Shown here piece by piece: positions 1 to 64,000 of a DNA stretch of 64,000 bases. Position numbers and translations under genes: made by a program. Source of the stretch: Anaeromyxobacter dehalogenans 2CP-C (GTDB taxonomy: Bacteria > Myxococcota > Myxococcia > Myxococcales > Anaeromyxobacteraceae). Each line of letters opens with the position of its first letter. Within the stretch, counting starts at the first letter, position 1. The notes under the pieces are model-generated. The model saw nothing but the letters and a program-made list of their open reading frames with translations, was not told the DNA's origin and made no database searches. The DNA is taken from assembly GCF_000013385.1 (NCBI RefSeq), contig NC_007760.1, positions 4,190,001 to 4,254,000 on the forward strand. Direction: 5' to 3'.

Positions 1-88
1 CCTCCTCTACCTCCGCCGGATCCAGTTCCAGATGCTGCTCGTGCTCCTGACGCTCCTCGCCGTCCTCGCCTGGGGGTTCGCGTGGTGA
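1..88 (+). CDS. C-terminal end of an antiporter-like membrane subunit (partial)
   Basis: Only the last 28 codons are inside the window, ending in TGA at 86-88. They encode one hydrophobic helix rich in Leu followed by a short Trp-containing tail. The next gene starts inside this stop codon (GTGA overlap), so it belongs to the same operon. In group 4 hydrogenase and Ehr operons the gene in front of the HyfC-like subunit is usually a large NuoL/HyfB-like proton-conducting subunit, and that is my inference here. The fragment is too short to prove the family. Confidence 0.6.
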   Translation, partial: LLYLRRIQFQMLLVLLTLLAVLAWGFAW

Positions 89-1005
89 ACGCGCCCATGG
101 TCCTGCGCACCGCGCTGCACGTGGTCGCGCTGCTCGTCCTCCCGCCGCTGCTGCTCGGCGTGATCAACCGCGTGAAGTCGATCGTCGGCGGCCGCCGCGG
201 CCCGCCGCTGCTCCAGCCGTACCTCGACCTCGCCAAGCTGCTGCGCAAGGGCGCGGTCTACAGCCGGACCACGACCTGGGTGTTCCGCGCCGGCCCGGTG
301 ATCGGGCTCGCGGCGACCGCCTCCGCCGGCGTGCTCCTCTCCATGGGCGGCGCCCCCGCGCCCATCGCGTTCGCCGGCGACTTCGTCCTGTTCGCGTACC
401 TGCTCGGCCTGGGCCGCTTCTTCACCGCGCTCGCCGCGCTCGACACCGGCTCGTCGTTCGAGGGGATGGGCGCCGCGCGCGAGGTGACGTTCGCGAGCCT
501 GGCCGAGCCGGCGCTGTTCCTCTGCCTGCTGGTCCTGGCGCGCGCCACCGGCTCGCTCTCGCTCTCCGGCATGCTCGGCCCGGACCTCGACGCCGCCTGG
601 TCCTCGGCCGCGCCCGGCCTGCTGCTCGCCGCCATCGGCCTGTTCGTGGTGGCGCTGGCCGAGTGCTCGCGCATCCCGGTGGACGACCCCAACACGCACC
701 TCGAGCTCACCATGATCCACGAGGTGATGGTGCTCGACCACGGCGGGCCCGACCTGGCGCTGATCCTGTACGGCGCGGCCATGAAGCTGTTCCTGTTCGG
801 CGCGCTGCTCTCGCGCCTGGTGCTCGGCCACGGCGCCGGCGCGCTCGCCTCGGAGGCGCTGTTCCTCCTCGGCGTGCTCGCGTTCGCGGTGGCGGTGGGC
901 GTGGTCGAGTCGGTGATGGCCCGGCTGCGCATCGTGCGCGTGCCGCAGCTCCTGGTGGGCGCCTCGGTGCTGTCCGCCTTCGCGCTGGTCCTCCTGCTCC
1001 GGTGA
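85..1005 (+). CDS. HyfC/NuoH-like membrane subunit of Ehr-type complex
   Basis: A 306-residue integral membrane protein of the complex I subunit 1 / HyfC / HycD family, which connects the hydrophilic redox arm to the antiporter-like subunits. About eight hydrophobic segments are visible. An early loop with RRGPPLLQPYLDLAKLLRKG and a later acidic loop with ECSRIPVDDPNTHLELTMIHE match the conserved cytoplasmic loops of this family. GTG at 85 is preferred because it gives a GTGA overlap with the upstream stop and lies 8 nt after GGGGG. GTG at 82 would add one residue. The size is close to the family norm of about 310. Confidence 0.9.
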   Translation: MNAPMVLRTALHVVALLVLPPLLLGVINRVKSIVGGRRGPPLLQPYLDLAKLLRKGAVYSRTTTWVFRAGPVIGLAATASAGVLLSMGGAPAPIAFAGDFVLFAYLLGLGRFFTALAALDTGSSFEGMGAAREVTFASLAEPALFLCLLVLARATGSLSLSGMLGPDLDAAWSSAAPGLLLAAIGLFVVALAECSRIPVDDPNTHLELTMIHEVMVLDHGGPDLALILYGAAMKLFLFGALLSRLVLGHGAGALASEALFLLGVLAFAVAVGVVESVMARLRIVRVPQLLVGASVLSAFALVLLLR

Positions 1006-1009
1006 CCCC

Positions 1010-1657
1010 GTGACCAACCTCACCGACCTCGTCTTCATCCTCGTCGTCGTCATCGACTTCTTCCTGCTCGCCTCGAGCCGGCTCGGCGCCGCCATCCGCG
1101 CGGTCGCCACGCAGGGCGCGCTGCTCGCGGCCCTGCCGCTGCTGCTGCTGGAGGGCGGCCACCAGGTCGGCCACGTCCTGCTGCTCGCGGCCGGGGCGCT
1201 CGCCATCAAGGGCGCGCTCATCCCCTGGCTCATGTTCCGCGCCATCCGCGAGGCGTCCATCCGCCGCGAGATGGAGCCCATCGTCGGCTTCGTCCCGTCG
1301 ATGGTGCTGGGCGGCATCGGGGTGGCGCTCGCGTTCGCGTTCTCCAGCCGCCTGCCGCTCCCGGGCGGCGAGGCGCACCCGTACCTGGTCCCGACCGCGC
1401 TCTCGACCGTGTGGGCGGGGATGCTGCTGGTGGTCTCGCGCAAGAAGGCCGTCAACCAGGTGCTGGGGTTCCTGGTGCTGGAGAACGGCGTCTACGTCTT
1501 CGGCCTGCTGCTCACCGGGATCATGCCGGTGATGGTGGAGGCGGGCGTGCTGCTCGACCTGTTCGCCGCCGTGTTCGTCATGGGCATCGTCATGTTCCAC
1601 ATCAACCGCGAGTTCGCCTCGCTCGACACCGAGAAGCTCTCGGCGCTGAAGGACTGA
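1010..1657 (+). CDS. HyfE-like membrane subunit
   Basis: A 215-residue, very hydrophobic protein with about six membrane segments, nearly the same length as E. coli HyfE. HyfE-type subunits resemble NuoK plus an extra part and sit in the membrane arm of group 4 hydrogenases and related complexes. The GTG start lies 4 nt after the stop of the HyfC-like gene, and the next gene starts 6 nt after its stop, so translation is probably coupled along the operon. The call rests on size, hydrophobicity and its place between HyfC- and HyfF-like genes. Confidence 0.8.
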   Translation: MTNLTDLVFILVVVIDFFLLASSRLGAAIRAVATQGALLAALPLLLLEGGHQVGHVLLLAAGALAIKGALIPWLMFRAIREASIRREMEPIVGFVPSMVLGGIGVALAFAFSSRLPLPGGEAHPYLVPTALSTVWAGMLLVVSRKKAVNQVLGFLVLENGVYVFGLLLTGIMPVMVEAGVLLDLFAAVFVMGIVMFHINREFASLDTEKLSALKD

Positions 1658-1663
1658 CCGCGC

Positions 1664-3094
1664 ATGGTGCTCCTCATCGCCGCCCCGCTCGCGCTCGCGC
1701 TGGTCGCGTTCGCGATGCCCTCCGCCCGGCGCCGCCCGCTGGTGCTCCTCGCCGGCGCGCTGGTCCACGCCGCCGGCGTCCTGGCGCTGCTCGCCGCGCC
1801 CCCGCCCGCCCGCGAGGGCGCCTGGCTCGCGTTCGACCCGCTCGCGCGCGTGACGCTCCTCACCGCCACCGCGCTGTTCCTCGCCTCGGCGGTGTACGCG
1901 CAGGGCTACCTGGCCCGCCGCGCCGATCGCGACAACCGCGTGTTCGTGGGCGGCCTGCTGGTGCTGCTCTCGGCCATGACCACGGTGGCGCTCTCGCACC
2001 ACCTCGGCCTGACCTGGGTGGCCATGGAGGCGAGCACGCTCTCCACCGCGCCGCTCATCTACTTCAACCAGAACGCCCGCTCGCTCGAGGCCGCCTGGAA
2101 GTACCTGCTCATCGGCTCGCTCGGCATCGCGCTGGCCCTGCTCGGCACGTTCTTCCTGGCGCTCGCCGGGGCGGGCCCGGGCGGCCCGAAGTCGCTGCTG
2201 GTCGAGGACCTGATCGCCGCCGGCGGCGCGCTCTCGCGCCCCTGGGTGCGGGCGGCCTTCGTGTTCCTGCTGGTGGGCTACGGCACGAAGATGGGCCTCG
2301 CGCCGCTGCACTCCTGGAAGCCGGACGCGTACGGCGAGGCGCCGGGCATCCTCGGGGCGTTGCTCGCGGGCGGGCTCACCAACTTCGCGTTCGTCTCGGT
2401 GGTGCGCGTGTTCCAGGTGACGATCGCCGCGGGCGAGGGCGCGTTCGCGCGCGACGCGCTCATGGCGCTCGGCCTGCTCTCCATCGGCCTCGCCGCGGTG
2501 TTCGTGGTGGGCCAGCGCGACTTCAAGCGCATGCTCGCGTACTCCAGCGTCGAGCACATGGGCATCCTCGCCATCGGCGTGTCGCTGGGCGGCGCCGCCA
2601 CCGCGGGCGCGTTCTTCCACACCATGAACAACGGCCTGACGAAGGGCGTGCTGTTCCTGTCGGCCGGCAACATCCACCGCGCCTTCGGCTCGAAGTCCAC
2701 CGACGAGGTGCACGGCGCGGGGCGCCGGCTGCCGCTCTCCGGGCCGCTGTTCCTGGCCGGCTTCCTCGCCATCACCGGCTCGCCGCCGTTCGGGCCGTTC
2801 TTCAGCGAGTTCGCCATCGTGAACGGCGCGTTCGGCGCCGGGCGCTACTGGGTGGGCGGGCTGTTCCTCGCGTTCCTGGCGGTGATCTTCGTGGGGATGG
2901 CCGCGACCGTGCTCGACGTGGTGCAGGGCGATCCGTCCGACGCGCCGCGCGTTCCCGGCACCGGCGACAGCTGGCTGACCGCCGGCCCGCCGCTCGCGCT
3001 CATGCTGGTGGTGCTCGCGCTGGGCGTGTTCCTGCCGGCGGGGCTGAAGGACCTGTTCGGCGCCGCGGCGGCGCTCGTCGGGGGAGGCTGGTGA
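1664..3094 (+). CDS. HyfF-like proton-conducting antiporter subunit
   Basis: A 476-residue member of the proton-conducting membrane transporter family (NuoL/M/N, MrpA/D, HyfB/F). About 13 to 14 hydrophobic helices are visible. Family marks include the TWVAMEASTLSTAPLIYF stretch with its membrane Glu, a central GTKMGLAPLHSWKPDAY segment with the conserved Lys and His, and the FKRMLAYSSVEHMG region. Such subunits move protons or sodium ions across the membrane, driven by the redox arm. The stop overlaps the next start by one base (TGATG at 3092-3096). Confidence 0.92.
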   Translation: MVLLIAAPLALALVAFAMPSARRRPLVLLAGALVHAAGVLALLAAPPPAREGAWLAFDPLARVTLLTATALFLASAVYAQGYLARRADRDNRVFVGGLLVLLSAMTTVALSHHLGLTWVAMEASTLSTAPLIYFNQNARSLEAAWKYLLIGSLGIALALLGTFFLALAGAGPGGPKSLLVEDLIAAGGALSRPWVRAAFVFLLVGYGTKMGLAPLHSWKPDAYGEAPGILGALLAGGLTNFAFVSVVRVFQVTIAAGEGAFARDALMALGLLSIGLAAVFVVGQRDFKRMLAYSSVEHMGILAIGVSLGGAATAGAFFHTMNNGLTKGVLFLSAGNIHRAFGSKSTDEVHGAGRRLPLSGPLFLAGFLAITGSPPFGPFFSEFAIVNGAFGAGRYWVGGLFLAFLAVIFVGMAATVLDVVQGDPSDAPRVPGTGDSWLTAGPPLALMLVVLALGVFLPAGLKDLFGAAAALVGGGW

Positions 3095-4659
3095 TGGCCC
3101 GCAACACGACCGCGACCGCCGGTCCGGGCGCCGCGCCCCGCGCCAGCGACGTCCTCGAGACCTGGAACGGCGAGCCGGTGGACGCGCGCGCCGTGCCGGT
3201 GCACGACCCGGCCCGCTTCAGGGAGATCGTCCTCGCCGCGCACCGGGGCGGCGGGCGCCTCGCCGCGCTGTTCGGCCGCGAGGACGGCGGGGGCGGCGTG
3301 CTCGTCACCGCCGTGCTGGCGGACGACCCGGAGGGCCGGCTGGCGCTGCTCGCCACCCGCGCCGCCGGCGCGCTCCCGTCCATCGCGGCCGAGCTGCCCG
3401 CCGCGCAGGCGTTCGAGCGCGAGCTGGCGGAGCAGTGGGGGCTGCGCCCCGAGGGCCACCCCTGGCTGAAGCCGCTCCGCTTCGAGCCGCCCCGCCGCGA
3501 GGCGCCGGATCCGTTCGGCCGCGCCGACCCGCGCGCCACGATCCCGGGCGAGTACCCGTTCTTCCGCGTCGAGGGCGAGGAGGTGCACGAGGTCGCGGTC
3601 GGCCCGGTGCACGCCGGCATCATCGAGCCGGGCCACTTCCGCTTCCAGTGCCACGGCGAGCGCGTGTTCCACCTCGAGATCGTGCTCGGGTACCAGCACC
3701 GCGGGGTGGAGCGGCTCCTGCGCGGCGGGCCGGACCGGCGCTCGATGGCGCTCGCCGAGTCGATCGCCGGCGACACCGCGGTGGGCCACGGGCTCGCCTA
3801 CGCCAAGGCGATCGAGTCGCTCGCCGGGGTGGCGCCGACGGCGCGCGCCATGTCGCTGCGCGGCATCGGGCTCGAGCTGGAGCGGGTCGCGAACCACGTC
3901 GGCGACCTGGGCGCGCTGGCCGGCGACGTGGGCTTCCTGCCCACGGCCTCGTACTGCGGCGCGCTCCGCGCCGAGTTCCTGAACGCGGTGGCGGAGATCT
4001 GCGGCAACCGCTTCGGCCGCAGCCTGGTGTGCCCGGGCGGCGTGAAGCACGACCTCGACGCGGAGGCGGCGCGCGCGCTGGCGGCCCGCGTCCGCGCGGC
4101 CTGGGAGAAGACCCGGCGCGCGGCGTCGCTCATGTTCGAGTCGCCCTCGGTGCGCGCCCGCTTCGAGGGCACCGGGACCGTGCCCACCGCGCTGGCGCAG
4201 GAGCTCGGCATGGTCGGCCCGGCCGCGCGCGCGAGCGGCGTGGACCGCGACGTCCGCCGCGACCACGCGTTCGGCATCTACCGCTTCTCCCACGTGGCGG
4301 TCACCACCGCCGAGAACGGCGACGTGCTCGCCCGCGCGCTCATCCGCCTGCTCGAGTCCGAGCGGAGCGTCGAGTTCGTGCTGGACCAGCTCGAGCGGCT
4401 CCCCGGCGGCCCGTCGCGCGCGGCGCCCGGGCCGCTCGCGCCGGGCGCGCTGGTGGTCTCGATGGTGGAGGGCTGGCGCGGGGAGATCGCCCACGTCGCG
4501 GTCACCGACGCCCGGGGGAAGCTCGACGCCTACAAGGTGAAGGACCCGTCCTTCCACAACTGGTTCGGCCTCGCCATGGCGCTCCGCGACGGCCAGATCT
4601 CCGACTTCCCGCTCTGCAACAAGAGCTTCAACCTCTCCTACGCGGGGCACGACCTGTGA
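3094..4659 (+). CDS. Ehr-type large subunit, hydrogenase-like but lacking the Ni-Fe ligands
   Basis: A 521-residue protein built like HycE/HyfG. Residues about 1-150 resemble the NuoC/30 kDa part, and the rest resembles NuoD or the [NiFe] large subunit (ARASGVDRDVRRDHAFGIY, LPGGPS). The two CxxC ligand pairs of true [NiFe] hydrogenases are missing. The N-terminal site reads SIAGDTAVGHGLAYAKAIE (residues about 222-240) instead of a CGIC motif. The C terminus ends PLCNKSFNLSYAGHDL with a single Cys508 and no DPCxxC. The protein also ends at that point, so there is no C-terminal extension for maturation protease cleavage. These features match the Ehr class, complex-I/hydrogenase relatives without a Ni-Fe centre. 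The natural substrate is unknown. Confidence 0.9.
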   Translation: MARNTTATAGPGAAPRASDVLETWNGEPVDARAVPVHDPARFREIVLAAHRGGGRLAALFGREDGGGGVLVTAVLADDPEGRLALLATRAAGALPSIAAELPAAQAFERELAEQWGLRPEGHPWLKPLRFEPPRREAPDPFGRADPRATIPGEYPFFRVEGEEVHEVAVGPVHAGIIEPGHFRFQCHGERVFHLEIVLGYQHRGVERLLRGGPDRRSMALAESIAGDTAVGHGLAYAKAIESLAGVAPTARAMSLRGIGLELERVANHVGDLGALAGDVGFLPTASYCGALRAEFLNAVAEICGNRFGRSLVCPGGVKHDLDAEAARALAARVRAAWEKTRRAASLMFESPSVRARFEGTGTVPTALAQELGMVGPAARASGVDRDVRRDHAFGIYRFSHVAVTTAENGDVLARALIRLLESERSVEFVLDQLERLPGGPSRAAPGPLAPGALVVSMVEGWRGEIAHVAVTDARGKLDAYKVKDPSFHNWFGLAMALRDGQISDFPLCNKSFNLSYAGHDL

Positions 4660-5426
4660 TCGACATCCTGAAGTTCCGGCTCGGCTACGGGAACCAGACG
4701 GTGGCCTTCCCCGACGGCCCGCCGCGCTTCCCGGCGCGCTTCCGGGGCCGGCCGGTGGTGGAGCCCTCGCGCTGCGAGGACGGCTGCGCCGCCTGCGTCG
4801 AGGCGTGCCCCACCGACGCGATCCTCGACGCCGGCAAGGCGACGATGCGGGTGGACCTGGGCCGCTGCACGTTCTGCGGCGACTGCGCGGCCGCCTGCCC
4901 GTCCGGCGCGCTGCGCTTCACCGGCGATCACCGCCTGGCGTCGCGCTCGCGCGAGGCGCTGGTGGTGTCGCGCGACGCGCCCGTGCTCGCCGAGGCGCTC
5001 GACGCCGAGCTCCGGCGGGTGCTGGGCCGCTCCCTCAAGCTCCGGCAGGTCTCGGCGGGCGGCTGCAGCGGCTGCGAGGCGGAGCTGAACGCGTCCGGCA
5101 ACATCCAGTTCGACGTCGGCCGCTTCGGCGTGCAGTTCGTCGCGTCGCCGCGCCACGCGGACGGCCTCGTGGTCACCGGGCCGGTCACCGAGAACATGCG
5201 GCTCGCGCTGCGCCAGACCTGGGAGGCGGTGCCCGCCCCGCGGATCGTGATCGCGGTGGGCGCCTGCGCCATCTCCGGCGGGCCGTTCGCGGGCAGCCCG
5301 GTCACCTGCGGCGGCGCCGCGGCCGCGCTCGACGGGATCCCGGTGGACCTCTACGTCCCCGGCTGCCCGCCGCACCCGATCACGTTCCTCGACGGGATCC
5401 TGCGGCTGCTCGGGCGCCTGAAGTAG
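4656..5426 (+). CDS. Ferredoxin fused to NuoB-like small subunit of Ehr complex
   Basis: A 256-residue iron-sulfur protein that starts with GTG overlapping the previous stop (GTGA). The N-terminal half is a two-cluster ferredoxin: Cys40, 44, 47, 51 and Cys71, 74, 77, 81. The first motif has C-x3-C spacing in place of the usual C-x2-C. The C-terminal half is a NuoB/HycG-type small subunit with cluster ligands Cys137, Cys140, Cys204 and Cys237 (GGCSGC, GACAISGG, PGCPPHP). In E. coli Hyf and Hyc these are separate proteins, so this is a fusion of the HyfH and HyfI functions. It would pass electrons between a soluble carrier and the large subunit. Confidence 0.92.
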   Translation: MIDILKFRLGYGNQTVAFPDGPPRFPARFRGRPVVEPSRCEDGCAACVEACPTDAILDAGKATMRVDLGRCTFCGDCAAACPSGALRFTGDHRLASRSREALVVSRDAPVLAEALDAELRRVLGRSLKLRQVSAGGCSGCEAELNASGNIQFDVGRFGVQFVASPRHADGLVVTGPVTENMRLALRQTWEAVPAPRIVIAVGACAISGGPFAGSPVTCGGAAAALDGIPVDLYVPGCPPHPITFLDGILRLLGRLK

Positions 5427-5438
5427 CCGGCGCGCGCC

Positions 5439-5771
5439 TCAGCCGCCCCAGCCGCTCGGCGCAGGGCGCGCGTCCTCGCGGGGCGCGTGCGGCGGGAGCA
5501 GGAGCGGCTCCTCGGGCATGGCGATCCAGAGCGCCACGTAGACCACGATCCCCCAGCCGCCGAGCACGACGGAGAGCAGGAACGCGAGGCGGATCGCGGC
5601 GCAGGGTACGCCGAAGCGGTTGGCGAGCCCGCGCGCGACGCCCGCGATCATCCGGCCCTCGCGGGCGCGGGTCCACTCGCGGAACGGCGGGCGGCCCACC
5701 ATCCAGCTCGTGCAGGCGGCGCAGCGGGTCGCGCCGGGCGCGTTCTCGGTGCGGCAGTACGGGCAGAGCAT
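5439..5771 (-). CDS. PspC-domain protein with N-terminal zinc ribbon
   Basis: A 110-residue protein. Residues 3-20 form a CxxC...CxxC zinc ribbon (Cys3, 6, 17, 20). Residues about 33-85 are a PspC domain, with the typical GVARGLANRFG start and a long hydrophobic helix ending near WIAMPEE. A Pro/Ala-rich tail follows. PspC domains are membrane anchored and occur in phage-shock or envelope-stress proteins. The ribbon-PspC combination is common in soil bacteria, but its role is not defined. The gene is convergent with the Ehr operon, only 12 nt from its end. Confidence 0.85.
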   Translation of the reverse strand: MLCPYCRTENAPGATRCAACTSWMVGRPPFREWTRAREGRMIAGVARGLANRFGVPCAAIRLAFLLSVVLGGWGIVVYVALWIAMPEEPLLLPPHAPREDARPAPSGWGG

Positions 5772-5811
5772 CGTTCGGCCTCCTCCGAGACCTTACGCAG
5801 GCCCCGCCCGG

Positions 5812-6450
5812 TTATTTCGGGCGGGCCTCGGCGCGCCCGAAGGCGCCGGCCCAGAGGCTCGCGCCGCCGGGCGCCTGGACGACGCGCTGCCGCCGGAGCG
5901 GCAGCCCGTAGTGCTCGAACAGGCGCACCAGCTCCTCCGGGGGCACCGGCCGGGCGGCGCGCTCGATGAGGCGCAGCGCCTGCGACGGGGGCTCGGGCGC
6001 CTCGCCGCCGGGCAGGCGCAGCACGATCGTGCAGGCGCCGCCGTCGGCGAGCCAGCCGGCGATGCGCCGCACTAGCGGCTCCGGGTGCAGGTACTCCAGC
6101 ACCAGCGCGGCGTGGACGAGGTCGAAGGCGCCGGGCGGCGCGCGCCAGGCCTCCGCGTCGGCGCAGTACAGCTCGAGGCGCGGCCCGAGGTGGAAGAAGC
6201 GCTGCCGCGCGATGGCGAGGTACTGCAGGTTGACGTCGAGCCCCACCACGCGCGCGGTGACCGACGGGTCCACGTGCTCGAGGCCGTCGCCGGTGGCGCA
6301 GCCGACCACCAGCAGGCGGTCGGGCTGGGCCGAGAGGTAGGCCTCCTGGAACAGGGCGTCGAGCGTCGAGCGGAGGTCCAGGCCCTCCGGGCCCAGCCAT
6401 CGCGCGTGGTCGGCGGCGGGGACCACGGTCCACGGGTTCGGAGCGCGCAT
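5812..6450 (-). CDS. SAM-dependent methyltransferase (class I)
   Basis: A 212-residue protein with a class I methyltransferase core. Motif I reads LLVVGCATGDGLEHVD, followed by an acidic VVGLDVN strand end, CADAEAW, and FDLVHAALVLEYLHPE as the motif IV region. The substrate cannot be told from sequence. The ATG at 6448-6450 is the first start in frame near the fold. It is divergent from the acetyltransferase gene at 6553, with about 100 nt between them that must hold both promoters. Confidence 0.82.
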   Translation of the reverse strand: MRAPNPWTVVPAADHARWLGPEGLDLRSTLDALFQEAYLSAQPDRLLVVGCATGDGLEHVDPSVTARVVGLDVNLQYLAIARQRFFHLGPRLELYCADAEAWRAPPGAFDLVHAALVLEYLHPEPLVRRIAGWLADGGACTIVLRLPGGEAPEPPSQALRLIERAARPVPPEELVRLFEHYGLPLRRQRVVQAPGGASLWAGAFGRAEARPK

Positions 6451-6552
6451 CGGCGCTACCCTACCCCGAAACGGCTGGCCGCGAGGGCGCACGGCGGCGC
6501 GCCGGCCGACCCGGGTGTCGCGCAACCGGCGGCCGTCGCCTACCCTGGAGAC

Positions 6553-7041
6553 ATGCGCGTGCGGCGCCTCGAGCCCGCGGACCTGGACGGCTGCCTCGAC
6601 CTGTTCGCGGCGGTGTGCGCCGAGCGCCGCTGGCTCGCGACCGAGCCGCCGGTGGACCGCCGCGAGGTGCGCCGCGGCTGGGAGGCGCTGCTCGGGACCG
6701 GCGAGGGGACGCTGCTCGTCGCCGAGGCCGGGGCGGGCGCGCCGCCGGCCGGCATGGCGATGCTGGTGGGCCGGACGCTGCCGCAGCTGGGGATGCTGGT
6801 GGCCGAGGGGTTCCGCCGCCAGGGCGTCGGCGACGCGCTGGTGAGGGCCGCGGTGGGCTGGGCGCGCGAGGCCGGCGCGCGGGAGCTGGTGCTGCACGTG
6901 TTCCCGCACAACACCGCCGCCCGCGCGCTGTACGCGAAGCACGGCTTCGCGCAGACCACCGTGCTCCGCCGCGCCTTCCCCCGCAGCACCGGCGAGCGCT
7001 GGGACGCGATCCGGATGACGAAGGCGCTGGATCGGGCCTGA
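6553..7041 (+). CDS. GNAT-family N-acetyltransferase
   Basis: A 162-residue GNAT protein. It opens with MRVRRLEPADLDGCLDLF and has the acetyl-CoA pyrophosphate loop EGFRRQGVGDALV, followed by the late HNTAARALYAKHGF motif common in this superfamily. The ATG at 6553 lies just after a GGAG (6546-6549). Acceptor unknown. The gene ends at a repeat-rich convergent region shared with pncB. Confidence 0.85.
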   Translation: MRVRRLEPADLDGCLDLFAAVCAERRWLATEPPVDRREVRRGWEALLGTGEGTLLVAEAGAGAPPAGMAMLVGRTLPQLGMLVAEGFRRQGVGDALVRAAVGWAREAGARELVLHVFPHNTAARALYAKHGFAQTTVLRRAFPRSTGERWDAIRMTKALDRA

Positions 7042-7070
7042 AGGATGCCGCGGCCGCAGGCAGCGCCGCC

Positions 7071-7222
7071 CCGTGGGGCGGGGCGCAGCCCCGCGCGCGG
7101 CCCAGCCGCGCCCGCGGGGACCTCGCGCGGGCCCGCGCAAGCGGGCGCGCGAGGTCACGGGACCCGCGCAGCAGGGTGGGGCCCCGCGGAGCTCCGCTCC
7201 GTGGGGCGGGGCGCAGCCCCGT
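7071..7222. repeat. Direct repeat pair in convergent intergenic region
   Basis: A 22-base G/C block containing gtggggcggggcgcagcccc occurs at 7071-7092 and again at 7199-7220, in the same orientation and 128 bp apart. Each copy can fold a short GGGGC-GCA-GCCCC hairpin. A larger hairpin lies between them. The tract separates the convergent acetyltransferase and pncB genes. It may be a terminator cluster or a dispersed intergenic repeat. Confidence 0.6.
7119..7156. terminator. GNRA-loop hairpin between convergent genes
   Basis: Outer arms gacctcgcgc (7119-7128) and gcgcgaggtc (7147-7156), inner arms gcccgc and gcgggc, and a GCAA tetraloop at 7137-7140 form a 16-pair stem with a two-base bulge. 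There is no T-run, so intrinsic termination is uncertain, but the place between convergent genes fits. Confidence 0.45.
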
Positions 7223-8698
7223 TCAGATCGGCGCCCGGCGCGCGGCGAGGACCAGCTCGGTGCGGAGATCGTGGAGGCCGCGCTCCAGCCCCACCGGGAA
7301 CTGGTGCGGGTTCACGAACCGCTTCACGCCGGCGTGGAACCGGGCGAGCTGCGCCTGCGTGCGCGCCCGCACCGCGTCGAGCGGCGGCGGGGCGTAGACC
7401 TGCCGGCCGCCGCGGAACACCGGGACGAGCAGGTCCTCGGCCGGCGTGCCCTCCGCGAGCTGCCGGCGGCGGGTCGGGTCGAGCGGGTCCACCATCACCG
7501 GCGACGCCGGCAGCCCGGTGAGCTCGTCGTAGACGACGTCGGCGAGGAAGCCCTGCGGGCCGGAGAACCGGCGCACCTGCAGGAGGCCGGGGATGGTGGT
7601 CTTCGCGGCCTGCTCCGACACCTTCACCCGGTGCTCCCATCTCGCGTCCGGCGAGGCGCGGACCGCGCCCAGCTTGTACACGCCGCCCAGCGCGCCGTCG
7701 TCCTGGCCGGTGACCAGCCGCGTGCCGACGCCCCACACCCCGATGCGCGCGCCCTGGTCCTTCAGGCTCTGGATGATGATCTCGTCGAGCTCGTTCGAGG
7801 CGTACACCGCCGCGCGCGGGAAGCCCGCCTCGTCGAGCATGCGCCGGGCCTGGATCGACAGCCAGGCGAGGTCGCCGGAGTCGAGGCGGACGCCGAGCAG
7901 CTCGTGCCCGTGCTCGCGGAGCCAGCGCCCCACCTCGACGGCGTTCCGGATCCCGTCCAGGCTGCCGTAGGTGTCCACCAGGAACACGCAGTTCGCCGGC
8001 ATCGCCTTCGCGTACTCCAGGAACGCCTCGCGCTCGCTCGCGTGCAGCATCACCCAGGAGTGCGCGTGCGTCCCCTTCCCCGGGATCCCGTACAGCCGCG
8101 CGGCCAGGGTGTTCGAGGTGGCGGCGCAGCCGCCCACGTACGCGGCGCGGCTCGCGGCCAGGCCGCCGTCGATCCCCTGCGCGCGCCGCAGCCCGAACTC
8201 GAGCACCGGGTCCCCGCCCGCCGCGAGGCACACCCGCGCGGCCTTGGTGGCGACGAGCGTCTGGAAGTTCACCACCGCGAGCAGCGGCGTCTCGAGCAGC
8301 ATGCACGGGATCACCGGCCCGGTGACGCGCACCAGCGGCTCGGTCGGGAACACCACCGTGCCCTCGGGCGCCGCGTCCACGTCCACGTCCACCTCGAGCG
8401 CGCGGAGCGCGTCCAGGAAGCCGCCCTCGAACAGCGGCGCGCCGTCCGCGCCGGCCTGCGTGGCCAGCCAGGCGAGGTCCTCGTCGGAGAAGCGCAGGTG
8501 GGCGACCAGGTCCATGGCGTGCTCGAGCCCCGCCGCCACCGTGAACCCACCGTGGAACGGGTTCGACCGGAACGAGAGCGTGAACGACGCCTGCTTCGCC
8601 GCGGCGCCGCTCTTCCAGGCCGCGTACGCCATGGTCAGCTCGTAGTAGTCGGTGAGGAGCGCGAGCGAGGGGCGGTAGAGCTGGGACGGGACGGGCAT
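7223..8698 (-). CDS. pncB: Nicotinate phosphoribosyltransferase
   Basis: A 491-residue enzyme of NAD salvage that makes nicotinate mononucleotide from nicotinate, PRPP and ATP. The start LLTDYYELTMAYAAWKSG, the SFRSNPFHGGFTVAAGLE segment, the HSWVML region and the C-terminal VRLDSGDL and YASNELDE motifs are typical of the family. The length fits the longer bacterial form. ATG at 8696-8698 is preceded by AGGAG at good spacing. The gene is divergent from aconitase. Confidence 0.93.
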   Translation of the reverse strand: MPVPSQLYRPSLALLTDYYELTMAYAAWKSGAAAKQASFTLSFRSNPFHGGFTVAAGLEHAMDLVAHLRFSDEDLAWLATQAGADGAPLFEGGFLDALRALEVDVDVDAAPEGTVVFPTEPLVRVTGPVIPCMLLETPLLAVVNFQTLVATKAARVCLAAGGDPVLEFGLRRAQGIDGGLAASRAAYVGGCAATSNTLAARLYGIPGKGTHAHSWVMLHASEREAFLEYAKAMPANCVFLVDTYGSLDGIRNAVEVGRWLREHGHELLGVRLDSGDLAWLSIQARRMLDEAGFPRAAVYASNELDEIIIQSLKDQGARIGVWGVGTRLVTGQDDGALGGVYKLGAVRASPDARWEHRVKVSEQAAKTTIPGLLQVRRFSGPQGFLADVVYDELTGLPASPVMVDPLDPTRRRQLAEGTPAEDLLVPVFRGGRQVYAPPPLDAVRARTQAQLARFHAGVKRFVNPHQFPVGLERGLHDLRTELVLAARRAPI

Positions 8699-8741
8699 GC
8701 GGTCTCCTGACGCGCCACCCGAGGTGCAGGTGGGACCCTCT

Positions 8742-8771
8742 TTGCTTGCTTCGGCGCGGCGCGACGATAAG
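8742..8771 (+). promoter_or_regulatory. Candidate promoter for aconitase
   Basis: TTGCTT (8742-8747) and GATAAG (8766-8771) are 18 nt apart, ahead of the aconitase ATG at 8799. Three of six and four of six bases match the sigma-70 boxes. It sits in the only A/T-enriched patch of the 100-bp divergent spacer. Weak evidence. Confidence 0.35.
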
Positions 8772-8798
8772 TAGCCTGCCACCGGAGGCCTCGCACCC

Positions 8799-11636
<2,838 letters not shown>

Positions 11637-11652
11637 CCGATCCGTCCGACGG

Positions 11653-11687
11653 CCCGCGCGCCGCCGCCGGCACCGGCGGTGCGCGGG
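11653..11687 (+). terminator. Stem-loop after aconitase
   Basis: Arms cccgcgcgccgccg (11653-11666) and cggcggtgcgcggg (11674-11687) pair over 14 positions with one G-T pair and a 7-nt loop, 16 nt after the aconitase stop. There is no clear T-run. Confidence 0.45.
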
Positions 11688-11756
11688 TGTGGGCGCGCCG
11701 TCCGGGGCCGGCCGCTTCCTTGCCCGCGCCGCCCGGCGGGCGTAAGAACGCCGGCC

Positions 11757-12062
11757 ATGCCGCTCCACACCCTGCTCGCGTTCGTCGCCCTCGCCGGTTC
11801 CGCCCTGCTCTTCGCGACCGGCGGCCGCGTGCTCGCCACCATCGCGCTCGTGGCGAGCGGCCTCGAGGTCCTGATGGCCCTGGGCGCGCTGCAGCTCCGG
11901 GTGGTGCAGCTGCCGCTCGGGCTGGTGCTCGGGCTGGCGCTCGCGCTCCCCGGCCTGGTCGCGTGGTTCCGCGCCACCGCCAAGCCGGCCATCTCCGCCG
12001 CGACCGTGGTCGCGCTGGTGGGCACGGTGCAGGTGGTCGCGTACGCGGCGCTGCACCGCTGA
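11757..12062 (+). CDS. Small membrane protein of unknown function
   Basis: 101 residues with three to four hydrophobic helices (FVALAGSALLFATGG, LVASGLEVLMALGAL, LGLVLGLALALPGLVAWF, a last one near the C terminus). I do not recognise the family. ATG at 11757 starts the first helix directly. An in-frame upstream start at 11679 would add a Cys/Arg-rich stretch unlike a leader. It is convergent with the DUF2007 gene, 14 nt away. Base composition fits its neighbours. Confidence 0.6.
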   Translation: MPLHTLLAFVALAGSALLFATGGRVLATIALVASGLEVLMALGALQLRVVQLPLGLVLGLALALPGLVAWFRATAKPAISAATVVALVGTVQVVAYAALHR

Positions 12063-12076
12063 GCGCGGCCGCCGGC

Positions 12077-12451
12077 TCAGCGCAGGGCGCGCGCGAGCGC
12101 GAACACGCCGGCGAGCCCGAACGCCGCGATCCACACCACCAGCCAGGTGACGCCCCAGCCGTCGCGCGCCGGCACCGCCGGCGCGGGCGGCTCCGCGGCG
12201 TGCGTCGCCGCCTCCGGCGTCGCCAGGAGCTCGCGCGAGCGGTCGAGGTCCATGGCGGGCACCATGAGGCGCAGCGCGCGCGTGCCCGGCAGCAGCACCG
12301 CGTCGGCGCCGTCGCGGAACGCGGCGGGGATGCCGTCCGCCTCGAGCATGCCGCGGGCGAGCTCCGCCTCGGCGCGCGTCCAGTAGACGGCGACGGTCCG
12401 GTACTCCGACGAGTGCTGCGCGTTCCCCTCGCGCTGCGGCCCCAGCTCCAC
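12077..12451 (-). CDS. DUF2007-type putative signal-transducing protein
   Basis: About 124 residues. The N-terminal 70 residues (YRTVAVYWTRAEAELARGML, then LEADGIPAAFRDG and LRLMVPAMDLDRSRELL) match the DUF2007 fold, a ferredoxin-like domain annotated as a putative prokaryotic signal-transducing protein. A hydrophobic helix (WLVVWIAAFGLAGVFALA) ends the protein, so it is probably tail-anchored in the membrane. The start is uncertain. GTG at 12451 follows a G-run and gives a sensible N terminus. The open frame continues upstream without a better start. Confidence 0.65.
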   Translation of the reverse strand: MELGPQREGNAQHSSEYRTVAVYWTRAEAELARGMLEADGIPAAFRDGADAVLLPGTRALRLMVPAMDLDRSRELLATPEAATHAAEPPAPAVPARDGWGVTWLVVWIAAFGLAGVFALARALR

Positions 12452-12584
12452 GCGGCCCCCCCAGGCACCTCGATGCTGCCAAACTCTCGCGCGCCGGTCC
12501 AATGCGGGCTCGCCTGTTCGTGCGACCTGCACGTTCGGTCGCCCGCCAACGGGCGAGGCCGGGCGCGGGAGCACGCACCCACCG

Positions 12585-13832
12585 TCACGCCGCACGGACG
12601 CCAGGTCCGGGCCGGACGGCGGCCGCCGCGGGAGCCGACCCCATCCGCCAGCGGAGCAGCGGCGGCGTCACGAGCGTGGTGACGAGCACCATCGCGACGA
12701 TGGCCGCGAACGCGCCCGGCCCGAGCAGCGGCCGCCCGCCGGCGGTGAGCGACAGGCCGATGTTCGCGAAGATGAGGCCCACCTCGCCGCGCGGGATCAT
12801 CCCCAGCCCCACCGCGAGCCGGTCCACGCCCGGCGTCACCACCGCGAGCGCGCACGCCTGCTTGCCGACGATCGCCGCCACCGACAGCGCGCCCGCCAGC
12901 GCGAGCGAGCCGGTGCCCAGGGCGCCGAGATCGACCGCCAGCCCCATGCGCACGAAGAAGAGCGGCACGAGCACCGCGGCGAGCGGGGTGAGGCGCTCCT
13001 CGAGCCGCTCCTCGCCGCCGCTCAGCTCCGCGAACGGCACGCCCTCCAGCACCAGCCCCGCCGCGAACGCGCCCACGATCGGCGCGAGCTCCACCGCCGA
13101 GGCCGCCCAGGACAGCGCGAGGCACACCGCCAGCGCCAGCGTGAACAGCACGCCCTGCGCGCGGAGCCGCGCCGCGACCGCGAACAGCCGCGGCGCCGCC
13201 CAGCGCCCGGCCACCAGAGCGGCGCCGAGGAACCCGACCGCCTTCGCCCCGACCAGCGCCAGCACCGTCCACGTCCCGGCGCCGTCCCCCCCGCCGCCGG
13301 CGAGCCCCACCATCACCGCCAGCACCAGCAGGCCGAGCACGTCGTCGATCACCGCCGCGCCGAGGATGATCTGCCCGGCCGGCGAGCCGATGCGCCCCAT
13401 GTCCCGGAGCACGCGGGCGGTGATGCCGACGCTGGTGGCGGAGAGCGCCGCGCCCAGGAACAGGTGCGCGAGCGGGCTCGCCCCGGGCAGGAGCCACGCG
13501 CCGACGCCGTAGCCGAGCGCCATGGGCGCCACCACGCCGATGCACGCCACCAGGAACGCGGAGGCGCCGACCTTCACCAGCTCGGCGAGGCGGGTGGAGA
13601 GCCCGACCTCGAACAGCAGCAGGATCACCCCGAGCTCGGCGAGCGCCTCGAGGACCGGATCGTGCGCCAGCCCCGCCGCCCCGTGCAGGCCGAGCGCAGG
13701 CAGCGCGCCGAGCGCGATGCCCGCGACGAGCTCGCCGAGGACCGCCGGCTGGCCGAGGCGGACCGCGAGGACGCCGCCCAGCTTCGCGGCGGTGAGCAGG
13801 AGGGCGAGGGAGAGGAGAAGGTGCGCGATCAC
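12585..13832 (-). CDS. Cation:proton antiporter (CPA2, Kef/GerN type)
   Basis: A 415-residue membrane protein with 12 to 13 hydrophobic helices. Marks of the sodium/hydrogen exchanger domain include LGELVAGIALGALP, the FEVGLSTRLAEL segment, and AAVIDDVLGLLVLAVMVG with the paired acidic residues of the ion site. No C-terminal RCK/TrkA domain is present, so it is the short form. It would exchange Na+ or K+ for H+. The GTG start at 13832 follows AGGAGG. No partner gene adjoins it. Confidence 0.88.
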   Translation of the reverse strand: MIAHLLLSLALLLTAAKLGGVLAVRLGQPAVLGELVAGIALGALPALGLHGAAGLAHDPVLEALAELGVILLLFEVGLSTRLAELVKVGASAFLVACIGVVAPMALGYGVGAWLLPGASPLAHLFLGAALSATSVGITARVLRDMGRIGSPAGQIILGAAVIDDVLGLLVLAVMVGLAGGGGDGAGTWTVLALVGAKAVGFLGAALVAGRWAAPRLFAVAARLRAQGVLFTLALAVCLALSWAASAVELAPIVGAFAAGLVLEGVPFAELSGGEERLEERLTPLAAVLVPLFFVRMGLAVDLGALGTGSLALAGALSVAAIVGKQACALAVVTPGVDRLAVGLGMIPRGEVGLIFANIGLSLTAGGRPLLGPGAFAAIVAMVLVTTLVTPPLLRWRMGSAPAAAAVRPGPGVRAA

Positions 13833-14149
13833 GATGGGTTCCTCCTGGGCGCGGCGTGCCGGCCTTCCGGGCAGGGGCGCCGGCGCGCTGCCCGGATCGG
13901 CGGCGGCGGCACGGCCCCGCCGGCGCGCGATCGGCGCCGGAGGGCCGGGCCGCCGCGGCCCGGCGCGGGGCTGTGCATCCGGCGCACCAGATGGGCCGGC
14001 GGCCCCCGGGCGCGCCCGCCGGCCCGGCCCGGGGTCCGCCGATGTCAGAGGGGCCGGCTAGGGTCCGCTCGCCGTCCCTTCCCCGCGCCGCCCGTGACCG
14101 GCCCGGCGCGTCGGGAGTGGACGGGATCCGCTAGGTGGAGGTTCCGAGG
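13833..14149. other. Divergent spacer, no gene seen
   Basis: 317 bp between the antiporter and zinc-ribbon genes, which are transcribed away from each other. It is very GC rich. An 8-bp stem gccgggcc/ggcccggc with a 5-nt loop lies at 13944-13964. I see no convincing open frame, tRNA or -10/-35 pair. Confidence 0.5.
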
Positions 14150-14590
14150 ATGGCCGTGAAGGTCATGGTGGCGCCCGCGATCGCGAAGGGCGAGCTCGAG
14201 AAGCCGAGGTCCCTCGGCCGTGTGAAGGAGCCCGGCGACGCCGCGAAGCCCAGGCGTCGCCGCTCGTCCGTCTACGACGCCGACGGCAACGAGGTGTTCA
14301 TCACCCTCATGTGCCTGAAGTGCCACAAGATGCGGCCGCTCTCGCAGTTCGGCCTGCGGCGCATGGCCGACGGCGCCATCCGGAACCAGCCGTGGTGCCG
14401 GACCTGCCGGTCGGGGACCGCCGAGAAGCCGCGGAGGGGGGCTGCAGAAACCGTGGAGTCCTCCGCGGTGGAGGCCCCCCCGGCCGCGAACGGGGTGGCC
14501 GCGCCGGGCGAGCCCGCGCCCGGGCCCAAGCGCGCCTCGGGCGCGGTGGCCGCCGAGGTCGCCGCCGCCCTGGCCGCGGGCCGCGGCTAG
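14150..14590 (+). CDS. Zinc-ribbon protein of unknown function
   Basis: 146 residues. A basic N terminus (KPRRRRSS) leads into a compact C4 ribbon, CLKCHKMRPLSQFGLRR then WCRTCRSG, that is, CxxC-(25 to 35 residues)-CxxC with the K/RPLxxF pattern seen in small ribbons of phage endonuclease VII-like and HNH-associated proteins. The C-terminal third is low-complexity Ala/Pro/Glu. No nuclease domain follows, so a DNA- or RNA-binding role is only inferred. ATG at 14150 is chosen because GGAGG (14137-14141) lies 8 nt upstream. A GTG at 14135 is the alternative. Confidence 0.7.
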   Translation: MAVKVMVAPAIAKGELEKPRSLGRVKEPGDAAKPRRRRSSVYDADGNEVFITLMCLKCHKMRPLSQFGLRRMADGAIRNQPWCRTCRSGTAEKPRRGAAETVESSAVEAPPAANGVAAPGEPAPGPKRASGAVAAEVAAALAAGRG

Positions 14591-15040
14591 GCCGCACCGG
14601 AGATCGGGTGGCCCGGGGATCGCCGGAGGCGGCGCCTCCGGAGGGTGTCCAGGCGCGCCGGGGTCCGGGGTTCCGGCCGCCGCGGTCGCGCGCGCGGCGG
14701 CGAGCGGCATTTGGTCGCGGCGCGGCGCGCCCCGGCGAGCGCACGCCCGCCGGTACGCGGGCCGGCAGGGAGGCGGACGGCGCGTTCGCCTGCGAGCGAA
14801 ACCCGAGCATTTGCCGGGCGCTTCCCACACACATCGGCTCCATTGACCAATCGCGCGGGCTGAAGTGGACCGCTCCGGGCGCTCGCCCGGCGGCTTTCAA
14901 AACGTAAATAGACCTTTGTGCTCCACGACTTACGGGCCCTTTCCCGTTTGCGCCATCCCCGGGCCCGCGAGTAGGATTCGGGCCCTCGCGTTACGAAATT
15001 CCAAGCAACTCAAACCTTCAGACAGTTGGCCGGAGTGACC
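14591..15040. other. Leader/promoter region of citrate synthase
   Basis: 450 bp without a recognisable gene. The last 150 bp are clearly less GC rich than the rest and include an A/T patch around 14896-14917. The octamer cgggccct occurs twice, at 14933-14940 and 14979-14986, 46 bp apart. No standard promoter pair stands out. The region probably holds the citrate synthase promoter and a long leader. Confidence 0.45.
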
Positions 15041-16372
15041 ATGGCTGAGTCCACGCTGAAGCAGGTGCTGAAGCAGAAGATCGAGGCGTTCCGCCCGCGG
15101 ATTCAGAAGCTGAACAAGGAGTTCGGCGAGGTGGTGATCGACAAGGTCAACATCGGCCAGGCGATCGGCGGCGCCCGCGACGTCCGCTGCCTCGTGACCG
15201 ACATCTCGTACCTCGACCCGCAGGAAGGCATCCGCTTCCGCGGCAAGACCATCCCCGAGACGTTCGAGGCGCTGAAGGCGCACGTGGTCCCGGGCGGCGA
15301 GATGCCGACGGTGGAGAGCTTCTTCTACTTCCTGCTCACGGGCGAGATCCCGACCAAGGAGCAGGCGCAGGAGGTCTTCGCGGAGTTCAAGAAGCGCGAG
15401 GCGCTCCCGCAGTACGTCATCGACGTGCTCCGCGCCATGCCGCGCGACTCGCACCCGATGGCGATGTTCTCGGCCGGCATCGTCACGATGCAGCGCGAGT
15501 CGGTGTTCGCGAAGCGCTACGGCGAGGGCAACCTCAAGAAGACGGACATGTGGGACCCGATGTACGAGGACGCGATGACGCTCGTCGCGCGCCTCCCGGT
15601 GCTCGCCGCGTACATCTACCGGATGAAGTACAAGGGTGACACGCACATCGCGTCGGACGCGAACCTCGACCTCGGCGGCAACTTCGCCAAGATGATCGGG
15701 CAGGTGAAGCCGTACGACGACGTGGCCCGCATGTACTTCATCCTCCACTCGGATCACGAGTCGGGGAACGTCTCGGCCCACACCTCGCACCTGGTCGCGT
15801 CGGCGCTCTCCGACGCGTACTACTCCTACTCGGCCGGCATCAACGGCCTCGCCGGCCCGCTGCACGGCCTCGCGAACCAGGAGGTGCTCGGCTGGATCCA
15901 GCAGACGATGAAGAAGCTGAACAACCAGGTGCCCTCGAAGGAGCAGCTGAAGCAGTTCCTCTGGGACACGCTGAACTCGGGCCAGGTGATCCCGGGCTAC
16001 GGCCACGCGGTGCTCCGCAAGACCGACCCGCGCTACACGGCGCAGAACGAGTTCGCGAAGAAGCACCTGCCGAACGACCCGCTCTTCCAGCTCGTGAACA
16101 TGATCTACGAGGTGGCGCCGGGCGTCCTCACCGAGCACGGCAAGACCAAGAACCCGTGGCCGAACGTGGACGCGCACTCGGGCGTGATCCAGTGGTACTA
16201 CGGCGTCCGCGAGTGGGACTTCTACACGGTCCTCTTCGGCGTCGGCCGCGCGCTCGGCGTGCTCGCCAACCTCGTGTGGGACCGCGGCCTCGGCTACGCC
16301 ATCGAGCGGCCGAAGTCGGTCACCACCGAGATGCTGGAGAAGTGGGCGCACGAGGGCGGCCGGAAGATCTAG
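15041..16372 (+). CDS. gltA: Citrate synthase, eukaryotic (mitochondrial) type
   Basis: A 443-residue citrate synthase joining acetyl-CoA and oxaloacetate. It resembles mitochondrial rather than E. coli-type enzymes: HSDHESGNVSAHTSHLV, NGLAGPLHGLANQEVL, PGYGHAVLRKTDPRY and KNPWPNVDAHSG are nearly those of the animal enzyme. The catalytic triad is His275, His322 and Asp377, each within one or two positions of the pig numbering. Such enzymes are known from Geobacteraceae. ATG at 15041 follows GGAG. A TTG at 15026 would add five residues. A strong terminator follows the stop. Confidence 0.95.
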   Translation: MAESTLKQVLKQKIEAFRPRIQKLNKEFGEVVIDKVNIGQAIGGARDVRCLVTDISYLDPQEGIRFRGKTIPETFEALKAHVVPGGEMPTVESFFYFLLTGEIPTKEQAQEVFAEFKKREALPQYVIDVLRAMPRDSHPMAMFSAGIVTMQRESVFAKRYGEGNLKKTDMWDPMYEDAMTLVARLPVLAAYIYRMKYKGDTHIASDANLDLGGNFAKMIGQVKPYDDVARMYFILHSDHESGNVSAHTSHLVASALSDAYYSYSAGINGLAGPLHGLANQEVLGWIQQTMKKLNNQVPSKEQLKQFLWDTLNSGQVIPGYGHAVLRKTDPRYTAQNEFAKKHLPNDPLFQLVNMIYEVAPGVLTEHGKTKNPWPNVDAHSGVIQWYYGVREWDFYTVLFGVGRALGVLANLVWDRGLGYAIERPKSVTTEMLEKWAHEGGRKI

Positions 16373-16401
16373 GCCCGCGCCCCGCAGCAGCCTGAAACAC
16401 C

Positions 16402-16433
16402 GAAGGCCGCCCGCGAGGGCGGCCTTCTCGTTT
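16402..16433 (+). terminator. Rho-independent terminator of citrate synthase
   Basis: Perfect 11-bp stem gaaggccgccc (16402-16412) and gggcggccttc (16417-16427) with a GCGA tetraloop, then a T-containing tail tcgttt. It lies 29 nt after the stop. Confidence 0.85.
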
Positions 16434-16457
16434 CCGGGTTCCGGGTTCCGGGTTCCG
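16434..16457. repeat. 7-bp tandem repeat
   Basis: Three perfect copies of ccgggtt run from 16434 to 16454, followed by a partial fourth, right after the terminator. Probably a slippage-type microrepeat. No function is evident. Confidence 0.7.
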
Positions 16458-16525
16458 CGCCAGGTCGCGCCCCGCGCGCGCCGCCGGCGCGCCCCGGCTC
16501 GCGGGGGCGCCGGCGCGCTCCCGGG

Positions 16526-17746
16526 TCAGCGCGCCGCGGGGAGCGCGGCGGGCGTGGCGGGGACGGCCGGCGGCGCCTGCGTCGCGGCGACCGCGCCGCC
16601 GAGCGCGGCGTCGAGCGCGGTGCGGCGCGCGTCGAACGCGGGCTTGCGGGCCGCGTCCAGCGCGGCGTGGCGGATCTTGTGGATCTCGAACGGATCCAGC
16701 ACGCGGCCGTCCGGCGCCTCCAGCTGGTAGTGCAGGTGCGGCGCGGTCGAGTGGCCCGTGTTCCCGGACAGCGCGATCTGCTCGCCCTTCTTCACCCGCC
16801 GGCCCGGGACCATGTCCTTGGGCAGCACCTCGAGGTGCAGGAAGATCGCGTGCCGCCCGGAGGCGGGGTCGCGGATGTCGAGGCAGTTGCCGTTCCCGGC
16901 GAAGTTCCAGTTCCGCCGCTCGATCACGCCGTCGAAGGTCGCGAACACCGGCGTGCCGGTGGGCGTGCGGAAGTCCACGCCCTTGTGGCGGCGGCCGTCG
17001 CGCAGCAGCGAGGTGACCTGGTCGTACTCGTGGATGGGCGCGTCCACCAGCAGCTCCTCCAGCTCGGTGCCGTCCGGGCGGTAGTAGCGCGCCCAGCGCG
17101 ACCCCTCGGGCTGGAAGCGGTACGCGGCGAAGACGCGGCCGAGCTTCTGGGACGCGAACCGCACCGCCTCGACCACCGGCTCGCCGGACGCGGGCAGCCC
17201 CTGCGCGGCCGGCGCCGGCGGCGAGTAGAGGATCTCGATCCGGTCGCCCTTGCGGCCGTCGCGCGCGACGCGGAGGTCCCAGACGAGGAGCCGGTTCACC
17301 ACCTGCGTGAGCTGCTCGCCCACGTCCCGGTCCTCCGGCGGGAGCGCGCGCTGGATCGACTCCTCGAGCGCGCCGGAGAGCGTCGCCACCACCCGGCGCG
17401 GTCCCGCGGGCACGGCAGGCGCCGCGACGGGCGCGGGCGCCGGGGCGGCGGCGGTCGCGCCCGCGTCCGGCGCGGGGGCCGGCGCCGCGGACGGCGCGGC
17501 AGCGGGGGGCGCCTGCTGGACAGCGCCGGCGGGCGCGGCCGGCGCGGGCGCCTGCGCGACGGGCGCCGGGTCCCCCGGAGACGATCCGCCGATCGCGAAC
17601 CGGCCGCCGGGCGCCGTCAGGCGGCCGAGCACGATGCCGGCGGCGAGCGCCACCCCGAGCGCGATGCCGAGGCCGGCGCGGCGCGCTCCGGGCCGGGGCG
17701 TGTGCCCGGGCCTGTGGGGAGGCGGATCGATGGAGAGGCTGACCAT
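16526..17746 (-). CDS. M23-family peptidoglycan endopeptidase, membrane anchored
   Basis: A 406-residue protein. An N-terminal membrane helix (residues about 25-45) precedes a long Ala/Pro linker (about 55-115), a middle domain, and a C-terminal LytM/M23 domain. Zinc ligands are His254 and Asp258 (HKGVDF) and the HLH motif at His337/His339. These enzymes cut cell-wall cross-links. The middle part (GDRIEILYSPP, EAVRFASQKLGRVFAAYRF) is like the OapA/Csd-type lead-in of YebA/MepM-class proteins. ATG at 17746 follows a GGAG. The C-terminal tail is Ala/Pro rich. Confidence 0.9.
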   Translation of the reverse strand: MVSLSIDPPPHRPGHTPRPGARRAGLGIALGVALAAGIVLGRLTAPGGRFAIGGSSPGDPAPVAQAPAPAAPAGAVQQAPPAAAPSAAPAPAPDAGATAAAPAPAPVAAPAVPAGPRRVVATLSGALEESIQRALPPEDRDVGEQLTQVVNRLLVWDLRVARDGRKGDRIEILYSPPAPAAQGLPASGEPVVEAVRFASQKLGRVFAAYRFQPEGSRWARYYRPDGTELEELLVDAPIHEYDQVTSLLRDGRRHKGVDFRTPTGTPVFATFDGVIERRNWNFAGNGNCLDIRDPASGRHAIFLHLEVLPKDMVPGRRVKKGEQIALSGNTGHSTAPHLHYQLEAPDGRVLDPFEIHKIRHAALDAARKPAFDARRTALDAALGGAVAATQAPPAVPATPAALPAAR

Positions 17747-17908
17747 GTGAGGGGCTCCGGGTGTGCGGGAGGGCGGATGATAAACGGCCGACCGGCCCGC
17801 GATCTTCCGCCCAAGGGACGCCTCGCGCGCTCCCTCGCGGGCCTGCGGGACGCATCCCCCGTCGGAGCGGGCGGCCAGGCGCTCGACGCGACGCCCGCGC
17901 AGCTCCCT

Positions 17909-17950
17909 TCAAGAGAAGAAGCGATCCAGTCAAAAGAAAAAGCGGTCCAC
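17909..17950 (-). repeat. Tandem duplication of the last seven codons of the DsrE-like gene
   Basis: The final 21 nt of the upstream coding frame (17930-17950, ending in TGA) are followed at once by a second 21-nt copy at 17909-17929, 17 of 21 bases identical and also ending in TGA. The second copy is untranslated. Confidence 0.7.
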
Positions 17951-18277
17951 GACCCCGGCGCTCCACTCGAGGATCGTCGGCCAGCCCACGACCGCGTCGA
18001 GCGTCCGCTCCGCGTCGGCGAGCGCGACCTTCTGCTCGACCACGCTGGCGCTGCACGCGATCAGGCGGCACTCGCCCACGGTCCGCGCCTGCTGCAGCGC
18101 CGCGCCGGGCTCCTCCGGGTCGGCGTCGTGCGCCGCCACCAGCGCGGGGACGGCCGGACCGAACAGGTAGACGTCCACCCGGTCGCCCAGCGCCGTGGCG
18201 GCCAGGGCGGCGGACCCGGCGAGGCGGAGCGCGCCGGCGTCGGCGTGCGACAGGAAGATCACGGCGCGGCGCTCCAT
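17930..18277 (-). CDS. DsrE/DsrF-like protein
   Basis: 115 residues with a Rossmann-like DsrE/DrsF-type fold: a start strand VIFLSHADAGALRLAGSAAL, a DVYLFGPAVPAL strand, then GECRLIACSASV with one Cys in the usual place for this family, and a Trp-containing end. Many relatives bind sulfur or take part in sulfur relay, but a single protein with no TusBCD partners nearby cannot be assigned. It ends in RFFF. ATG at 18277 is divergent from the S1 gene by 47 nt. Confidence 0.72.
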   Translation of the reverse strand: MERRAVIFLSHADAGALRLAGSAALAATALGDRVDVYLFGPAVPALVAAHDADPEEPGAALQQARTVGECRLIACSASVVEQKVALADAERTLDAVVGWPTILEWSAGVVDRFFF

Positions 18278-18324
18278 GCGCCCGTTTTACGCGAGACCCG
18301 GCGCCTGTGCTATGAGACGCCGCC

Positions 18325-19938
18325 ATGTCGGACCAGAAGAAGCCCGAGTCCCCGGGCCCGGTGGTGATCCGCAAGGGCCACGTGAAGCCCCCGCCCCCCG
18401 GCGCGAAGATCGAGGCGCCCGAGGAGGAGCGGCTCGCGCCCGCGACCTCGCAGCCCGCGCCGGCGGCGCAGGACCGCCGCCCGCTCTGGCAGCGCGTCGC
18501 GGAGGAGCGCAGCCCGCGCCCCGCGCCCGGCGGCGCCGGCCCGCAGCAGCGCGGCGGCCCCCGCGGCCCCAGGCCCGCCGGCGGAGGTCCGCGCGGCGAG
18601 CGGCGCCCCCGCGGCGACCGTCCCGAGCGGCGGGAGCACGGCGAGGTGGGCCCGGCGGCCGCGCTCGAGCCCCCGCGCCCGCCGGCCGGCGAGCCGCCGC
18701 CGGCGCCGGAGGTGGAGGCGCCGGACGAGGGCTCCTTCGCGGACATGCTCGCGGGCTCGGAGGCGGGGCCCCGGCGCCGCTTCCAGGTCGGCGAGAAGGT
18801 CGCCGGCAAGATCATCCAGATCGGCGAGGACGTCGCGTTCCTCGAGCTCGGCTCCGGCGTCGCCGAGGCGATGATCGAGACCGTCGAGCTGAAGGACGAG
18901 GCCGGGAACCTCGCGGCCCGCGTCGGCGACATCATCGACGCGGTGGTGGTGAAGGCCACCGACCGCGGCGCGGTGGTCTCGAAGGGCCACGGCCGCGCCA
19001 CCCGCGATCACGCGCGCGAGGCGGTGATCGAGGCGGCCCACACCGGCCTGCCGGTGGAGGGCGTGGTCAAGGCGGTGAACAAGGGCGGCCTCGAGGTCGA
19101 GGTCCACGGCGTCCGCGCGTTCTGCCCGATCTCGCAGATCGACGTGCGCTTCGTGGGCGACGCGTCCGCGTTCGTCGGGCAGAAGCTCCTGTTCAAGGTG
19201 ACCCGCGCCGACGGGCGCGACGCGGTGCTGTCGCGCCGCGCGCTGCTCGAGGAGGAGCGCGCGCAGAAGGCGGCCGAGACGCGCGCGCGGCTCGCGCCGG
19301 GCGCGGTGTTCGACGGCGTCGTGACGAGCGTGCAGGACTACGGCGCGTTCGTGGACATCGGCGGCGTCGAGGGCCTGGTGCACGTCTCCGAGCTGGCCTG
19401 GGACCGGGTGTCGAAGCCGCAGGACCTGCTCTCGGCCGGCGACGCCGTGCAGGTGCAGGTGCTCCGGATCGACGAGGACCCGAAGAAGGGCGAGCGCATC
19501 GGGCTGTCCGTGAAGGCGCTCGCGCCGCGGCCCGAGCCGGCCGCGCCGGCGCCGGGCGCCGAGGGCGCCGAGCGGCCCGCCCGCCCCTCCCCGCCGCCGC
19601 CGCCGCGCGTCGGCGACGTGGTGCAGGCCACCGTGGACAAGGTGGAGAGCTTCGGCGTGTTCGTGCGCTTCGCCGGCGGCCGCGGCCTGGTGCCGGCCAG
19701 CGAGACCGGCACGCCGCGCGGCGCCGACCTGCGCAGGAGCTTCAAGGTCGGCGACACGATCCAGGCGCTCGTCTCGGCCATCGACGAGCAGGGCCGCATC
19801 CGCCTGTCGAAGACCGAGGCCGAGCACGCCGCGGAGCGCGCCGAGGCGCGCGAGTACATGGCGAAGGCGCCGCGCGCGCAGGGCAAGGGCTTCGGCACGC
19901 TCGGCGACCTGCTCCGGCAGAAGCTCGAGAAGAAGTAG
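18325..19938 (+). CDS. S1-domain RNA-binding protein
   Basis: 537 residues. About 150 N-terminal residues are Pro/Arg/Gly-rich and likely disordered. Four S1-type OB folds follow, starting near residues 153, 242, 323 and 427. The third is the most canonical (GVVTSVQDYGAFVDIGGVEGLVHVSEL). The C terminus (KGFGTLGDLLRQKLEKK) is charged. It is not ribosomal protein S1, which has six domains and no such N terminus. It looks like the ribosome- or mRNA-associated S1 proteins of this lineage. Probably cytoplasmic, with an RNA target unknown. Confidence 0.87.
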   Translation: MSDQKKPESPGPVVIRKGHVKPPPPGAKIEAPEEERLAPATSQPAPAAQDRRPLWQRVAEERSPRPAPGGAGPQQRGGPRGPRPAGGGPRGERRPRGDRPERREHGEVGPAAALEPPRPPAGEPPPAPEVEAPDEGSFADMLAGSEAGPRRRFQVGEKVAGKIIQIGEDVAFLELGSGVAEAMIETVELKDEAGNLAARVGDIIDAVVVKATDRGAVVSKGHGRATRDHAREAVIEAAHTGLPVEGVVKAVNKGGLEVEVHGVRAFCPISQIDVRFVGDASAFVGQKLLFKVTRADGRDAVLSRRALLEEERAQKAAETRARLAPGAVFDGVVTSVQDYGAFVDIGGVEGLVHVSELAWDRVSKPQDLLSAGDAVQVQVLRIDEDPKKGERIGLSVKALAPRPEPAAPAPGAEGAERPARPSPPPPPRVGDVVQATVDKVESFGVFVRFAGGRGLVPASETGTPRGADLRRSFKVGDTIQALVSAIDEQGRIRLSKTEAEHAAERAEAREYMAKAPRAQGKGFGTLGDLLRQKLEKK

Positions 19939-20333
19939 CGCGCCGGCCGCGGGCGCCGTCACCGTGCGGCTTCACGCACGGTGATCGGCCGCGCCGCGCT
20001 CGAGCCAGACGCACCGTCCGTGCGCGCGCCCCGGGGTCAGCCCATCAGGGACGGCGGTGCCGCGGGTGGCCCGTTCGCGCGTGACGTGCCACTGCAGTCA
20101 ATATTGAGCGCATCGGTCCACGTTCCCGGAGCGCCTCCGGATCCTCCAGGTCTCGTTCCGGTGGGCCTTGATTCGCGTCAACGGGCCCGGATCGTAACCC
20201 ATTGAAACTATTAGGTCAGCGTCCTTTTGGCCCATCGCAGGATCTGCTGCGACCCCGTATCTGATGGCCTGTGGTCGCCCGGACCCCTGAGCGACCCGCG
20301 GCCGCGCCGGCGAGGCGGCGAAGGAGCGACGCG
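19939..20333. other. Intergenic region with hairpin and A/T patch
   Basis: 395 bp without a gene I can support. It starts with a stem-loop at 19959-19984 and has the palindrome tcaatattga at 20098-20107. An unusually A/T-rich stretch at about 20165-20235 is the best place for a promoter of the small gene that follows. I found no clean -10/-35 pair. Confidence 0.45.
19959..19984 (+). terminator. Stem-loop after S1 gene
   Basis: Perfect 10-bp stem tcaccgtgcg/cgcacggtga with a 6-nt loop GCTTCA, 20 nt after the stop. No T-run follows, so it may need Rho or act as an RNA 3' end. Confidence 0.5.
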
Positions 20334-20588
20334 ATGGCCACACAGTACGGTGCACTGTCGTACTCGTCTCGGACCCAGTCCCCCGCGCGGGTGATGACCC
20401 GCGTCATGGTGGAGGCCCGGCGCGTGCTCCTCGGGGCGCTCGCCACCGCGGCGGTGGTCGCGTTCATGAGCGCGGTCGGCTGGGTCGCGCTGCTGGCCCT
20501 CACCGTCACCATCCCGTTCGCGACCATCGTGGTCGCGCTCGCGATGGCCATCCGTCACTTCCGCCAGGATCGACGCGCGCTCGCCTGA
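20334..20588 (+). CDS. Small membrane protein of unknown function
   Basis: 84 residues. About 25 polar residues with several Arg are followed by two close hydrophobic stretches (ALATAAVVAFMSAVGWV and ALLALTVTIPFATIVVALAMA) and a basic tail (RHFRQDRRALA). The AAGGAG at 20321-20326 supports ATG 20334. I do not recognise a family. Probable inner-membrane protein, convergent with treZ. Confidence 0.62.
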   Translation: MATQYGALSYSSRTQSPARVMTRVMVEARRVLLGALATAAVVAFMSAVGWVALLALTVTIPFATIVVALAMAIRHFRQDRRALA

Positions 20589-20625
20589 GGCGCGCGCCCG
20601 GGGCGCCTCGCCACGCGCGTCACCG

Positions 20626-22290
20626 TCAGCCCTCCTCGACGCTCCACCCCCACGGGCCGAGCCCGCCCGCGGCGCGATCCGACAGGTTCGCGCGCACCGT
20701 GAGGCCGGGGCGGCGGAGCGTGAACGCCGCGCCGTCGAGCGCCACCTCCGGCCAGCGGGCCGCGATCACCTCGCGGTGGCGCCGCCGCACGTCGAGCAGC
20801 CTCCGGTGGTGGTCGCGCAGCGCGGCGTGCCGGCCGTCGCGCCGGTGCGAGAGCTTCGAGCCCAGGAACGTCTGCTCGTCCTGCGGGTCCGGCGGCTCGC
20901 CGCGCCCGCGCGCGATGTGCTCGGCGCGGCGCCCCTCGGACACCGCGCGCGCCAGGGCCGCGTCGCCGTGGCTGGTGAAGTACTGGAACGGGCGCGGCTC
21001 CCCGTACTCCTCGCCCATGAACAGGAGCGGGAGCGCCGAGCCGAGCAGCACCAGCGCCGCGATGGGCTCGAGCGCCGGCCAGGGCACCAGCGCGGCCAGC
21101 CGCTCGCCGTGCGGGCGGTTCCCGATCTGGTCGTGGTTCTGCGCGCAGGCGACGAAGCGCGACGGCGCGAGCCCCGCCACGCGGGTGCCGTGCGGCCGGC
21201 CCCGGTACACCGACGGCTCGCCCTGGAAGACGAAGCCCTGCGACAGGGCGCGCGCCACCTGCTCCGGCGCGCCGAAGTCCGCGAGGTAGCGCTCCCGCTC
21301 GCCGGTCACGAGCGCGTGGACGGCGTGGTGCAGGTCGTCCGCCCAGACGGCGGAGCAGCCCCAGCCGGCGGGCGGCGGGTCGAGGACCCGCCGGTCGTTG
21401 TCGTCGTTCTCCGCGATCACGTGGATCCGGCGCCCCTCGCGGCGCGCCAGCGCCGAGACCTCCTCGCACAGCTCGGCCACCAGGTGACGCGGCCCGTCGT
21501 CGCGGATGGCGTGCGTGGCGTCGAGGCGGAGCGCGTCCACCCGGAAGTCGCGCACCCACTGCAGCGCGGCGCCGAGGAAGTAGGCGCGCACCGGCCCGGC
21601 GTCGGGCCCGTCGAGGTCGAGGCCGTCGCCCCAGGGCGTGTGGTGACGGTCGGTGAGGTACGGCGCGAGCTGCGGGAGGTAGTTCCCCTCCGGGCCGAGG
21701 TGGTTGTAGACGACGTCGAGGCACACCGCGAGGCCGAGCGCGTGCGCGCCGTCCACGAAGCGCTGCAGCGCGGCGGGCCCGCCGTACGCGGCGTGCACCG
21801 CCCAGCTCTGCACGCCGTCGTAGCCCCAGTTGCGCGCGCCGGCGAACGGCTGCACCGGCATGAGCTCGACGCACGTGACGCCCAGGTCCGCCAGGCCGGG
21901 CAGCGCCTCGGCCGCGGCGTCGAGCGTGCCCGCCCCGGTGAAGGTGCCGACGTGGAGCTCGTAGAAGACCAGCGCCTCGAGCGGCAGCCCGGCGAACGCG
22001 CTCCGCCACCGGTGCCGTGCCGGGTCGAACACCTCGGACGCGCCGTGAACGCCGTCGGGCTGCGCGCGCGAGGCGGGATCGGGGAGCGCTCGCCCGCCCG
22101 GCAGCACGAGCTGGTAGCGCGTGCCGTGGGCCGCGCCGGGGACCTCGCCGGTCCACCATCCGCCCGGCGCGGGCGAGAGCGGGTGATCCGCGCCCTCGAC
22201 CCGCACCGCGAGGCGATCGACGCGCGGCGCCCAGGCGTGGAACCGGACGCCTCCGGTCGTGATCTCCGGCCCGTGTGCCGCGAGCGACAT
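20626..22290 (-). CDS. treZ: Malto-oligosyltrehalose trehalohydrolase
   Basis: A 554-residue GH13 enzyme that releases trehalose from maltooligosyl trehalose. The N-terminal beta-sandwich starts EITTGGVRFHAWAPRVDRL. The barrel carries CLDVVYNHLGPEGNYLP, the nucleophile Asp257 (RVDALRLDATHAI), the acid Glu294 (VIAENDDN) and AQNHDQIGNR. This is typical of TreZ rather than of branching enzymes. Its usual partner TreY is not within the window. ATG at 22290. The gene is divergent from pckG. Confidence 0.93.
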   Translation of the reverse strand: MSLAAHGPEITTGGVRFHAWAPRVDRLAVRVEGADHPLSPAPGGWWTGEVPGAAHGTRYQLVLPGGRALPDPASRAQPDGVHGASEVFDPARHRWRSAFAGLPLEALVFYELHVGTFTGAGTLDAAAEALPGLADLGVTCVELMPVQPFAGARNWGYDGVQSWAVHAAYGGPAALQRFVDGAHALGLAVCLDVVYNHLGPEGNYLPQLAPYLTDRHHTPWGDGLDLDGPDAGPVRAYFLGAALQWVRDFRVDALRLDATHAIRDDGPRHLVAELCEEVSALARREGRRIHVIAENDDNDRRVLDPPPAGWGCSAVWADDLHHAVHALVTGERERYLADFGAPEQVARALSQGFVFQGEPSVYRGRPHGTRVAGLAPSRFVACAQNHDQIGNRPHGERLAALVPWPALEPIAALVLLGSALPLLFMGEEYGEPRPFQYFTSHGDAALARAVSEGRRAEHIARGRGEPPDPQDEQTFLGSKLSHRRDGRHAALRDHHRRLLDVRRRHREVIAARWPEVALDGAAFTLRRPGLTVRANLSDRAAGGLGPWGWSVEEG

Positions 22291-22500
22291 GCGGGGAACG
22301 TAGCGCCTCCGCGCGCGCGGCGCGGGCTCGCGGCGGGGTCGTGTCGCCCGTTCGCGGGGCGCGGCGGGCGCACGTTTGCGCGCGGTGCGCGCCGGCGCCA
22401 GCTTGCAGGTCGGAACGCGAATTCGGGGCTCGACTCTGCGACCTCTCGTGCGCTAGCTTGGCGTCCCCGTTTTCCGCGCTGCAGCTGCGCGTTCCCAGGC

Positions 22501-22526
22501 CCTTTTTCCGCTCAATCGTAAAAAGG
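22501..22526 (+). promoter_or_regulatory. Possible RBS-masking stem ahead of PEP carboxykinase
   Basis: ccttttt (22501-22507) can pair with aaaaagg (22520-22526), and the right arm contains most of the AAGGA ribosome-binding site of the gene starting at 22535. The 7-bp A/T-rich stem with a 12-nt loop is weak, so any effect would be modest. Confidence 0.35.
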
Positions 22527-22534
22527 AATTCCTG

Positions 22535-24325
22535 ATGTCCACCTCTCCTGCCGCTCGCCCGACGTCGAACCCCCACCTCCTCGGCTGGGTCGACGAGATG
22601 GCGAAGCTCTGCAAGCCCGATCGCGTCCACTGGTGCGACGGCTCCGAGGCCGAGAAGAAGCGGCTCACCGACGACGCGGTCGCCGCGAAGGTCCTCATCC
22701 CGCTCGACCAGCAGAAGTGGCCCGGCTGCCACTACCACCACTCGAACCCGAGCGACGTCGCCCGCGTCGAGCACCTCACCTTCATCTGCACGCCGACGAA
22801 GGAGCAGGCCGGCCCCACCAACAACTGGATGGAGCCGAAGGAGGCGTACCGGAAGCTCGGCGCCATCTTCGACGGGTCGATGAAGGGCCGCACCATGTAC
22901 GTGGTGCCCTACGTGATGGGCCCGAGCACCTCGCCGTTCGCGAAGGTCGGCATCGAGATCACCGACTCCGTGTACGTGGCCCTGAACATGGGGATCATGG
23001 CGCGCATGGGGAAGGTGGCGCTCGACCGCCTCGGCGACTCGAACGAGTTCAACCGCGGCCTGCACTCGGTCGCCGACTGCAACCCCGAGCGCCGCTTCAT
23101 CTGCCACTTCCCGCAGGACAACACCATCTGGTCGGTCGGCTCCGGCTACGGCGGCAACGCGCTGCTCGGCAAGAAGTGCTTGGCGCTCCGCATCGCCAGC
23201 TACCTCGCGAAGAACGAGGGCTGGCTCGCCGAGCACATGCTGATCCTGGAGGCGGAGAGCCCGACCGGCGAGAAGCAGTACGTCGCCGCCGCGTTCCCGT
23301 CGGCCTGCGGCAAGACCAACTTCGCCATGATGATCCCGCCCGCCGCGTTCCCGGGCTGGAAGATCCGGACGGTCGGCGACGACATCTCCTGGATGCGCGT
23401 GGGCGAGGACGGCCGCCTCTGGGCGGTGAACCCGGAGAACGGCTACTTCGGCGTGGCCCCGGGCACGAACCGCAAGACCAACCCGAACGCGATGGACTCG
23501 GTCCGCAAGGACACCATCTTCACCAACGTCGCCCGCACGCCGGACGGCGACATCTGGTGGGAGGGGATGGACCACGAGGCGCCGGCCGAGCTGATCGACT
23601 GGAAGGGCCAGCCCTGGAAGAAGGGCTCCACCGAGAAGGCGGCGCACCCGAACAGCCGCTTCACCGCGCCGGCGAAGAACAACCCGGCCATCTCGCCGCT
23701 GGTGGACGACCCGAAGGGCGTGCCGATCTCCGCCATCATCTTCGGCGGCCGCCGCTCCACCACGGTCCCGCTGGTGCTCGAGGCGTTCAACTGGACGCAC
23801 GGCGTGTACCTGGGCTCGACCATGGGCTCGGAGACCACCGCCGCCGCCACCGGCCAGGTGGGCGTGGTCCGCCGCGACCCCATGGCGATGCTGCCGTTCA
23901 TCGGCTACGACTGCGGGAGCTACCTGCAGCACTGGCTCGACATGCAGTCGCGCATCCCGAACCCGCCCAAGATCTTCCTGGTGAACTGGTTCCGGAAGAG
24001 CGCCGAGGGCAAGTTCCTGTGGCCGGGCTACGGCGACAACATGCGCGTGCTGAAGTGGATGCTGGATCGCGCCGCCGGCCGCGCGCCCGCCAAGGAGACG
24101 CTGCTCGGCTACACGCCCGGTGACGCCGGCCTCGACCTGCACGGCCTCGACGTCTCCAAGGACGCGATCGCCGCCGCGACCCGGATCGACCTGGGCGAGT
24201 GGGAGCAGGAGCTGGAGTCGCAGGCCGAGTGGTTCGAGAAGCTCGGCAAGACGCTGCCCGCGCCGCTGGCGCTCCAGCGCGAGCTGCTGCTCGAGCGCGT
24301 CCGCGCCGCCCGCAAGGTGAAGTAG
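22535..24325 (+). CDS. pckG: Phosphoenolpyruvate carboxykinase (GTP)
   Basis: A 596-residue GTP-type PEPCK, the gluconeogenic enzyme that turns oxaloacetate into PEP. The P-loop with the reactive Cys258 reads [12 protein letters not shown] (Lys260). Metal and substrate residues are in TVGDDISWM, and [13 protein letters not shown] is conserved. The length equals that of other GTP enzymes and exceeds the ATP type. ATG at 22535 has AAGGA upstream. With acetate symporters and TCA genes in the same window, a role in growth on acetate is a reasonable inference. A clear terminator follows. Confidence 0.96.
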
Positions 24326-24349
24326 CGCGCCAGCGCGAGACGTCTCCGG

Positions 24350-24386
24350 GGGGCCCGGCCGGCGACGGTCGGGCCCCTTCCCTTTG
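24350..24386 (+). terminator. Rho-independent terminator of pckG
   Basis: 12-bp stem ggggcccggccg (24350-24361) and cggtcgggcccc (24366-24377) with one G-T pair and a GCGA tetraloop, followed by ttcccttt. Confidence 0.82.
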
Positions 24387-24431
24387 CACGGGGCGAGCGA
24401 GACCGCCGCGCCCGTGTTAAGCGTTCCGGGC

Positions 24432-25181
24432 ATGTGCACCCTCGCCGTCGCCCTCCAGGCCGATCGCCGCTGGCCGGTGATCGTGGCCGCCAACCGCGAC
24501 GAGCGGATCGGGCGCCCGTCGGAGGGCTGGGGCCTGCGCGACGGCGCCACCGGGATCCGCTGGGCGGCGCCCCGCGACCTCCTCGCCGGCGGCACCTGGA
24601 TCGGCCTCTCGGCGCGCGGGGTCTTCGCCGGGGTGACGAACTTCCACGCGCCGGTGCAGTGGTACCCCGACCCGGAGCGCCGCTCGCGCGGCGACCTCGT
24701 GCCGCTCGCGCTCGCCGCCCCCGACGCGGAGGCCGCGCGCGCGGCCCTCGAGCGCGCCGACGCGGCGCAGTGGAACCCGTTCCACCTGGTGGTGGCCGAC
24801 GCGCGCGCCGCGTTCCTGTGGTGGTACGACGGCGAGACCTCCGGGCTCGAGCCGCTCGGCCCCGGCCTGCACGTCGTCACCGAGACCTCGCCGCACGGGC
24901 GGGGGCCGCGCGCCGACCTGGTGCGCGCCCACTGGCCGCTCGAGCCCTCGGTCCCCCGCCTGCGCGAGGTGCTCACCCGGCACGCGGCCGTGCCGGGGAC
25001 CGGCACCGCGCTCGCCACCTGCATCCACATGGACCCGGACTACGGCACCCGCTCGTCGGCGCTGCTGCGCCTCGCGCCGGAGCTGGACCGCTCGGAGCTG
25101 TACGCGACCGACGCGCGCCCCTGCCTCGGGCCGTACCAGGACCGGACCGACCTCGTCGCCGCGCTGGCGCGCACGGCTTGA
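24432..25181 (+). CDS. NRDE-family (TANGO2-like) protein
   Basis: A 249-residue protein. It opens with MCTLAVALQADRRWPVIVAANRDE, the defining NRDE motif following an N-terminal Cys2 that in the superfamily can act as a nucleophile. GGTWIGLSARGVFAGVTNF is also typical. TANGO2 relatives have been linked to lipid or heme handling. The bacterial role is unsettled. ATG at 24432 places Cys at position 2 and is preferred over an upstream in-frame start at 24384. Confidence 0.85.
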   Translation: MCTLAVALQADRRWPVIVAANRDERIGRPSEGWGLRDGATGIRWAAPRDLLAGGTWIGLSARGVFAGVTNFHAPVQWYPDPERRSRGDLVPLALAAPDAEAARAALERADAAQWNPFHLVVADARAAFLWWYDGETSGLEPLGPGLHVVTETSPHGRGPRADLVRAHWPLEPSVPRLREVLTRHAAVPGTGTALATCIHMDPDYGTRSSALLRLAPELDRSELYATDARPCLGPYQDRTDLVAALARTA

Positions 25182-25216
25182 CAGCGCGCCCGCCGGGCGC
25201 CATCCAAGGGACCGCC

Positions 25217-25552
25217 ATGGGACTCCTCGACCGGATCACCTTCCAGAAGCAGACCGCCGAGCCGCCGGAGTCGATCGACGTCCAGCCCGACCACGCGATC
25301 CGCATCGTGTGGCCGGGCGGGCGCGAGACGACCATCACCTCGTGGGCGCTGCGCGACTTCTGCCCGTGCGCCTCCTGCGTGGAGGAGGGCACCGGCAAGA
25401 AGCTCCTCGACTCCTCCACCATCCCGGCCGACATCCACCCGCTGGAGATCAACCCGGTGGGCGCGTACGCGATCCAGATCCAGTGGTCGGACGGCCACAA
25501 CACCGGCCTCTACGCCTGGCCCACGCTGCGCCAGGCGTGCGGGCTGAGCTAG
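25217..25552 (+). CDS. DUF971 (GBBH-like N-terminal domain) protein
   Basis: 111 residues. The pattern IRIVWPGGRETTITSWALRDFCPCASC with a late YAIQIQWSDGHNTGLYAW is the DUF971/gamma-butyrobetaine hydroxylase N-terminal domain. The CPCASC cysteines may bind metal. Single-domain versions are often found near Mrp or Fe-S genes, but not here. It starts 35 nt after the NRDE gene and is probably co-transcribed with it. Confidence 0.83.
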   Translation: MGLLDRITFQKQTAEPPESIDVQPDHAIRIVWPGGRETTITSWALRDFCPCASCVEEGTGKKLLDSSTIPADIHPLEINPVGAYAIQIQWSDGHNTGLYAWPTLRQACGLS

Positions 25553-25805
25553 CGGGTCCCTCGACTCCGGTCCCTCGACTCCGGGTCCCTCGACTCCGGG
25601 CCGCTTCGCGGCCCTACGCTCGGGATGAGCGAGCTCCTGCGCGGCCCTACGCTCGGGATGAGCGGGTTCCTGCTGCGCGGCCCTACGCTCGGGATGAGCG
25701 GGTTCCTGCTGCGCGGCCCTGCGCTCGGGATGAGCGGCCTACACGGGGCTGCGCCCGGCCCCTCGACTCCGGGCCGCTTTGCGGCCCTACGCTCGGGGTG
25801 AGCGC
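25553..25805. repeat. Tandem and dispersed repeat tract
   Basis: Two kinds of repeat. First, three near-copies of gtccctcgactccgg at about 25557-25600. Second, five copies of cggccctacgctcggg[a/g]tgagcg starting at 25609, 25642, 25678, 25714 and 25782. The middle ones are exactly 36 bp apart. Between the two sets gggccgcttcgcggccc (25598-25614) forms a 7-bp hairpin. The unit start recurs at about 25762-25804. No spacers or cas genes are present. The last copy runs into the stop codon of the HD-GYP gene. Confidence 0.85.
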
Positions 25806-26753
25806 CTACACCGGGCTGCGGCCAGGGGCCGAAACAGGCGCGTGGCGGTTCACCTCGGGCGCGTGGCCCTCGCGCGCGCCGCCGAAGCGGATCGCGCGCG
25901 GGTCGCCGCGGCCGCCGCGCAGCGCGTGCACCAGCAGCTTGGCGGTGTTCGCGTCGGCGTGCCCGGCCAGCACCTCCGCCACGATCACGTCGGCGGCGCC
26001 GCGCGCGTCGTAGGCCGCCGAGCGGTAGGCGCGCGGCCGCGTCAGCGCCGCGAACGCGCTCGCCACCGACACGACCTCCACGGCGCGCGACGGCGCGGCG
26101 CCCATGCCCGGGTAGCCCTGCCCGCAGCGCCAGTGGTGGCAGCGGGCGGCGGCCACCGCCGGGTGCGGGCCCAGCTCGCAGGCGAGCTGGTAGGCGCCGA
26201 GCAGCGGGTGGGCCGCGATCCGGTGCGCCTCGCGGATCTCCAGCCGGTCGGCGCGCTCCACCAGCGTCGCCGGCACGTGGCGCATGCCGAGGTCGTGCAG
26301 CAGCGCCGCCGCCGCCAGGTCCGGCAGCGCCCGCGCCCCGCCCACCGCGCTGAGCAGCATGCGCACCGCCACCGCCGCGGTGGTGAACGCGTGGAGGTGG
26401 AGCGCCGGCCGCTCGTCGCGCAGCGCCAGCAGCTCCTCGACGAGCGCCTCGGTCAGGCCGGCCGCGCCCACCGCCCGCGCCACCGCGTCGCGGGCGCCGG
26501 CGCGCTCGAACAGCGCCCGGTAGGCGGGGTCGTCCAGCACCGCCTCGAGCTCGCCGGCGAGCGGCGTGTCGGCGAGCGCGCGGCGGGGCGCCGGGCGCGC
26601 GCGCTGGGCCGCCTCCTCGATGGACTCGGGCGACACCACCAGACCGCGGCGGGCGACCACCCGGCCCCGGCAGTCGAGCAGGTCCTCGGCGAGCGTGAGC
26701 CGGTCGAACACCGAGACGAGGCTAGCAGGGCGGCGCCGTGCGGCGGGAGCCAC
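25806..26753 (-). CDS. HD-GYP-type phosphodiesterase
   Basis: 315 residues. A degenerate N-terminal part precedes an HD-GYP domain: His153-Asp154 in LLHDLGMRHVP, a HPLLGAYQL helix, CHHWRCGQGYPGMG with Gly213-Tyr214-Pro215, and a VASAFAALTRPRAYR segment. HD-GYP proteins hydrolyse cyclic di-GMP. The usual Lys after HDxG is Met here, so activity should be tested rather than assumed. The start is uncertain: GTG at 26753 opens the longest frame, and a GTG within VSVFDRL is possible. The last residues and the stop lie in repeat-derived DNA. Confidence 0.78.
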   Translation of the reverse strand: MAPAARRRPASLVSVFDRLTLAEDLLDCRGRVVARRGLVVSPESIEEAAQRARPAPRRALADTPLAGELEAVLDDPAYRALFERAGARDAVARAVGAAGLTEALVEELLALRDERPALHLHAFTTAAVAVRMLLSAVGGARALPDLAAAALLHDLGMRHVPATLVERADRLEIREAHRIAAHPLLGAYQLACELGPHPAVAAARCHHWRCGQGYPGMGAAPSRAVEVVSVASAFAALTRPRAYRSAAYDARGAADVIVAEVLAGHADANTAKLLVHALRGGRGDPRAIRFGGAREGHAPEVNRHAPVSAPGRSPV

Positions 26754-26831
26754 CGCCCCAACGAGAACGGCGGCCGCGCGATCGGGGGCCCGCCGAGGAA
26801 GGAGCAGGGCCGGGGGCGTCCGGCGCCGACG

Positions 26832-27323
26832 CTACCGGCGCCGGCCCCGGGCGAGCGCCCGATCCATCTCGCGCTTCGACTCGCGCTCGGCGATGGCCCC
26901 GCGCCGGTCCTCGTGCGAGCGCCCGCGCGCCAGGCCCAGCTCCACCTTCGCCCAGCCCTGCTTGAAGTAGATCCGCAGCGGCACGAGCGTGTACCCGCGC
27001 TGCTCGACCTTGCCGCGGACGCGGTCGATCTCGGCGCGGTTCATGAGGAGCTTCCGGTCGCGCAGCGGCGCGTGGCCGAAGTGCGCCGCCTGCTTGTACT
27101 CGCCGATCCGGCAGTTGAGGAGCCACAGCTCCTCGCCGCGCGGCATCGCGTACGCGTCGGACAGGTTGACGTTCCCCTCGCGCAGCGACTTCACCTCGCT
27201 GCCGGTCAGCACCAGCCCGGCCTCCCAGGTGTCCTCGATGTCGTAGTCGAAGCGCGCGCGCCGGTTGGACGCCGCGACCTTCTCCGCGGCGTCCGCCGCC
27301 TTGCCGCCGGCCTTGCCCTTCAC
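26832..27323 (-). CDS. smpB: SsrA-binding protein SmpB
   Basis: A 163-residue protein that brings tmRNA to stalled ribosomes. Landmarks are NRRARFDYDIEDTWEAGLVLTGSEVKSLREG near the N terminus and the C-terminal LGLARGRSHEDRR helix region. GTG at 27321-27323 overlaps the panC stop (GTGA), so translation is coupled. The N-terminal dozen residues are Lys/Gly/Ala-rich. tmRNA itself is not seen in the window. Confidence 0.95.
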   Translation of the reverse strand: MKGKAGGKAADAAEKVAASNRRARFDYDIEDTWEAGLVLTGSEVKSLREGNVNLSDAYAMPRGEELWLLNCRIGEYKQAAHFGHAPLRDRKLLMNRAEIDRVRGKVEQRGYTLVPLRIYFKQGWAKVELGLARGRSHEDRRGAIAERESKREMDRALARGRRR

Positions 27324-28189
27324 GGCAGCCTGCCGTTGTCGATGAGGCGGGTGGTCCCGAAGGACGCGGCGAGCAGCAGCACGGTGCCGGGCTCGGCGCG
27401 CGCCACCGGCGCGAGCGTCTCGGGGTGCACGAGCTCGACGTAGTCCACCCGGCCGCCGGCAGCCTCGAGGCGGGCGCGCGCGCCCGCCCGCAGCGCGGCC
27501 GCGTCCCGCTCGCCCCGCGCGGTGGCCTCGCGGGCCTCGGCCAGGGCCCCGGAGAGCGCGAGCGCGCGGCGACGCTCGTCCGGCGAGAGGTAGGCGTTCC
27601 GCGAGGAGAGCGCCAGGCCGTCCGGCTCGCGGACGATGGGCATGCCGACGATCTCGATGCCGAAGGCGAGGTCGCGCACCATGGCGCGGATCACCGCGAG
27701 CTGCTGCCAGTCCTTCTCCCCGAACAGCGCCACGTGCGGGCGGGTCAGGTTGAACAGCTTCGCCACCACGGTGGCGACGCCGCGGAAGTGGCCCGGGCGC
27801 GAGGCGCCGTCCAGGCCCTGCGAGGCGCGCTCCACCGTCACCCAGGTCTCGTGCCCCGGCGCGAACATCAGGGCCGGGTCGCTCGGCGCGAGCACCGCGT
27901 CGAGGCCGGCGGCGGCGCACTTCGCGAGGTCGCCCTCCAGGTCTCGCGGGTAGCGGGCCAGGTCCTCGGTCGGGCCGAACTGCGTCGGGTTCACGAAGAT
28001 GGTGCCCACCGCCAGGCCGCGGCGGCCGCCCGCGTCGGCGCGGCGCCGCGCCTCGCGCATGAGCGAGAGGTGGCCCTCGTGCAGGTAGCCCATGGTCGTG
28101 ACCAGGGCGATGCGGGTGCCGGCCTCGCGCGCGGCGGTGCAGCGGGCCTGCCAGGCGGCCGGGTCGGTGATCAGCTCGGGTGTCTTCAC
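27320..28189 (-). CDS. panC: Pantothenate synthetase
   Basis: A 289-residue enzyme that ligates pantoate and beta-alanine using ATP. It carries TTMGYLHEGHLSLM (the HxGH nucleotidylyl motif), NPTQFGPTEDLARYPRD and the KMSKS-like LSSRNAYLSPDER. It starts with GTG at 28189, 24 nt after panB, and overlaps smpB by 4 nt. The panB-panC pair covers two consecutive steps of pantothenate and CoA synthesis. Confidence 0.96.
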   Translation of the reverse strand: MKTPELITDPAAWQARCTAAREAGTRIALVTTMGYLHEGHLSLMREARRRADAGGRRGLAVGTIFVNPTQFGPTEDLARYPRDLEGDLAKCAAAGLDAVLAPSDPALMFAPGHETWVTVERASQGLDGASRPGHFRGVATVVAKLFNLTRPHVALFGEKDWQQLAVIRAMVRDLAFGIEIVGMPIVREPDGLALSSRNAYLSPDERRRALALSGALAEAREATARGERDAAALRAGARARLEAAGGRVDYVELVHPETLAPVARAEPGTVLLLAASFGTTRLIDNGRLP

Positions 28190-28213
28190 CTTGGGTGTGC
28201 TCGATCCCCGGCG

Positions 28214-29131
28214 CTAGATGGGGGCGCCGATGGCGTCCGGCGGCTCTTCCTCCGCCTCCTCGGCGTGGCGCTCCACCGGGACGAGGCGGACCGAGGCGGA
28301 GTGGAAGCTGTGCGCGTCGTCGGGGAACGCGCGGGCCTTCACCTCGCCGACGTATGCGCCCACCGCGCCCTCGACGGCGGCGCCCAGCTCGCCGAAGCGC
28401 TTCACGAACTTCGGCGTGAAGGAGGCGTCGAGGCCGAGCAGGTCGTTCAGCACCAGCACCTGGCCGTCGCAGTGCGGGCCGGCGCCGATGCCGATGGTCG
28501 GGATGCGCAGCTGCGAGGTGACGATGCGGGCCAGCTCGGAGGGGATGCACTCCAGCACCAGCGCGTAGCAGCCGGCCGCCTCGAGCGCCCGGGCGTCGCG
28601 CAGGATCTGCTGCGCCTTCTCCGAGTCCTTCCCCTGCACCACGTAGCCGCCCATCTTGTGGACCGACTGCGGCGTCAGGCCGATGTGGCCCATCACCGGC
28701 ACGCCGGCGCGCACGATGCGGCGGATCACGTCGCCGAACTCGGCGCCGCCCTCGAGCTTCACGGCCTCGGCGCCGCCCTCCGCCACCAGCCGCATGGCGG
28801 CCTTCACCGCCTCGTCGGCGCTGGCCTGGTAGCTGCCGAAGCTCATGTCGGCGACGAGGTGGGCCCGGCCGTCGCCGCGGGCGAGCCCGCGGCGGACCAT
28901 CGCCGAGTGGTAGACCATCTGGTCGAGCGTGACCGGCAGCGTGGACTCGTGGCCCTGCACCGCCATGCCCAGCGAGTCGCCCACCAGCACCGCGTCCACC
29001 CCGGCGGCGGCGACCAGCCGCGCGGCGGTCGCGTCGTAGGCGGTGACCATGGCGATGCGCTCGCCGGCTTCCTTCATCCGGCGCAGCTCGTGGATGTTGA
29101 CGTGCTTCCGTGGCGGGGGATGGGACGACAT
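28214..29131 (-). CDS. panB: Ketopantoate hydroxymethyltransferase
   Basis: A 305-residue enzyme making ketopantoate from 2-oxoisovalerate and methylene-tetrahydrofolate. Typical motifs are [56 protein letters not shown] and [15 protein letters not shown]. It is about 40 residues longer than E. coli PanB, with a polar C-terminal tail ([16 protein letters not shown]). It lies between the nucleoside kinase and panC. Confidence 0.96.
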
Positions 29132-29198
29132 CTTCGACGACCTCCGGTGTAGGCCCCGTGGCCGGGGTCCTGCCCATTGGTGAGGCGAGGAGACGACT

Positions 29199-29846
29199 CT
29201 AATACGTCCTGGTGCCCAGCGGTACGTAGTGCTGCGTGCCCTTGCGATGCTTCCGGATGACGGCGAGCAGCGCCTCGAGGTCCTCGGGCTCGGACTCCAC
29301 GTCGATGTCGCTGGTGTTCACCACCAGCAGCGGCGTGTCCTCGTAGTGGAAGAAGAAGTCGTTGTAGGCCTTCGCGAGCGCCTCGACGTAGGCGGGATCG
29401 AGGCCCCGCTCGAAGTCGCGGCCGCGCTTCTTGACGCGCGACAGGAGCACGTCGGTGCGGGCCTGCAGGTAGATCACCAGGTCGGGCCGGACCACCCGCG
29501 GCCCCAGCAGCTCGTGGATCTGGCGGTAGAGCGCCAGCTCGGCCGGCTCCAGCGTCAAGGTCGCGAAGATCCGGTCCTTCGCGAACAGGTAGTCGGCCAC
29601 GGTGGAGCTGGAGAACAGGTCCTGCTGGAACAGCGCCTGCTGCTGCTGGAAGCGCGAGAGCAGGAAGAAGACCTGCGCCTGGAACGCGTGCTTCTTCCGG
29701 TCTGCGTAGAACGCCGGGAGGAACGGGTTCGCCTCCGCCTCCTCGAGCACCAGGCGGGCGCCCAGCCGCTCGGCCAGCACCTGGGCGAGGGTCGTCTTGC
29801 CCACGCCGATGGGGCCTTCGACGGCGATGTATCGGGGGCGTTCCAT
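29199..29846 (-). CDS. Deoxynucleoside kinase (dGK/dAK type)
   Basis: A 215-residue P-loop kinase: [10 protein letters not shown] at residues 10-19 (Lys17), the [23 protein letters not shown] segment of the deoxynucleoside kinase family with its LID-like Arg, and a Gln-rich [14 protein letters not shown] region. It phosphorylates deoxynucleosides in salvage. Which base is preferred cannot be read from sequence. ATG at 29846 starts four residues before the first strand. An upstream in-frame ATG at 29879 lacks support. It precedes panB by 67 nt and is probably in the same operon. Confidence 0.87.
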
Positions 29847-29976
29847 CCGGAAGCTCGCAGGAACGCGCGAGATTGCCACGCACCGAGGTCGCCCGCAAGG
29901 CGCGCCCGCGGCGGGGCCGTCCGGCGGGCCGGCGCGTCCGTGACCCCGCGGCGATCTGACATCTGGATCGCGGGAT

Positions 29977-29996
29977 CCCTGATCCTGGGATCAGGG
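29977..29996. promoter_or_regulatory. 20-bp palindrome, candidate operator
   Basis: ccctgatcc-TG-ggatcaggg is a perfect 9+2+9 inverted repeat ending 7 nt before a -35 box. The size and symmetry fit a dimeric regulator site. The regulator is unknown. Confidence 0.55.
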
Positions 29997-30003
29997 CTGC
30001 CCC

Positions 30004-30032
30004 TTGACCCCGCATGTGCAGCCACGTATCGT
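30004..30032 (+). promoter_or_regulatory. Sigma-70-type promoter for the 88-residue gene
   Basis: TTGACC (30004-30009), a 17-nt spacer and TATCGT (30027-30032). Five of six and four of six bases match consensus, and the spacing is optimal. The inferred start of transcription near 30039 gives a leader of about 40 nt. Confidence 0.6.
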
Positions 30033-30079
30033 CATGCTGGTTCGCAGGGCGGAGCGGGAACCGGGGCTCGGAGGCGGAG

Positions 30080-30346
30080 ATGCGGAGCAGGGTGGCGGTC
30101 GGGCAGCAGGCCGTGGCGAAGGCCGGGAAGGCGCAGGAGGACGGGATCGACCCCGCCTACCACCGCGCCATCCTCAAGATCGCGCTCGAGCTCAAGAAGC
30201 CGAACGCCCCCAGCTACGACGCGATCGTGGCGGCGACCATCCGGTCGATGAAGCTCGACCCGGTCGCGTTCCGGCGGTACCTCGGCGAGAACGGCGCTCG
30301 CAACATGAGCCTGATGCTCGCCACCGCCCGCACCGGAGGCCTCTAG
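30080..30346 (+). CDS. Small protein of unknown function
   Basis: 88 residues, soluble, rich in Ala, Lys and Arg, and predicted mostly helical (DPAYHRAILKIALELKKP, YDAIVAATIRSMKLDPVAFRRYLG). I do not recognise a family. The start is well supported by GGAGG (30070-30074) before ATG 30080. It has a clear promoter and an upstream palindrome, so it is probably a regulated single gene. It is convergent with rsmA. Confidence 0.65.
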   Translation: MRSRVAVGQQAVAKAGKAQEDGIDPAYHRAILKIALELKKPNAPSYDAIVAATIRSMKLDPVAFRRYLGENGARNMSLMLATARTGGL

Positions 30347-30363
30347 GCCACCGGGGACGGCTC

Positions 30364-30427
30364 ACGGGCGCCCGTTCGACGGATGGGGTCGGTCGGGGCG
30401 GGCGGGGAGATTTGGACGGGCGCCCGT
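30364..30427. repeat. Paired 12-bp palindromes between convergent genes
   Basis: acgggcgcccgt occurs at 30364-30375 and 30416-30427. Each is self-complementary, and together they form an inverted repeat extending to 13 bp with cac/gtg flanks. They lie between the small orphan gene and rsmA and may act as a terminator pair. Confidence 0.5.
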
Positions 30428-30441
30428 GACTTCTTCCAGGC

Positions 30442-31296
30442 TCAGCCGAGCGCGCGGTCGAGCGCGGCCCACTCGGCCAGCGTGAGCGTCTCGCCCCGGC
30501 GGCCCGGATCCACGCCGGCCGCCGCGAACGCCGCCTCGAGGCGCGCGGGCTCCGCGAGCTTCGCCGAGCCGAGCGCGTTGCGCAGCGTCTTGCGCCGCAG
30601 GCCGAAGCCGGCCTTCACCAGCCGGCGGAAGCGCGCCGGGTCCCCCACCGCGTCCGCGGGCGGCCGGAACAGCGCGCAGAGCACCGCGCTCTCGACCTTC
30701 GGGGGCGGCCAGAACGCGCCGGGCGGCACGATCCGCTCCACCGACACCTCCGCCTCGCGCTGGAGCAGCACCGAGAGCAGGCCCCAGTCCCGGCTCGCGG
30801 GCGGGGCCGCGAGCCGCTCGGCCACCTCGCGCTGCAGGAGGAACACCGCGCGCGACACGTGCGCCACCTGGTCGAGGATCGAGAACAGGATCGGGCTGGT
30901 CAGGTGGTACGGGAGGTTCCCCACCACCGCGAGCCGCGCGCCCTCCCCCGCGGCCGCCGGCGCGCCGAAGCGGGCCGCCAGCGCGGCGTGGTCGAGCCGC
31001 GCCGCGTCCGCCTCGAGCAGGGTGATCCGGTCGCCCAGCTCGCCGCGCAGCACCCGGGCCATGTCGCGGTCGCGCTCCACCGCGACGACGCGCGCGCCCC
31101 GCGCCAGCAGGCGCGCGGTGAGGTGGCCGAGGCCGGCCCCGAGCTCCAGCACCGGGTCGCCGGCCCGCGGCGCCGCGAGGCGGGCGATGTCGTCGAGGAC
31201 GGCCTCCTCGCCGAGGAAGTTCTGGCCCCAGCTCTTCTTCGCGCGGAGGTCGTACCTGTCGAGCAGCGCGCGCGGGCTCGGATAGCGGTCGGTCAT
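30442..31296 (-). CDS. rsmA: 16S rRNA dimethyladenosine transferase
   Basis: A 284-residue RsmA/KsgA enzyme that dimethylates two adjacent adenines near the 3' end of 16S rRNA. The start KKSWGQNFL, the SAM site VLELGAGLGHLT and the catalytic NLPYHLTSPIL are diagnostic. The C-terminal helical part (FGLRRKTLRNALG) is also standard. ATG at 31296. Confidence 0.96.
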   Translation of the reverse strand: MTDRYPSPRALLDRYDLRAKKSWGQNFLGEEAVLDDIARLAAPRAGDPVLELGAGLGHLTARLLARGARVVAVERDRDMARVLRGELGDRITLLEADAARLDHAALAARFGAPAAAGEGARLAVVGNLPYHLTSPILFSILDQVAHVSRAVFLLQREVAERLAAPPASRDWGLLSVLLQREAEVSVERIVPPGAFWPPPKVESAVLCALFRPPADAVGDPARFRRLVKAGFGLRRKTLRNALGSAKLAEPARLEAAFAAAGVDPGRRGETLTLAEWAALDRALG

Positions 31297-31351
31297 CGCG
31301 GGGCGCAGTATGCCCCGGCGCCGCCGCGCCGTCCCGCCCGGCGCGCCGGCG

Positions 31352-31678
31352 TCAGGTGGCGGGGGCGGCCCGTCCGCGCGGCCGGTGCGGGCGCGGCGGC
31401 GTGAGCGCCACCCAGCAGACCAGGATGCCGACCACGATGTCGTTCACCGCCAGTCCGGCATCGAGGTAGCCGAGCACGAAGGGCGACAGCACGGCCCAGG
31501 CGCCCAGCACGACGTTGACGGCCTGGAGGCGCGGCAGCGCCATGGCCAGGAACGCCACCAGGAAGATGGCGAGGCCGAGGAAGATGTGATCGCCGAACTC
31601 CGGCGCCCGCGGGCCCGCGACCAGGCCGGTCGCGAGCATCCAGCCGCCGAACAGCACGTTGAGCCAACGCAGGGACAT
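31352..31678 (-). CDS. SPW-repeat membrane protein
   Basis: 108 residues with four hydrophobic helices. It contains NVLFGGWMLATGLVAGP and NVVLGAWAVLSPFVLGYLDA, two copies of the N-x-x-x-G-x-W pattern of the SPW repeat family. The function of that family is unknown. The C terminus is Arg/Pro-rich and probably cytoplasmic. Confidence 0.75.
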   Translation of the reverse strand: MSLRWLNVLFGGWMLATGLVAGPRAPEFGDHIFLGLAIFLVAFLAMALPRLQAVNVVLGAWAVLSPFVLGYLDAGLAVNDIVVGILVCWVALTPPRPHRPRGRAAPAT

Positions 31679-31769
31679 GACCGCTCCGATCCCTCCGGGC
31701 GATCAATAGGTACGGCGGGCCGCGGCCGCAGGGACCGGGCGGGCGCCCGTCCGCCCGGCCGCCTCGCGA

Positions 31770-32774
31770 TCAGAGGCGCCAGGCGGGATCGGCGTTCAGG
31801 TCCGGCCCGGCCCGCTCGCCCCGGAGCAGCGCGTGCGTCCCGGCGACGGCGATCATGGCCGCGTTGTCGGTGCAGAGCCTGACCGGCGGGATGAACACGG
31901 ACATGCCCTCGTACTCGGCCGCGCGCGCGGTGGCGGCGGCGCGCAGCCGGCTGTTCGCGGCCACGCCGCCCGCGAGCACCAGCCGCTCGAACTGGAGGCG
32001 GCGCGCGGCGCGGAACGCCTTCTCCACCAGCGCGCGCACGATGGCCTCCTGGTAGCTCGCGCACAGGTCGGCGAGCGCGGGCCCCTCCGGCACGCCGTGC
32101 TTCTTCACGTGGTGCAGGAGCGCGGTCTTGAGCCCGGAGAAGCTGAAGTCGAGGTCGGCGCCCTTCACGATCGCCTTCGGGAAGCGGATCGCGGCCGGGT
32201 CGCCCTCCTTCGCCAGGCGGTCGATGGCGACGCCGCCCGGGTACGGCAGGCCGAGCAGCTTCGCGCCCTTGTCGAACGCCTCGCCGGCGGCGTCGTCGCG
32301 CGTCTGGCCGAGCAGGCGGTAGTCGCCGAAGCCGTGCGCGGCGTAGAGCGAGGTGTGCCCGCCCGACACCACCAGCCCGAGGTACGGGAACGCGGGCGGC
32401 ACCTCCGCCAGGAACGCCGCGACCAGGTGGCCCTCGAGGTGGTTCACGCCCACGAGCGGCTTGCCCCAGGCGAGCGCCAGCGCCTTCGCGGCCTGCACGC
32501 CCACCAGCAGCGCTCCGACCAGCCCGGGCCCGCTCGTCACCGCCACCGCGTCGAGGCCCTCCGGCCCGACCCCGGAGCGCGTCAGCGCCTCGTCCACCAC
32601 GGGCATCACCTGCACCACGTGGTTGCGGCTCGCCAGCTCGGGCACGACGCCGCCCCAGCGCCGGTGGATGTCGATCTGCGTGGACACCACGTCCGACAGC
32701 GCGCGCCGGCCGTCCTCGACGACCGCGGCGGCGGTCTCGTCGCAGGAGGTCTCGATGGCGAGCACTCGAGTCAT
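31770..32774 (-). CDS. tsaD: tRNA N6-threonylcarbamoyladenosine transferase TsaD
   Basis: A 334-residue Kae1/TsaD protein for t6A37 synthesis in ANN-decoding tRNAs. Motifs are VLAIETSCDETAAAVV, NHLEGHLVA (metal His pair), VVSGGHTSLY and the late LCTDNAAMIAVAG. ATG at 32774 follows GGAG and overlaps the stop of an upstream leader frame (ATGA), described separately. Partner genes tsaB, tsaC and tsaE are not in the window. Confidence 0.96.
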   Translation of the reverse strand: MTRVLAIETSCDETAAAVVEDGRRALSDVVSTQIDIHRRWGGVVPELASRNHVVQVMPVVDEALTRSGVGPEGLDAVAVTSGPGLVGALLVGVQAAKALALAWGKPLVGVNHLEGHLVAAFLAEVPPAFPYLGLVVSGGHTSLYAAHGFGDYRLLGQTRDDAAGEAFDKGAKLLGLPYPGGVAIDRLAKEGDPAAIRFPKAIVKGADLDFSFSGLKTALLHHVKKHGVPEGPALADLCASYQEAIVRALVEKAFRAARRLQFERLVLAGGVAANSRLRAAATARAAEYEGMSVFIPPVRLCTDNAAMIAVAGTHALLRGERAGPDLNADPAWRL

Positions 32775-32917
32775 CGGATCTCCATCGCGACGAGACCGTT
32801 GCGAGCGCAGGGGCAGGCGGATGAGCCTGCCCCGGAGCGAGCGGGGGGCCCGGGGGGGCGCGCCGTCTGCGTCCCCCCGGATCCGACTGCCTCGATGGCG
32901 AGGACGCGGGTCGGCAT
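32771..32917 (-). other. Leader ORF repeating the TsaD N terminus
   Basis: A 48-codon frame beginning MPTRVLAIEA, almost the same as MTRVLAIE at the start of TsaD. Its TGA overlaps the tsaD ATG (ATGA). Over 24 aligned bases the two starts share 21, with a three-base insertion in the upstream copy. After residue 10 the frame is low-complexity and Pro/Gly/Ser rich. It contains a perfect 9-bp hairpin, ggggcaggc/gcctgcccc, at 32810-32833. It may be a vestige of an older tsaD start split by a repeat, or a coupling leader. Translation is unproven. Confidence 0.4.
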
Positions 32918-32991
32918 GTCGGCGGCGGAAGGTAACGCGGTCCGGCCCTGCGCGCGAGCGCAACGGTCGCCGGGGCCCGCGTTCGCGGGAG

Positions 32992-35148
32992 CTAGCGGAG
33001 CTGCCGGCCGAGGATGTCGCGGACCGCGCGCGCCTCGGGGCCGGTCGGCGACAGCTCCAGGAACCGCGAGTACGCGGCGCGGGCCTGGGACGCGCGCCCG
33101 GCGCCCTGGTGGATCTCGCCCCGCAGCAGCCAGGCGGGCGCGTAGGCGGGATCGAGCTCGATGGCGCGGTCGAGCGCGCGCACCGCCTCCCCGGAGCGCT
33201 GCGCGTCGTGCAGCGCGCGGGCGAGGCCGACGTAGCCGGGCGCGGTCGGCCGCAGGCCCACGGCGCGCCGGTAGTCGGCGGCGGCCTCGGCGAACCGGCC
33301 CTCCTCGTACTTCCGCGCGGCGGCGGCGAGCAGGCGGCGCGCGTCCGCGGGATCGGGGCGCGCGGCCGCGCCCGGCGCGGACGCCGGCGCGGCGGACGCG
33401 GCGGCCGGCGGCGGTGCGGGCGAAGGCGCGGGCGCCTCGGCGGCGGCGATCGCGGCGGCAGCCTCGGGCTGGGCGGTCTGCGGTGCCGCCGGCGCCTCGA
33501 CCGGCACGGCGGCGGCCGCGACCGGCTGCACGGGCGAGACGGCGGCCGGCGCGGCGGCCTCGGGTGCCGGGGCGTCCGGGGGCGGCCCGGCGCCCGCACC
33601 GCGGCCGCGCAGCGCGACCGCGCCCGCGACCGCCGCGAGGACCAGCACGCCGGCGCCGATGGCGAGCGGCGCGCGCGAGCGGGGCGGGCGACGCGAGGGG
33701 GCCGCCGCGGACGGAGGCGGAGCCGGGAGCACCGGCGCGCCCGCGGCGGGCTCGGGCCGCGCGCGCGGCGCGACCTCCGGCGCGGGCGCGGCGATCGGAG
33801 CGGCGGGCGGCGGCGACCCGGGGGCCGGCCGGCGCGCGGGCGCCGCGAGCGACGGCGGCGGCGGCAGCGACCCGGGCGGCGGGAGCGGCATCGAGAAGCC
33901 GCCCTGCGGGACGAAGCTCGGCGGCGCCGCCGTGGGCGGATCGTGGCGCGCGGGCGCGGGGCGCGGCGGCTGGGCGCTGCGCTCGGGGGCGGCCGGCGCC
34001 GGCGCGTCCGGCGCGGGCACCCCCGGGGCAGCGCGCCCGACCGGCCCGGCGAACCAGTCCACGCCCTGCGGCTCCGGCGTGGCCTCCGCCGGCGCGGGGC
34101 GCGCGGGGCGGCCCAGGCGCGGCGCCTGCTCGACCGGCTCCGGCGCGGCCTCGACCGCGGGCGGCGGCGGCGCGGGGGCCGGCGGCTCGGGCGCGGGCGG
34201 GACCGCCACCTCTTTCACGATGCCCTCGAAGAAGAGCTTCGAGATCACCCCGGCGGCGGCCAGGTCGTCGTAGTCCGCCTCCTCGATCACCTGCTCGAGC
34301 GGGCGCCGCCCGTCGAACAGGCGCAGGAGCGCGTTCACGTCGTCGGGGATCTCCGCCAGCCGCTCGGCCAGCGCGGCGGGGTCGATCTCGAACACGCGGT
34401 CGAGCGAGGGCAGCTGCTCGACGATGCGGCCCCACTCGTCGATGCGGCGCATGCCCTCCATGAGCAGCCCCTGGGTCGAGACCGGGATCCGCTCCTCGCG
34501 CTCGATGGGCTTGAACTCGATCGCGAACTCGCCCTCCTGCCAGTTCAGCAGCCGGTAGAACGCGTTCTCGCCGGCGACCTTGCCGCCCAGCTCGCAGTCG
34601 AGGATGCGGCCGTCCTTGAAGTAGCAGACGGCCTCGAGCCCCCGGCGGCTCTTCACGTGCAGCGCGCCGGACTTCTTGCCCATCTCCAGCGTCTGGACGA
34701 GGTCCACCACGCCCATGTCGGAGAGGTTGCCGGCGAAGCTCGCCTTCAGGTCCTTCTTCTCGAGCCGCTCCTTCTCCTTCTTCTGGAGAAGGATCTTCAC
34801 GCGGGTGACGATCTCCTTGATGTAGATGGGCTTCGTCAGGTAGTCCTCGACGCCCAGCTCGAGGCCCTTCACCTTGTACTCGACCGACTTCTGGCCGGTG
34901 AGGAAGATGAACGGCGTCCCGCGGTGGCGCTCGTCCTCCTTCAGCCGCCGGCACAGCTCGAAGCCGTCCATCTCCGGCATCTTGGTGTCGGAGAGGATCA
35001 GGTCGGGCGGCGAGACCGCGCACCGCTCCAGCGCGTCGCGCCCGTTCACCGCGGTCGTGACGGTGAAGCCCGCCTTCTTGAGCGAGACCTCCATCACCCG
35101 CAGCGACTTGGGGTCGCCATCGACGAGGAGCAGGTGCTGCTTCGCCAA
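32992..35148 (-). CDS. Response regulator with DUF4388, membrane helix and TPRs
   Basis: 718 residues. The receiver domain spans 1-125, with acidic residues Asp10 and Asp12, phospho-acceptor Asp54 ([11 protein letters not shown]) and the conserved Lys in [13 protein letters not shown]4388/PATAN domain follows (about 137-230, [20 protein letters not shown]). A helical part to about 315 leads into some 180 residues of Pro/Ala-rich linker. One membrane helix lies at about 496-515 and TPR repeats at about 590-718. A phospho-receiver on the N side and TPRs beyond a single membrane helix would put the TPRs outside the cytoplasm. No histidine kinase adjoins it. Confidence 0.85.
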
Positions 35149-35285
35149 GCTGCCGCCTTTCCGTACGTTTCCGTACGTCTACACGCGCCGCGATGACGCC
35201 CGGATCTCGCAGCAACGGCCCGGCGGAGTCAAGGCGCGGAACCCGGGGACAGCGCGCGCCCGGCGGCGATCCGGGCGCGGGACGA

Positions 35286-37019
35286 TCAGCGCCCGCGCCG
35301 CTCGGCCCGCCGCGCCTCGAGGTTGCGGAGCTCGCGCAGCGCGTCGGCGTTGCGCGGGTTCGCCGCGACCGCCGCGCGGAACATGCGCTCGGCCTGGCCC
35401 ACGTCGCCTTCCTCGCGCGCCAGCACGCCGGCGACCTGGCACACGCGATCGCTCGCGGCGCCGCCGGGCTCGGCCAGCGCCTGCTCGACGAGCGCGCGGG
35501 CCCGGTCGAGATCGCGGCGCTGCGCGTCGGCCACGTAGGTGTGCGCGAGGGCGGCGAGGTACTCCGGGCGCGGGTCGGCGCGCACCGCCGACTCGTAGAA
35601 GCCGCGCGCGCGCGCCAGGTCGCGCGTGCGCAGGCAGGCCTCGCCCTTCTGGAAGTCCACCCGCGCCGACCCGGCCTGCGCCGGCGTCACGCCGTGCGCG
35701 CCCCGCACCGCGAGGTACGCGGCCCGCTTGCGGTCGTCGGAGAGCGTCTCGTACGCCTCGTTCACCGCGGTGAAGAAGTCGCGCACCTGCTCGGAGAGGT
35801 CGGCGAGCGCCGGCGCGGCGAAGCGGTCGGGGTGGAACTGGCGCGCGAGCTGGAGGAAGGCGCGCTTCACGTCGTCGCGGCCGGCGGTCGGCGCGAGGCC
35901 GAGGCGGGCGAACAGGTCGCGCTCCCGCGCGCGCGGCGCGGCGGCGAGCAGCGCGGCCCGGAGCGCGGCCTCGGGCGAGCCCGGCGGCTCGGCGGCCGGC
36001 GGCGGCGGGGCGGCAGGACCCGCGGGGATCGCGGCCGCGGCGGGCCGCGCCGCCGCGGCGGGGGGCCGCCCGGCGAACGGGCCGATGCCCATGTTGCGCA
36101 TGGCCTGCTGCAGCAGGCGCTGCCGCCGCTCCCGCGCCTCGGCCGGATCGCTGCGGCGCGCCGGGGCGGCGGGCGGCGGGGGCGGCGCGGCGACCGGCGC
36201 GGGCGCCTCGGAGCGCGGGGGCGCGATCGGCCCGGGCTCCGGCTCGATGTCGAGCACCAGGTCCGCCGCGGTCTCGCCGCTCGGCTGCCGCCCGGTGGCC
36301 GGCACCGCCAGCCCGAGCAGCAGCAGCGCGGCGAGCACGGCGCGCGCGCGCTCGGGCTCCACCTCGGTGCCGGCGAAGAAGCCCTCCAGCGTGGCGGACG
36401 GGGAGAGCCGGCGCAGCAGCGCCTGCTCCGCCGCGGTCCAGCGGAAGGCGCCGGCCACCTCCGCGTACCCGGACGCGAGCCGCACCGCCTGGTGCGCCAG
36501 CGGCTGCAGCGCCGACACCACCAGCGCGCCGGCCTGCGGCCGCTCCAGCGCGTCCACGATGGTGCGCAGCGGGGACAGCCGGCTGCCGCGCGTCCACTCC
36601 GGGACCGGCGCGGCGGCGTCGAAGCGGAACGCGCCCGCCTCGAGCGCCGCGATCAGCGCGAAGTAGCCGGCCTGCTGCTCGGCGAGCATCCGGTCCACGT
36701 CGGCGCGCGACACCGCGCCCATCTCCACCAGGAGCTCGCCCTGCGGGCGGCGGGTGGACGCCATGAGGCCCAGGCTGCGCGAGAGCGCGTCGATGTCGAT
36801 GAGCCCCGCCTGCAGGAGCAGCAGCCCGAGCGGACGGAACCCGCTCACCACCTGCGCCCCGACCGGCCGCCCGTCGCGCAGCCACAGCCGCGAGGTGCCG
36901 CCCTCGTGCGCCACCTCGAGCAGGCCGGTGGCGCGCTCGTTCAGCGCCTCGAGCAGGATCGCCGCGAGCGGCGTGCGGGACAGGTCGCCCGGGACCTCGA
37001 GGACGCTCATTCGCGACAT
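35286..37019 (-). CDS. DUF4388 protein with J domain and TPR-like tail
   Basis: About 577 residues. The N-terminal DUF4388/PATAN-like region (about 4-165) opens VLEVPGDLSRTPLAAILLEAL. A helical part, a Pro/Ala linker (about 270-365), an intact J domain at about 370-435 with His396-Pro397-Asp398, and TPR-like helices to the end follow. J domains stimulate Hsp70 ATPase, so DnaK recruitment is a fair inference. ATG at 37019 or 37010 are both possible. Its domain pairing with the neighbouring receiver-DUF4388 protein suggests a shared pathway. Confidence 0.8.
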   Translation of the reverse strand: MSRMSVLEVPGDLSRTPLAAILLEALNERATGLLEVAHEGGTSRLWLRDGRPVGAQVVSGFRPLGLLLLQAGLIDIDALSRSLGLMASTRRPQGELLVEMGAVSRADVDRMLAEQQAGYFALIAALEAGAFRFDAAAPVPEWTRGSRLSPLRTIVDALERPQAGALVVSALQPLAHQAVRLASGYAEVAGAFRWTAAEQALLRRLSPSATLEGFFAGTEVEPERARAVLAALLLLGLAVPATGRQPSGETAADLVLDIEPEPGPIAPPRSEAPAPVAAPPPPPAAPARRSDPAEARERRQRLLQQAMRNMGIGPFAGRPPAAAARPAAAAIPAGPAAPPPPAAEPPGSPEAALRAALLAAAPRARERDLFARLGLAPTAGRDDVKRAFLQLARQFHPDRFAAPALADLSEQVRDFFTAVNEAYETLSDDRKRAAYLAVRGAHGVTPAQAGSARVDFQKGEACLRTRDLARARGFYESAVRADPRPEYLAALAHTYVADAQRRDLDRARALVEQALAEPGGAASDRVCQVAGVLAREEGDVGQAERMFRAAVAANPRNADALRELRNLEARRAERRGR

Positions 37020-37147
37020 CTTACCGCGGCCCGGCGCCGTACGCTCCCGGTGCGGCCGCGGGGGCGTTTTCGGTTTGACCCGGCCGCGCCCGCGCCGCAG
37101 AGTCGGCGACCGGGGCGGCACCGGGGATCCACCTGGGACGGGTCGGC

Positions 37148-38089
37148 ATGGGCGGCATCGGCATCGTGAACAACCCGCGATCGCGGCGGAACCGGCGCGA
37201 TCCGCGCCTGGGCGACCGGCTGCGCGCGCGGCTGGGCGACGCGGGCGAGGTGGTGGACGCCGCCACGCCCGACGAGCTGGCCCGCGCCGTGGAGCGGTTC
37301 CGGGCGCGCGGGGTGGACGTGCTCGGGATCGGCGGCGGCGACGGCACCGCGCACGTGGTGCTCTCGGCCTTCGCCGACGCGTACGGCGACGCGCCGCTGC
37401 CGCAGGTGCTGCTCCTGCGCGCCGGGGCCATGAACACCGTGGCGCACGGCAACGGCGTCCGCGGCGGCCCGGAGGCCATCCTCCGCGCGGTGCTGGGCCG
37501 CCGCGCGCAGGGGATTCCCCTCGCCACCGTCGAGCGCGACCTGCTCCGCGTCGAGGCGGACGGCGTCCCCCCCCGCCACGGGTTCATCTTCGGCACCGGC
37601 GCGGTGGTGGCGTTCCTGGAGGCCTACTACGCGACCGGCCGCCCCTCCCCGCTGACCGCGGGGCTCCTGCTCGCGCGCGCGGCCGGCTCGGCGCTGGTGC
37701 GCGGCCCGTTCGCGGCGTCGCTCACCCGCCGCGATCCGCTGCGGGTGTGGAGCGACGGGGAGGAGTGGACCGACGCGCGCTACCTCGCGCTCGTGGCCGG
37801 CTCCACGCCGGACATCGGCTTCGGCTTCCGGGCGTTCCACCGGTGCGGCGAGCAGCCCGGCTCCTTCCACGCGGTCGGGGTCACCGCCAGCCCGCTGCAG
37901 ATCGCGCTCGCGCTGCCGCGCATCCGCGCGGGGCGGCCGTGGAAGCGGCGGCACGCGCAGGACGAGGTGGCCCGCGAGCTGCGCGTGGAGGGCGACGGCC
38001 TGCGCTACACGGTGGACGGCGACCTGTACGGCCCGGTGCGGGCGGTGCGGATCTCGACCGGTCCGGGCGTCGAGCTGGTGGTGCCCTGA
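37148..38089 (+). CDS. Diacylglycerol kinase-family lipid kinase
   Basis: A 313-residue protein with the DAGK catalytic fold. It has NNPRSRRNRRDPRL near the start, the ATP-site motif VLGIGGGDGTAHVVL, and a late FGTGAVVAFLEAYY region. Such enzymes phosphorylate diacylglycerol or sphingoid bases. The acceptor is unknown here. It is divergent from the J-domain gene and is followed closely by the PP2C gene. Confidence 0.85.
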   Translation: MGGIGIVNNPRSRRNRRDPRLGDRLRARLGDAGEVVDAATPDELARAVERFRARGVDVLGIGGGDGTAHVVLSAFADAYGDAPLPQVLLLRAGAMNTVAHGNGVRGGPEAILRAVLGRRAQGIPLATVERDLLRVEADGVPPRHGFIFGTGAVVAFLEAYYATGRPSPLTAGLLLARAAGSALVRGPFAASLTRRDPLRVWSDGEEWTDARYLALVAGSTPDIGFGFRAFHRCGEQPGSFHAVGVTASPLQIALALPRIRAGRPWKRRHAQDEVARELRVEGDGLRYTVDGDLYGPVRAVRISTGPGVELVVP

Positions 38090-38113
38090 CCGCGTTTTCC
38101 CGGGCAGATCCTT

Positions 38114-38142
38114 TTGACCGCTGAGGGGGTCGCGACTAACCT
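38114..38142 (+). promoter_or_regulatory. Weak candidate promoter ahead of PP2C gene
   Basis: TTGACC (38114-38119), a 17-nt spacer and TAACCT (38137-38142). The -35 is good and the -10 poor. If used, the leader before ATG 38156 would be only a few bases. Confidence 0.3.
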
Positions 38143-38155
38143 TCCCGGTCCCACC

Positions 38156-38926
38156 ATGCGCCTGAGCCACGCGGGAGCGAGCGACGTCGGGCGGAAGCGC
38201 GCCCACAACGAGGACGCCTTCCTGCTCCTCCCGGAGGAGCAGCTCTACTGCGTCGCGGACGGGATGGGCGGCCACGCCTCCGGCGAGGTGGCGGCCCGCA
38301 TCGCGGTCGAGGAGATGGCCGAGTTCTTCCGGATCACCGGCCGCGACGACGAGGCCACCTGGCCCTTCCGGCCGGACCCGGCCCGGGACGCCGACGAGAA
38401 CCGGCTCCTCACCGGCGTGAAGCTCGCGAACCTGCGCATCCACGAGCGGGCCCGGGCCGACGAGCGGCTCCACGGCATGGGCACCACGCTCGTGGCGGCG
38501 CAGTTCCCCCGCGACGGGCGCGAGGTGCTGGTCGGCCACGTCGGCGACAGCCGCGCGTACCTGTTCCGCCGCGGGGCGCTGCGACAGCTCACCGAGGACC
38601 ACTCGCTGCTCAACGACTTCCGGCGCACGCGCCAGCTCACGCCCGCCGAGATCGAGGCGTTCCCGCACAAGAACGTGATCGTCCGCGCGCTCGGCATGAA
38701 GGAGTCGGTCGAGGTGGACCTGCTCCGCGAGCCGCTCGAGGACGGCGACGTGGTGCTGCTCTGCTCCGACGGCCTGTCCGGGATGGTGCCGGACGCGCGC
38801 ATCGCCGAGGTGCTGCGCGCGGTGCCCGGCGACCTCCGCCGCGCGGCGCAGGCGCTGGTGGACGCCGCGAACTCCGCCGGCGGCGCCGACAACGTGACGT
38901 GCGTCCTGGTGCAGGCCCAGGGCTAG
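38156..38926 (+). CDS. PP2C-family Ser/Thr phosphatase
   Basis: A 256-residue metal-dependent phosphatase with all standard motifs: RAHNEDAF, VADGMGGHASGE, GMGTTLVAA, VGHVGDSRAYLF, LCSDGLSG and GADNVTCVLV. The acidic residues that bind two Mn or Mg ions are present. It could counter the Ser/Thr kinase encoded at 47911-49311, but they are 9 kb apart, so this is only a suggestion. Confidence 0.93.
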   Translation: MRLSHAGASDVGRKRAHNEDAFLLLPEEQLYCVADGMGGHASGEVAARIAVEEMAEFFRITGRDDEATWPFRPDPARDADENRLLTGVKLANLRIHERARADERLHGMGTTLVAAQFPRDGREVLVGHVGDSRAYLFRRGALRQLTEDHSLLNDFRRTRQLTPAEIEAFPHKNVIVRALGMKESVEVDLLREPLEDGDVVLLCSDGLSGMVPDARIAEVLRAVPGDLRRAAQALVDAANSAGGADNVTCVLVQAQG

Positions 38927-38940
38927 GGCCGCAGCGAGCG

Positions 38941-39978
38941 TCAGCCGCCCCGCACCCGATCCGCCCCGGCGGCGACCGCGTCCTCGACGCGCTCGCCCGG
39001 CGCGAGCGCGGTGCCCGCCCACAGCACCGCCCGGCGCACCGCGGCGCCGGCGGGCACGCGGCAGCCGGGCCCCACCACCGCGCCCGGCCCGATCTCGGCG
39101 CCCGCGGCCACGTCCGCGCCGGCGCACACCAGCGCCGGCCCGGCGAGCCGCGCGCCCGGGTCCACCCGCGCGCCGCCCGCGACCCAGACGCCCGGCAGGC
39201 GCTCGGCCGCGCCGGCGAACGGCTCCGCCCCCGGGAAGCGCGCCAGCGGCACGCGTCCGGCGAGCAGGTCGCGGTTCGCCTCGAGGTAGCGCTCCGGCGT
39301 GCCGAGGTCGTTCCAGTAGCCGGCGGCGACGTGGCCGCGGATCGCCCCCGACGCCATGAGCGGCGGGTAGACGTGGCGGTTCACGTCCGCCTCGAACGGC
39401 TCGGCCGGCACCGCGTCGAGCAGCGCCGCCGAGAGCACGTGCACGCCGGAGAAGTGCCAGGGCGCGAGCCCCTCCCCGCCCGGCCCGAACCGCCCCGCGA
39501 TGCGCCGCACCGCGCCGCCCGCGTCCACCTCGACCGCCGCGTAGCGCGCGCCGGCGGGCATGGGGAGCAGCACCATGGTGGCGAGCGCGCCGGACGCGCG
39601 GTGCGCGGCGAGCGCGGCGCCGAGGTCCACGTCGAACAGCACGTCGCCGTTCACGAGCAGGAGCGCGTCCGCGCCCCGGAGCGCCGCCCGCGCCTCGCGG
39701 AGCGCGCCGCCGGTCCCGGCGATGACCGGCTCGCGCGAGACGGTGAGCGAGAGCCCGAGCGCGCGCGCGGCCGCCCCGGCCTCCGCGGCCATGGCGTCCG
39801 GCAGGTGGTGCACGTTGACGACGGCGCGGCGCACGCCGGCCCCGGCCAGCAGCGCCAGCGAGTAGCGGACGAGCGGCACCCCGCACACCGGCACCGCCGG
39901 CTTCGGCACGCGCGCGGTGAGCGGCCGCAGCCGCGTCCCGAGCCCGGCACAGAGGACCATCCCGGCGAGGTCGCCCAT
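38941..39978 (-). CDS. Sugar-nucleotide pyrophosphorylase with left-handed beta-helix tail
   Basis: A 345-residue nucleotidyltransferase. The signature is LCAGLGTRLRPLTARVPKPAVPVCG, with VNGDVLFDVDLG for the metal Asp. The C-terminal 80 residues contain hexapeptide-like repeats (GARVDPGARLAGPALVCAGADVAAGAEIGPG, described here only by type). It resembles mannose-1-phosphate guanylyltransferases and MurU. The sugar cannot be settled. It is divergent from the MFS gene with a 20-bp gap. Confidence 0.83.
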   Translation of the reverse strand: MGDLAGMVLCAGLGTRLRPLTARVPKPAVPVCGVPLVRYSLALLAGAGVRRAVVNVHHLPDAMAAEAGAAARALGLSLTVSREPVIAGTGGALREARAALRGADALLLVNGDVLFDVDLGAALAAHRASGALATMVLLPMPAGARYAAVEVDAGGAVRRIAGRFGPGGEGLAPWHFSGVHVLSAALLDAVPAEPFEADVNRHVYPPLMASGAIRGHVAAGYWNDLGTPERYLEANRDLLAGRVPLARFPGAEPFAGAAERLPGVWVAGGARVDPGARLAGPALVCAGADVAAGAEIGPGAVVGPGCRVPAGAAVRRAVLWAGTALAPGERVEDAVAAGADRVRGG

Positions 39979-39998
39979 GGTAGACGCGAGTCTAACCG

Positions 39999-41192
39999 AT
40001 GGCCTCCGCCGCGCGACTCCGGCTCATGTACTTCCTGTACTACGGGAACGTGGGGGTGGCGCAGCCGTACCTGGCCGCGTACCTGCGCGGCCTGGGGTTC
40101 AGCGGCGAGCAGATCGGCGCGGTGCAGATGATCCCGTCGCTGCTCGCGCCGGTGGTGGCGATGTCCTGGGCCACGTTCGCCGACCGCCACGCCACGCCGG
40201 CGCGCGGGCTGCGCCTCGCCACCGCCTGGAGCGCGCTCTGCGTCCTGGCGCTGCCGTTCGCGCGCACGCCGGCGGCGGTCGGCGCGGTGCTGGTCGCGGC
40301 CGCGCTCGGCGACCGCGCCTACGTGCCGCTGCTCGACTCGGTGACGCTGGAGCACACCCGGGCGCGGCCGGAGCGGTCCTACGCGTCCGTCCGGCTGTTC
40401 GGGTCGATCGGGTTCGTGGTGCTGGCGCTCGCCGCCGGCCGCGCGCTCACGCTGCGCGGCAACCGCCCCGCCGACCTGCTCGTGCCGTCGCTCATGACCG
40501 CGCTGGTGGCCGGCTACGCGCTCGCGGCGCGGCGCCTGCCCGCGCACGCCGGGCCGCCCCAGGCCGATCGCCCGGGGCCGCGCGACATGCTCGCGCTGCT
40601 CCGCCGGCCGGCGCTGCCGCTCCTGCTCGGCGCGTGCGCGGTGCACTGGGCCGCCTGCGCGCCCTACCACCTGCTGTTCGGCGTGTACGTGCGCGACCTC
40701 GGCCTGCCCGCCGACGTGACCGGGCTCGGCACCGCGGCGGGCGTGGCGGCCGAGATCGGGGTGCTGCTCCTGTTCCCGAGGCTCGAGCGGCGCCTGTCGC
40801 TGCGCGGGCTGCTCGCCGCCTCGTTCCTGGGCTCGGCGGTGCGCTGGGCGCTGCTCTGGCGCGCCGAGGGCGCGGCGGCGATCGTGCTGCTGCAGCTCCT
40901 GCACGGCCTCACCTTCGGCCTGTTCTGGGCCGCGGCCATGAAGGGCATGGCGGAGGTGGTGCCGGCGCGGCTCCGCGCCACCGGCCAGGCGCTGTTCAGC
41001 GCGGTGGTGTTCGGGGCCGGCAACGGGATCGGGTTCGCGCTCTCGGGCGCCGCCTACGACCGGCTCGGCTCGGTGGCCCCGCTGTTCGCGGGGGCGGCGC
41101 TGCTGGAGCTCGCGCTGGTGGGCGTGGGCCTCGCCGCGGCCGGCGCGCTGGCGGCGGCGCGCGCCCGCGGGGCGGGGCCGGCGGCGCCGTGA
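39999..41192 (+). CDS. MFS transporter (MFS_1-like)
   Basis: A 397-residue protein with 12 predicted helices. The N-terminal LMYFLYYGNVGVAQPYLAAYLRGLGFSGEQIGA pattern matches the MFS_1-like / HcaT-type group, whose substrates are often small aromatic acids or nucleosides. No substrate can be named. ATG at 39999. It is convergent with the exonuclease gene. Confidence 0.82.
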   Translation: MASAARLRLMYFLYYGNVGVAQPYLAAYLRGLGFSGEQIGAVQMIPSLLAPVVAMSWATFADRHATPARGLRLATAWSALCVLALPFARTPAAVGAVLVAAALGDRAYVPLLDSVTLEHTRARPERSYASVRLFGSIGFVVLALAAGRALTLRGNRPADLLVPSLMTALVAGYALAARRLPAHAGPPQADRPGPRDMLALLRRPALPLLLGACAVHWAACAPYHLLFGVYVRDLGLPADVTGLGTAAGVAAEIGVLLLFPRLERRLSLRGLLAASFLGSAVRWALLWRAEGAAAIVLLQLLHGLTFGLFWAAAMKGMAEVVPARLRATGQALFSAVVFGAGNGIGFALSGAAYDRLGSVAPLFAGAALLELALVGVGLAAAGALAAARARGAGPAAP

Positions 41193-41204
41193 TCGCGCAC
41201 GCGG

Positions 41205-41807
41205 TCAGGTGAGCTCGCGCAGCCGCCGGGCGCCGAGCGCCTCGCGCAGCACCAGGAACAGCTCGGCGGTGGCGACCGCGTCGGTGAGCGCGTCGTGCGC
41301 CTGGTAGTCGGGGAGCCCGAGCCGGCGCCGCGCCGCCGAGAGGTTCAGCACCGGCGGGTCGGCCGGCAGCTCCGGGAAGCGCCGCCGCTCGCGCGCGTCG
41401 AGGCGGAGCAGCAGCTTCACCGTGTCCACCACCGGCGGCGCCGGCCAGCGCAGCCCGGCCGCCCGGAACGCGCGCTTCAGGAACCCGAGCTCGATGGGCG
41501 CGTGGTGGACGAGCAGGACCGCGCCGCGGAGGCGGCGCTCGAGCTCCGGCAGGACCTCCGCGAGCGCCGGGGCGCCGCGCGTGTCGCCGGCCACGAGCTG
41601 GTGCGCCTGCACCGAGCGCGGGCTCACCGCCTTCCCCTGCTCCGGGCGGACCAGCGTCCGGTACGCCTCGCCGAGCCGCAGGTGCCCCTCGCGCACGGGG
41701 AGCATGCCCACCGCGAGGATGGCGTCGCGCCGCGCGTCGAGGCCGCCCGTCTCGAGGTCGAGCGACCAGTAGACGGCGGACTCCCAGGGCGGCGACGAGA
41801 AGAGCAT
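41205..41807 (-). CDS. DEDDh 3'-5' exonuclease (DnaQ-like)
   Basis: A 200-residue exonuclease domain protein. Exo I is VYWSLDLETGG with Asp17 and Glu19. Exo II is LLVHHAPIELGFLKRAF, and the DEDDh His-Asp pair is in YQAHDALTDAVAT. It is not the Pol III epsilon subunit, which is longer and has a C-terminal alpha-binding tail. It ends an apparent operon DUF4212-SSS-CBS/DUF294-exonuclease, 20 nt after the preceding stop. Confidence 0.87.
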   Translation of the reverse strand: MLFSSPPWESAVYWSLDLETGGLDARRDAILAVGMLPVREGHLRLGEAYRTLVRPEQGKAVSPRSVQAHQLVAGDTRGAPALAEVLPELERRLRGAVLLVHHAPIELGFLKRAFRAAGLRWPAPPVVDTVKLLLRLDARERRRFPELPADPPVLNLSAARRRLGLPDYQAHDALTDAVATAELFLVLREALGARRLRELT

Positions 41808-41827
41808 CGAGGGGATGGTAGCAGCGG

Positions 41828-43639
41828 TCAGAAATCCGTCTTGAAGTGGAACGCGGCGCGGTCCTGGAGCGTCTTGACGGCGCGCAGCGCGTCCTTGAGC
41901 CGCGAGCGCTCCATGGCGCTCAGCGCCGCCAGCGCCGCCTCGTTCGAGGGCGGGCGGCCCTCGGCCACGGCGCGGAGCTGGAGGCGCAGGCGCAGGCCGT
42001 TCAGGAAGCGGAACCCCTCCGCGGCCGCCGCGACCGCGTCGCCGTCCAGGATGCCGGCGTCGCGGGCGGCCTCCAGCCGCTCCAGCGTCCCGCGCGCCTC
42101 GGTCCGCAGCTCCAGGCCGTAGCAGCGCGCCACCGCCACCACCGCCGCGATCCCCTGCAGCTTCAGGTCCACCGTGGTCGAGCCGCCGCGCAGGCGCAGC
42201 AGCAGCGACGCGGGCGGGCGGAAGCCGAGCGCGGCGCGGGCCAGGAAGCGCAGGAGCACCGGGCGGTCCACCGCGGTCGCGATCACCGCGTCGAGCGGCG
42301 CGAGATCGAGCCGGCCGGCCACCCGGCGGTAGTCGAAGAAGATGGCCGCCTCGAGCAGCGCCTGCGGCCCCGGCGCGTCGAGCCACCCGTCGAACCGGCC
42401 GCGCCACTCCGCCATCGGCCCCACCCAGCGGCGGGCCATGTAGCCGCCCGGGCAGGCCGGGAACCCGGCCAGCTCGAGGTCCGCGTTCACGCGCTCGGCC
42501 AGCACCTCGTACCAGGCGCGCCGCGCCTCGCCCTCGTCCGCGTAGACGAGCGCGTTGTCCTGGTCGGTGAGCAGCGTCTGCTCGCGGCGCCCCTCCGAGC
42601 CGAGCGCGAGCCAGGCGTAGGGCGCGGGCGGCTCGCCCAGGTCGGCCTCGGCGAAGCGCAGGATCCGGTGCACCAGCGCGTCGTTGAGGCGCGCCACGAA
42701 GCCGGCGATCGCGGCGGCGTCGAGCCCGCCGGCGAGCAGCGCGCCCGCCATCTCGGCCACCCGCCGCCCGTAGCCCGCCAGGCTCTCGCGCGTCGAGACG
42801 CGCTCCACCCCGCGCAGCACGGCCATGGGGCCCTGCGCCGAGGCGCGGAGCAGCTCGCCCGAGGTGAGCACGCCCACGATGTCGCCGCCGCGGGTGACCG
42901 GCAGGTGGTGCACCCGGGCGTCGAGCGCCAGGCCCCAGGCCTCGTGGATGGGCGCGGTCGCGGGGGTGGTGCGGAGCGGCGAGGTGGCGATGCGCGCGAG
43001 CGGGGTGTCCGGCCCGAGCCCCTCGGCGAGCACGCGGTTCCGGAAGTCGTGGTCGGTGGCGATCGCGGGCGGGTCGGCGCGGAGCAGCACCGAGGAGACG
43101 CCCTCCGCGCGCATGAGGCGGGCCGCGTCGCCCACGGTGGCGTCCGCCGCGATCCAGACCGGCGTGCGGCGCACCAGGTCGCCCACCTGGCGGGAGAGGT
43201 CGGCCTGGAAGGTGGTGATGGCGGAGTGCTCGAGGCTCGACTTGAGCCGCTCGGCCAGCCCCACCGCGAAGTGCGAGGCGAACTGCGCGTCGCCGAGCAG
43301 GCGCTGGAACTCGGCGTCGGGCAGGCGGTACGCGAGCAGGTCGTCCTCGACCACCACGTCGATGGTGGCCTTGCGCGTGATGAGCGAGGTGTAGCCGAAG
43401 GTCTCGCCCTCCTCGAGCACCTGCAGGAGCTGGCCGTCGCGCTCGAGCCGCACCGCGCCCTTGCGGATCACGTACAGGTGCGCGAGCGGCTCGCCCCCCA
43501 CCCGCGCCAGCCGCGAGCCCGCCGGGTAATAGCCCACCTCCAGCGAGGCGGCCGCCGCGTCGAACAGCGGCTGCGGCAGCGCGTGGAACGGGGGCGTCGC
43601 CCGCAGGTACGAGACCGGGTCGAGCGCGGCCGCCGCCAT
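41828..43639 (-). CDS. cNMP-binding, CBS and DUF294 nucleotidyltransferase-like sensor
   Basis: 603 residues. A CRP-like cyclic-nucleotide-binding domain (about 10-125) is followed by two CBS motifs (about 155-275, including VHHLPVTRGGDIVGVLTSGEL), a GlnD-like DUF294 nucleotidyltransferase fold (LALGSEGRREQTLLTDQDNALVY) and a DUF294 C-terminal domain. No DNA-binding domain is present. Proteins of this design sit beside SSS symporters in many genomes and probably sense cyclic nucleotides or adenylates. A nucleotidyl-transfer activity is plausible but untested. Confidence 0.88.
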   Translation of the reverse strand: MAAAALDPVSYLRATPPFHALPQPLFDAAAASLEVGYYPAGSRLARVGGEPLAHLYVIRKGAVRLERDGQLLQVLEEGETFGYTSLITRKATIDVVVEDDLLAYRLPDAEFQRLLGDAQFASHFAVGLAERLKSSLEHSAITTFQADLSRQVGDLVRRTPVWIAADATVGDAARLMRAEGVSSVLLRADPPAIATDHDFRNRVLAEGLGPDTPLARIATSPLRTTPATAPIHEAWGLALDARVHHLPVTRGGDIVGVLTSGELLRASAQGPMAVLRGVERVSTRESLAGYGRRVAEMAGALLAGGLDAAAIAGFVARLNDALVHRILRFAEADLGEPPAPYAWLALGSEGRREQTLLTDQDNALVYADEGEARRAWYEVLAERVNADLELAGFPACPGGYMARRWVGPMAEWRGRFDGWLDAPGPQALLEAAIFFDYRRVAGRLDLAPLDAVIATAVDRPVLLRFLARAALGFRPPASLLLRLRGGSTTVDLKLQGIAAVVAVARCYGLELRTEARGTLERLEAARDAGILDGDAVAAAAEGFRFLNGLRLRLQLRAVAEGRPPSNEAALAALSAMERSRLKDALRAVKTLQDRAAFHFKTDF

Positions 43640-43692
43640 CCCGCGAGGATAGCGGGGCGCGGCGCCCGCGTCACGGCGCCCGCCCGCCGTCG

Positions 43693-45441
43693 TCAGCGGC
43701 GCTCGCCGGCGCGGAGCGCGGTGGGCGCCGGCGCCGGGCGCACCGGCTCCCGCGGATAGCGGAGGTTCGTGACCAGGTCCTGCACCGCCTGCGGCGGGGC
43801 CGGCGTGCGCAGGGAGACGGCGACCAGGACCGTCAGGTTCACCAGCATGCCCACCGTCCCGAACCCCTGCGGCGAGATCCCCAGCCACCAGTGCGCCGGG
43901 ACGTCCAGCTCCGGGTGCCAGAACTTGAACCAGTGGACGTACGCGGTGGTCACCGCGAGCCCGCTCAGCATCCCGGCGATGGCGCCCTCGCGCGTGGCGC
44001 GCCGCCAGAAGATCCCGGCCACCAGCACCGGGAAGAAGGACGAGGCCGCCAGCCCGAACGCGAGCGCCACCACCTCGGACACGAAGCCGGGCGGGTGGAC
44101 GCCCAGCCAGCCCGCCACCAGCACCGCCACGGTGGCCGCCCCGCGCGCCCAGGCCAGCTCGCCGCGCTCGGAGACGCGCGGGATCCACATTCCCTTCACC
44201 AGGTCGTGCGCCACCGCCGCCGAGATGACGAGCAGGAGCCCCGCCGCGGTGGAGAGCGCCGCCGCGAGCGCGCCCGCCGCCACCAGCCCGACCACCCAGG
44301 GCGGCAGCCCGGCGATCTCCGGGTTCGCGAGCACCAGCACGTCGGGGTCGATCCGCACCTCGTTGCGGGCGGGGTCGCCGGAGAGGCGCATCACCCCGTC
44401 GCCGTCGCGATCGGTGAAGCGCACCAGGCCGGTGCGCTCCCAGTCCGCCACCCAGGCCGGCGCGTCGGCGTGGCGCTTGCCGTTCAGCGACTGGATCGCC
44501 CCGGCCCGCGCGAAGGCGGCCACCGCGGGCGCGGTGGTGTAGAGCAGCGCGATGAACAGGAGCGCCCAGGCGGCCGAGGCGCGCGCGTCGCGCACCTTCG
44601 GCACGGTGAAGAACCGGATGATGATGTGCGGCAGCCCGGCCGTGCCGATCATGAGCGCGAGCGTGCTGAACAGCACGTCGATGCGGGGCCGCGTGCCGGC
44701 GGTGTAGCGGCCGAAGCCGAGGTCCTCGCCGATCCGGTCGAGCGCCTGGAGCAGGTGCACCCCCGGCTCGACCCCGAGGATCCGGGCGCCCTCCGCGCTG
44801 ACCCGCCCGCCGAGGCCGAGCTGCGGCACCGGGTTCCCGGTGAGCATGATCGACACGTAGATGGCCGGCACCAGGTACGCGGCGATGAGCACGACGTACT
44901 GGGCCACCTGCGCGTAGGTGACGCCCTTCATCCCGCCCAGCACCGCGTAGAACAGCACGATGGCCATGCCGAGCAGCACGCCGCGCTCGACCGGCACGTC
45001 CAGGAAGCGCGCGAACACCACCCCCACCCCGCGCATCTGCCCGGCCACGTAGGTGAACGAGACGAACACCGCGCACACCACGGCCACGCCGCGCGCCGAG
45101 CGCGAGTAGTACCGCTCGCCCACGAACTGCGGGACCGTGTACTTGCCGTACTTCCGCAGGTACGGGGCGAGCAGCACCGCCAGCAGCACGTAGCCGCCGG
45201 TCCAGCCCATCAGGAAGATCGAGCCGTCGCGGCCGAGCAGCGCCACCACCCCGGCCATCGAGATGAACGACGCCGCGGACATCCAGTCCGCGCCGGTGGC
45301 CATCCCGTTCAGCAGCGGGCTGACCTGCTTCTCCGCCACGTAGTACGCGCTCGTGGTCCGCGCGCGGCCCCACAGGCCGGCGAGCGCGTAGAGCGCGAAC
45401 GACGCGGCGACCAGCACCCAGGTCCAGGCGACGGGGCCCAC
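43693..45441 (-). CDS. Sodium:solute symporter (VC_2705-type, acetate/monocarboxylate)
   Basis: A 582-residue SSS-family transporter with about 13 helices: TSAYYVAEKQVSPLLNGMATGADWMSAASF, a GGMKGVTYAQV loop, and VAAGALAAALSTAAGLLLVIS. Between helices a long hydrophilic insert (about 315-370) holds DRDGDG at residues 344-349, an EF-hand-like calcium-loop start. GTG at 45441 lies 3 nt after the DUF4212 stop, so the two are translated together. Related pairs carry acetate or other small carboxylates. Confidence 0.88.
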   Translation of the reverse strand: MGPVAWTWVLVAASFALYALAGLWGRARTTSAYYVAEKQVSPLLNGMATGADWMSAASFISMAGVVALLGRDGSIFLMGWTGGYVLLAVLLAPYLRKYGKYTVPQFVGERYYSRSARGVAVVCAVFVSFTYVAGQMRGVGVVFARFLDVPVERGVLLGMAIVLFYAVLGGMKGVTYAQVAQYVVLIAAYLVPAIYVSIMLTGNPVPQLGLGGRVSAEGARILGVEPGVHLLQALDRIGEDLGFGRYTAGTRPRIDVLFSTLALMIGTAGLPHIIIRFFTVPKVRDARASAAWALLFIALLYTTAPAVAAFARAGAIQSLNGKRHADAPAWVADWERTGLVRFTDRDGDGVMRLSGDPARNEVRIDPDVLVLANPEIAGLPPWVVGLVAAGALAAALSTAAGLLLVISAAVAHDLVKGMWIPRVSERGELAWARGAATVAVLVAGWLGVHPPGFVSEVVALAFGLAASSFFPVLVAGIFWRRATREGAIAGMLSGLAVTTAYVHWFKFWHPELDVPAHWWLGISPQGFGTVGMLVNLTVLVAVSLRTPAPPQAVQDLVTNLRYPREPVRPAPAPTALRAGERR

Positions 45442-45444
45442 GCC

Positions 45445-45702
45445 TCAGTCCTCGAACACGCCGTGGGCGCGGTCGAGCCGGTTCGCGATCGCGACGTACG
45501 CCGCCACCAGCAGCACGAACACGAGCTCCGCGCCCTGCTGCCCGAACCAGAAGCCGAGCGGGAAGCCGCCGAGGTGGAACGCGTCGAGCGCGTCGGCGAA
45601 CAGGATGGCGGCGCCGCACGACACCGCGAGCCAGATCGCCAGGATCGCGGCGACGGTGCGCAGGTTGGCCCTCCAGTACGCGTCCCGGCGATCCCGTTCC
45701 AT
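45445..45702 (-). CDS. DUF4212 symporter small subunit
   Basis: 85 residues. The family start ERDRRDAYWRANLRT is followed by two membrane helices and the FPLGFWFGQQGAELVFVLL motif. DUF4212 proteins are the small partners of VC_2705-type SSS symporters, which matches the next gene. ATG at 45702. Confidence 0.92.
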   Translation of the reverse strand: MERDRRDAYWRANLRTVAAILAIWLAVSCGAAILFADALDAFHLGGFPLGFWFGQQGAELVFVLLVAAYVAIANRLDRAHGVFED

Positions 45703-46049
45703 GCGAGCCCTCCCGCGCGGCGTCCGGACGTCCCGGGCCCGAGACTACCCTGCCTGCGGCGTTCTGGCCTCTCCTGGGGCGCCGGATCCGGCCGCCTGGC
45801 CCCGGCCGGGCGCAACAATCGTCCGACCGGTGCACCTCTTGCGCCTACGCGCCGCGTCAACAGCCCAACTCGGCGTAGCTGCGCGATAATTCTCGCGCCC
45901 AACATGGGGGTTTCATCGCAGTTCGTGCGCGCAGGGACTGCGCCATGCGCGGTATTTGCGCGTTGGCCGTTGTAAACGCCGAATCCGGTGTGCTACCTCG
46001 TACCTCAGGCCACGCGGCTGGCGTCCCAACCTCACCGTGGAGGAAGAAA
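45703..46049. other. Divergent spacer between two transporter operons
   Basis: 347 bp, less GC rich than average in its right half. An imperfect inverted repeat (ctacgcgccg at 45845-45854 and cggcgtag at 45871-45878) is followed by gataat (45885-45890), a possible -10 without a clear -35. I see no gene. It must hold promoters for both the DUF4212 and MHS genes. Confidence 0.45.
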
Positions 46050-47741
46050 ATGTCCGTGTCGTCGGCATCCCCTGTCCGACCTGTCCCCCCCGATTCCGGC
46101 GCACGCGCCGGCATCACCCGCGAAGAGAAGATGGTCATCTTCGCGTCGTCCCTCGGCACCGTCTTCGAGTGGTACGACTTCTACCTGTACGGCTCGCTCG
46201 CGGCGATCATCAGCAAGCAGTTCTTCGCAGGCGTGGACGAGCGCACCGGCTTCATCTTCGCGCTCCTCGCCTTCGCCGCCGGCTTCGCCGTGCGGCCCTT
46301 CGGCGCGGTGGTGTTCGGCCGGCTCGGCGACATGATCGGCCGGAAGCACACCTTCCTGCTCACCATCCTCATCATGGGCGGCTCGACGGCAATCGTCGGC
46401 ATGCTCCCCAGCTACGCCACCATCGGCGTGCTGGCGCCCATCATCCTCATCTCCATGCGCATGCTGCAGGGCCTCGCGCTCGGCGGTGAGTACGGCGGCG
46501 CGGCCACCTACGTCGCCGAGCACGCGCCCCCGGGCCGGCGCGGCAACTTCACGAGCTGGATCCAGACCACCGCCACCCTCGGCCTGTTCCTCTCGCTCCT
46601 CATCATCCTCGGCACCCGCATCGGCCTGGGCAACGAGGCGTTCGAGAAGTGGGGCTGGCGCGTCCCGTTCCTGCTCTCGCTCATCCTGCTCGGCATCTCC
46701 GTCTACATCCGCCTCCAGCTGAACGAGTCGCCGGTGTTCAAGCGGATGAAGGAGGAGGGCAAGGCCTCGAAGGCCCCGCTCACCGAGTCCTTCCTGCGCT
46801 GGAACAACCTGAAGATCGTCCTGATGGTGCTGTTCGGCGGCGTCGCCGGCCAGGCGGTGGTCTGGTACACGGGCCAGTTCTACGCGCTGTTCTTCCTCCA
46901 GCAGACGCTGAAGGTGGACCCGACCGCGTCGAACTACATGATCGCGGCCTCGCTGATCATCGGCACACCGTTCTTCATCGTGTTCGGCACGCTCTCGGAC
47001 AAGATCGGCCGCAAGCGGATCATCATGGCGGGCTGCGTGCTCGCCGCGCTGACCTACTTCCCCATCTTCAAGGGCATCACGAAGTACGCGAACCCGGCGC
47101 TGGAGCACGCGCAGGCGACGAACCCCGTGACGGTGGTCGCCGATCCCAAGGACTGCAGCTTCCAGTTCGACCCGATCGGCAAGGCCAAGTTCACGAAGTC
47201 CTGCGACGTCGCCAAGGCCTCGCTCGCGAAGAAGGGCGTGCCGTACCGCAACGAGGAGGCGCCCGCGGGCACCGTCGCCACCATCAAGATCGGCGAGGTG
47301 TCGGTCGCGAGCTTCGCCGGCAACACGCTCTCGCCGGCCGACTTCAAGACGCAGAACGCCGCGTTCGAGAAGGCGCTCGGCGGCGCCATCACGACCGCCG
47401 GGTACCCCGCCAAGGCGGACATGAACCAGGTGAACTACGTGATGGTCGTGCTGCTCCTGACCATCCTGGTCATCTACGTGACCATGGTGTACGCGCCGAT
47501 CGCGGCGTGGCTGGTCGAGCTCTTCCCGGCTCGCATCCGCTACACCTCGATGTCGCTGCCGTACCACATCGGCAACGGCTGGTTCGGCGGCTTCCTGCCG
47601 ACCATCTCGTTCGCGATGGTCGCCGCCAGCGGCGACATCTACTACGGCCTCTGGTACCCCATCGTCATCGCGCTCATCACCGCGGTCCTCGGCACCCTCT
47701 TCATGCCCGAGACCAAGGATCGCGACATCAACCACGAGTAG
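46050..47741 (+). CDS. MHS-family MFS transporter with large inserted loop
   Basis: A 563-residue transporter. The N-terminal ASSLGTVFEWYDFYLYG and RPFGAVVFGRLGDMIGRKH are hallmarks of the metabolite:H+ symporter group (ShiA/ProP/CitA). Normal length is about 430-450. Here about 118 extra residues (about 343-460) sit between late helices, mostly hydrophilic, with Cys369 and Cys385 that could form a disulfide outside the membrane. Organic acids or betaines are usual substrates. A GGAGGA Shine-Dalgarno precedes ATG 46050. Confidence 0.88.
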   Translation: MSVSSASPVRPVPPDSGARAGITREEKMVIFASSLGTVFEWYDFYLYGSLAAIISKQFFAGVDERTGFIFALLAFAAGFAVRPFGAVVFGRLGDMIGRKHTFLLTILIMGGSTAIVGMLPSYATIGVLAPIILISMRMLQGLALGGEYGGAATYVAEHAPPGRRGNFTSWIQTTATLGLFLSLLIILGTRIGLGNEAFEKWGWRVPFLLSLILLGISVYIRLQLNESPVFKRMKEEGKASKAPLTESFLRWNNLKIVLMVLFGGVAGQAVVWYTGQFYALFFLQQTLKVDPTASNYMIAASLIIGTPFFIVFGTLSDKIGRKRIIMAGCVLAALTYFPIFKGITKYANPALEHAQATNPVTVVADPKDCSFQFDPIGKAKFTKSCDVAKASLAKKGVPYRNEEAPAGTVATIKIGEVSVASFAGNTLSPADFKTQNAAFEKALGGAITTAGYPAKADMNQVNYVMVVLLLTILVIYVTMVYAPIAAWLVELFPARIRYTSMSLPYHIGNGWFGGFLPTISFAMVAASGDIYYGLWYPIVIALITAVLGTLFMPETKDRDINHE

Positions 47742-47742
47742 C

Positions 47743-47832
47743 ATGAGCGGCGCGCAGTTCGGGATGATGGCCGGTGGCCTGGCCGTGCTGGGCCCCGTCA
47801 TCTGGGGAGTGGCGGAGGTCACCAGCAGGTAG
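47743..47832 (+). CDS. 29-residue single-helix small protein (putative)
   Basis: The frame begins 1 nt after the stop of the MHS gene and encodes MSGAQFGMMAGGLAVLGPVI plus nine more residues ending in TSR. It is one short Gly/Ala-rich hydrophobic helix. A strong terminator follows 14 nt later, so it is part of the same transcript. The coupling and helix suggest a small membrane partner of the transporter, but it is too short to be certain. Confidence 0.4.
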   Translation: MSGAQFGMMAGGLAVLGPVIWGVAEVTSR

Positions 47833-47846
47833 TCGCCGCTCGTGCC

Positions 47847-47888
47847 GGGGCCGGACGTGCACATCCCGCACGTCCGGCCCCTTCCCTT
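47847..47888 (+). terminator. Rho-independent terminator of the MHS operon
   Basis: Perfect 14-bp stem ggggccggacgtgc (47847-47860) and gcacgtccggcccc (47868-47881) with a 7-nt loop, then ttcccttt. It probably also serves the convergent kinase gene. Confidence 0.87.
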
Positions 47889-47910
47889 TCTCCGGGCGGG
47901 GGCGCGGGGC

Positions 47911-49311
47911 TCAGCGCCGGCCGGGCGGGCGCACCAGCGTCACGGTGCACGGCGCCTCGAGCGCGACCTTCGTCGCGACGGTGCCGAGGATCCCGCGCAG
48001 CGGCACGTCGGGCGGGGGCGCGCCGATCACCAGGTGCTCGACGCCGTTCGCGCGCGCGTAGTCCACCAGCGCCTGCGCCGGATCGCCGGACTCGATCACG
48101 TGCAGCGAGACCTGCCCGGCCTCGAGGGCCAGCGGCTCGGCCCAGTGGCGCAGCAGCGCCAGGTGCTTGATGCGCTGGTGCGCGGCGGTCTCGTCGGCGC
48201 TCGAGCCGCCCAGCTCCGGGGTGGGCCGGATGACCGTGGCCACCGCCAGCCGCCGCGCGTCCTGCAGCGACAGGAGCCGCCGCACCGTCTGGCGGATGGC
48301 CTCGAACTGCGCCTCGTTGGTGTGCTGCGTGGCGATGCAGGCCAGCACGATGGCCGCCCCGGACAGCTCGGTGGACGGGAGCGCCAGCGGCGCCGGCTCG
48401 TAGCCGGCCGCCTTGATCCAGCGGCGGAACAGCGTGAGCGGCCCGGCGGCGCGGCGGCGCCGCCCGCGCTCCGTGATCGCCACCTGGTCCGGGTGCGCCA
48501 GGTCGAACGCGACCTGCGCGGCCGAGGCGTGGCGGCGGCCCGCGTCCGGCTCGAGGCACCGCAGCACCAGCTCCTGGAACCACTCCGGCAGCGCCGGCAC
48601 CAGGGCCCGCGGCGGCGTCGGGTCGCGGTACAGCCGCCGGCGCAGGCCGCCCGGCGTGGTGGGCGCGCCGAACGGCAGCCGGCCGGTGGCGAGCTCGTAC
48701 AGCACCACCCCGAGCGCGAACAGGTCGCTGCGCGGGTCGCTCCGCGCGCCGACCACCTGCTCCGGCGCGATGTACGGCGCCGAGCCGATGGGGCGCCGGA
48801 ACTCCTCGGCGAGGAGGTCCGGGTAGTGGGCGTGGTGCGCGAGCCCGAAGTCCACCAGCACCGCCTCGCCGGTGGGCCGGAACACCACGTTGGCCGGCTT
48901 CAGGTCGAGGTGGATCGCCTCCTGCTGGTGGAGATCGTGGAGCGCGGTGGCGAGCGCGATCCCGATGCGCACCACCTCGTCGAGCGGGACCGGCTCGTCG
49001 CCGACCCACTCCTTGAGCGAGCGGCCGCGGACCTCCTCCATCACCAGGTAGGGCTGCCGCTCCAGGTCGCCGGCGGCCACGAAGCGCGGCACGTGCGGCC
49101 CCTTCAGCGCGGCGAGCACCGTCTGCTCCACCTCGAAGGAGATCACGCTGCTGGCCGGCTCCCCCGGGCCGAGCCGGGGGATCTTCATGATCATGGGGAA
49201 GCCGGGGTCGGGGCCGGTGACCCGGTAGATGACGCCCATGCCGCCGGCGTGGAAGCGCTCGCCGATGCGGAAGCCGTCCACCACGTCGCCGGGCCCGGGC
49301 AGATCGCTCAC
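47911..49311 (-). CDS. Ser/Thr protein kinase fused to universal stress protein domain
   Basis: 466 residues. The Hanks-type kinase domain spans about 14-275: glycine loop FHAGGMGVIYRV, Lys in MIMKIPRL, the catalytic loop as His134-Leu-Asp136 (HLDLKPANV, non-RD), VDFGLA and the activation-segment end APYIAPEQ. A UspA domain follows (about 315-466, with VIGAPPPDVPLRGILGTVATKV near the nucleotide site). There is no membrane helix. GTG at 49311 starts 5 nt after the phosphoesterase stop. The GGAGA site overlaps that stop, so the genes are coupled. Confidence 0.88.
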   Translation of the reverse strand: MSDLPGPGDVVDGFRIGERFHAGGMGVIYRVTGPDPGFPMIMKIPRLGPGEPASSVISFEVEQTVLAALKGPHVPRFVAAGDLERQPYLVMEEVRGRSLKEWVGDEPVPLDEVVRIGIALATALHDLHQQEAIHLDLKPANVVFRPTGEAVLVDFGLAHHAHYPDLLAEEFRRPIGSAPYIAPEQVVGARSDPRSDLFALGVVLYELATGRLPFGAPTTPGGLRRRLYRDPTPPRALVPALPEWFQELVLRCLEPDAGRRHASAAQVAFDLAHPDQVAITERGRRRRAAGPLTLFRRWIKAAGYEPAPLALPSTELSGAAIVLACIATQHTNEAQFEAIRQTVRRLLSLQDARRLAVATVIRPTPELGGSSADETAAHQRIKHLALLRHWAEPLALEAGQVSLHVIESGDPAQALVDYARANGVEHLVIGAPPPDVPLRGILGTVATKVALEAPCTVTLVRPPGRR

Positions 49312-49316
49312 CGGTC

Positions 49317-50063
49317 TCACTCTCCGTGCGCGAGGCGCTGCGCGAGCCGCTCGGGCAGCCCGGCCGCGCGCACCTTGGCGGCGGCCGCCGGCCAGTCGTA
49401 GGGGACGCGGTGGAAGGTGATGGACGCGCGCGCCACGTCCACGATGGCGTAGCACGCCGCGGTGTTCCCGTCGCGGGGCTGGCCCGCCGAGCCCACCACC
49501 GCCAGCCATCGGCGGCGCGGCGGGGCCGGGATGGCCACCCCGGGGACCGGCCGGAACGCCACCGGCCGGTCGGCGGCCCCGGTGTAGTAGAGCACCGGCT
49601 CGTGCACGTGCCCGCAGAACACGTAGGGCGCGCCCGCCGCGGCCAGGCTCCGCTGCGCGTGCAGCGGGTCGGTCACGTAGGCCCACTCCCCCGGCGCGTC
49701 GGCGCTGGCGTGCACCAGCACCAGCGGGTCGCGCCGGATCACCAGCGGCAGGCCGCCGAGGAACGCGCGCGCCGCCGGCCCGAGCCGCTCGCGGGTCCAC
49801 CGCACCGCCTCCTCGGCGGTGGGGTTCATGGTGGCCGCCTCGCGCGGCTCGATCACCGCGGCGTCGTGGTTGCCGAGCACCACCAGCGCGCCGCGCTCCG
49901 CGTGCGCCTGCACCAGCTCCAGCACCGCCACCGGATCGGCGCCGTAGCCCACCAGGTCGCCGAGGAACGCGTGGCCGTCCACGCCCGCCGCCTCCGCGTG
50001 CGCGAGGCAGGCGGTGAGCGCCTCCAGGTTCGCGTGCACGTCGGCGAACAGCGCCAGCCTCAT
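49317..50063 (-). CDS. Calcineurin-like metallophosphoesterase
   Basis: A 248-residue phosphoesterase of the YfcE/MJ0936-like group. Metal-site motifs are all present: FADVHANLEAL, FLGDLVGYGADP, VVLGNHDAAV, VHASAD and FCGHVHEPVLY. Relatives hydrolyse phosphodiesters or act as protein phosphatases. Its coupling to the kinase-USP gene suggests an opposed role, but the target is unknown. ATG at 50063 is preferred over GTG at 50069. Confidence 0.87.
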   Translation of the reverse strand: MRLALFADVHANLEALTACLAHAEAAGVDGHAFLGDLVGYGADPVAVLELVQAHAERGALVVLGNHDAAVIEPREAATMNPTAEEAVRWTRERLGPAARAFLGGLPLVIRRDPLVLVHASADAPGEWAYVTDPLHAQRSLAAAGAPYVFCGHVHEPVLYYTGAADRPVAFRPVPGVAIPAPPRRRWLAVVGSAGQPRDGNTAACYAIVDVARASITFHRVPYDWPAAAAKVRAAGLPERLAQRLAHGE

Positions 50064-50521
50064 GCCCACCCCCGAGCCGCGTGGCCGCGGCGGACCGCCG
50101 GTCCGGCCCCGCCGGCCAGCATAGCAAGCGCAGCCGGTGCGGCCGCGGCGCGCCAGCCTTGCGCCACCGGCCGGGCGTGCGGCCGACCGCCTCCCCCGTT
50201 GCGGCGCCGCGTTCTCACGCAGCGTGCGTGTTGACCCGGGCGCGACGCAAAGCGTTCGCGCAAGCGGTGCGTCGCAGGCGAATCATCGACCCGGAGCGGC
50301 GACGTCGATTGATCAACGTCAGCAATTCGCGCAATTTTGTGCGCGGGCGCCACTATCGTTCGCGCATTTCGTGCTGTAGGCTTGCCGCTCGAAACACCCG
50401 AGCCCACGATGTGCGACTTCCCCACGCAATCGCGGTCCTCGGGGAGAAGCCCGGCTGACTTGTCGCACTGCACTTTCGAGAGATGCCCGGCGCGTTCGCG
50501 CAGGCTTCCAAGGAGAGTCAA
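50064..50521. other. Divergent regulatory region ahead of the acetate permease operon
   Basis: 458 bp without a gene. It includes the 20-bp dyad at 50301-50320, the repeat gcaatt at 50322-50327 and 50331-50336, and a possible -10, TATCGT, at 50354-50359 without a clear -35. The right part (50290-50460) is unusually A/T rich for this genome, as expected of a promoter region. Confidence 0.5.
50301..50320. promoter_or_regulatory. 20-bp near-perfect dyad, candidate operator
   Basis: gacgtcgattgatcaacgtc is self-complementary at 8 of 10 base pairs, or 9 counting the central T-G step as a spacer. It lies about 200 bp before the DUF485 start and about 50 bp before the candidate -10. Confidence 0.5.
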
Positions 50522-50866
50522 ATGGCAGAACCGGCACGGAGCGGTCCCAGCACGGATTCCAGGGGCAACAAGAGCGCGCTCCAGGTCCTCGATTCGCCCG
50601 ACTTCAAGGCACTCGTGAAGAAGCGCTGGAGCGTCAGCATGGTGCTGCTCGCCCTGCTGTTCGTGACCTACTACGGGTTCATCCTGCTGCTCGCGACGAA
50701 CAAGGCGTTCGTCACGCAGAAGGTCGGCGAGGTCACCACGCTCGCGATCCCGCTCGGCGTGGCGGTGATCATCTTCGCCTGGCTGCTCACCGCCTACTAC
50801 GTGGGCTGGGCCAACAAGTCGTACGACCCAGAGGTCGAGCGGCTGAAGTCGCAGCTGAAGCGCTGA
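50522..50866 (+). CDS. DUF485 membrane protein (ActP partner)
   Basis: 114 residues. The DUF485 core has two helices: MVLLALLFVTYYGFILLLA and TTLAIPLGVAVIIFAWLLTAYYVGWANK. The YYGFILL and TAYYVGWAN motifs are typical of YjcH-type proteins encoded next to acetate permease ActP. An AAGGAG site precedes ATG 50522. The actP gene follows within 30 nt. Confidence 0.9.
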   Translation: MAEPARSGPSTDSRGNKSALQVLDSPDFKALVKKRWSVSMVLLALLFVTYYGFILLLATNKAFVTQKVGEVTTLAIPLGVAVIIFAWLLTAYYVGWANKSYDPEVERLKSQLKR

Positions 50867-50894
50867 CCCGGATCGCACCAGGAGACCCGTGACC

Positions 50895-52520
50895 ATGACC
50901 CACCTCGGCGTGATCCAGCAGCTCGTCCTCCAGCAGGCGCAGCAGGCGGCGCCCCAGGCGACCACCACCCTCGGGAAGCCGACCGTCGCCTCCATCGGCT
51001 TCTTCTTCCTGATCGTGGCGGTGACGCTCGTCATCACCTACTTCGCCGCGAAGAAGACCAAGACCTCCTCCGAGTTCTACGCCGCCGGCCGCAGCGTGTC
51101 GGCGCTCCAGAACGGCTTCGCCCTGGCCGGCGACTACATGTCCGCGGCCTCGTTCCTCGGCATCTCCGGCATGGTCGCCCTGAAGGGCTACGACGGCATG
51201 ATCTACGCCACCGGCTGGCTCGTCGGCTGGCCGGCGCTCATGTTCCTCGTGGCCGAGCCGCTCCGCAACCTCGGCAAGTTCACCTTCGCCGACGTGGTCG
51301 CGTTCCGCCTGCGGCAGAAGCCGGTCCGCATCGCGGCGGCCATCGGCGGCATCCTGACGGTGCTCTTCTACACCATCGCCCAGATGGTGGGCTCCGGCGC
51401 CCTCATCCAGCTCATGTTCGGCCTGAAGTACGAGATCGCCGAGATCATCGTCGGCGTGGTCATGCTCGCGTACGTGCTGTTCGGCGGCATGCTCGCCACG
51501 ACCTGGGTGCAGATCATCAAGGCCGGCCTGCTGCTGTTCGGCGTGACCATCCTCACCGGCCTCGTGCTCGCGAGGTTCGGCTTCAACCCGGGCAACCTCT
51601 ACAAGGCGGTGGTGGACCAGTACGGCCAGCCCTCGCTCGAGCCGGGCGGCTTCGTCGCGAACCCGGTGGAGGCGGTCTCCCTGGGCCTCGCGCTCATGTT
51701 CGGCCTGCTCGGCCTGCCGCACATCCTGATGCGCTTCTACACCGTCCCGGACGCCAAGGCGGCCCGCAAGTCGGTGCTCTACGCCACCGGCCTCATCGGC
51801 TACTTCTACCTGATCATCCCGATCGTCGGCTTCGGCGCGGCGGTGCTCACCCCCGGCGGGCGCGCGTTCATCACCTCGATCGACAAGGGCGGCAACATGG
51901 CCTCGCCGATCCTGGCGGAGCAGCTGCTCGGCTCCGGCTTCCTCGGCTTCATCGCGGCGGTCGCGTTCGCGACCATCCTCGCGGTGGTGGCCGGCCTCAC
52001 GCTGGCCGGCGCGTCGGCCTACTCGCACGACATCTACGTGAACGTCATCAAGGGCGGGCACGCGACGGAGGAGGAGCAGGTCAAGGCCGCCAAGACCGCC
52101 ACCGTTGTGTTCGGCATCTTCGCGGTGGGCCTGGGCATCCTCTTCAAGGGCCAGAACGTGGCCTTCATGGTGGGCCTCGCGTTCGCCATCGCGGCCAGCG
52201 CCAACTTCCCGGCGCTGCTCATGTCGATCGTCTGGAAGCGCTTCACCACCATGGGCGCGGTCTGGTCCATCCTGGTGGGCGCGTTCTCGTCCTGCATCAT
52301 GATCCTGCTGTCGCCCACGGTCTGGGGCGAGGTGTTCCACCACCTCGACGCCGCCGGCAAGCCCTACGGCATCCTGCCGTGGAAGAACCCGGCCATCTTC
52401 TCGATGACGGCCGCGTTCGTCGCGGGCATCGTGGTGTCCCTCGTGACCGCCGACCAGGGCGCGCAGGACAAGTTCGAGGACGAGAAGCTCCGCACGTACC
52501 TCGGCGTCGGCGCCGAGTAG
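50895..52520 (+). CDS. actP: Cation/acetate symporter ActP
   Basis: A 541-residue SSS-family permease with about 13 helices: SEFYAAGRSVSALQNGFALAGDYMSAASFLG, MVALKGYDGMIYATGWLVGW, and VVAGLTLAGASAYSHDIYVNV are the ActP signature. It imports acetate with sodium or protons. ATG at 50895 has AGGAG at 10 nt. GTG at 50889 is too close to that site. The first 30 residues are Gln-rich and precede the first helix. It forms an operon with DUF485 and ends at a strong terminator. Confidence 0.95.
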   Translation: MTHLGVIQQLVLQQAQQAAPQATTTLGKPTVASIGFFFLIVAVTLVITYFAAKKTKTSSEFYAAGRSVSALQNGFALAGDYMSAASFLGISGMVALKGYDGMIYATGWLVGWPALMFLVAEPLRNLGKFTFADVVAFRLRQKPVRIAAAIGGILTVLFYTIAQMVGSGALIQLMFGLKYEIAEIIVGVVMLAYVLFGGMLATTWVQIIKAGLLLFGVTILTGLVLARFGFNPGNLYKAVVDQYGQPSLEPGGFVANPVEAVSLGLALMFGLLGLPHILMRFYTVPDAKAARKSVLYATGLIGYFYLIIPIVGFGAAVLTPGGRAFITSIDKGGNMASPILAEQLLGSGFLGFIAAVAFATILAVVAGLTLAGASAYSHDIYVNVIKGGHATEEEQVKAAKTATVVFGIFAVGLGILFKGQNVAFMVGLAFAIAASANFPALLMSIVWKRFTTMGAVWSILVGAFSSCIMILLSPTVWGEVFHHLDAAGKPYGILPWKNPAIFSMTAAFVAGIVVSLVTADQGAQDKFEDEKLRTYLGVGAE

Positions 52521-52564
52521 CGTCCCGGGCGGCGGCCCCTCCTCGACGCCGCCCCGAAGCCGCG

Positions 52565-52599
52565 CGGGCGGGCCCCTCCGGGCCCGCCCGTCTTCGTTT
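52565..52599 (+). terminator. Rho-independent terminator of actP
   Basis: Perfect 11-bp stem cgggcgggccc (52565-52575) and gggcccgcccg (52580-52590) with loop CTCC, then tcttcgttt. Confidence 0.85.
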
Positions 52600-52634
52600 C
52601 GCCCTCGAGCGCCGGGCAGCGCGGCCCGCGCCGC

Positions 52635-54314
52635 CTAGAACCGCCGGAACTCGCCGTCGCCGACCTTGCCGTTGCGCGCGGCGAGCGCCGGGGCCTCGGG
52701 CGCGGCCGGCGCCGGCCGCGGCGCGGGGCGCGGCAGCGGCGCGGGAGCCGGCAGGCGCGGCACCGCGGCGTGCTGCGCGCGGGGGGCGGCCTGGCCGGGG
52801 GCGCGGTGATCGGCCGCGAGCTGGAAGAAGCTCATGAGCTGCTGCAGCGCCTCCGCCTGCGAGGCCATCTCCTCGGCGGTGGAGGACAGCTCCTCCGCGG
52901 CGGACGCGTTCCGCTGCGTGACCTGGTCCACCGTGGACATGGCCTTGGAGACCTGCGACACCCCGGCCGACTGCTCCTGCGAGGCGGCCGCCACCTCCTG
53001 CACCAGGTCGGACGTCTTGCGGATGGCCGGGAGCAGCTCGGCGATCATCTCGCCGGAGCGCACCGCCACCGCCACCGACGAGGACGCGAGCCCGCCGATC
53101 TCCTGCGCCGCCTTCTGGGCGCGCTCGGCCAGCTTGCGGACCTCCGTCGCGACGACCGCGAAGCCCTTGCCGTGCTCGCCGGCCCGCGCCGCCTCGATGG
53201 CCGCGTTCAGCGCGAGCAGGTTCGTCTGGTAGGCGATCTCCTCCACGATCCCGATCCGCTCGGCGATCGCGCGCATCGCCTCGACCGTCTCCTTCACCGC
53301 AGCGCCGCCGGCGTCGGCGCTGCGCACGCCCGACTTCGCCATCGCCTCCGACTGCCGGGCGGCCTCCGCGTTCTGCGTGATCGACGCGCTCATCTCCTCG
53401 AGCGACGAGGTGGTCTCCTCCACGCTCGCGGCCTGCTCGCCGGTGCCCTGCGAGAGGGACTGCGCCGTGGCCGACACCTGCGCCGACGCGCCGGTGAGCG
53501 CCTCCGCGCCGCCGCGCACCTCCGCGATCACCGTGGCGATGCGCTCCGCGGTGGCGCGCATGGCCGCCTGGAGCCGCCCGGCCTCGTCGGCCCGATCCAC
53601 CGTGGGGAGCTCGCGCAGGTCGCCCTGCGCCATCCGCTCGAGCGCGACCACCACGCCGGCCACCGGCGTCACCACCGAGCGCGTGATGATCACGCTGAGC
53701 ACGGCGCCGAACACCACCGCGGCGAGCAGCGTGAGGACCAGCGTGGTCCGCACCGACGACGCCACCCCGCCGATCACGCCGGCCTGGGCCTGCATCTGGC
53801 TCATGTGCTGCTCGGCCAGCGCGTCGGTCTCCTCCACCAGGGCCCGCACCGGCTCCTTGAAGGCGGCCGCCGCGGCGTTGCCGGAGTCGGTGGACCCGTG
53901 CTTGCCGGCCCGGATCTCGGCCAGGAGCCGCCCCATCCCCGCGGTGTACGCCTCGATCTGCCGCTGGATCGCCGAGATCCGCGCACGGTCCTCGCCGTCG
54001 GCGAGCCGATCCAGCTCGGCGAGCGCGGACCGGAGCGTCGAGAGCTCGCCCCCCCACCTCTGGGAGTAGTCGGCCACCTCGGCGGCGTCCTCGATGTTGA
54101 TGAGGATGTCCTTCTCGAAGCGGCGCAGGCCCAGCACCGCGGCGCGGGCGTCGTCGGCGTGGCGCGCCATCTGCGCGTCGCCGGCCAGCATCGCCGAGGT
54201 GACCGCGGTGATGCGCTCGGTGCCCCAGTAGCCGGACGCGGCCACCGCCGCGGTCGTCAGCGCCATGAGGCCGAAGGCGAGGAGCAGGCGGACTCGGATC
54301 GACAGGTCTCTCAC
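52635..54314 (-). CDS. Methyl-accepting chemotaxis protein
   Basis: About 559 residues. Two membrane helices (about 7-28 and 185-210) enclose a roughly 160-residue helical sensor domain of the four-helix-bundle type. A HAMP domain and a coiled-coil signalling domain follow, with the invariant tip region [20 protein letters not shown] and [18 protein letters not shown]. The C-terminal 60 residues are Ala/Pro-rich with no CheR pentapeptide. GTG at 54314 has GGAGG 4 nt upstream. The ligand is unknown. Adjacency to actP hints at organic acids, but only weakly. Confidence 0.93.
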
Positions 54315-54566
54315 ACATCCTCCCGGCGCGGACGCGCCAACGGCCCGGCCCCGAGTGCAAGCAGGCGCCCGCCCCGGCTGCGGCACCGCGCCGCACGCGC
54401 CGGGTGGAAGCCGGACGCCGGAACGCCCAGGTCCCGCACGCTTGGGACCGTCGGGGGCAGGTACCGTCGTCCCAGCCGCGATCGGGTATGGGTCAACCCA
54501 GGGTCCGCGGGACGGCCCCGTTCTTGCCCTGTCAGTGATGGCGCGCAGCGGCGCCCGGGGCGCGGC

Positions 54567-55613
54567 TCAGGGCGCCAGCTCGGGCACGTGGCGCGCGAGC
54601 ACGCGCTGCAGCTCGGCCAGCTCGGGACGGCGCGCGAGCGCCTCGCGCACGTAGCGCAGCGAGGCCGGGATGGAGACCAGGAAGCCCGGGTTCCCCTTCA
54701 CGCGGTCGATGAACACGAAGCGGCCGGCGTCCTTCAGCTTGCGCTGCACGGTGAGCAGGTCGAACGTGGCGCGGAACGGCCCGTACTCGAGCCGCGGTCC
54801 GCCGGCGGCGGCGAACCGGTCCAGCCAGCGGCGAAGCAGCGCCTCGATCAGCTCGGGCTCTAGCTCCACGTAGCTGTCGCGCAGCAGCGCCACGAGGTCG
54901 TACTGGCGTGGCCCGAGCAGCGCGTCCTGGAAGTCGATGACCGCCTGCGCGCCGGACGGCAGCACCATGATGTTGCGCGACTGGTAGTCGCGGTGGGTGA
55001 ACCCGCGCGGCTCCGCCGCGAGCGCCGCGGCGATCCGGTCGAAGTCGCGATCGACCACCGCGCGCTCCTCCGGCGAGAGCCGCGCGCCCTTCCACGCCTC
55101 GAGCCCCCACTCCAGGAAGTGATCCAGCTCCCACCGGTACAGCTCCTCGTCGAACGCGCGCGTGAACGCGACGCACCCGCCCGGCCGGGCCTCGGCCGCG
55201 GCGCGGAGCCGGGCGAGCTGGTCGATGGCGTCCTCGTACAGGCGCGCCCGGGGCGCGCCGGCGAGCAGGCGGGTCTCGAGCATCTCGTCGCCGAGGTCCT
55301 CCAGCACCATCAGCCCCTCGGCCTCCTCGAAGGAGAGGATGGCGGGCACGCGCACGCCCAGGCCGGCCAGGTAGCGCTGCACGTCCACGAACGGGTTCAC
55401 CGCGGGCGCGCCGCCCTTCGTGACCTCCTCCGGCTTCGCGTCCGGCGGCATCACCATGACCACGTGCGAGCGCGGGCGCTCGCCGACTCGCCAGTAGCTC
55501 CGCAGCGACGCGTGACCGGCCAGGCGCCGCACCGGCGCGCGGGAGACGTCCTCGCCGGTGGCGCGCGCCACCGCCGCGCGCACGCGGGCCTCGGTCTGCT
55601 CGGGTTCGCTCAT
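54567..55613 (-). CDS. AmgK-like sugar kinase (APH fold)
   Basis: A 348-residue aminoglycoside-phosphotransferase-fold kinase. It has RRLAGHASLRSYWRV early, MVLEDLGDEML, the catalytic HRDYQSRNIMV (Asp209) and IDFQDALLGPRQYDLVALLRDSY. This pattern matches AmgK, the cell-wall amino-sugar kinase of MurNAc recycling, better than antibiotic-resistance enzymes. AmgK normally pairs with the nucleotidyltransferase MurU. The only candidate here is the distant gene at 38941-39978. ATG at 55613, divergent from the cystathionine beta-synthase gene. Confidence 0.78.
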   Translation of the reverse strand: MSEPEQTEARVRAAVARATGEDVSRAPVRRLAGHASLRSYWRVGERPRSHVVMVMPPDAKPEEVTKGGAPAVNPFVDVQRYLAGLGVRVPAILSFEEAEGLMVLEDLGDEMLETRLLAGAPRARLYEDAIDQLARLRAAAEARPGGCVAFTRAFDEELYRWELDHFLEWGLEAWKGARLSPEERAVVDRDFDRIAAALAAEPRGFTHRDYQSRNIMVLPSGAQAVIDFQDALLGPRQYDLVALLRDSYVELEPELIEALLRRWLDRFAAAGGPRLEYGPFRATFDLLTVQRKLKDAGRFVFIDRVKGNPGFLVSIPASLRYVREALARRPELAELQRVLARHVPELAP

Positions 55614-55726
55614 GCCGTGGGCCTCTCCTCTGGCTCGCGCCGGACCGGTCCGGCGCGTTGACGGGGGTCACGCCGCCTGCCTATAACGCCGGGATTCCCG
55701 TCGATCTTTCCGGATCCGGAGCCCCC

Positions 55727-57106
55727 ATGGCCTACCACGAGACCGTCCTCTCCGCGATCGGGCACACGCCGCTCGTCCGCCTGCAGAAGCTCACCGGTCC
55801 GGACGACGCGACCGTGCTCGTGAAGCTCGAGTACCTGAACCCCGGCGGCTCCATCAAGGACCGCATGGCGGTGCACATCCTCGAGAAGGCGGAGCGCTCC
55901 GGCCTGCTCCGGCCCGGCGGCACCATCGTCGAGAACACGAGCGGCAACACCGGCGTGGGCCTGGCCATGGCGGCGGCGGTGAAGGGGTACCGCTGCGTGT
56001 TCACCATGCCGGACAAGATGTCGAAGGAGAAGCAGGACACGCTGAAGGCGTTCGGCGCGAAGGTGATCGTGACGCCGACCAACGTGCCGGCCGACTCGCC
56101 CGACAGCTACTACTCGGTGGCGAAGCGCATCGCGGCGGAGACGCCCAACAGCTTCTACGTGAACCAGTACCACAGCCTCGACAACGTCGAGGCCCACTAC
56201 CAGCTCACCGCCCCGGAGATCTGGGAGCAGACCGGCGGCCGCCTCGACGCGTTCGTGGCGGGCCTGGGCACCGGCGGGACCATGAGCGGCTGCGGGAAGT
56301 TCTTCAAGGAGAAGAACCCCGCCATCCTCAACGTCGGCGTGGACCCGATCGGCTCCGTGTACCACTCGATGTTCAAGACCGGGAAGCTCTCGCACCCCCA
56401 CGTCTACAAGGTGGAGGGCATCGGCGAGGACATGATGTGCGGCGCCATGGACCTCTCGGTCCTCGACGACGTCCGCCAGGTGAACGACGCCGACTCCTTC
56501 GTGATGGCGCGGCGGCTCGCCCGCGAGGAGGGCGTCCTCGCCGGCGGCTCCTCCGGCGCGGCGGTGCACGTCGCGGTGAAGCTCGCGAAGGAGCTCGGCA
56601 AGGGCAAGGTGATCGTGGTGCCGCTGCCCGACGGCGGGCGCGCCTACATCTCGAAGTTCTACTCGGACGAGTGGATGCGCGACAACGGCTTCCCGGTGGG
56701 CGCGGGCGGCCCGGTGTCCGCGGCCACCGTGAAGGACGTGCTCGGCCGCCGCCGCGGCGAGGTCATCTCCGCGCGCAAGACCGACAAGGTCGAGGCGGTG
56801 GTGAAGAAGATGAAGGAGCACGACATCTCGCAGATGCCGGTGGTGGACGACACCGGCCGCGCCATCGGCATGATCCACGAGTACGACCTGCTCAACTTCC
56901 TCATCGAGGGGAAGCACCGCCTCACCGAGGTGGTCGAGCCGCTGGTGCAGCCGCTGCAGGGCGTGGTGGAGCCGGACACCGCCCTCGCCCGCCTGCGCGA
57001 CATCTTCAACGACGACCACGTGGCGGTCGTGAAGGAGGGCGATCGGGTCACCGGCATCGTGACCAAGATCGACCTCATCGAGTTCCTGGCGCAGCGGCTC
57101 CGGTAG
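55727..57106 (+). CDS. Cystathionine beta-synthase
   Basis: A 459-residue PLP enzyme joining homocysteine and serine. PLP Lys44 lies in LNPGGSIKDRMA, the phosphate loop is GLGTGGTMSG, and NTSGNTGVGLAM is conserved. A pair of CBS domains ends the protein (about 335-459). There is no N-terminal heme-binding extension, as usual in bacteria. O-acetylserine could be an alternative substrate. The start at 55727 follows GGAG. The next gene, 27 nt downstream, supplies the second transsulfuration step. Confidence 0.92.
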   Translation: MAYHETVLSAIGHTPLVRLQKLTGPDDATVLVKLEYLNPGGSIKDRMAVHILEKAERSGLLRPGGTIVENTSGNTGVGLAMAAAVKGYRCVFTMPDKMSKEKQDTLKAFGAKVIVTPTNVPADSPDSYYSVAKRIAAETPNSFYVNQYHSLDNVEAHYQLTAPEIWEQTGGRLDAFVAGLGTGGTMSGCGKFFKEKNPAILNVGVDPIGSVYHSMFKTGKLSHPHVYKVEGIGEDMMCGAMDLSVLDDVRQVNDADSFVMARRLAREEGVLAGGSSGAAVHVAVKLAKELGKGKVIVVPLPDGGRAYISKFYSDEWMRDNGFPVGAGGPVSAATVKDVLGRRRGEVISARKTDKVEAVVKKMKEHDISQMPVVDDTGRAIGMIHEYDLLNFLIEGKHRLTEVVEPLVQPLQGVVEPDTALARLRDIFNDDHVAVVKEGDRVTGIVTKIDLIEFLAQRLR

Positions 57107-57133
57107 CCGCGCCGCCCCTCCCACGGAGCGACC

Positions 57134-58306
57134 ATGGCCGACGCCGAGACGAAGCCCGGGTTCGACACCCTCGCCATCCACGCCGGCCAGGCGCCGGATC
57201 CGACCACCGGCGCGATCATGACGCCGGTGTACCTGTCCTCGACCTACGTGCAGGCCTCGCCGGGCGTGCACAAGGGGTTCGAGTACTCGCGCACCCGCAA
57301 CCCGACCCGCGACGCGCTCCAGGGCTGCCTGGCGGCGCTGGAGGGCGGGCGGCACGCGCTCGCGTTCGCCTCGGGCCTGGCCGCCACCGACGCCATCCTC
57401 CACCTGCTGCAGTCGGGCGACCACGTGCTCGCCTCGGACGACGTGTACGGCGGCACCTTCCGCATCTTCGACAAGGTGTTCCGGCGCCACGGGCTGGAGT
57501 TCTCGTACGTGGACATGAGCGACCCGCGCAACGTGGAGCGCGGGCTGCGCCCGAACACGCGGCTGGTGTGGATCGAGAGCCCCACCAACCCGATGCTGAA
57601 GATCGTGGACCTCGCCGAGGTGGCGCGGATCGCGAGGACGCACGGGGCGCGCACGGTGGTGGACAACACCTTCGCCACCCCGTACTTCCAGCGGCCGCTC
57701 GAGCTCGGCATCGACCTCGTCGCCCACTCCACCACCAAGTACCTGAACGGCCACTCCGACGTGATCGGCGGGGCGGTGGTGACCTCCGACGACGCGCTGC
57801 ACGAGCGGCTCGCGTTCCTGCAGAACGCGGTCGGCGGCGTGCCCGGGCCGCTCGACAGCTTCCTGGTGCTGCGCGGCCTGAAGACGCTGCACGTCCGCAT
57901 GCAGCGCCACGCCGAGAACGCGCTGGCGCTGGCGCGCTTCCTCGACGGCCACCCGCAGGTGGAGCGGGTCACCTATCCGGGCCTGGCCTCGCACCCGCAG
58001 CACGCGCTCGCCGCCCGGCAGATGAAGGGCTTCGGCGGCATGCTCACGTTCGTGATCCGCGGCGGCCTGCCGGCGGCGCGCGCGTTCCTCGAGCACGTCC
58101 GGATCTTCGCGTGCGCCGAGTCGCTCGGGGGCGTGGAGAGCCTCATCGAGCACCCCGCGATCATGACCCACGCCTCGGTGCCGAAGGAGACGCGCGAGGC
58201 GCTCGGGATCGCGGACGGGTTCATCCGCGTGTCCGCCGGGATCGAGGCCGTGGACGACCTCCGCGAGGACCTCGAACGCGGCTTCGCCGCCGCGCGCCGC
58301 GCGTGA
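57134..58306 (+). CDS. Cystathionine gamma-lyase/gamma-synthase family enzyme
   Basis: A 390-residue fold-type I PLP enzyme. PLP Lys202 is in HSTTKYLNGHSDVIGG. FASGLAATDAILHLL and ESPTNPMLKIVDL are standard. Given its position right after cystathionine beta-synthase, gamma-lyase is the more likely activity, giving cysteine from homocysteine. Gamma-synthase or an O-acetylhomocysteine enzyme cannot be excluded from sequence. ATG at 57134 is preceded by GGAG. Confidence 0.9.
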   Translation: MADAETKPGFDTLAIHAGQAPDPTTGAIMTPVYLSSTYVQASPGVHKGFEYSRTRNPTRDALQGCLAALEGGRHALAFASGLAATDAILHLLQSGDHVLASDDVYGGTFRIFDKVFRRHGLEFSYVDMSDPRNVERGLRPNTRLVWIESPTNPMLKIVDLAEVARIARTHGARTVVDNTFATPYFQRPLELGIDLVAHSTTKYLNGHSDVIGGAVVTSDDALHERLAFLQNAVGGVPGPLDSFLVLRGLKTLHVRMQRHAENALALARFLDGHPQVERVTYPGLASHPQHALAARQMKGFGGMLTFVIRGGLPAARAFLEHVRIFACAESLGGVESLIEHPAIMTHASVPKETREALGIADGFIRVSAGIEAVDDLREDLERGFAAARRA

Positions 58307-58338
58307 CGGCGGCCCCGGTCCGTGCCACGCTCGCCGGC

Positions 58339-58959
58339 ATGAGACCGCTCGCACTCGCCTGCCTCGCCGCCGTCCTCGCCGTCGTCGCGGCCCCGGCCGC
58401 CCGGGCCGACGACGACGGCCCCGACGCGCAGGTGCTGGCGCTCCGCGCCGGCGCCTGGCTCCCGGCCGGCCCGTCCATGGCCGGCCTCGATCCCGGCCCG
58501 GAGGGCGAGCTCACGCTCGGCCTCCGCCTGCTCCCCTGGCTCGGCGCGGAGATGGGCGCCGGCGTGGCCCGCCCGTCCTCCGCCGCCGCGGCGGTCCGCG
58601 ACGCCGCCGGGGTCGAGCGCACGGTGGAGCCGCGGCTGTGGGACGTGCCGGTCGGCGGCGGGCTCCGCGCGTTCCTGCCGGTGGGCCCGGTGGAGCTCTC
58701 GGCCGCGGCCGGCGTCGCGGTGCACTTCCTGAGCGCGGAGCGCGACGTGGCCAGCAGCGCCACCACCGCGGTCGCGAGCGAGAAGGAGGAGGACGCGTCG
58801 CTCGGCGGCTGGGGCGCGCTCGCGGCCATGGTGAAGGTGGCGCGCCACACCTCGCTCGGCGTGGAGGGGCGCTTCACCGTGCTGCGGCCGCACCTGTTCG
58901 GCGAGCGGCAGCGCCTCGACGCGTTCGCGGCCGGGCTGCGGATCGCGCAGGGGTTCTGA
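58339..58959 (+). CDS. Secreted protein, possible outer-membrane beta-barrel
   Basis: 206 residues. A clear signal peptide (MRPLALACLAAVLAVVAAPA then ARADD) is followed by alternating hydrophobic and polar strands ending in Phe (GLRIAQGF), the pattern of small outer-membrane barrels. No family is recognised with confidence. ATG at 58339 is 32 nt after the previous stop, so it may share that transcript. Convergent with the MFS gene. Confidence 0.65.
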   Translation: MRPLALACLAAVLAVVAAPAARADDDGPDAQVLALRAGAWLPAGPSMAGLDPGPEGELTLGLRLLPWLGAEMGAGVARPSSAAAAVRDAAGVERTVEPRLWDVPVGGGLRAFLPVGPVELSAAAGVAVHFLSAERDVASSATTAVASEKEEDASLGGWGALAAMVKVARHTSLGVEGRFTVLRPHLFGERQRLDAFAAGLRIAQGF

Positions 58960-58971
58960 GGCCGCCCGCGG

Positions 58972-60198
58972 TCAGCGCTCCTCGGGCGGGCGCAGCGCGC
59001 GGAAGCGCCGCCAGAGCAGCAGGTCGTAGAGGACCTTGAGGCCGCCCGCGAGCAGGAACGGGACGCTCGCCAGCGCGCCGGCGCCGGCGTAGAGCGGGCC
59101 CGCCAGCGCCGGCGCGAGCGCCGAGCCCACCGTGCGCGCGATGCCGGTCACCCCGGCCGCGGCGGAGCGCTCGTCGGGATCCACCACCGCGACCGTGTAG
59201 GACTGGCGCGTCGGGACGTCCATCTGCGAGATGGAGAAGCGCAGCAGCAGCACGCCGATGGCGAGCGGCAGCGTGGGCATGAGCGGCACCAGCGCCAGCA
59301 GCAGGTTCGAGGGCAGGTGCGTCGCCACCATGGTGTTCACGAGGCCGATGCGCCGCGCGATGGCCGAGGCGGACAGCGCCGAGATCCCGGCGAGCACGTT
59401 CGCCCCGAAGAAGATCGCGCCGATGGTGGCCGGGCTGGCGCCGAAGCGGCGGTGGAACCACCACGCCACGAAGCTCTGCACCACCAGGCCGCCCGCGAAC
59501 GCGTCCAGCGAGAACAGCGCGGAGAGCTCCAGCACGGTGCGGCGGGAGCGGTGCAGCCCGAGGAACGCGGCGCGCGGCGAGGCCGCGGAGCGCGGGGCGG
59601 TCTCGACGCGCGGGGTGAGCCGCAGGAACGCCGCCGCGAGCACCAGGCCGAGCGCCCCGTACAGCGCGGTGACGGCGCGGTAGGAGGCGAGCGGGGCGAG
59701 GCCGCGGCGCTGCAGCGCGCCGGCGAGCGCGCCGCCGGCGAGCGCGCCCAGCGCGGTCGCCAGCGCGCCGGCCAGCTGGTACCAGGCGAACGTCGCGGTG
59801 CGCCGCTGCGAGGGCACCGCCTCCGTGAGCGCCGCCAGCTCGATGGCGAGGAACGGCCCCACCTCGTTGCCGGACGGGCTCATCACGCCGACGGTGGCCG
59901 CGAGGAGCAGCAGCGGGAACGCGGTGGTGGCGGAGAACGCGGCGCCGGCGAGCACCATGAGGAGCGCGCCGAGCACGAGCATGCGGCGGCGGCCGATCCG
60001 GTCGGCGCGCGTCGTGATCCACAGCGAGAGCGCGGTGTCGCCGAGCAGCGTGAGCGTGAGCAGCGCGCCGATGCGCGGCTGGTCGAGCCCGGCCGCCTCG
60101 AGGTGCAGCACCAGCACCACCGAGAGCAGGCCGTACGCGAACAGCCGGACGGCCCGGGTGGCGAACAGGGTCGCGACGTCGCGGGCGGGCCGGCTCAC
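58972..60198 (-). CDS. MFS transporter
   Basis: A 408-residue protein with 12 hydrophobic helices. The A-motif-like TRADRIGRRRML follows helix 2. VSPSGNEVGPF-type motifs and the late TRQSYTVAVVDPDERS loop match a drug-resistance-type MFS group. Substrate unknown. GTG at 60198 overlaps the stop of the next upstream gene (GTGA), so the two are coupled. Confidence 0.8.
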   Translation of the reverse strand: MSRPARDVATLFATRAVRLFAYGLLSVVLVLHLEAAGLDQPRIGALLTLTLLGDTALSLWITTRADRIGRRRMLVLGALLMVLAGAAFSATTAFPLLLLAATVGVMSPSGNEVGPFLAIELAALTEAVPSQRRTATFAWYQLAGALATALGALAGGALAGALQRRGLAPLASYRAVTALYGALGLVLAAAFLRLTPRVETAPRSAASPRAAFLGLHRSRRTVLELSALFSLDAFAGGLVVQSFVAWWFHRRFGASPATIGAIFFGANVLAGISALSASAIARRIGLVNTMVATHLPSNLLLALVPLMPTLPLAIGVLLLRFSISQMDVPTRQSYTVAVVDPDERSAAAGVTGIARTVGSALAPALAGPLYAGAGALASVPFLLAGGLKVLYDLLLWRRFRALRPPEER

Positions 60199-61664
60199 GG
60201 GCGGTCCGGGGCCGGAGGGGCGCCGGCGCGCTCCGGGGTCCGCGCCGCGAGCGCGAGGCGCGGGAAGCGCAGGCCCACGGCGAAGGCCGCGCCGGCGATC
60301 ACCGCCACCGCCGCGAAGATCCTGCCCATGGCGCCCTGCAGCGCCCCCGCGAGCGGCGCGAGCACGCCCGCGTCGATCGACGCCCGCTCCGGCCCGAGCA
60401 GGCGCGAGACCAGCGCCCCGTCGGCGCCGCCGCTCGCGAGCGCGTGCGCGAGCACGCCGCCGAGCACGCCCACCGAGAGCGTGCCGCCGATGGTGCGGAA
60501 GAACATGGTGGTGGCGGTCGCGACGCCGCGCCGGTTCCAGGGCACGCTGGCCTGCACCGCGATGACGAGCGGCGTGGAGGCCAGGCCCATGCCGGCGCCG
60601 TACGCGAACGCGAGCGCCTGGGGCACGAGGAGCGGCACGCCCGGGCGGAGCAGCAGCGCCAGCGCCCCGGCGGCGACCGCGGTGAGGCCCATGCCGGCGC
60701 GGACCAGCGCGCGGTAGCCGGTGCGCGGGAGGAGCCGCCCGGACAGCGCGCTGCAGATGGGCCACCCCACCGCCATGGGCGCGATGGCGCTGCCCGCCTG
60801 CGTGGGCGTCCCGCCGAGCACGCTCTGGACCCACAGCGGCACGAACGTGACCATGCCCAGCATCGCCGCGCCGAGCAGCGCATTCGCCGCCGACGACACG
60901 GCGATGACCCGGTCGCGGAACAGGTCGAGCGGGAGGAGCGGCTCCGGCGCCCGCCGCTCCACCGCCAGGAACGCCGCCAGCGCGACGGCGCCGAGCGGCA
61001 GCGCCAGCAGCCCGGTGGCGGGCGAGCGCACCGCGAGCAGCGCGGAGACCACCGCGATCGAGAGCAGCGCCGCCCCGGCGACGTCGAGCCGGTGGGCGTG
61101 GCGCTCGGGCCGCTCGTGGTAGACGAGCGCCAGCACCAGCGCCGAGCCGAGGCCGAACGGCACGTTCAGCCAGAAGACCCAGCGCCAGGAGGCGAGGTGC
61201 ACGATCGCGCCGCCGAGCAGCGGCCCGACCAGGCCGGCGAGCCCCCAGACCGCGCCGAACACCCCCTGGATGCGCGCGCGCTCCTCCGGCTCGAACAGGT
61301 CGCCGGCGATGGTGAGCGTGACGGGCTGGATCGCGCCGGCGCCCAGGCCCTGCAGCGCCCGCGCGGCCACCAGCGCCTCCATCGACCGGGCCATCCCGCA
61401 GGCGATCGAGCTCGCCACGAACAGCGCGAGCCCGAACAGCATCACCACCTTGCGGCCCTTCAGGTCGGCGAGCTTGCCGTAGATGGGCACGCTCACCGTG
61501 GCGGTGAGCATGTAGGCGGCGAAGGCCCAGGCGTACAGCGCCAGCCCACCCAGCTCCCCCACCACCGACGGCATGGCGGTCGAGACGACCGTCATCTCCA
61601 TCGCGGCGAGGAACATCCCGAGGAGCAGGGCGACGACGGTGAGTCCGCGGTGGGTCCGGCGCAT
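60195..61664 (-). CDS. MFS drug:H+ antiporter (DHA2 type)
   Basis: A 489-residue protein with 14 predicted helices. MFLAAMEMTVVSTAMPSVVGELGGL and GKLADLKGRKVVMLFGLALF are typical DHA2 motifs, as is the helix 5 motif WRWVFWLNVPFG. Such pumps export drugs or metabolites. ATG at 61664. Directly upstream (61665-61768) is a hairpin region shared with the DUF2892 gene. Confidence 0.87.
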   Translation of the reverse strand: MRRTHRGLTVVALLLGMFLAAMEMTVVSTAMPSVVGELGGLALYAWAFAAYMLTATVSVPIYGKLADLKGRKVVMLFGLALFVASSIACGMARSMEALVAARALQGLGAGAIQPVTLTIAGDLFEPEERARIQGVFGAVWGLAGLVGPLLGGAIVHLASWRWVFWLNVPFGLGSALVLALVYHERPERHAHRLDVAGAALLSIAVVSALLAVRSPATGLLALPLGAVALAAFLAVERRAPEPLLPLDLFRDRVIAVSSAANALLGAAMLGMVTFVPLWVQSVLGGTPTQAGSAIAPMAVGWPICSALSGRLLPRTGYRALVRAGMGLTAVAAGALALLLRPGVPLLVPQALAFAYGAGMGLASTPLVIAVQASVPWNRRGVATATTMFFRTIGGTLSVGVLGGVLAHALASGGADGALVSRLLGPERASIDAGVLAPLAGALQGAMGRIFAAVAVIAGAAFAVGLRFPRLALAARTPERAGAPPAPDRP

Positions 61665-61712
61665 GGTCGTCCGCGCGTTTAGCGCAGGCGATCCGCCCGG
61701 TCAACGCGGAGC

Positions 61713-61756
61713 GCAGGCCGGGCACGCCCGCCGAAGGGAGGGCGGTCCCGGCCTGC
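61713..61756 (-). terminator. Stem-loop after DUF2892 gene
   Basis: Outer arms gcaggccggg (61713-61722) and cccggcctgc (61747-61756) pair perfectly. A shorter inner cgccc/gggcg stem adds to it. It lies 13 nt after the DUF2892 stop. No T-run is present. Confidence 0.5.
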
Positions 61757-61768
61757 GTGCGGCGGGGC

Positions 61769-61999
61769 TCAGCGCTGCGACGGCGCGGGGACGGGGGCGC
61801 CCCGCAGGCCGGCCTTCCGCATGATGATCTCGGCCGGGCAGAAGCCGGTGAAGCCGCTCTGGAACAGGTTCGCGCCCACGAAGACGGTGAGCCAGAGCCA
61901 GCTCGCGTTCACGAACAGCGGGCTGGCCTGGGCGCCCAGCAGGAGCGAGACGAGGACGAAGGTCCCGGCGAGGATGCGGACACCGCGTTCGGCGGTCAT
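61769..61999 (-). CDS. DUF2892 (YgaP-type) membrane protein
   Basis: 76 residues with two helices: RILAGTFVLVSLLLGA and WLWLTVFVGANLFQSGFTGFCPAEIIM. The FQSGFTGFCPAEIIMRKAGLR motif is the DUF2892 signature, including the single Cys seen in many relatives. Single-domain versions are often found with sulfurtransferases. None is adjacent. GGAG precedes ATG 61999. Divergent from the metallopeptidase gene. Confidence 0.9.
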   Translation of the reverse strand: MTAERGVRILAGTFVLVSLLLGAQASPLFVNASWLWLTVFVGANLFQSGFTGFCPAEIIMRKAGLRGAPVPAPSQR

Positions 62000-62090
62000 G
62001 ACGTGTCTCCTTCGGGGGCGTGCGGCGCCCCTCATTGCAGGCGTGAGAGGCCGGGAACGCCGGGAAGGGTTCGCGGTAGAGTGCGCGCCC

Positions 62091-64000
62091 ATGTCCCTCG
62101 CCGCCGCGACCCTGGTCGCCCTCGCCATGACCGCCGCCCCGAAGCCCCCGCCCGCCCTCGCCCGCGCCGTCGAGCGCTGCACCGCCGCCCTGGTCGCGAA
62201 GCACGGCGAGCCCGAGCGGGATCGCGCCGCCCGCGGCGCCGCCCAGGCCGCCGCCTTCTGGCGTCCCGCCGACGGCGACGCGAAGGCCTTCGAGGCGCTG
62301 TGCGTGGAGCAGTTCCGCCCGCGCGGGAGCGATCTCGACCAGACGTTCAAGCGCTTCGAGGCGAGCTTCGAGGCGCTCGACGGGAACGGCCTGGAGATCG
62401 CCCGGACGCTCTCCTCGTTCGCGCAGCTCGACGTCGGGCCCATGCAGCCGGTGGACGGGCTGCTGGCCGCGTACGACCCCTCGGCGCACGTGGTGGACGA
62501 CCTGTTCGACGGGAAGATCGCGTTCGCGGCGCTGCTCAACTTCCCGCTCACCACGCTCGACGAGCGGCTCCGCCAGGGCGAGGGCTGGTCGCGGCGCCAG
62601 TGGGCCGAGGCGCGGCTCGCGAACCGCTTCGCGCGCCGCGTGCCCGCCGCGGTGAACCGCGAGATCGCGAAGGCCGGCGCGGACGCCGACCTCTACATCG
62701 CCGACTACAACGTCTACGTGCACCACCTGGTGGACGACCAGGGGGCGCGCCTCTTCCCGAAGGGCAAGCGGCTGCTCTCGCACTGGAACCTGCGCGACGA
62801 GCTGAAGGCGCAGTACGCCGACCCGCAGGGCCTCGCGCGGCAGCGCGCCATCGCCAAGGTGATGGAGCGGATCGTGACGCAGACCATCCCGGCCGCGGTG
62901 GTGAACGACCCGACCGCCGACTGGAACCCGTGGACCAACGCGGTGCGCCCGGCGCCGGCCGACGAGATCGAGGGCGGGGCGAAGCCGCGCGCGAAGGTGG
63001 ACGGCGCGCGCGAGGCCGACCAGCGCTACGCGCGCATCCTCGCGAACTTCCGGGCGCAGCGCGCCGCGGACCCGTACTCGCCCTCGGCGCCCACGCTCAT
63101 CGCCCGCAAGTTCGAGCTGGAGCGCGAGCTGCCCGAGGCGCGGGTGGTCGCGATGCTGGAGGAGGTGCTGGGCGCGCCGGAGATCAAGCGCATCGCGGCG
63201 CTCATCGAGGCGCGCCTCGGGCGCAAGCTGGAGCCGTTCGACATCTGGTACCCGGGCTTCAAGCCGCGCGCGCGCCAGTCGGAGGCGGAGCTGGACACGA
63301 TGACGCGCAAGCGCTACCCGACGCCGGCCGCGTTCGCGAAGGACCTCCCGAACGTGCTCCAGCGGCTCGGGTTCGCGCCGGAGAAGGCCGCCTGGCTGGC
63401 GGAGCGGATCGCGGTGGACCCGGCCCGCGGCTCGGGCCACGCCATGGGCGCGGCGCGCCGCGGCGACCAGGCCCACCTGCGCACCCGCGTCGGCCCGGAC
63501 GGCATGGACTACAAGGGCTTCAACATCGCGGTCCACGAGCTGGGCCACAACGTGGAGCAGACGTTCTCGCTCTACGGCGTGGACTCGACGCTGCTGCAGG
63601 GCGTGCCGAACACCGCCTTCACCGAGGCCATCGCGTTCGTGTTCCAGGCGCGCGACCTCGAGGTGCTGGGGCTGCCGGGGCCGGGCGCGGAGGAGCAGCG
63701 GCTGCGCGCGGTGAGCGACCTGTGGGACGCCTACGAGATCTCCGGCGTGGCGCTGGTGGACCTCGGGATCTGGAAGTGGATGTACGCGCACCCGCAGGCC
63801 ACCCCGGCGCAGCTCCGCGAGGCGACGCTCGGGATCGCGCGCGACGTGTGGAACCGCTGGTACGCGCCGGTGCTCGGCGCCCGCGACGTCCCGCTGCTCG
63901 CCATCTACTCGCACATCGTCTCGAACGTCCTCTACGTCCCCGACTACCCGGTGGGCCGCCTCATCTCCGCGCAGATCGAGGACCACCTCGCCGCGCTGCC
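62091..64000 (+). CDS. Gluzincin (M3-like) metallopeptidase, secreted, 3' end outside window
   Basis: At least 636 residues, open at the window end. An N-terminal hydrophobic stretch (SLAAATLVALAMTAAP) followed by Pro/Ala looks like a signal peptide. The zinc site is His482-Glu483-x-x-His486 (VHELGHNVEQTF) with Glu512 as the likely third ligand, 25 residues after His486, close to the spacing in M3 oligopeptidases. The rest does not match a family I can name with certainty. ATG at 62091 is the first start in frame. No gene on the opposite strand covers this stretch. Confidence 0.72.
   Translation, partial: MSLAAATLVALAMTAAPKPPPALARAVERCTAALVAKHGEPERDRAARGAAQAAAFWRPADGDAKAFEALCVEQFRPRGSDLDQTFKRFEASFEALDGNGLEIARTLSSFAQLDVGPMQPVDGLLAAYDPSAHVVDDLFDGKIAFAALLNFPLTTLDERLRQGEGWSRRQWAEARLANRFARRVPAAVNREIAKAGADADLYIADYNVYVHHLVDDQGARLFPKGKRLLSHWNLRDELKAQYADPQGLARQRAIAKVMERIVTQTIPAAVVNDPTADWNPWTNAVRPAPADEIEGGAKPRAKVDGAREADQRYARILANFRAQRAADPYSPSAPTLIARKFELERELPEARVVAMLEEVLGAPEIKRIAALIEARLGRKLEPFDIWYPGFKPRARQSEAELDTMTRKRYPTPAAFAKDLPNVLQRLGFAPEKAAWLAERIAVDPARGSGHAMGAARRGDQAHLRTRVGPDGMDYKGFNIAVHELGHNVEQTFSLYGVDSTLLQGVPNTAFTEAIAFVFQARDLEVLGLPGPGAEEQRLRAVSDLWDAYEISGVALVDLGIWKWMYAHPQATPAQLREATLGIARDVWNRWYAPVLGARDVPLLAIYSHIVSNVLYVPDYPVGRLISAQIEDHLAAL

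What the first reader, a model, noticed from the sequence alone, without database searches (positions are those of the whole stretch)
32992..37019. Paired DUF4388 proteins linking phospho-relay, membrane, TPR and J domain
Two adjacent genes both carry DUF4388/PATAN-like domains and TPR tails. One adds a receiver and a membrane helix, the other a J domain. This suggests a signalling scaffold that recruits Hsp70 on phosphorylation. The topology of the first, with TPRs beyond a membrane helix, is odd.
Basis: inference. Interest (0 to 1): 0.55.

Follow-up and report, generated by a model that had tools for sequence, protein, structure and literature searches.

The report
Signalling gene pair with Hsp70-recruiting partner
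Two neighbouring myxobacterial genes encode a membrane-anchored signal receiver and a protein that should call in the Hsp70 chaperone; the pair is kept together in most related genomes where both were found, and its parts occur fused in single proteins elsewhere, which suggests a signal-directed chaperone device of unknown target.

Summary
P1 (32992-35148) is receiver-DUF4388-linker-one membrane helix-TPR; P2 (35286-37019) is DUF4388-J domain-TPR. A membrane-like helix is present in 57 of 68 P1 relatives. Two new points: 9 of 12 hand-picked related loci encode receiver, DUF4388, J and TPR in one ORF (Pfam confirms the 5 scanned); and the helical insertion in P2's DUF4388 resembles the MshEN module of pilus ATPases, with degraded cyclic-di-GMP motifs. 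Hsp70 recruitment is likely. Dependence on phosphorylation is doubtful: 20 of 80 receivers carry Glu at the acceptor, and P1 or P2 is missing in some relatives. A link to type IV pili or exopolysaccharide is analogy; PilB co-occurrence is positive but follows genome reduction. Known parts, new combination.

The parts
32992..35148 (-). P1, 718 aa: receiver (res. 7-118), DUF4388 (139-239), mixed helix/strand C-lobe (about 250-313), Pro/Ala-rich linker, one membrane-like helix (495-513), Pro/Ala-rich segment, TPRs (about 637-709)
35286..37019 (-). P2, about 577 aa from ATG 37019 (or ATG 37010): DUF4388 with helical insertion, helical C-lobe, Pro/Ala-rich linker, J domain with HPD, weak TPR tail
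36666..36839 (-). MshEN-like four-helix module inside P2's DUF4388 (residues 61-118 counted from ATG 37019)
35715..35918 (-). J domain of P2 (residues 402-469 of the ORF from 37121), HPD present
33610..33666 (-). membrane-like helix of P1 (residues 495-513)
31770..32774 (-). tsaD (start read as MTRVLAIETSC at 32774), next gene downstream of P1
30442..31296 (-). rsmA (ksgA); context only
37148..38089 (+). diacylglycerol-kinase-type gene, divergent from P2; context only
38114..38926 (+). PP2C-type protein phosphatase gene; context only

Best explanation
P1 and P2 are two halves of one signalling device that places Hsp70 activity at a site on the inner membrane. P1 is the anchor: its receiver and DUF4388 (PATAN-type) part is in the cytoplasm, one helix crosses the membrane, and the TPR tail reaches the periplasm. 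P2 is a J-domain co-chaperone without the DnaJ client domains: its DUF4388/MshEN-like head and TPR tail choose place or client, and its HPD J domain triggers Hsp70 there. P2 meets P1 or a shared partner through the DUF4388 heads. [quoted passage not shown] Shown here: domains, HPD, hydrophobic helix, conserved order, single-ORF fusions, MshEN-like module. Inferred: membrane insertion, P1-P2 contact, which Hsp70, receiver control, and the client.
For: Domains and coordinates. P2 directly upstream of P1, same strand, in 106 of 112 Myxococcia genomes with both located (rows, which examined 147 genomes of the class among 193). Receiver-, DUF4388-, J- and TPR-type matches in one ORF in 9 of 12 newly fetched non-own loci; Pfam finds all four in the 5 scanned (L219, L220, L223, L224, L225). 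HPD in 16 of 16. Helix and flank charge bias. MshEN-like insertion: VIA Z 10.8, rmsd 1.3 over 57 residues to PilF GSPIIB and Z 10.7 over 58 to MshE; phmmer E 6.4e-7 to the whole PilF chain; hhalign 96.7% to Myxococcota PilB N-termini, best of 30 column-shuffled controls 1.4%. The genome has 9 long Hsp70 matches among 16. P1 and PilB co-occur more than by chance (p 3e-5), though this is confounded. Literature (passages only): PATAN response regulators bind PilB/PilC and the DnaK1/DnaJ3 system binds PilB in cyanobacteria (PMC12288463; PMC9239167); StkA and SglK Hsp70s affect exopolysaccharide and S-motility in M. xanthus (PMC4319316; PMC8265645).
Against: P1 and P2 are not strictly co-dependent. 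In my lists 7 genomes have P1 but no strong P2 row (G003, G027, G028, G031, G032, G136, G144) and 6 the reverse (G013, G016, G018, G021, G023, G130); some are draft genomes, but G003's P1 neighbourhood lacks P2 and in genus g6 P1 is missing or a relic. G028's P2-type ORF has no J match. Fusions are paralogues, not replacements: G024 has P1, P2-type pieces and a fusion. None of 38 more distant P1 loci (L124-L161) shows a J gene beside P1, some being cut by contig ends. Fusion neighbours scanned include kinases, no pilus genes. The PilB association follows genome reduction: all 13 P1-less genomes over 3.0 Mb and at least 90% complete keep PilB, and 5 complete genomes with P1 have no PilB over the cut-off. 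Mirror-tree partial correlations were non-specific. The best single-domain phmmer E to PilF is only 0.086, and the structural tool warns that Z under about 13 for helical bundles can be a common arrangement.
Confidence: 0.45

Rival explanations
1. Two paralogous DUF4388 proteins that merely stay in one conserved chromosomal neighbourhood (P2-P1-tsaD-rsmA) and act separately; P2 is a general co-chaperone and P1 an independent regulator.
For: Each occurs without the other in some genomes; the neighbours tsaD and rsmA are housekeeping genes that also stay together in many loci; mirror-tree signal not specific.
Against: Order kept in 106 of 112 genomes with both, across several families of the class, and the four domain types also occur in one ORF.
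Confidence: 0.25
2. The receiver is not a phosphorylation switch but a docking or constitutive part; localisation is set by the DUF4388/MshEN-like heads or by partner binding.
For: Acceptor Glu in 20 of 80, second pocket acid missing in most, receiver residues lost in some distant relatives; P1 of G011 lacks the receiver part. No histidine kinase among the five neighbours scanned by Pfam.
Against: Acceptor Asp in 55 of 80, T/S in 72 of 80 and K in 76 of 80 at the two switch positions; the window protein has D10, D12, D54, T84, K106.
Confidence: 0.4
3. P2 is a cyclic-di-GMP-gated co-chaperone: the MshEN-like module binds the nucleotide and controls the J domain.
For: Fold, 24-5-24 spacing and profile match to MshEN; a sibling DUF4388 gene in the same genome (L218) has 20 of 22 strict motif positions.
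Against: P2 has 16 of 22. Both halves of P2 fail the relaxed motif quoted in PMC5013675, by one position each, and the first motif residue is Pro, not Arg, in both. L218's halves fail the relaxed motif too.
Confidence: 0.15

Closest known systems
PATAN-domain CheY-like response regulators PixE/PixG/LsiR of Synechocystis
   Same: receiver plus PATAN-type domain; PixG and PixE are said to bind PilB1 (PixG also PilC) and steer type IV pili (passages, PMC12288463, PMC9090330)
   Different: no membrane helix, TPR tail or adjacent J-domain gene is described in the passages seen
Cyanobacterial DnaK1/DnaJ3 (TPR-bearing DnaJ) chaperone system
   Same: a J-TPR protein plus a dedicated Hsp70 that touches a surface machine (PilB, Hfq) and affects polysaccharide (passages, PMC9239167, PMC12288463)
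   Different: no DUF4388 or receiver described on DnaJ3 in those passages; different phylum; homology beyond J and TPR not tested here
Myxococcus xanthus Hsp70s SglK and StkA
   Same: Hsp70s with roles in exopolysaccharide and S-motility in the same class (passages, PMC8265645, PMC4319316)
   Different: no J partner named in the passages seen; the link to P2 is only a proposal
MshEN (T2SSE_N) domain of MshE/PilF/PilB
   Same: fold, 24-5-24 spacing and profile similarity of the P2 insertion
   Different: sits inside a DUF4388, only the N-terminal four-helix half, ligand residues degraded in P2
PilZ proteins with DnaK or DnaJ domains in M. xanthus
   Same: signalling domain joined to chaperone domain; four such proteins stated in PMC8316039 (passage)
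   Different: PilZ instead of DUF4388/receiver

Membership tests
DUF4388 (PF14332, PATAN-type) | Pfam gathering score 25 bits | tested here: met
   P1 86.2 bits, P2 54.0 bits
Response regulator receiver (PF00072) | profile match and receiver fold | tested here: met
   92.4 bits vs 30.2; VIA Z 23.1, rmsd 1.1 over 129 residues to 3crn
Response regulator receiver (PF00072) | acceptor Asp, acidic pair, Thr/Ser and Lys | tested here: inconclusive
   window: D54, T84, K106 present, pocket D10-G11-D12 lacks the usual second acid; 20 of 80 relatives have Glu at the acceptor. Roles of these positions are recalled, not from a call
J-domain protein (PF00226) | profile match with HPD | tested here: met
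   48.3 bits vs 27.8; HPD invariant in 16 of 16
J-domain protein (PF00226) | stimulates an Hsp70 ATPase | not testable with these tools
   bench assay needed
Class A/B DnaJ | zinc-finger and DnaJ C-terminal client domains | tested here: not met
   no such Pfam family at E<=0.1 in P2; so it would be type III/class C (class names recalled)
MshEN module | four-helix N-terminal half fold and profile | tested here: met
   Z 10.8, hhalign 96.7%, phmmer whole-chain E 6.4e-7, best domain 0.086
MshEN c-di-GMP receptor | double 24-residue binding motif | tested here: not met
   16 of 22 strict positions; both halves fail the relaxed motif of PMC5013675
PATAN regulators of type IV pili | binding to PilB/PilC | not testable with these tools
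DnaK1/DnaJ3-type pilus chaperone system | J protein orthologous to DnaJ3, Hsp70 partner, PilB contact | not tested
   no DnaJ3 sequence fetched

The most novel reading that the evidence does not exclude
Two-component control of Hsp70 at a molecular motor: a receiver-PATAN anchor and a PATAN/MshEN-J-TPR co-chaperone, found as a gene pair here and as one polypeptide elsewhere, use a PilB-like head to bring Hsp70 to the pilus motor or a related envelope ATPase, so that a phospho-signal (and in some relatives perhaps cyclic-di-GMP) decides when the machine is remodelled.
Probability: 0.18. Interest if true: 0.75.

Novelty: new variant of a known kind. Interest (0 to 1): 0.5.

Why it matters
It would give a direct physical route from a two-component receiver to Hsp70 placement. 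I found no paper on such a device in the held library: J-domain protein, response regulator, receiver domain and Hsp70 together returned none, and the listings for DUF4388 or PATAN domain, PATAN+Myxococcus xanthus, PATAN+DnaJ (10 of 13 listed) and MshEN+PATAN, with the passages read, showed none. It would also make the question of what the Hsp70s SglK and StkA do in myxobacterial motility more testable by offering candidate J partners, and it gives the helical insertion of one PATAN-type domain an identity (MshEN-like), which would suggest why such proteins meet pilus ATPases.

Tried and rejected
Strict co-dependence of the pair: rejected, each occurs alone in some genomes. Co-occurrence of P1 (E<=1e-40) with PilB over the curated cut-off, counted by me from the two tables: 143 of 156 genomes with P1 and 23 of 37 without have PilB (p 3e-5); at least 90% complete, 123 of 128 and 14 of 21 (p 2e-4). 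But all 7 complete genomes without both are 3.0 Mb or smaller, all 13 complete P1-less genomes over 3.0 Mb keep PilB, relatedness was not corrected for, and the P1 threshold lets in about nine genomes whose only match is probably a paralogue; I do not count it as support. Mirror-tree test on 27 loci: partial correlation P1-P2 0.63, but P1-TsaD 0.66 and P2-RsmA 0.65 were as high; the P2 row of L119 is only a C-terminal fragment; inconclusive. Sigma-70 promoters and terminators: none found in 32700-37300, uninformative at this G+C. P1 model against PDB: the rows covered the receiver only, so the DUF4388 part was barely tested. Foldseek on the P2 head gave no match with E <= 0.001; the MshEN rows have E 0.075 and above, probability up to 1.00. 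Neighbours of fusions: 10 ORFs of L219/L221 and 9 of L223-L225 scanned, out of 53 predicted ORFs in those five loci (fusions included), no pilus genes. M. xanthus orthologues could not be named: strain DK1622 is not among the 80 loci listed, and whether MXAN_3211 or MXAN_4965 (PATAN proteins found by co-occurrence with SgmX, PMC11580455, passage) is P1 or P2 is unknown. The hhalign test used inserts picked partly by motif position, which favours the right register; the structure match and phmmer do not share that bias.
Full report
The setting. The window lies in a single-contig genome of 5.01 Mb, about 70-78% G+C. The nearest named record is an Anaeromyxobacter sp. MAG whose P1 head is 84% identical; I infer an Anaeromyxobacter-like host.

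What is there. P1 (32992-35148, minus) has a receiver, DUF4388, a long Pro/Ala-rich linker, one hydrophobic 19-mer and TPRs. P2 (35286-37019, minus) has DUF4388, a Pro/Ala-rich linker, a J domain with HPD and a weak TPR tail. The gap between them is 137 bases (coordinates).

Conservation of the pair. I compared the places of the best P2-type J-TPR match and of the P1 head match in class Myxococcia, of which 147 genomes were examined among 193. My lists hold 118 genomes with the first and 119 with the second; 112 have both. In 106 of 112 P2 is directly upstream on the same strand, 50-1019 bases apart between the matched parts, median 228. The six exceptions: G006 and G029 (same contig, rearranged), G024, G036, G040 and G141 (different contigs, so partly a question of assembly). 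Seven genomes have P1 only and six P2 only in these lists. In many loci tsaD and rsmA follow P1. In 38 more distant P1 loci (L124-L161; titles name Polyangium, Sorangium, Kofleriaceae and others, class not checked) P1 often still precedes tsaD, but none shows a J gene beside P1; some are cut by contig ends. So P1 next to tsaD looks older than the pair; this is inference. In several Myxococcus/Archangium-type genomes (names) P2 is a giant ORF, up to about 2,200 aa, with long charged repeats between the head and the J-TPR end; in others of the same family the open frame is shorter. The one giant scanned by Pfam has only a sub-threshold DUF4388 match (20 bits, cut-off 25; L061).

Losses. G003 has P1 and no P2 beside it or at ortholog strength elsewhere. 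In genus g6 (G013, G018, G021, G023) P2 is followed by tsaD, with P1 gone (L231) or reduced to a weak match of about 70 residues (L232-L234). In G011 the P1 match starts after the receiver, some 80 bases behind the end of P2. In G028 the P2-type ORF has no J match. The pair is a strong habit, not an obligate unit.

Fusions. One search fetched 12 new non-own loci chosen for strong J-TPR matches (a thirteenth, L078, was already held and is a P2-P1 pair, not a fusion). Nine of the 12 have one ORF with receiver-, DUF4388-, J- and TPR-type matches (L219-L225, L229, L230; the DUF4388-type match of L229 is weak). Pfam confirmed all four domains in the five I scanned (L219, L220, L223, L224, L225). 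This is a hand-picked sample: it shows that the fusion exists, not how common it is. G024 has a fusion besides P1 and P2-type pieces, so fusions are paralogues. The window genome has two more J-bearing DUF4388 proteins: L214 (DUF4388-J-TPR) and L213 (DUF4388 clear; J 26.2 bits against a cut-off of 27.8, receiver 21.3 against 30.2).

The membrane helix. 57 of 68 P1 relatives (window included, one duplicate locus left out) with a tail of at least 140 residues have a membrane-like 19-mer; 12 of 1360 shuffled tails do. The N-side flank has more K/R in 40, equal in 13 and fewer in 4 of the 57. This predicts cytoplasmic receiver and DUF4388, and TPRs outside. The hydrophobicity scale was typed from recall.

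The receiver. In the window D10, D12, D54, T84 and K106 are present, but the second pocket position is Gly. Over 80 aligned P1 ORFs (window and one duplicate locus included) the acceptor is Asp in 55 and Glu in 20. Phospho-control is possible here, but it cannot be the general rule.

The P2 head. AlphaFold2 gave pLDDT 92.1 and pTM 0.86. The beta core is interrupted by four helices (residues 64-124). These match the c-di-GMP-binding N-terminal half of pilus ATPases: PilF GSPIIB Z 10.8, rmsd 1.3, 57 residues, 37% identity; MshE Z 10.7, rmsd 1.3, 58 residues, 28%; PilB of Xanthomonas about 8; unrelated helical rows (fumarases) about 7. The tool warns that helical matches under about 13 can be a common arrangement. 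Foldseek's own E-values are weak (0.075 and above), probability up to 1.00. phmmer finds the PilF chain at 6.4e-7, summed over three weak domains (best alone 0.086), and MshE at 0.049. hhalign of 31 inserts against twelve Myxococcota PilB-type N-termini gives 96.7% over 52 columns; 30 column-shuffled controls reach at most 1.4%, two unrelated alignments 0.2 and 0.5%. The 24-5-24 spacing is exact in the window, but ligand residues are degraded: 16 of 22 strict positions, against 22 for MshE and 20 for the sibling L218; both halves of P2, and both of L218, fail the relaxed motif of PMC5013675. I file the module as MshEN-like, not as a c-di-GMP receptor. A helical insertion in PATAN is known by title (Makarova 2006, seen only as a reference); I found no statement in the passages read that it is MshEN-like. 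PMC5013675 does state that MshEN occurs with receivers and that M. xanthus has 22 MshEN-encoding genes (passage), so such proteins may already be among its counts.

How it probably works. A J domain with HPD means Hsp70 (established knowledge). The genome has 9 long Hsp70 matches, so a dedicated partner is possible. P1 fixes a place in the membrane; P2 is likely to reach that place through the DUF4388 heads and there switch Hsp70 on for a client. In cyanobacteria PATAN response regulators bind the pilus motor, and a separate TPR-bearing J protein with DnaK1 also meets it and affects polysaccharide (passages). In M. xanthus two Hsp70s affect exopolysaccharide and S-motility (passages). Together with the PilB-like head this makes the pilus motor or the exopolysaccharide pathway the first guess for a client, at perhaps one chance in three. 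The tests here do not settle it: P1 and PilB co-occur (143 of 156 genomes with P1, 23 of 37 without, p 3e-5), but the contrast comes from small genomes, since all 13 nearly complete P1-less genomes over 3.0 Mb keep PilB; and the fusion neighbours scanned hold kinases and metabolic genes but no pilus genes.

Verdict.

Noticed in passing
L218:4028-5224 (window's own genome, about 3.08 Mb): Another DUF4388 protein whose helical insertion keeps 20 of 22 strict MshEN motif positions, more than P2, though each half still fails the relaxed motif.
   Followed up: partly
L061:9237-14903, L062, L063, L114-L118: Myxococcus/Archangium-type P2 relatives with very long open frames (about 1390-2085 aa in these loci); the translated one (L061) carries long EARLAEEARL-type repeats between head and J domain.
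   Followed up: no
L231-L234: In one genus P1 is gone or a short relic between P2 and tsaD.
   Followed up: partly
L056, L057: Rearrangements beside P1 in two close relatives: P2 and the DAGK gene in changed order and strand in G006, P2 missing and DAGK turned in G003.
   Followed up: partly
window 35159-35178: Tandem ten-base repeat ACGTACGGAA, twice, just upstream of P1's TTG start.
   Followed up: no
L219:9262-11121, L221:8982-10895: Ser/Thr kinase with PEGA domain directly downstream of the receiver-DUF4388-J-TPR fusion in two genomes.
   Followed up: no
L067:9366-10673: P2-type ORF without a J-domain match in a single-contig genome.
   Followed up: no
L115: A record titled Comamonas sp. 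carries the myxobacterial P2-P1-tsaD-rsmA order; the title looks like a mislabelled genome.
   Followed up: no
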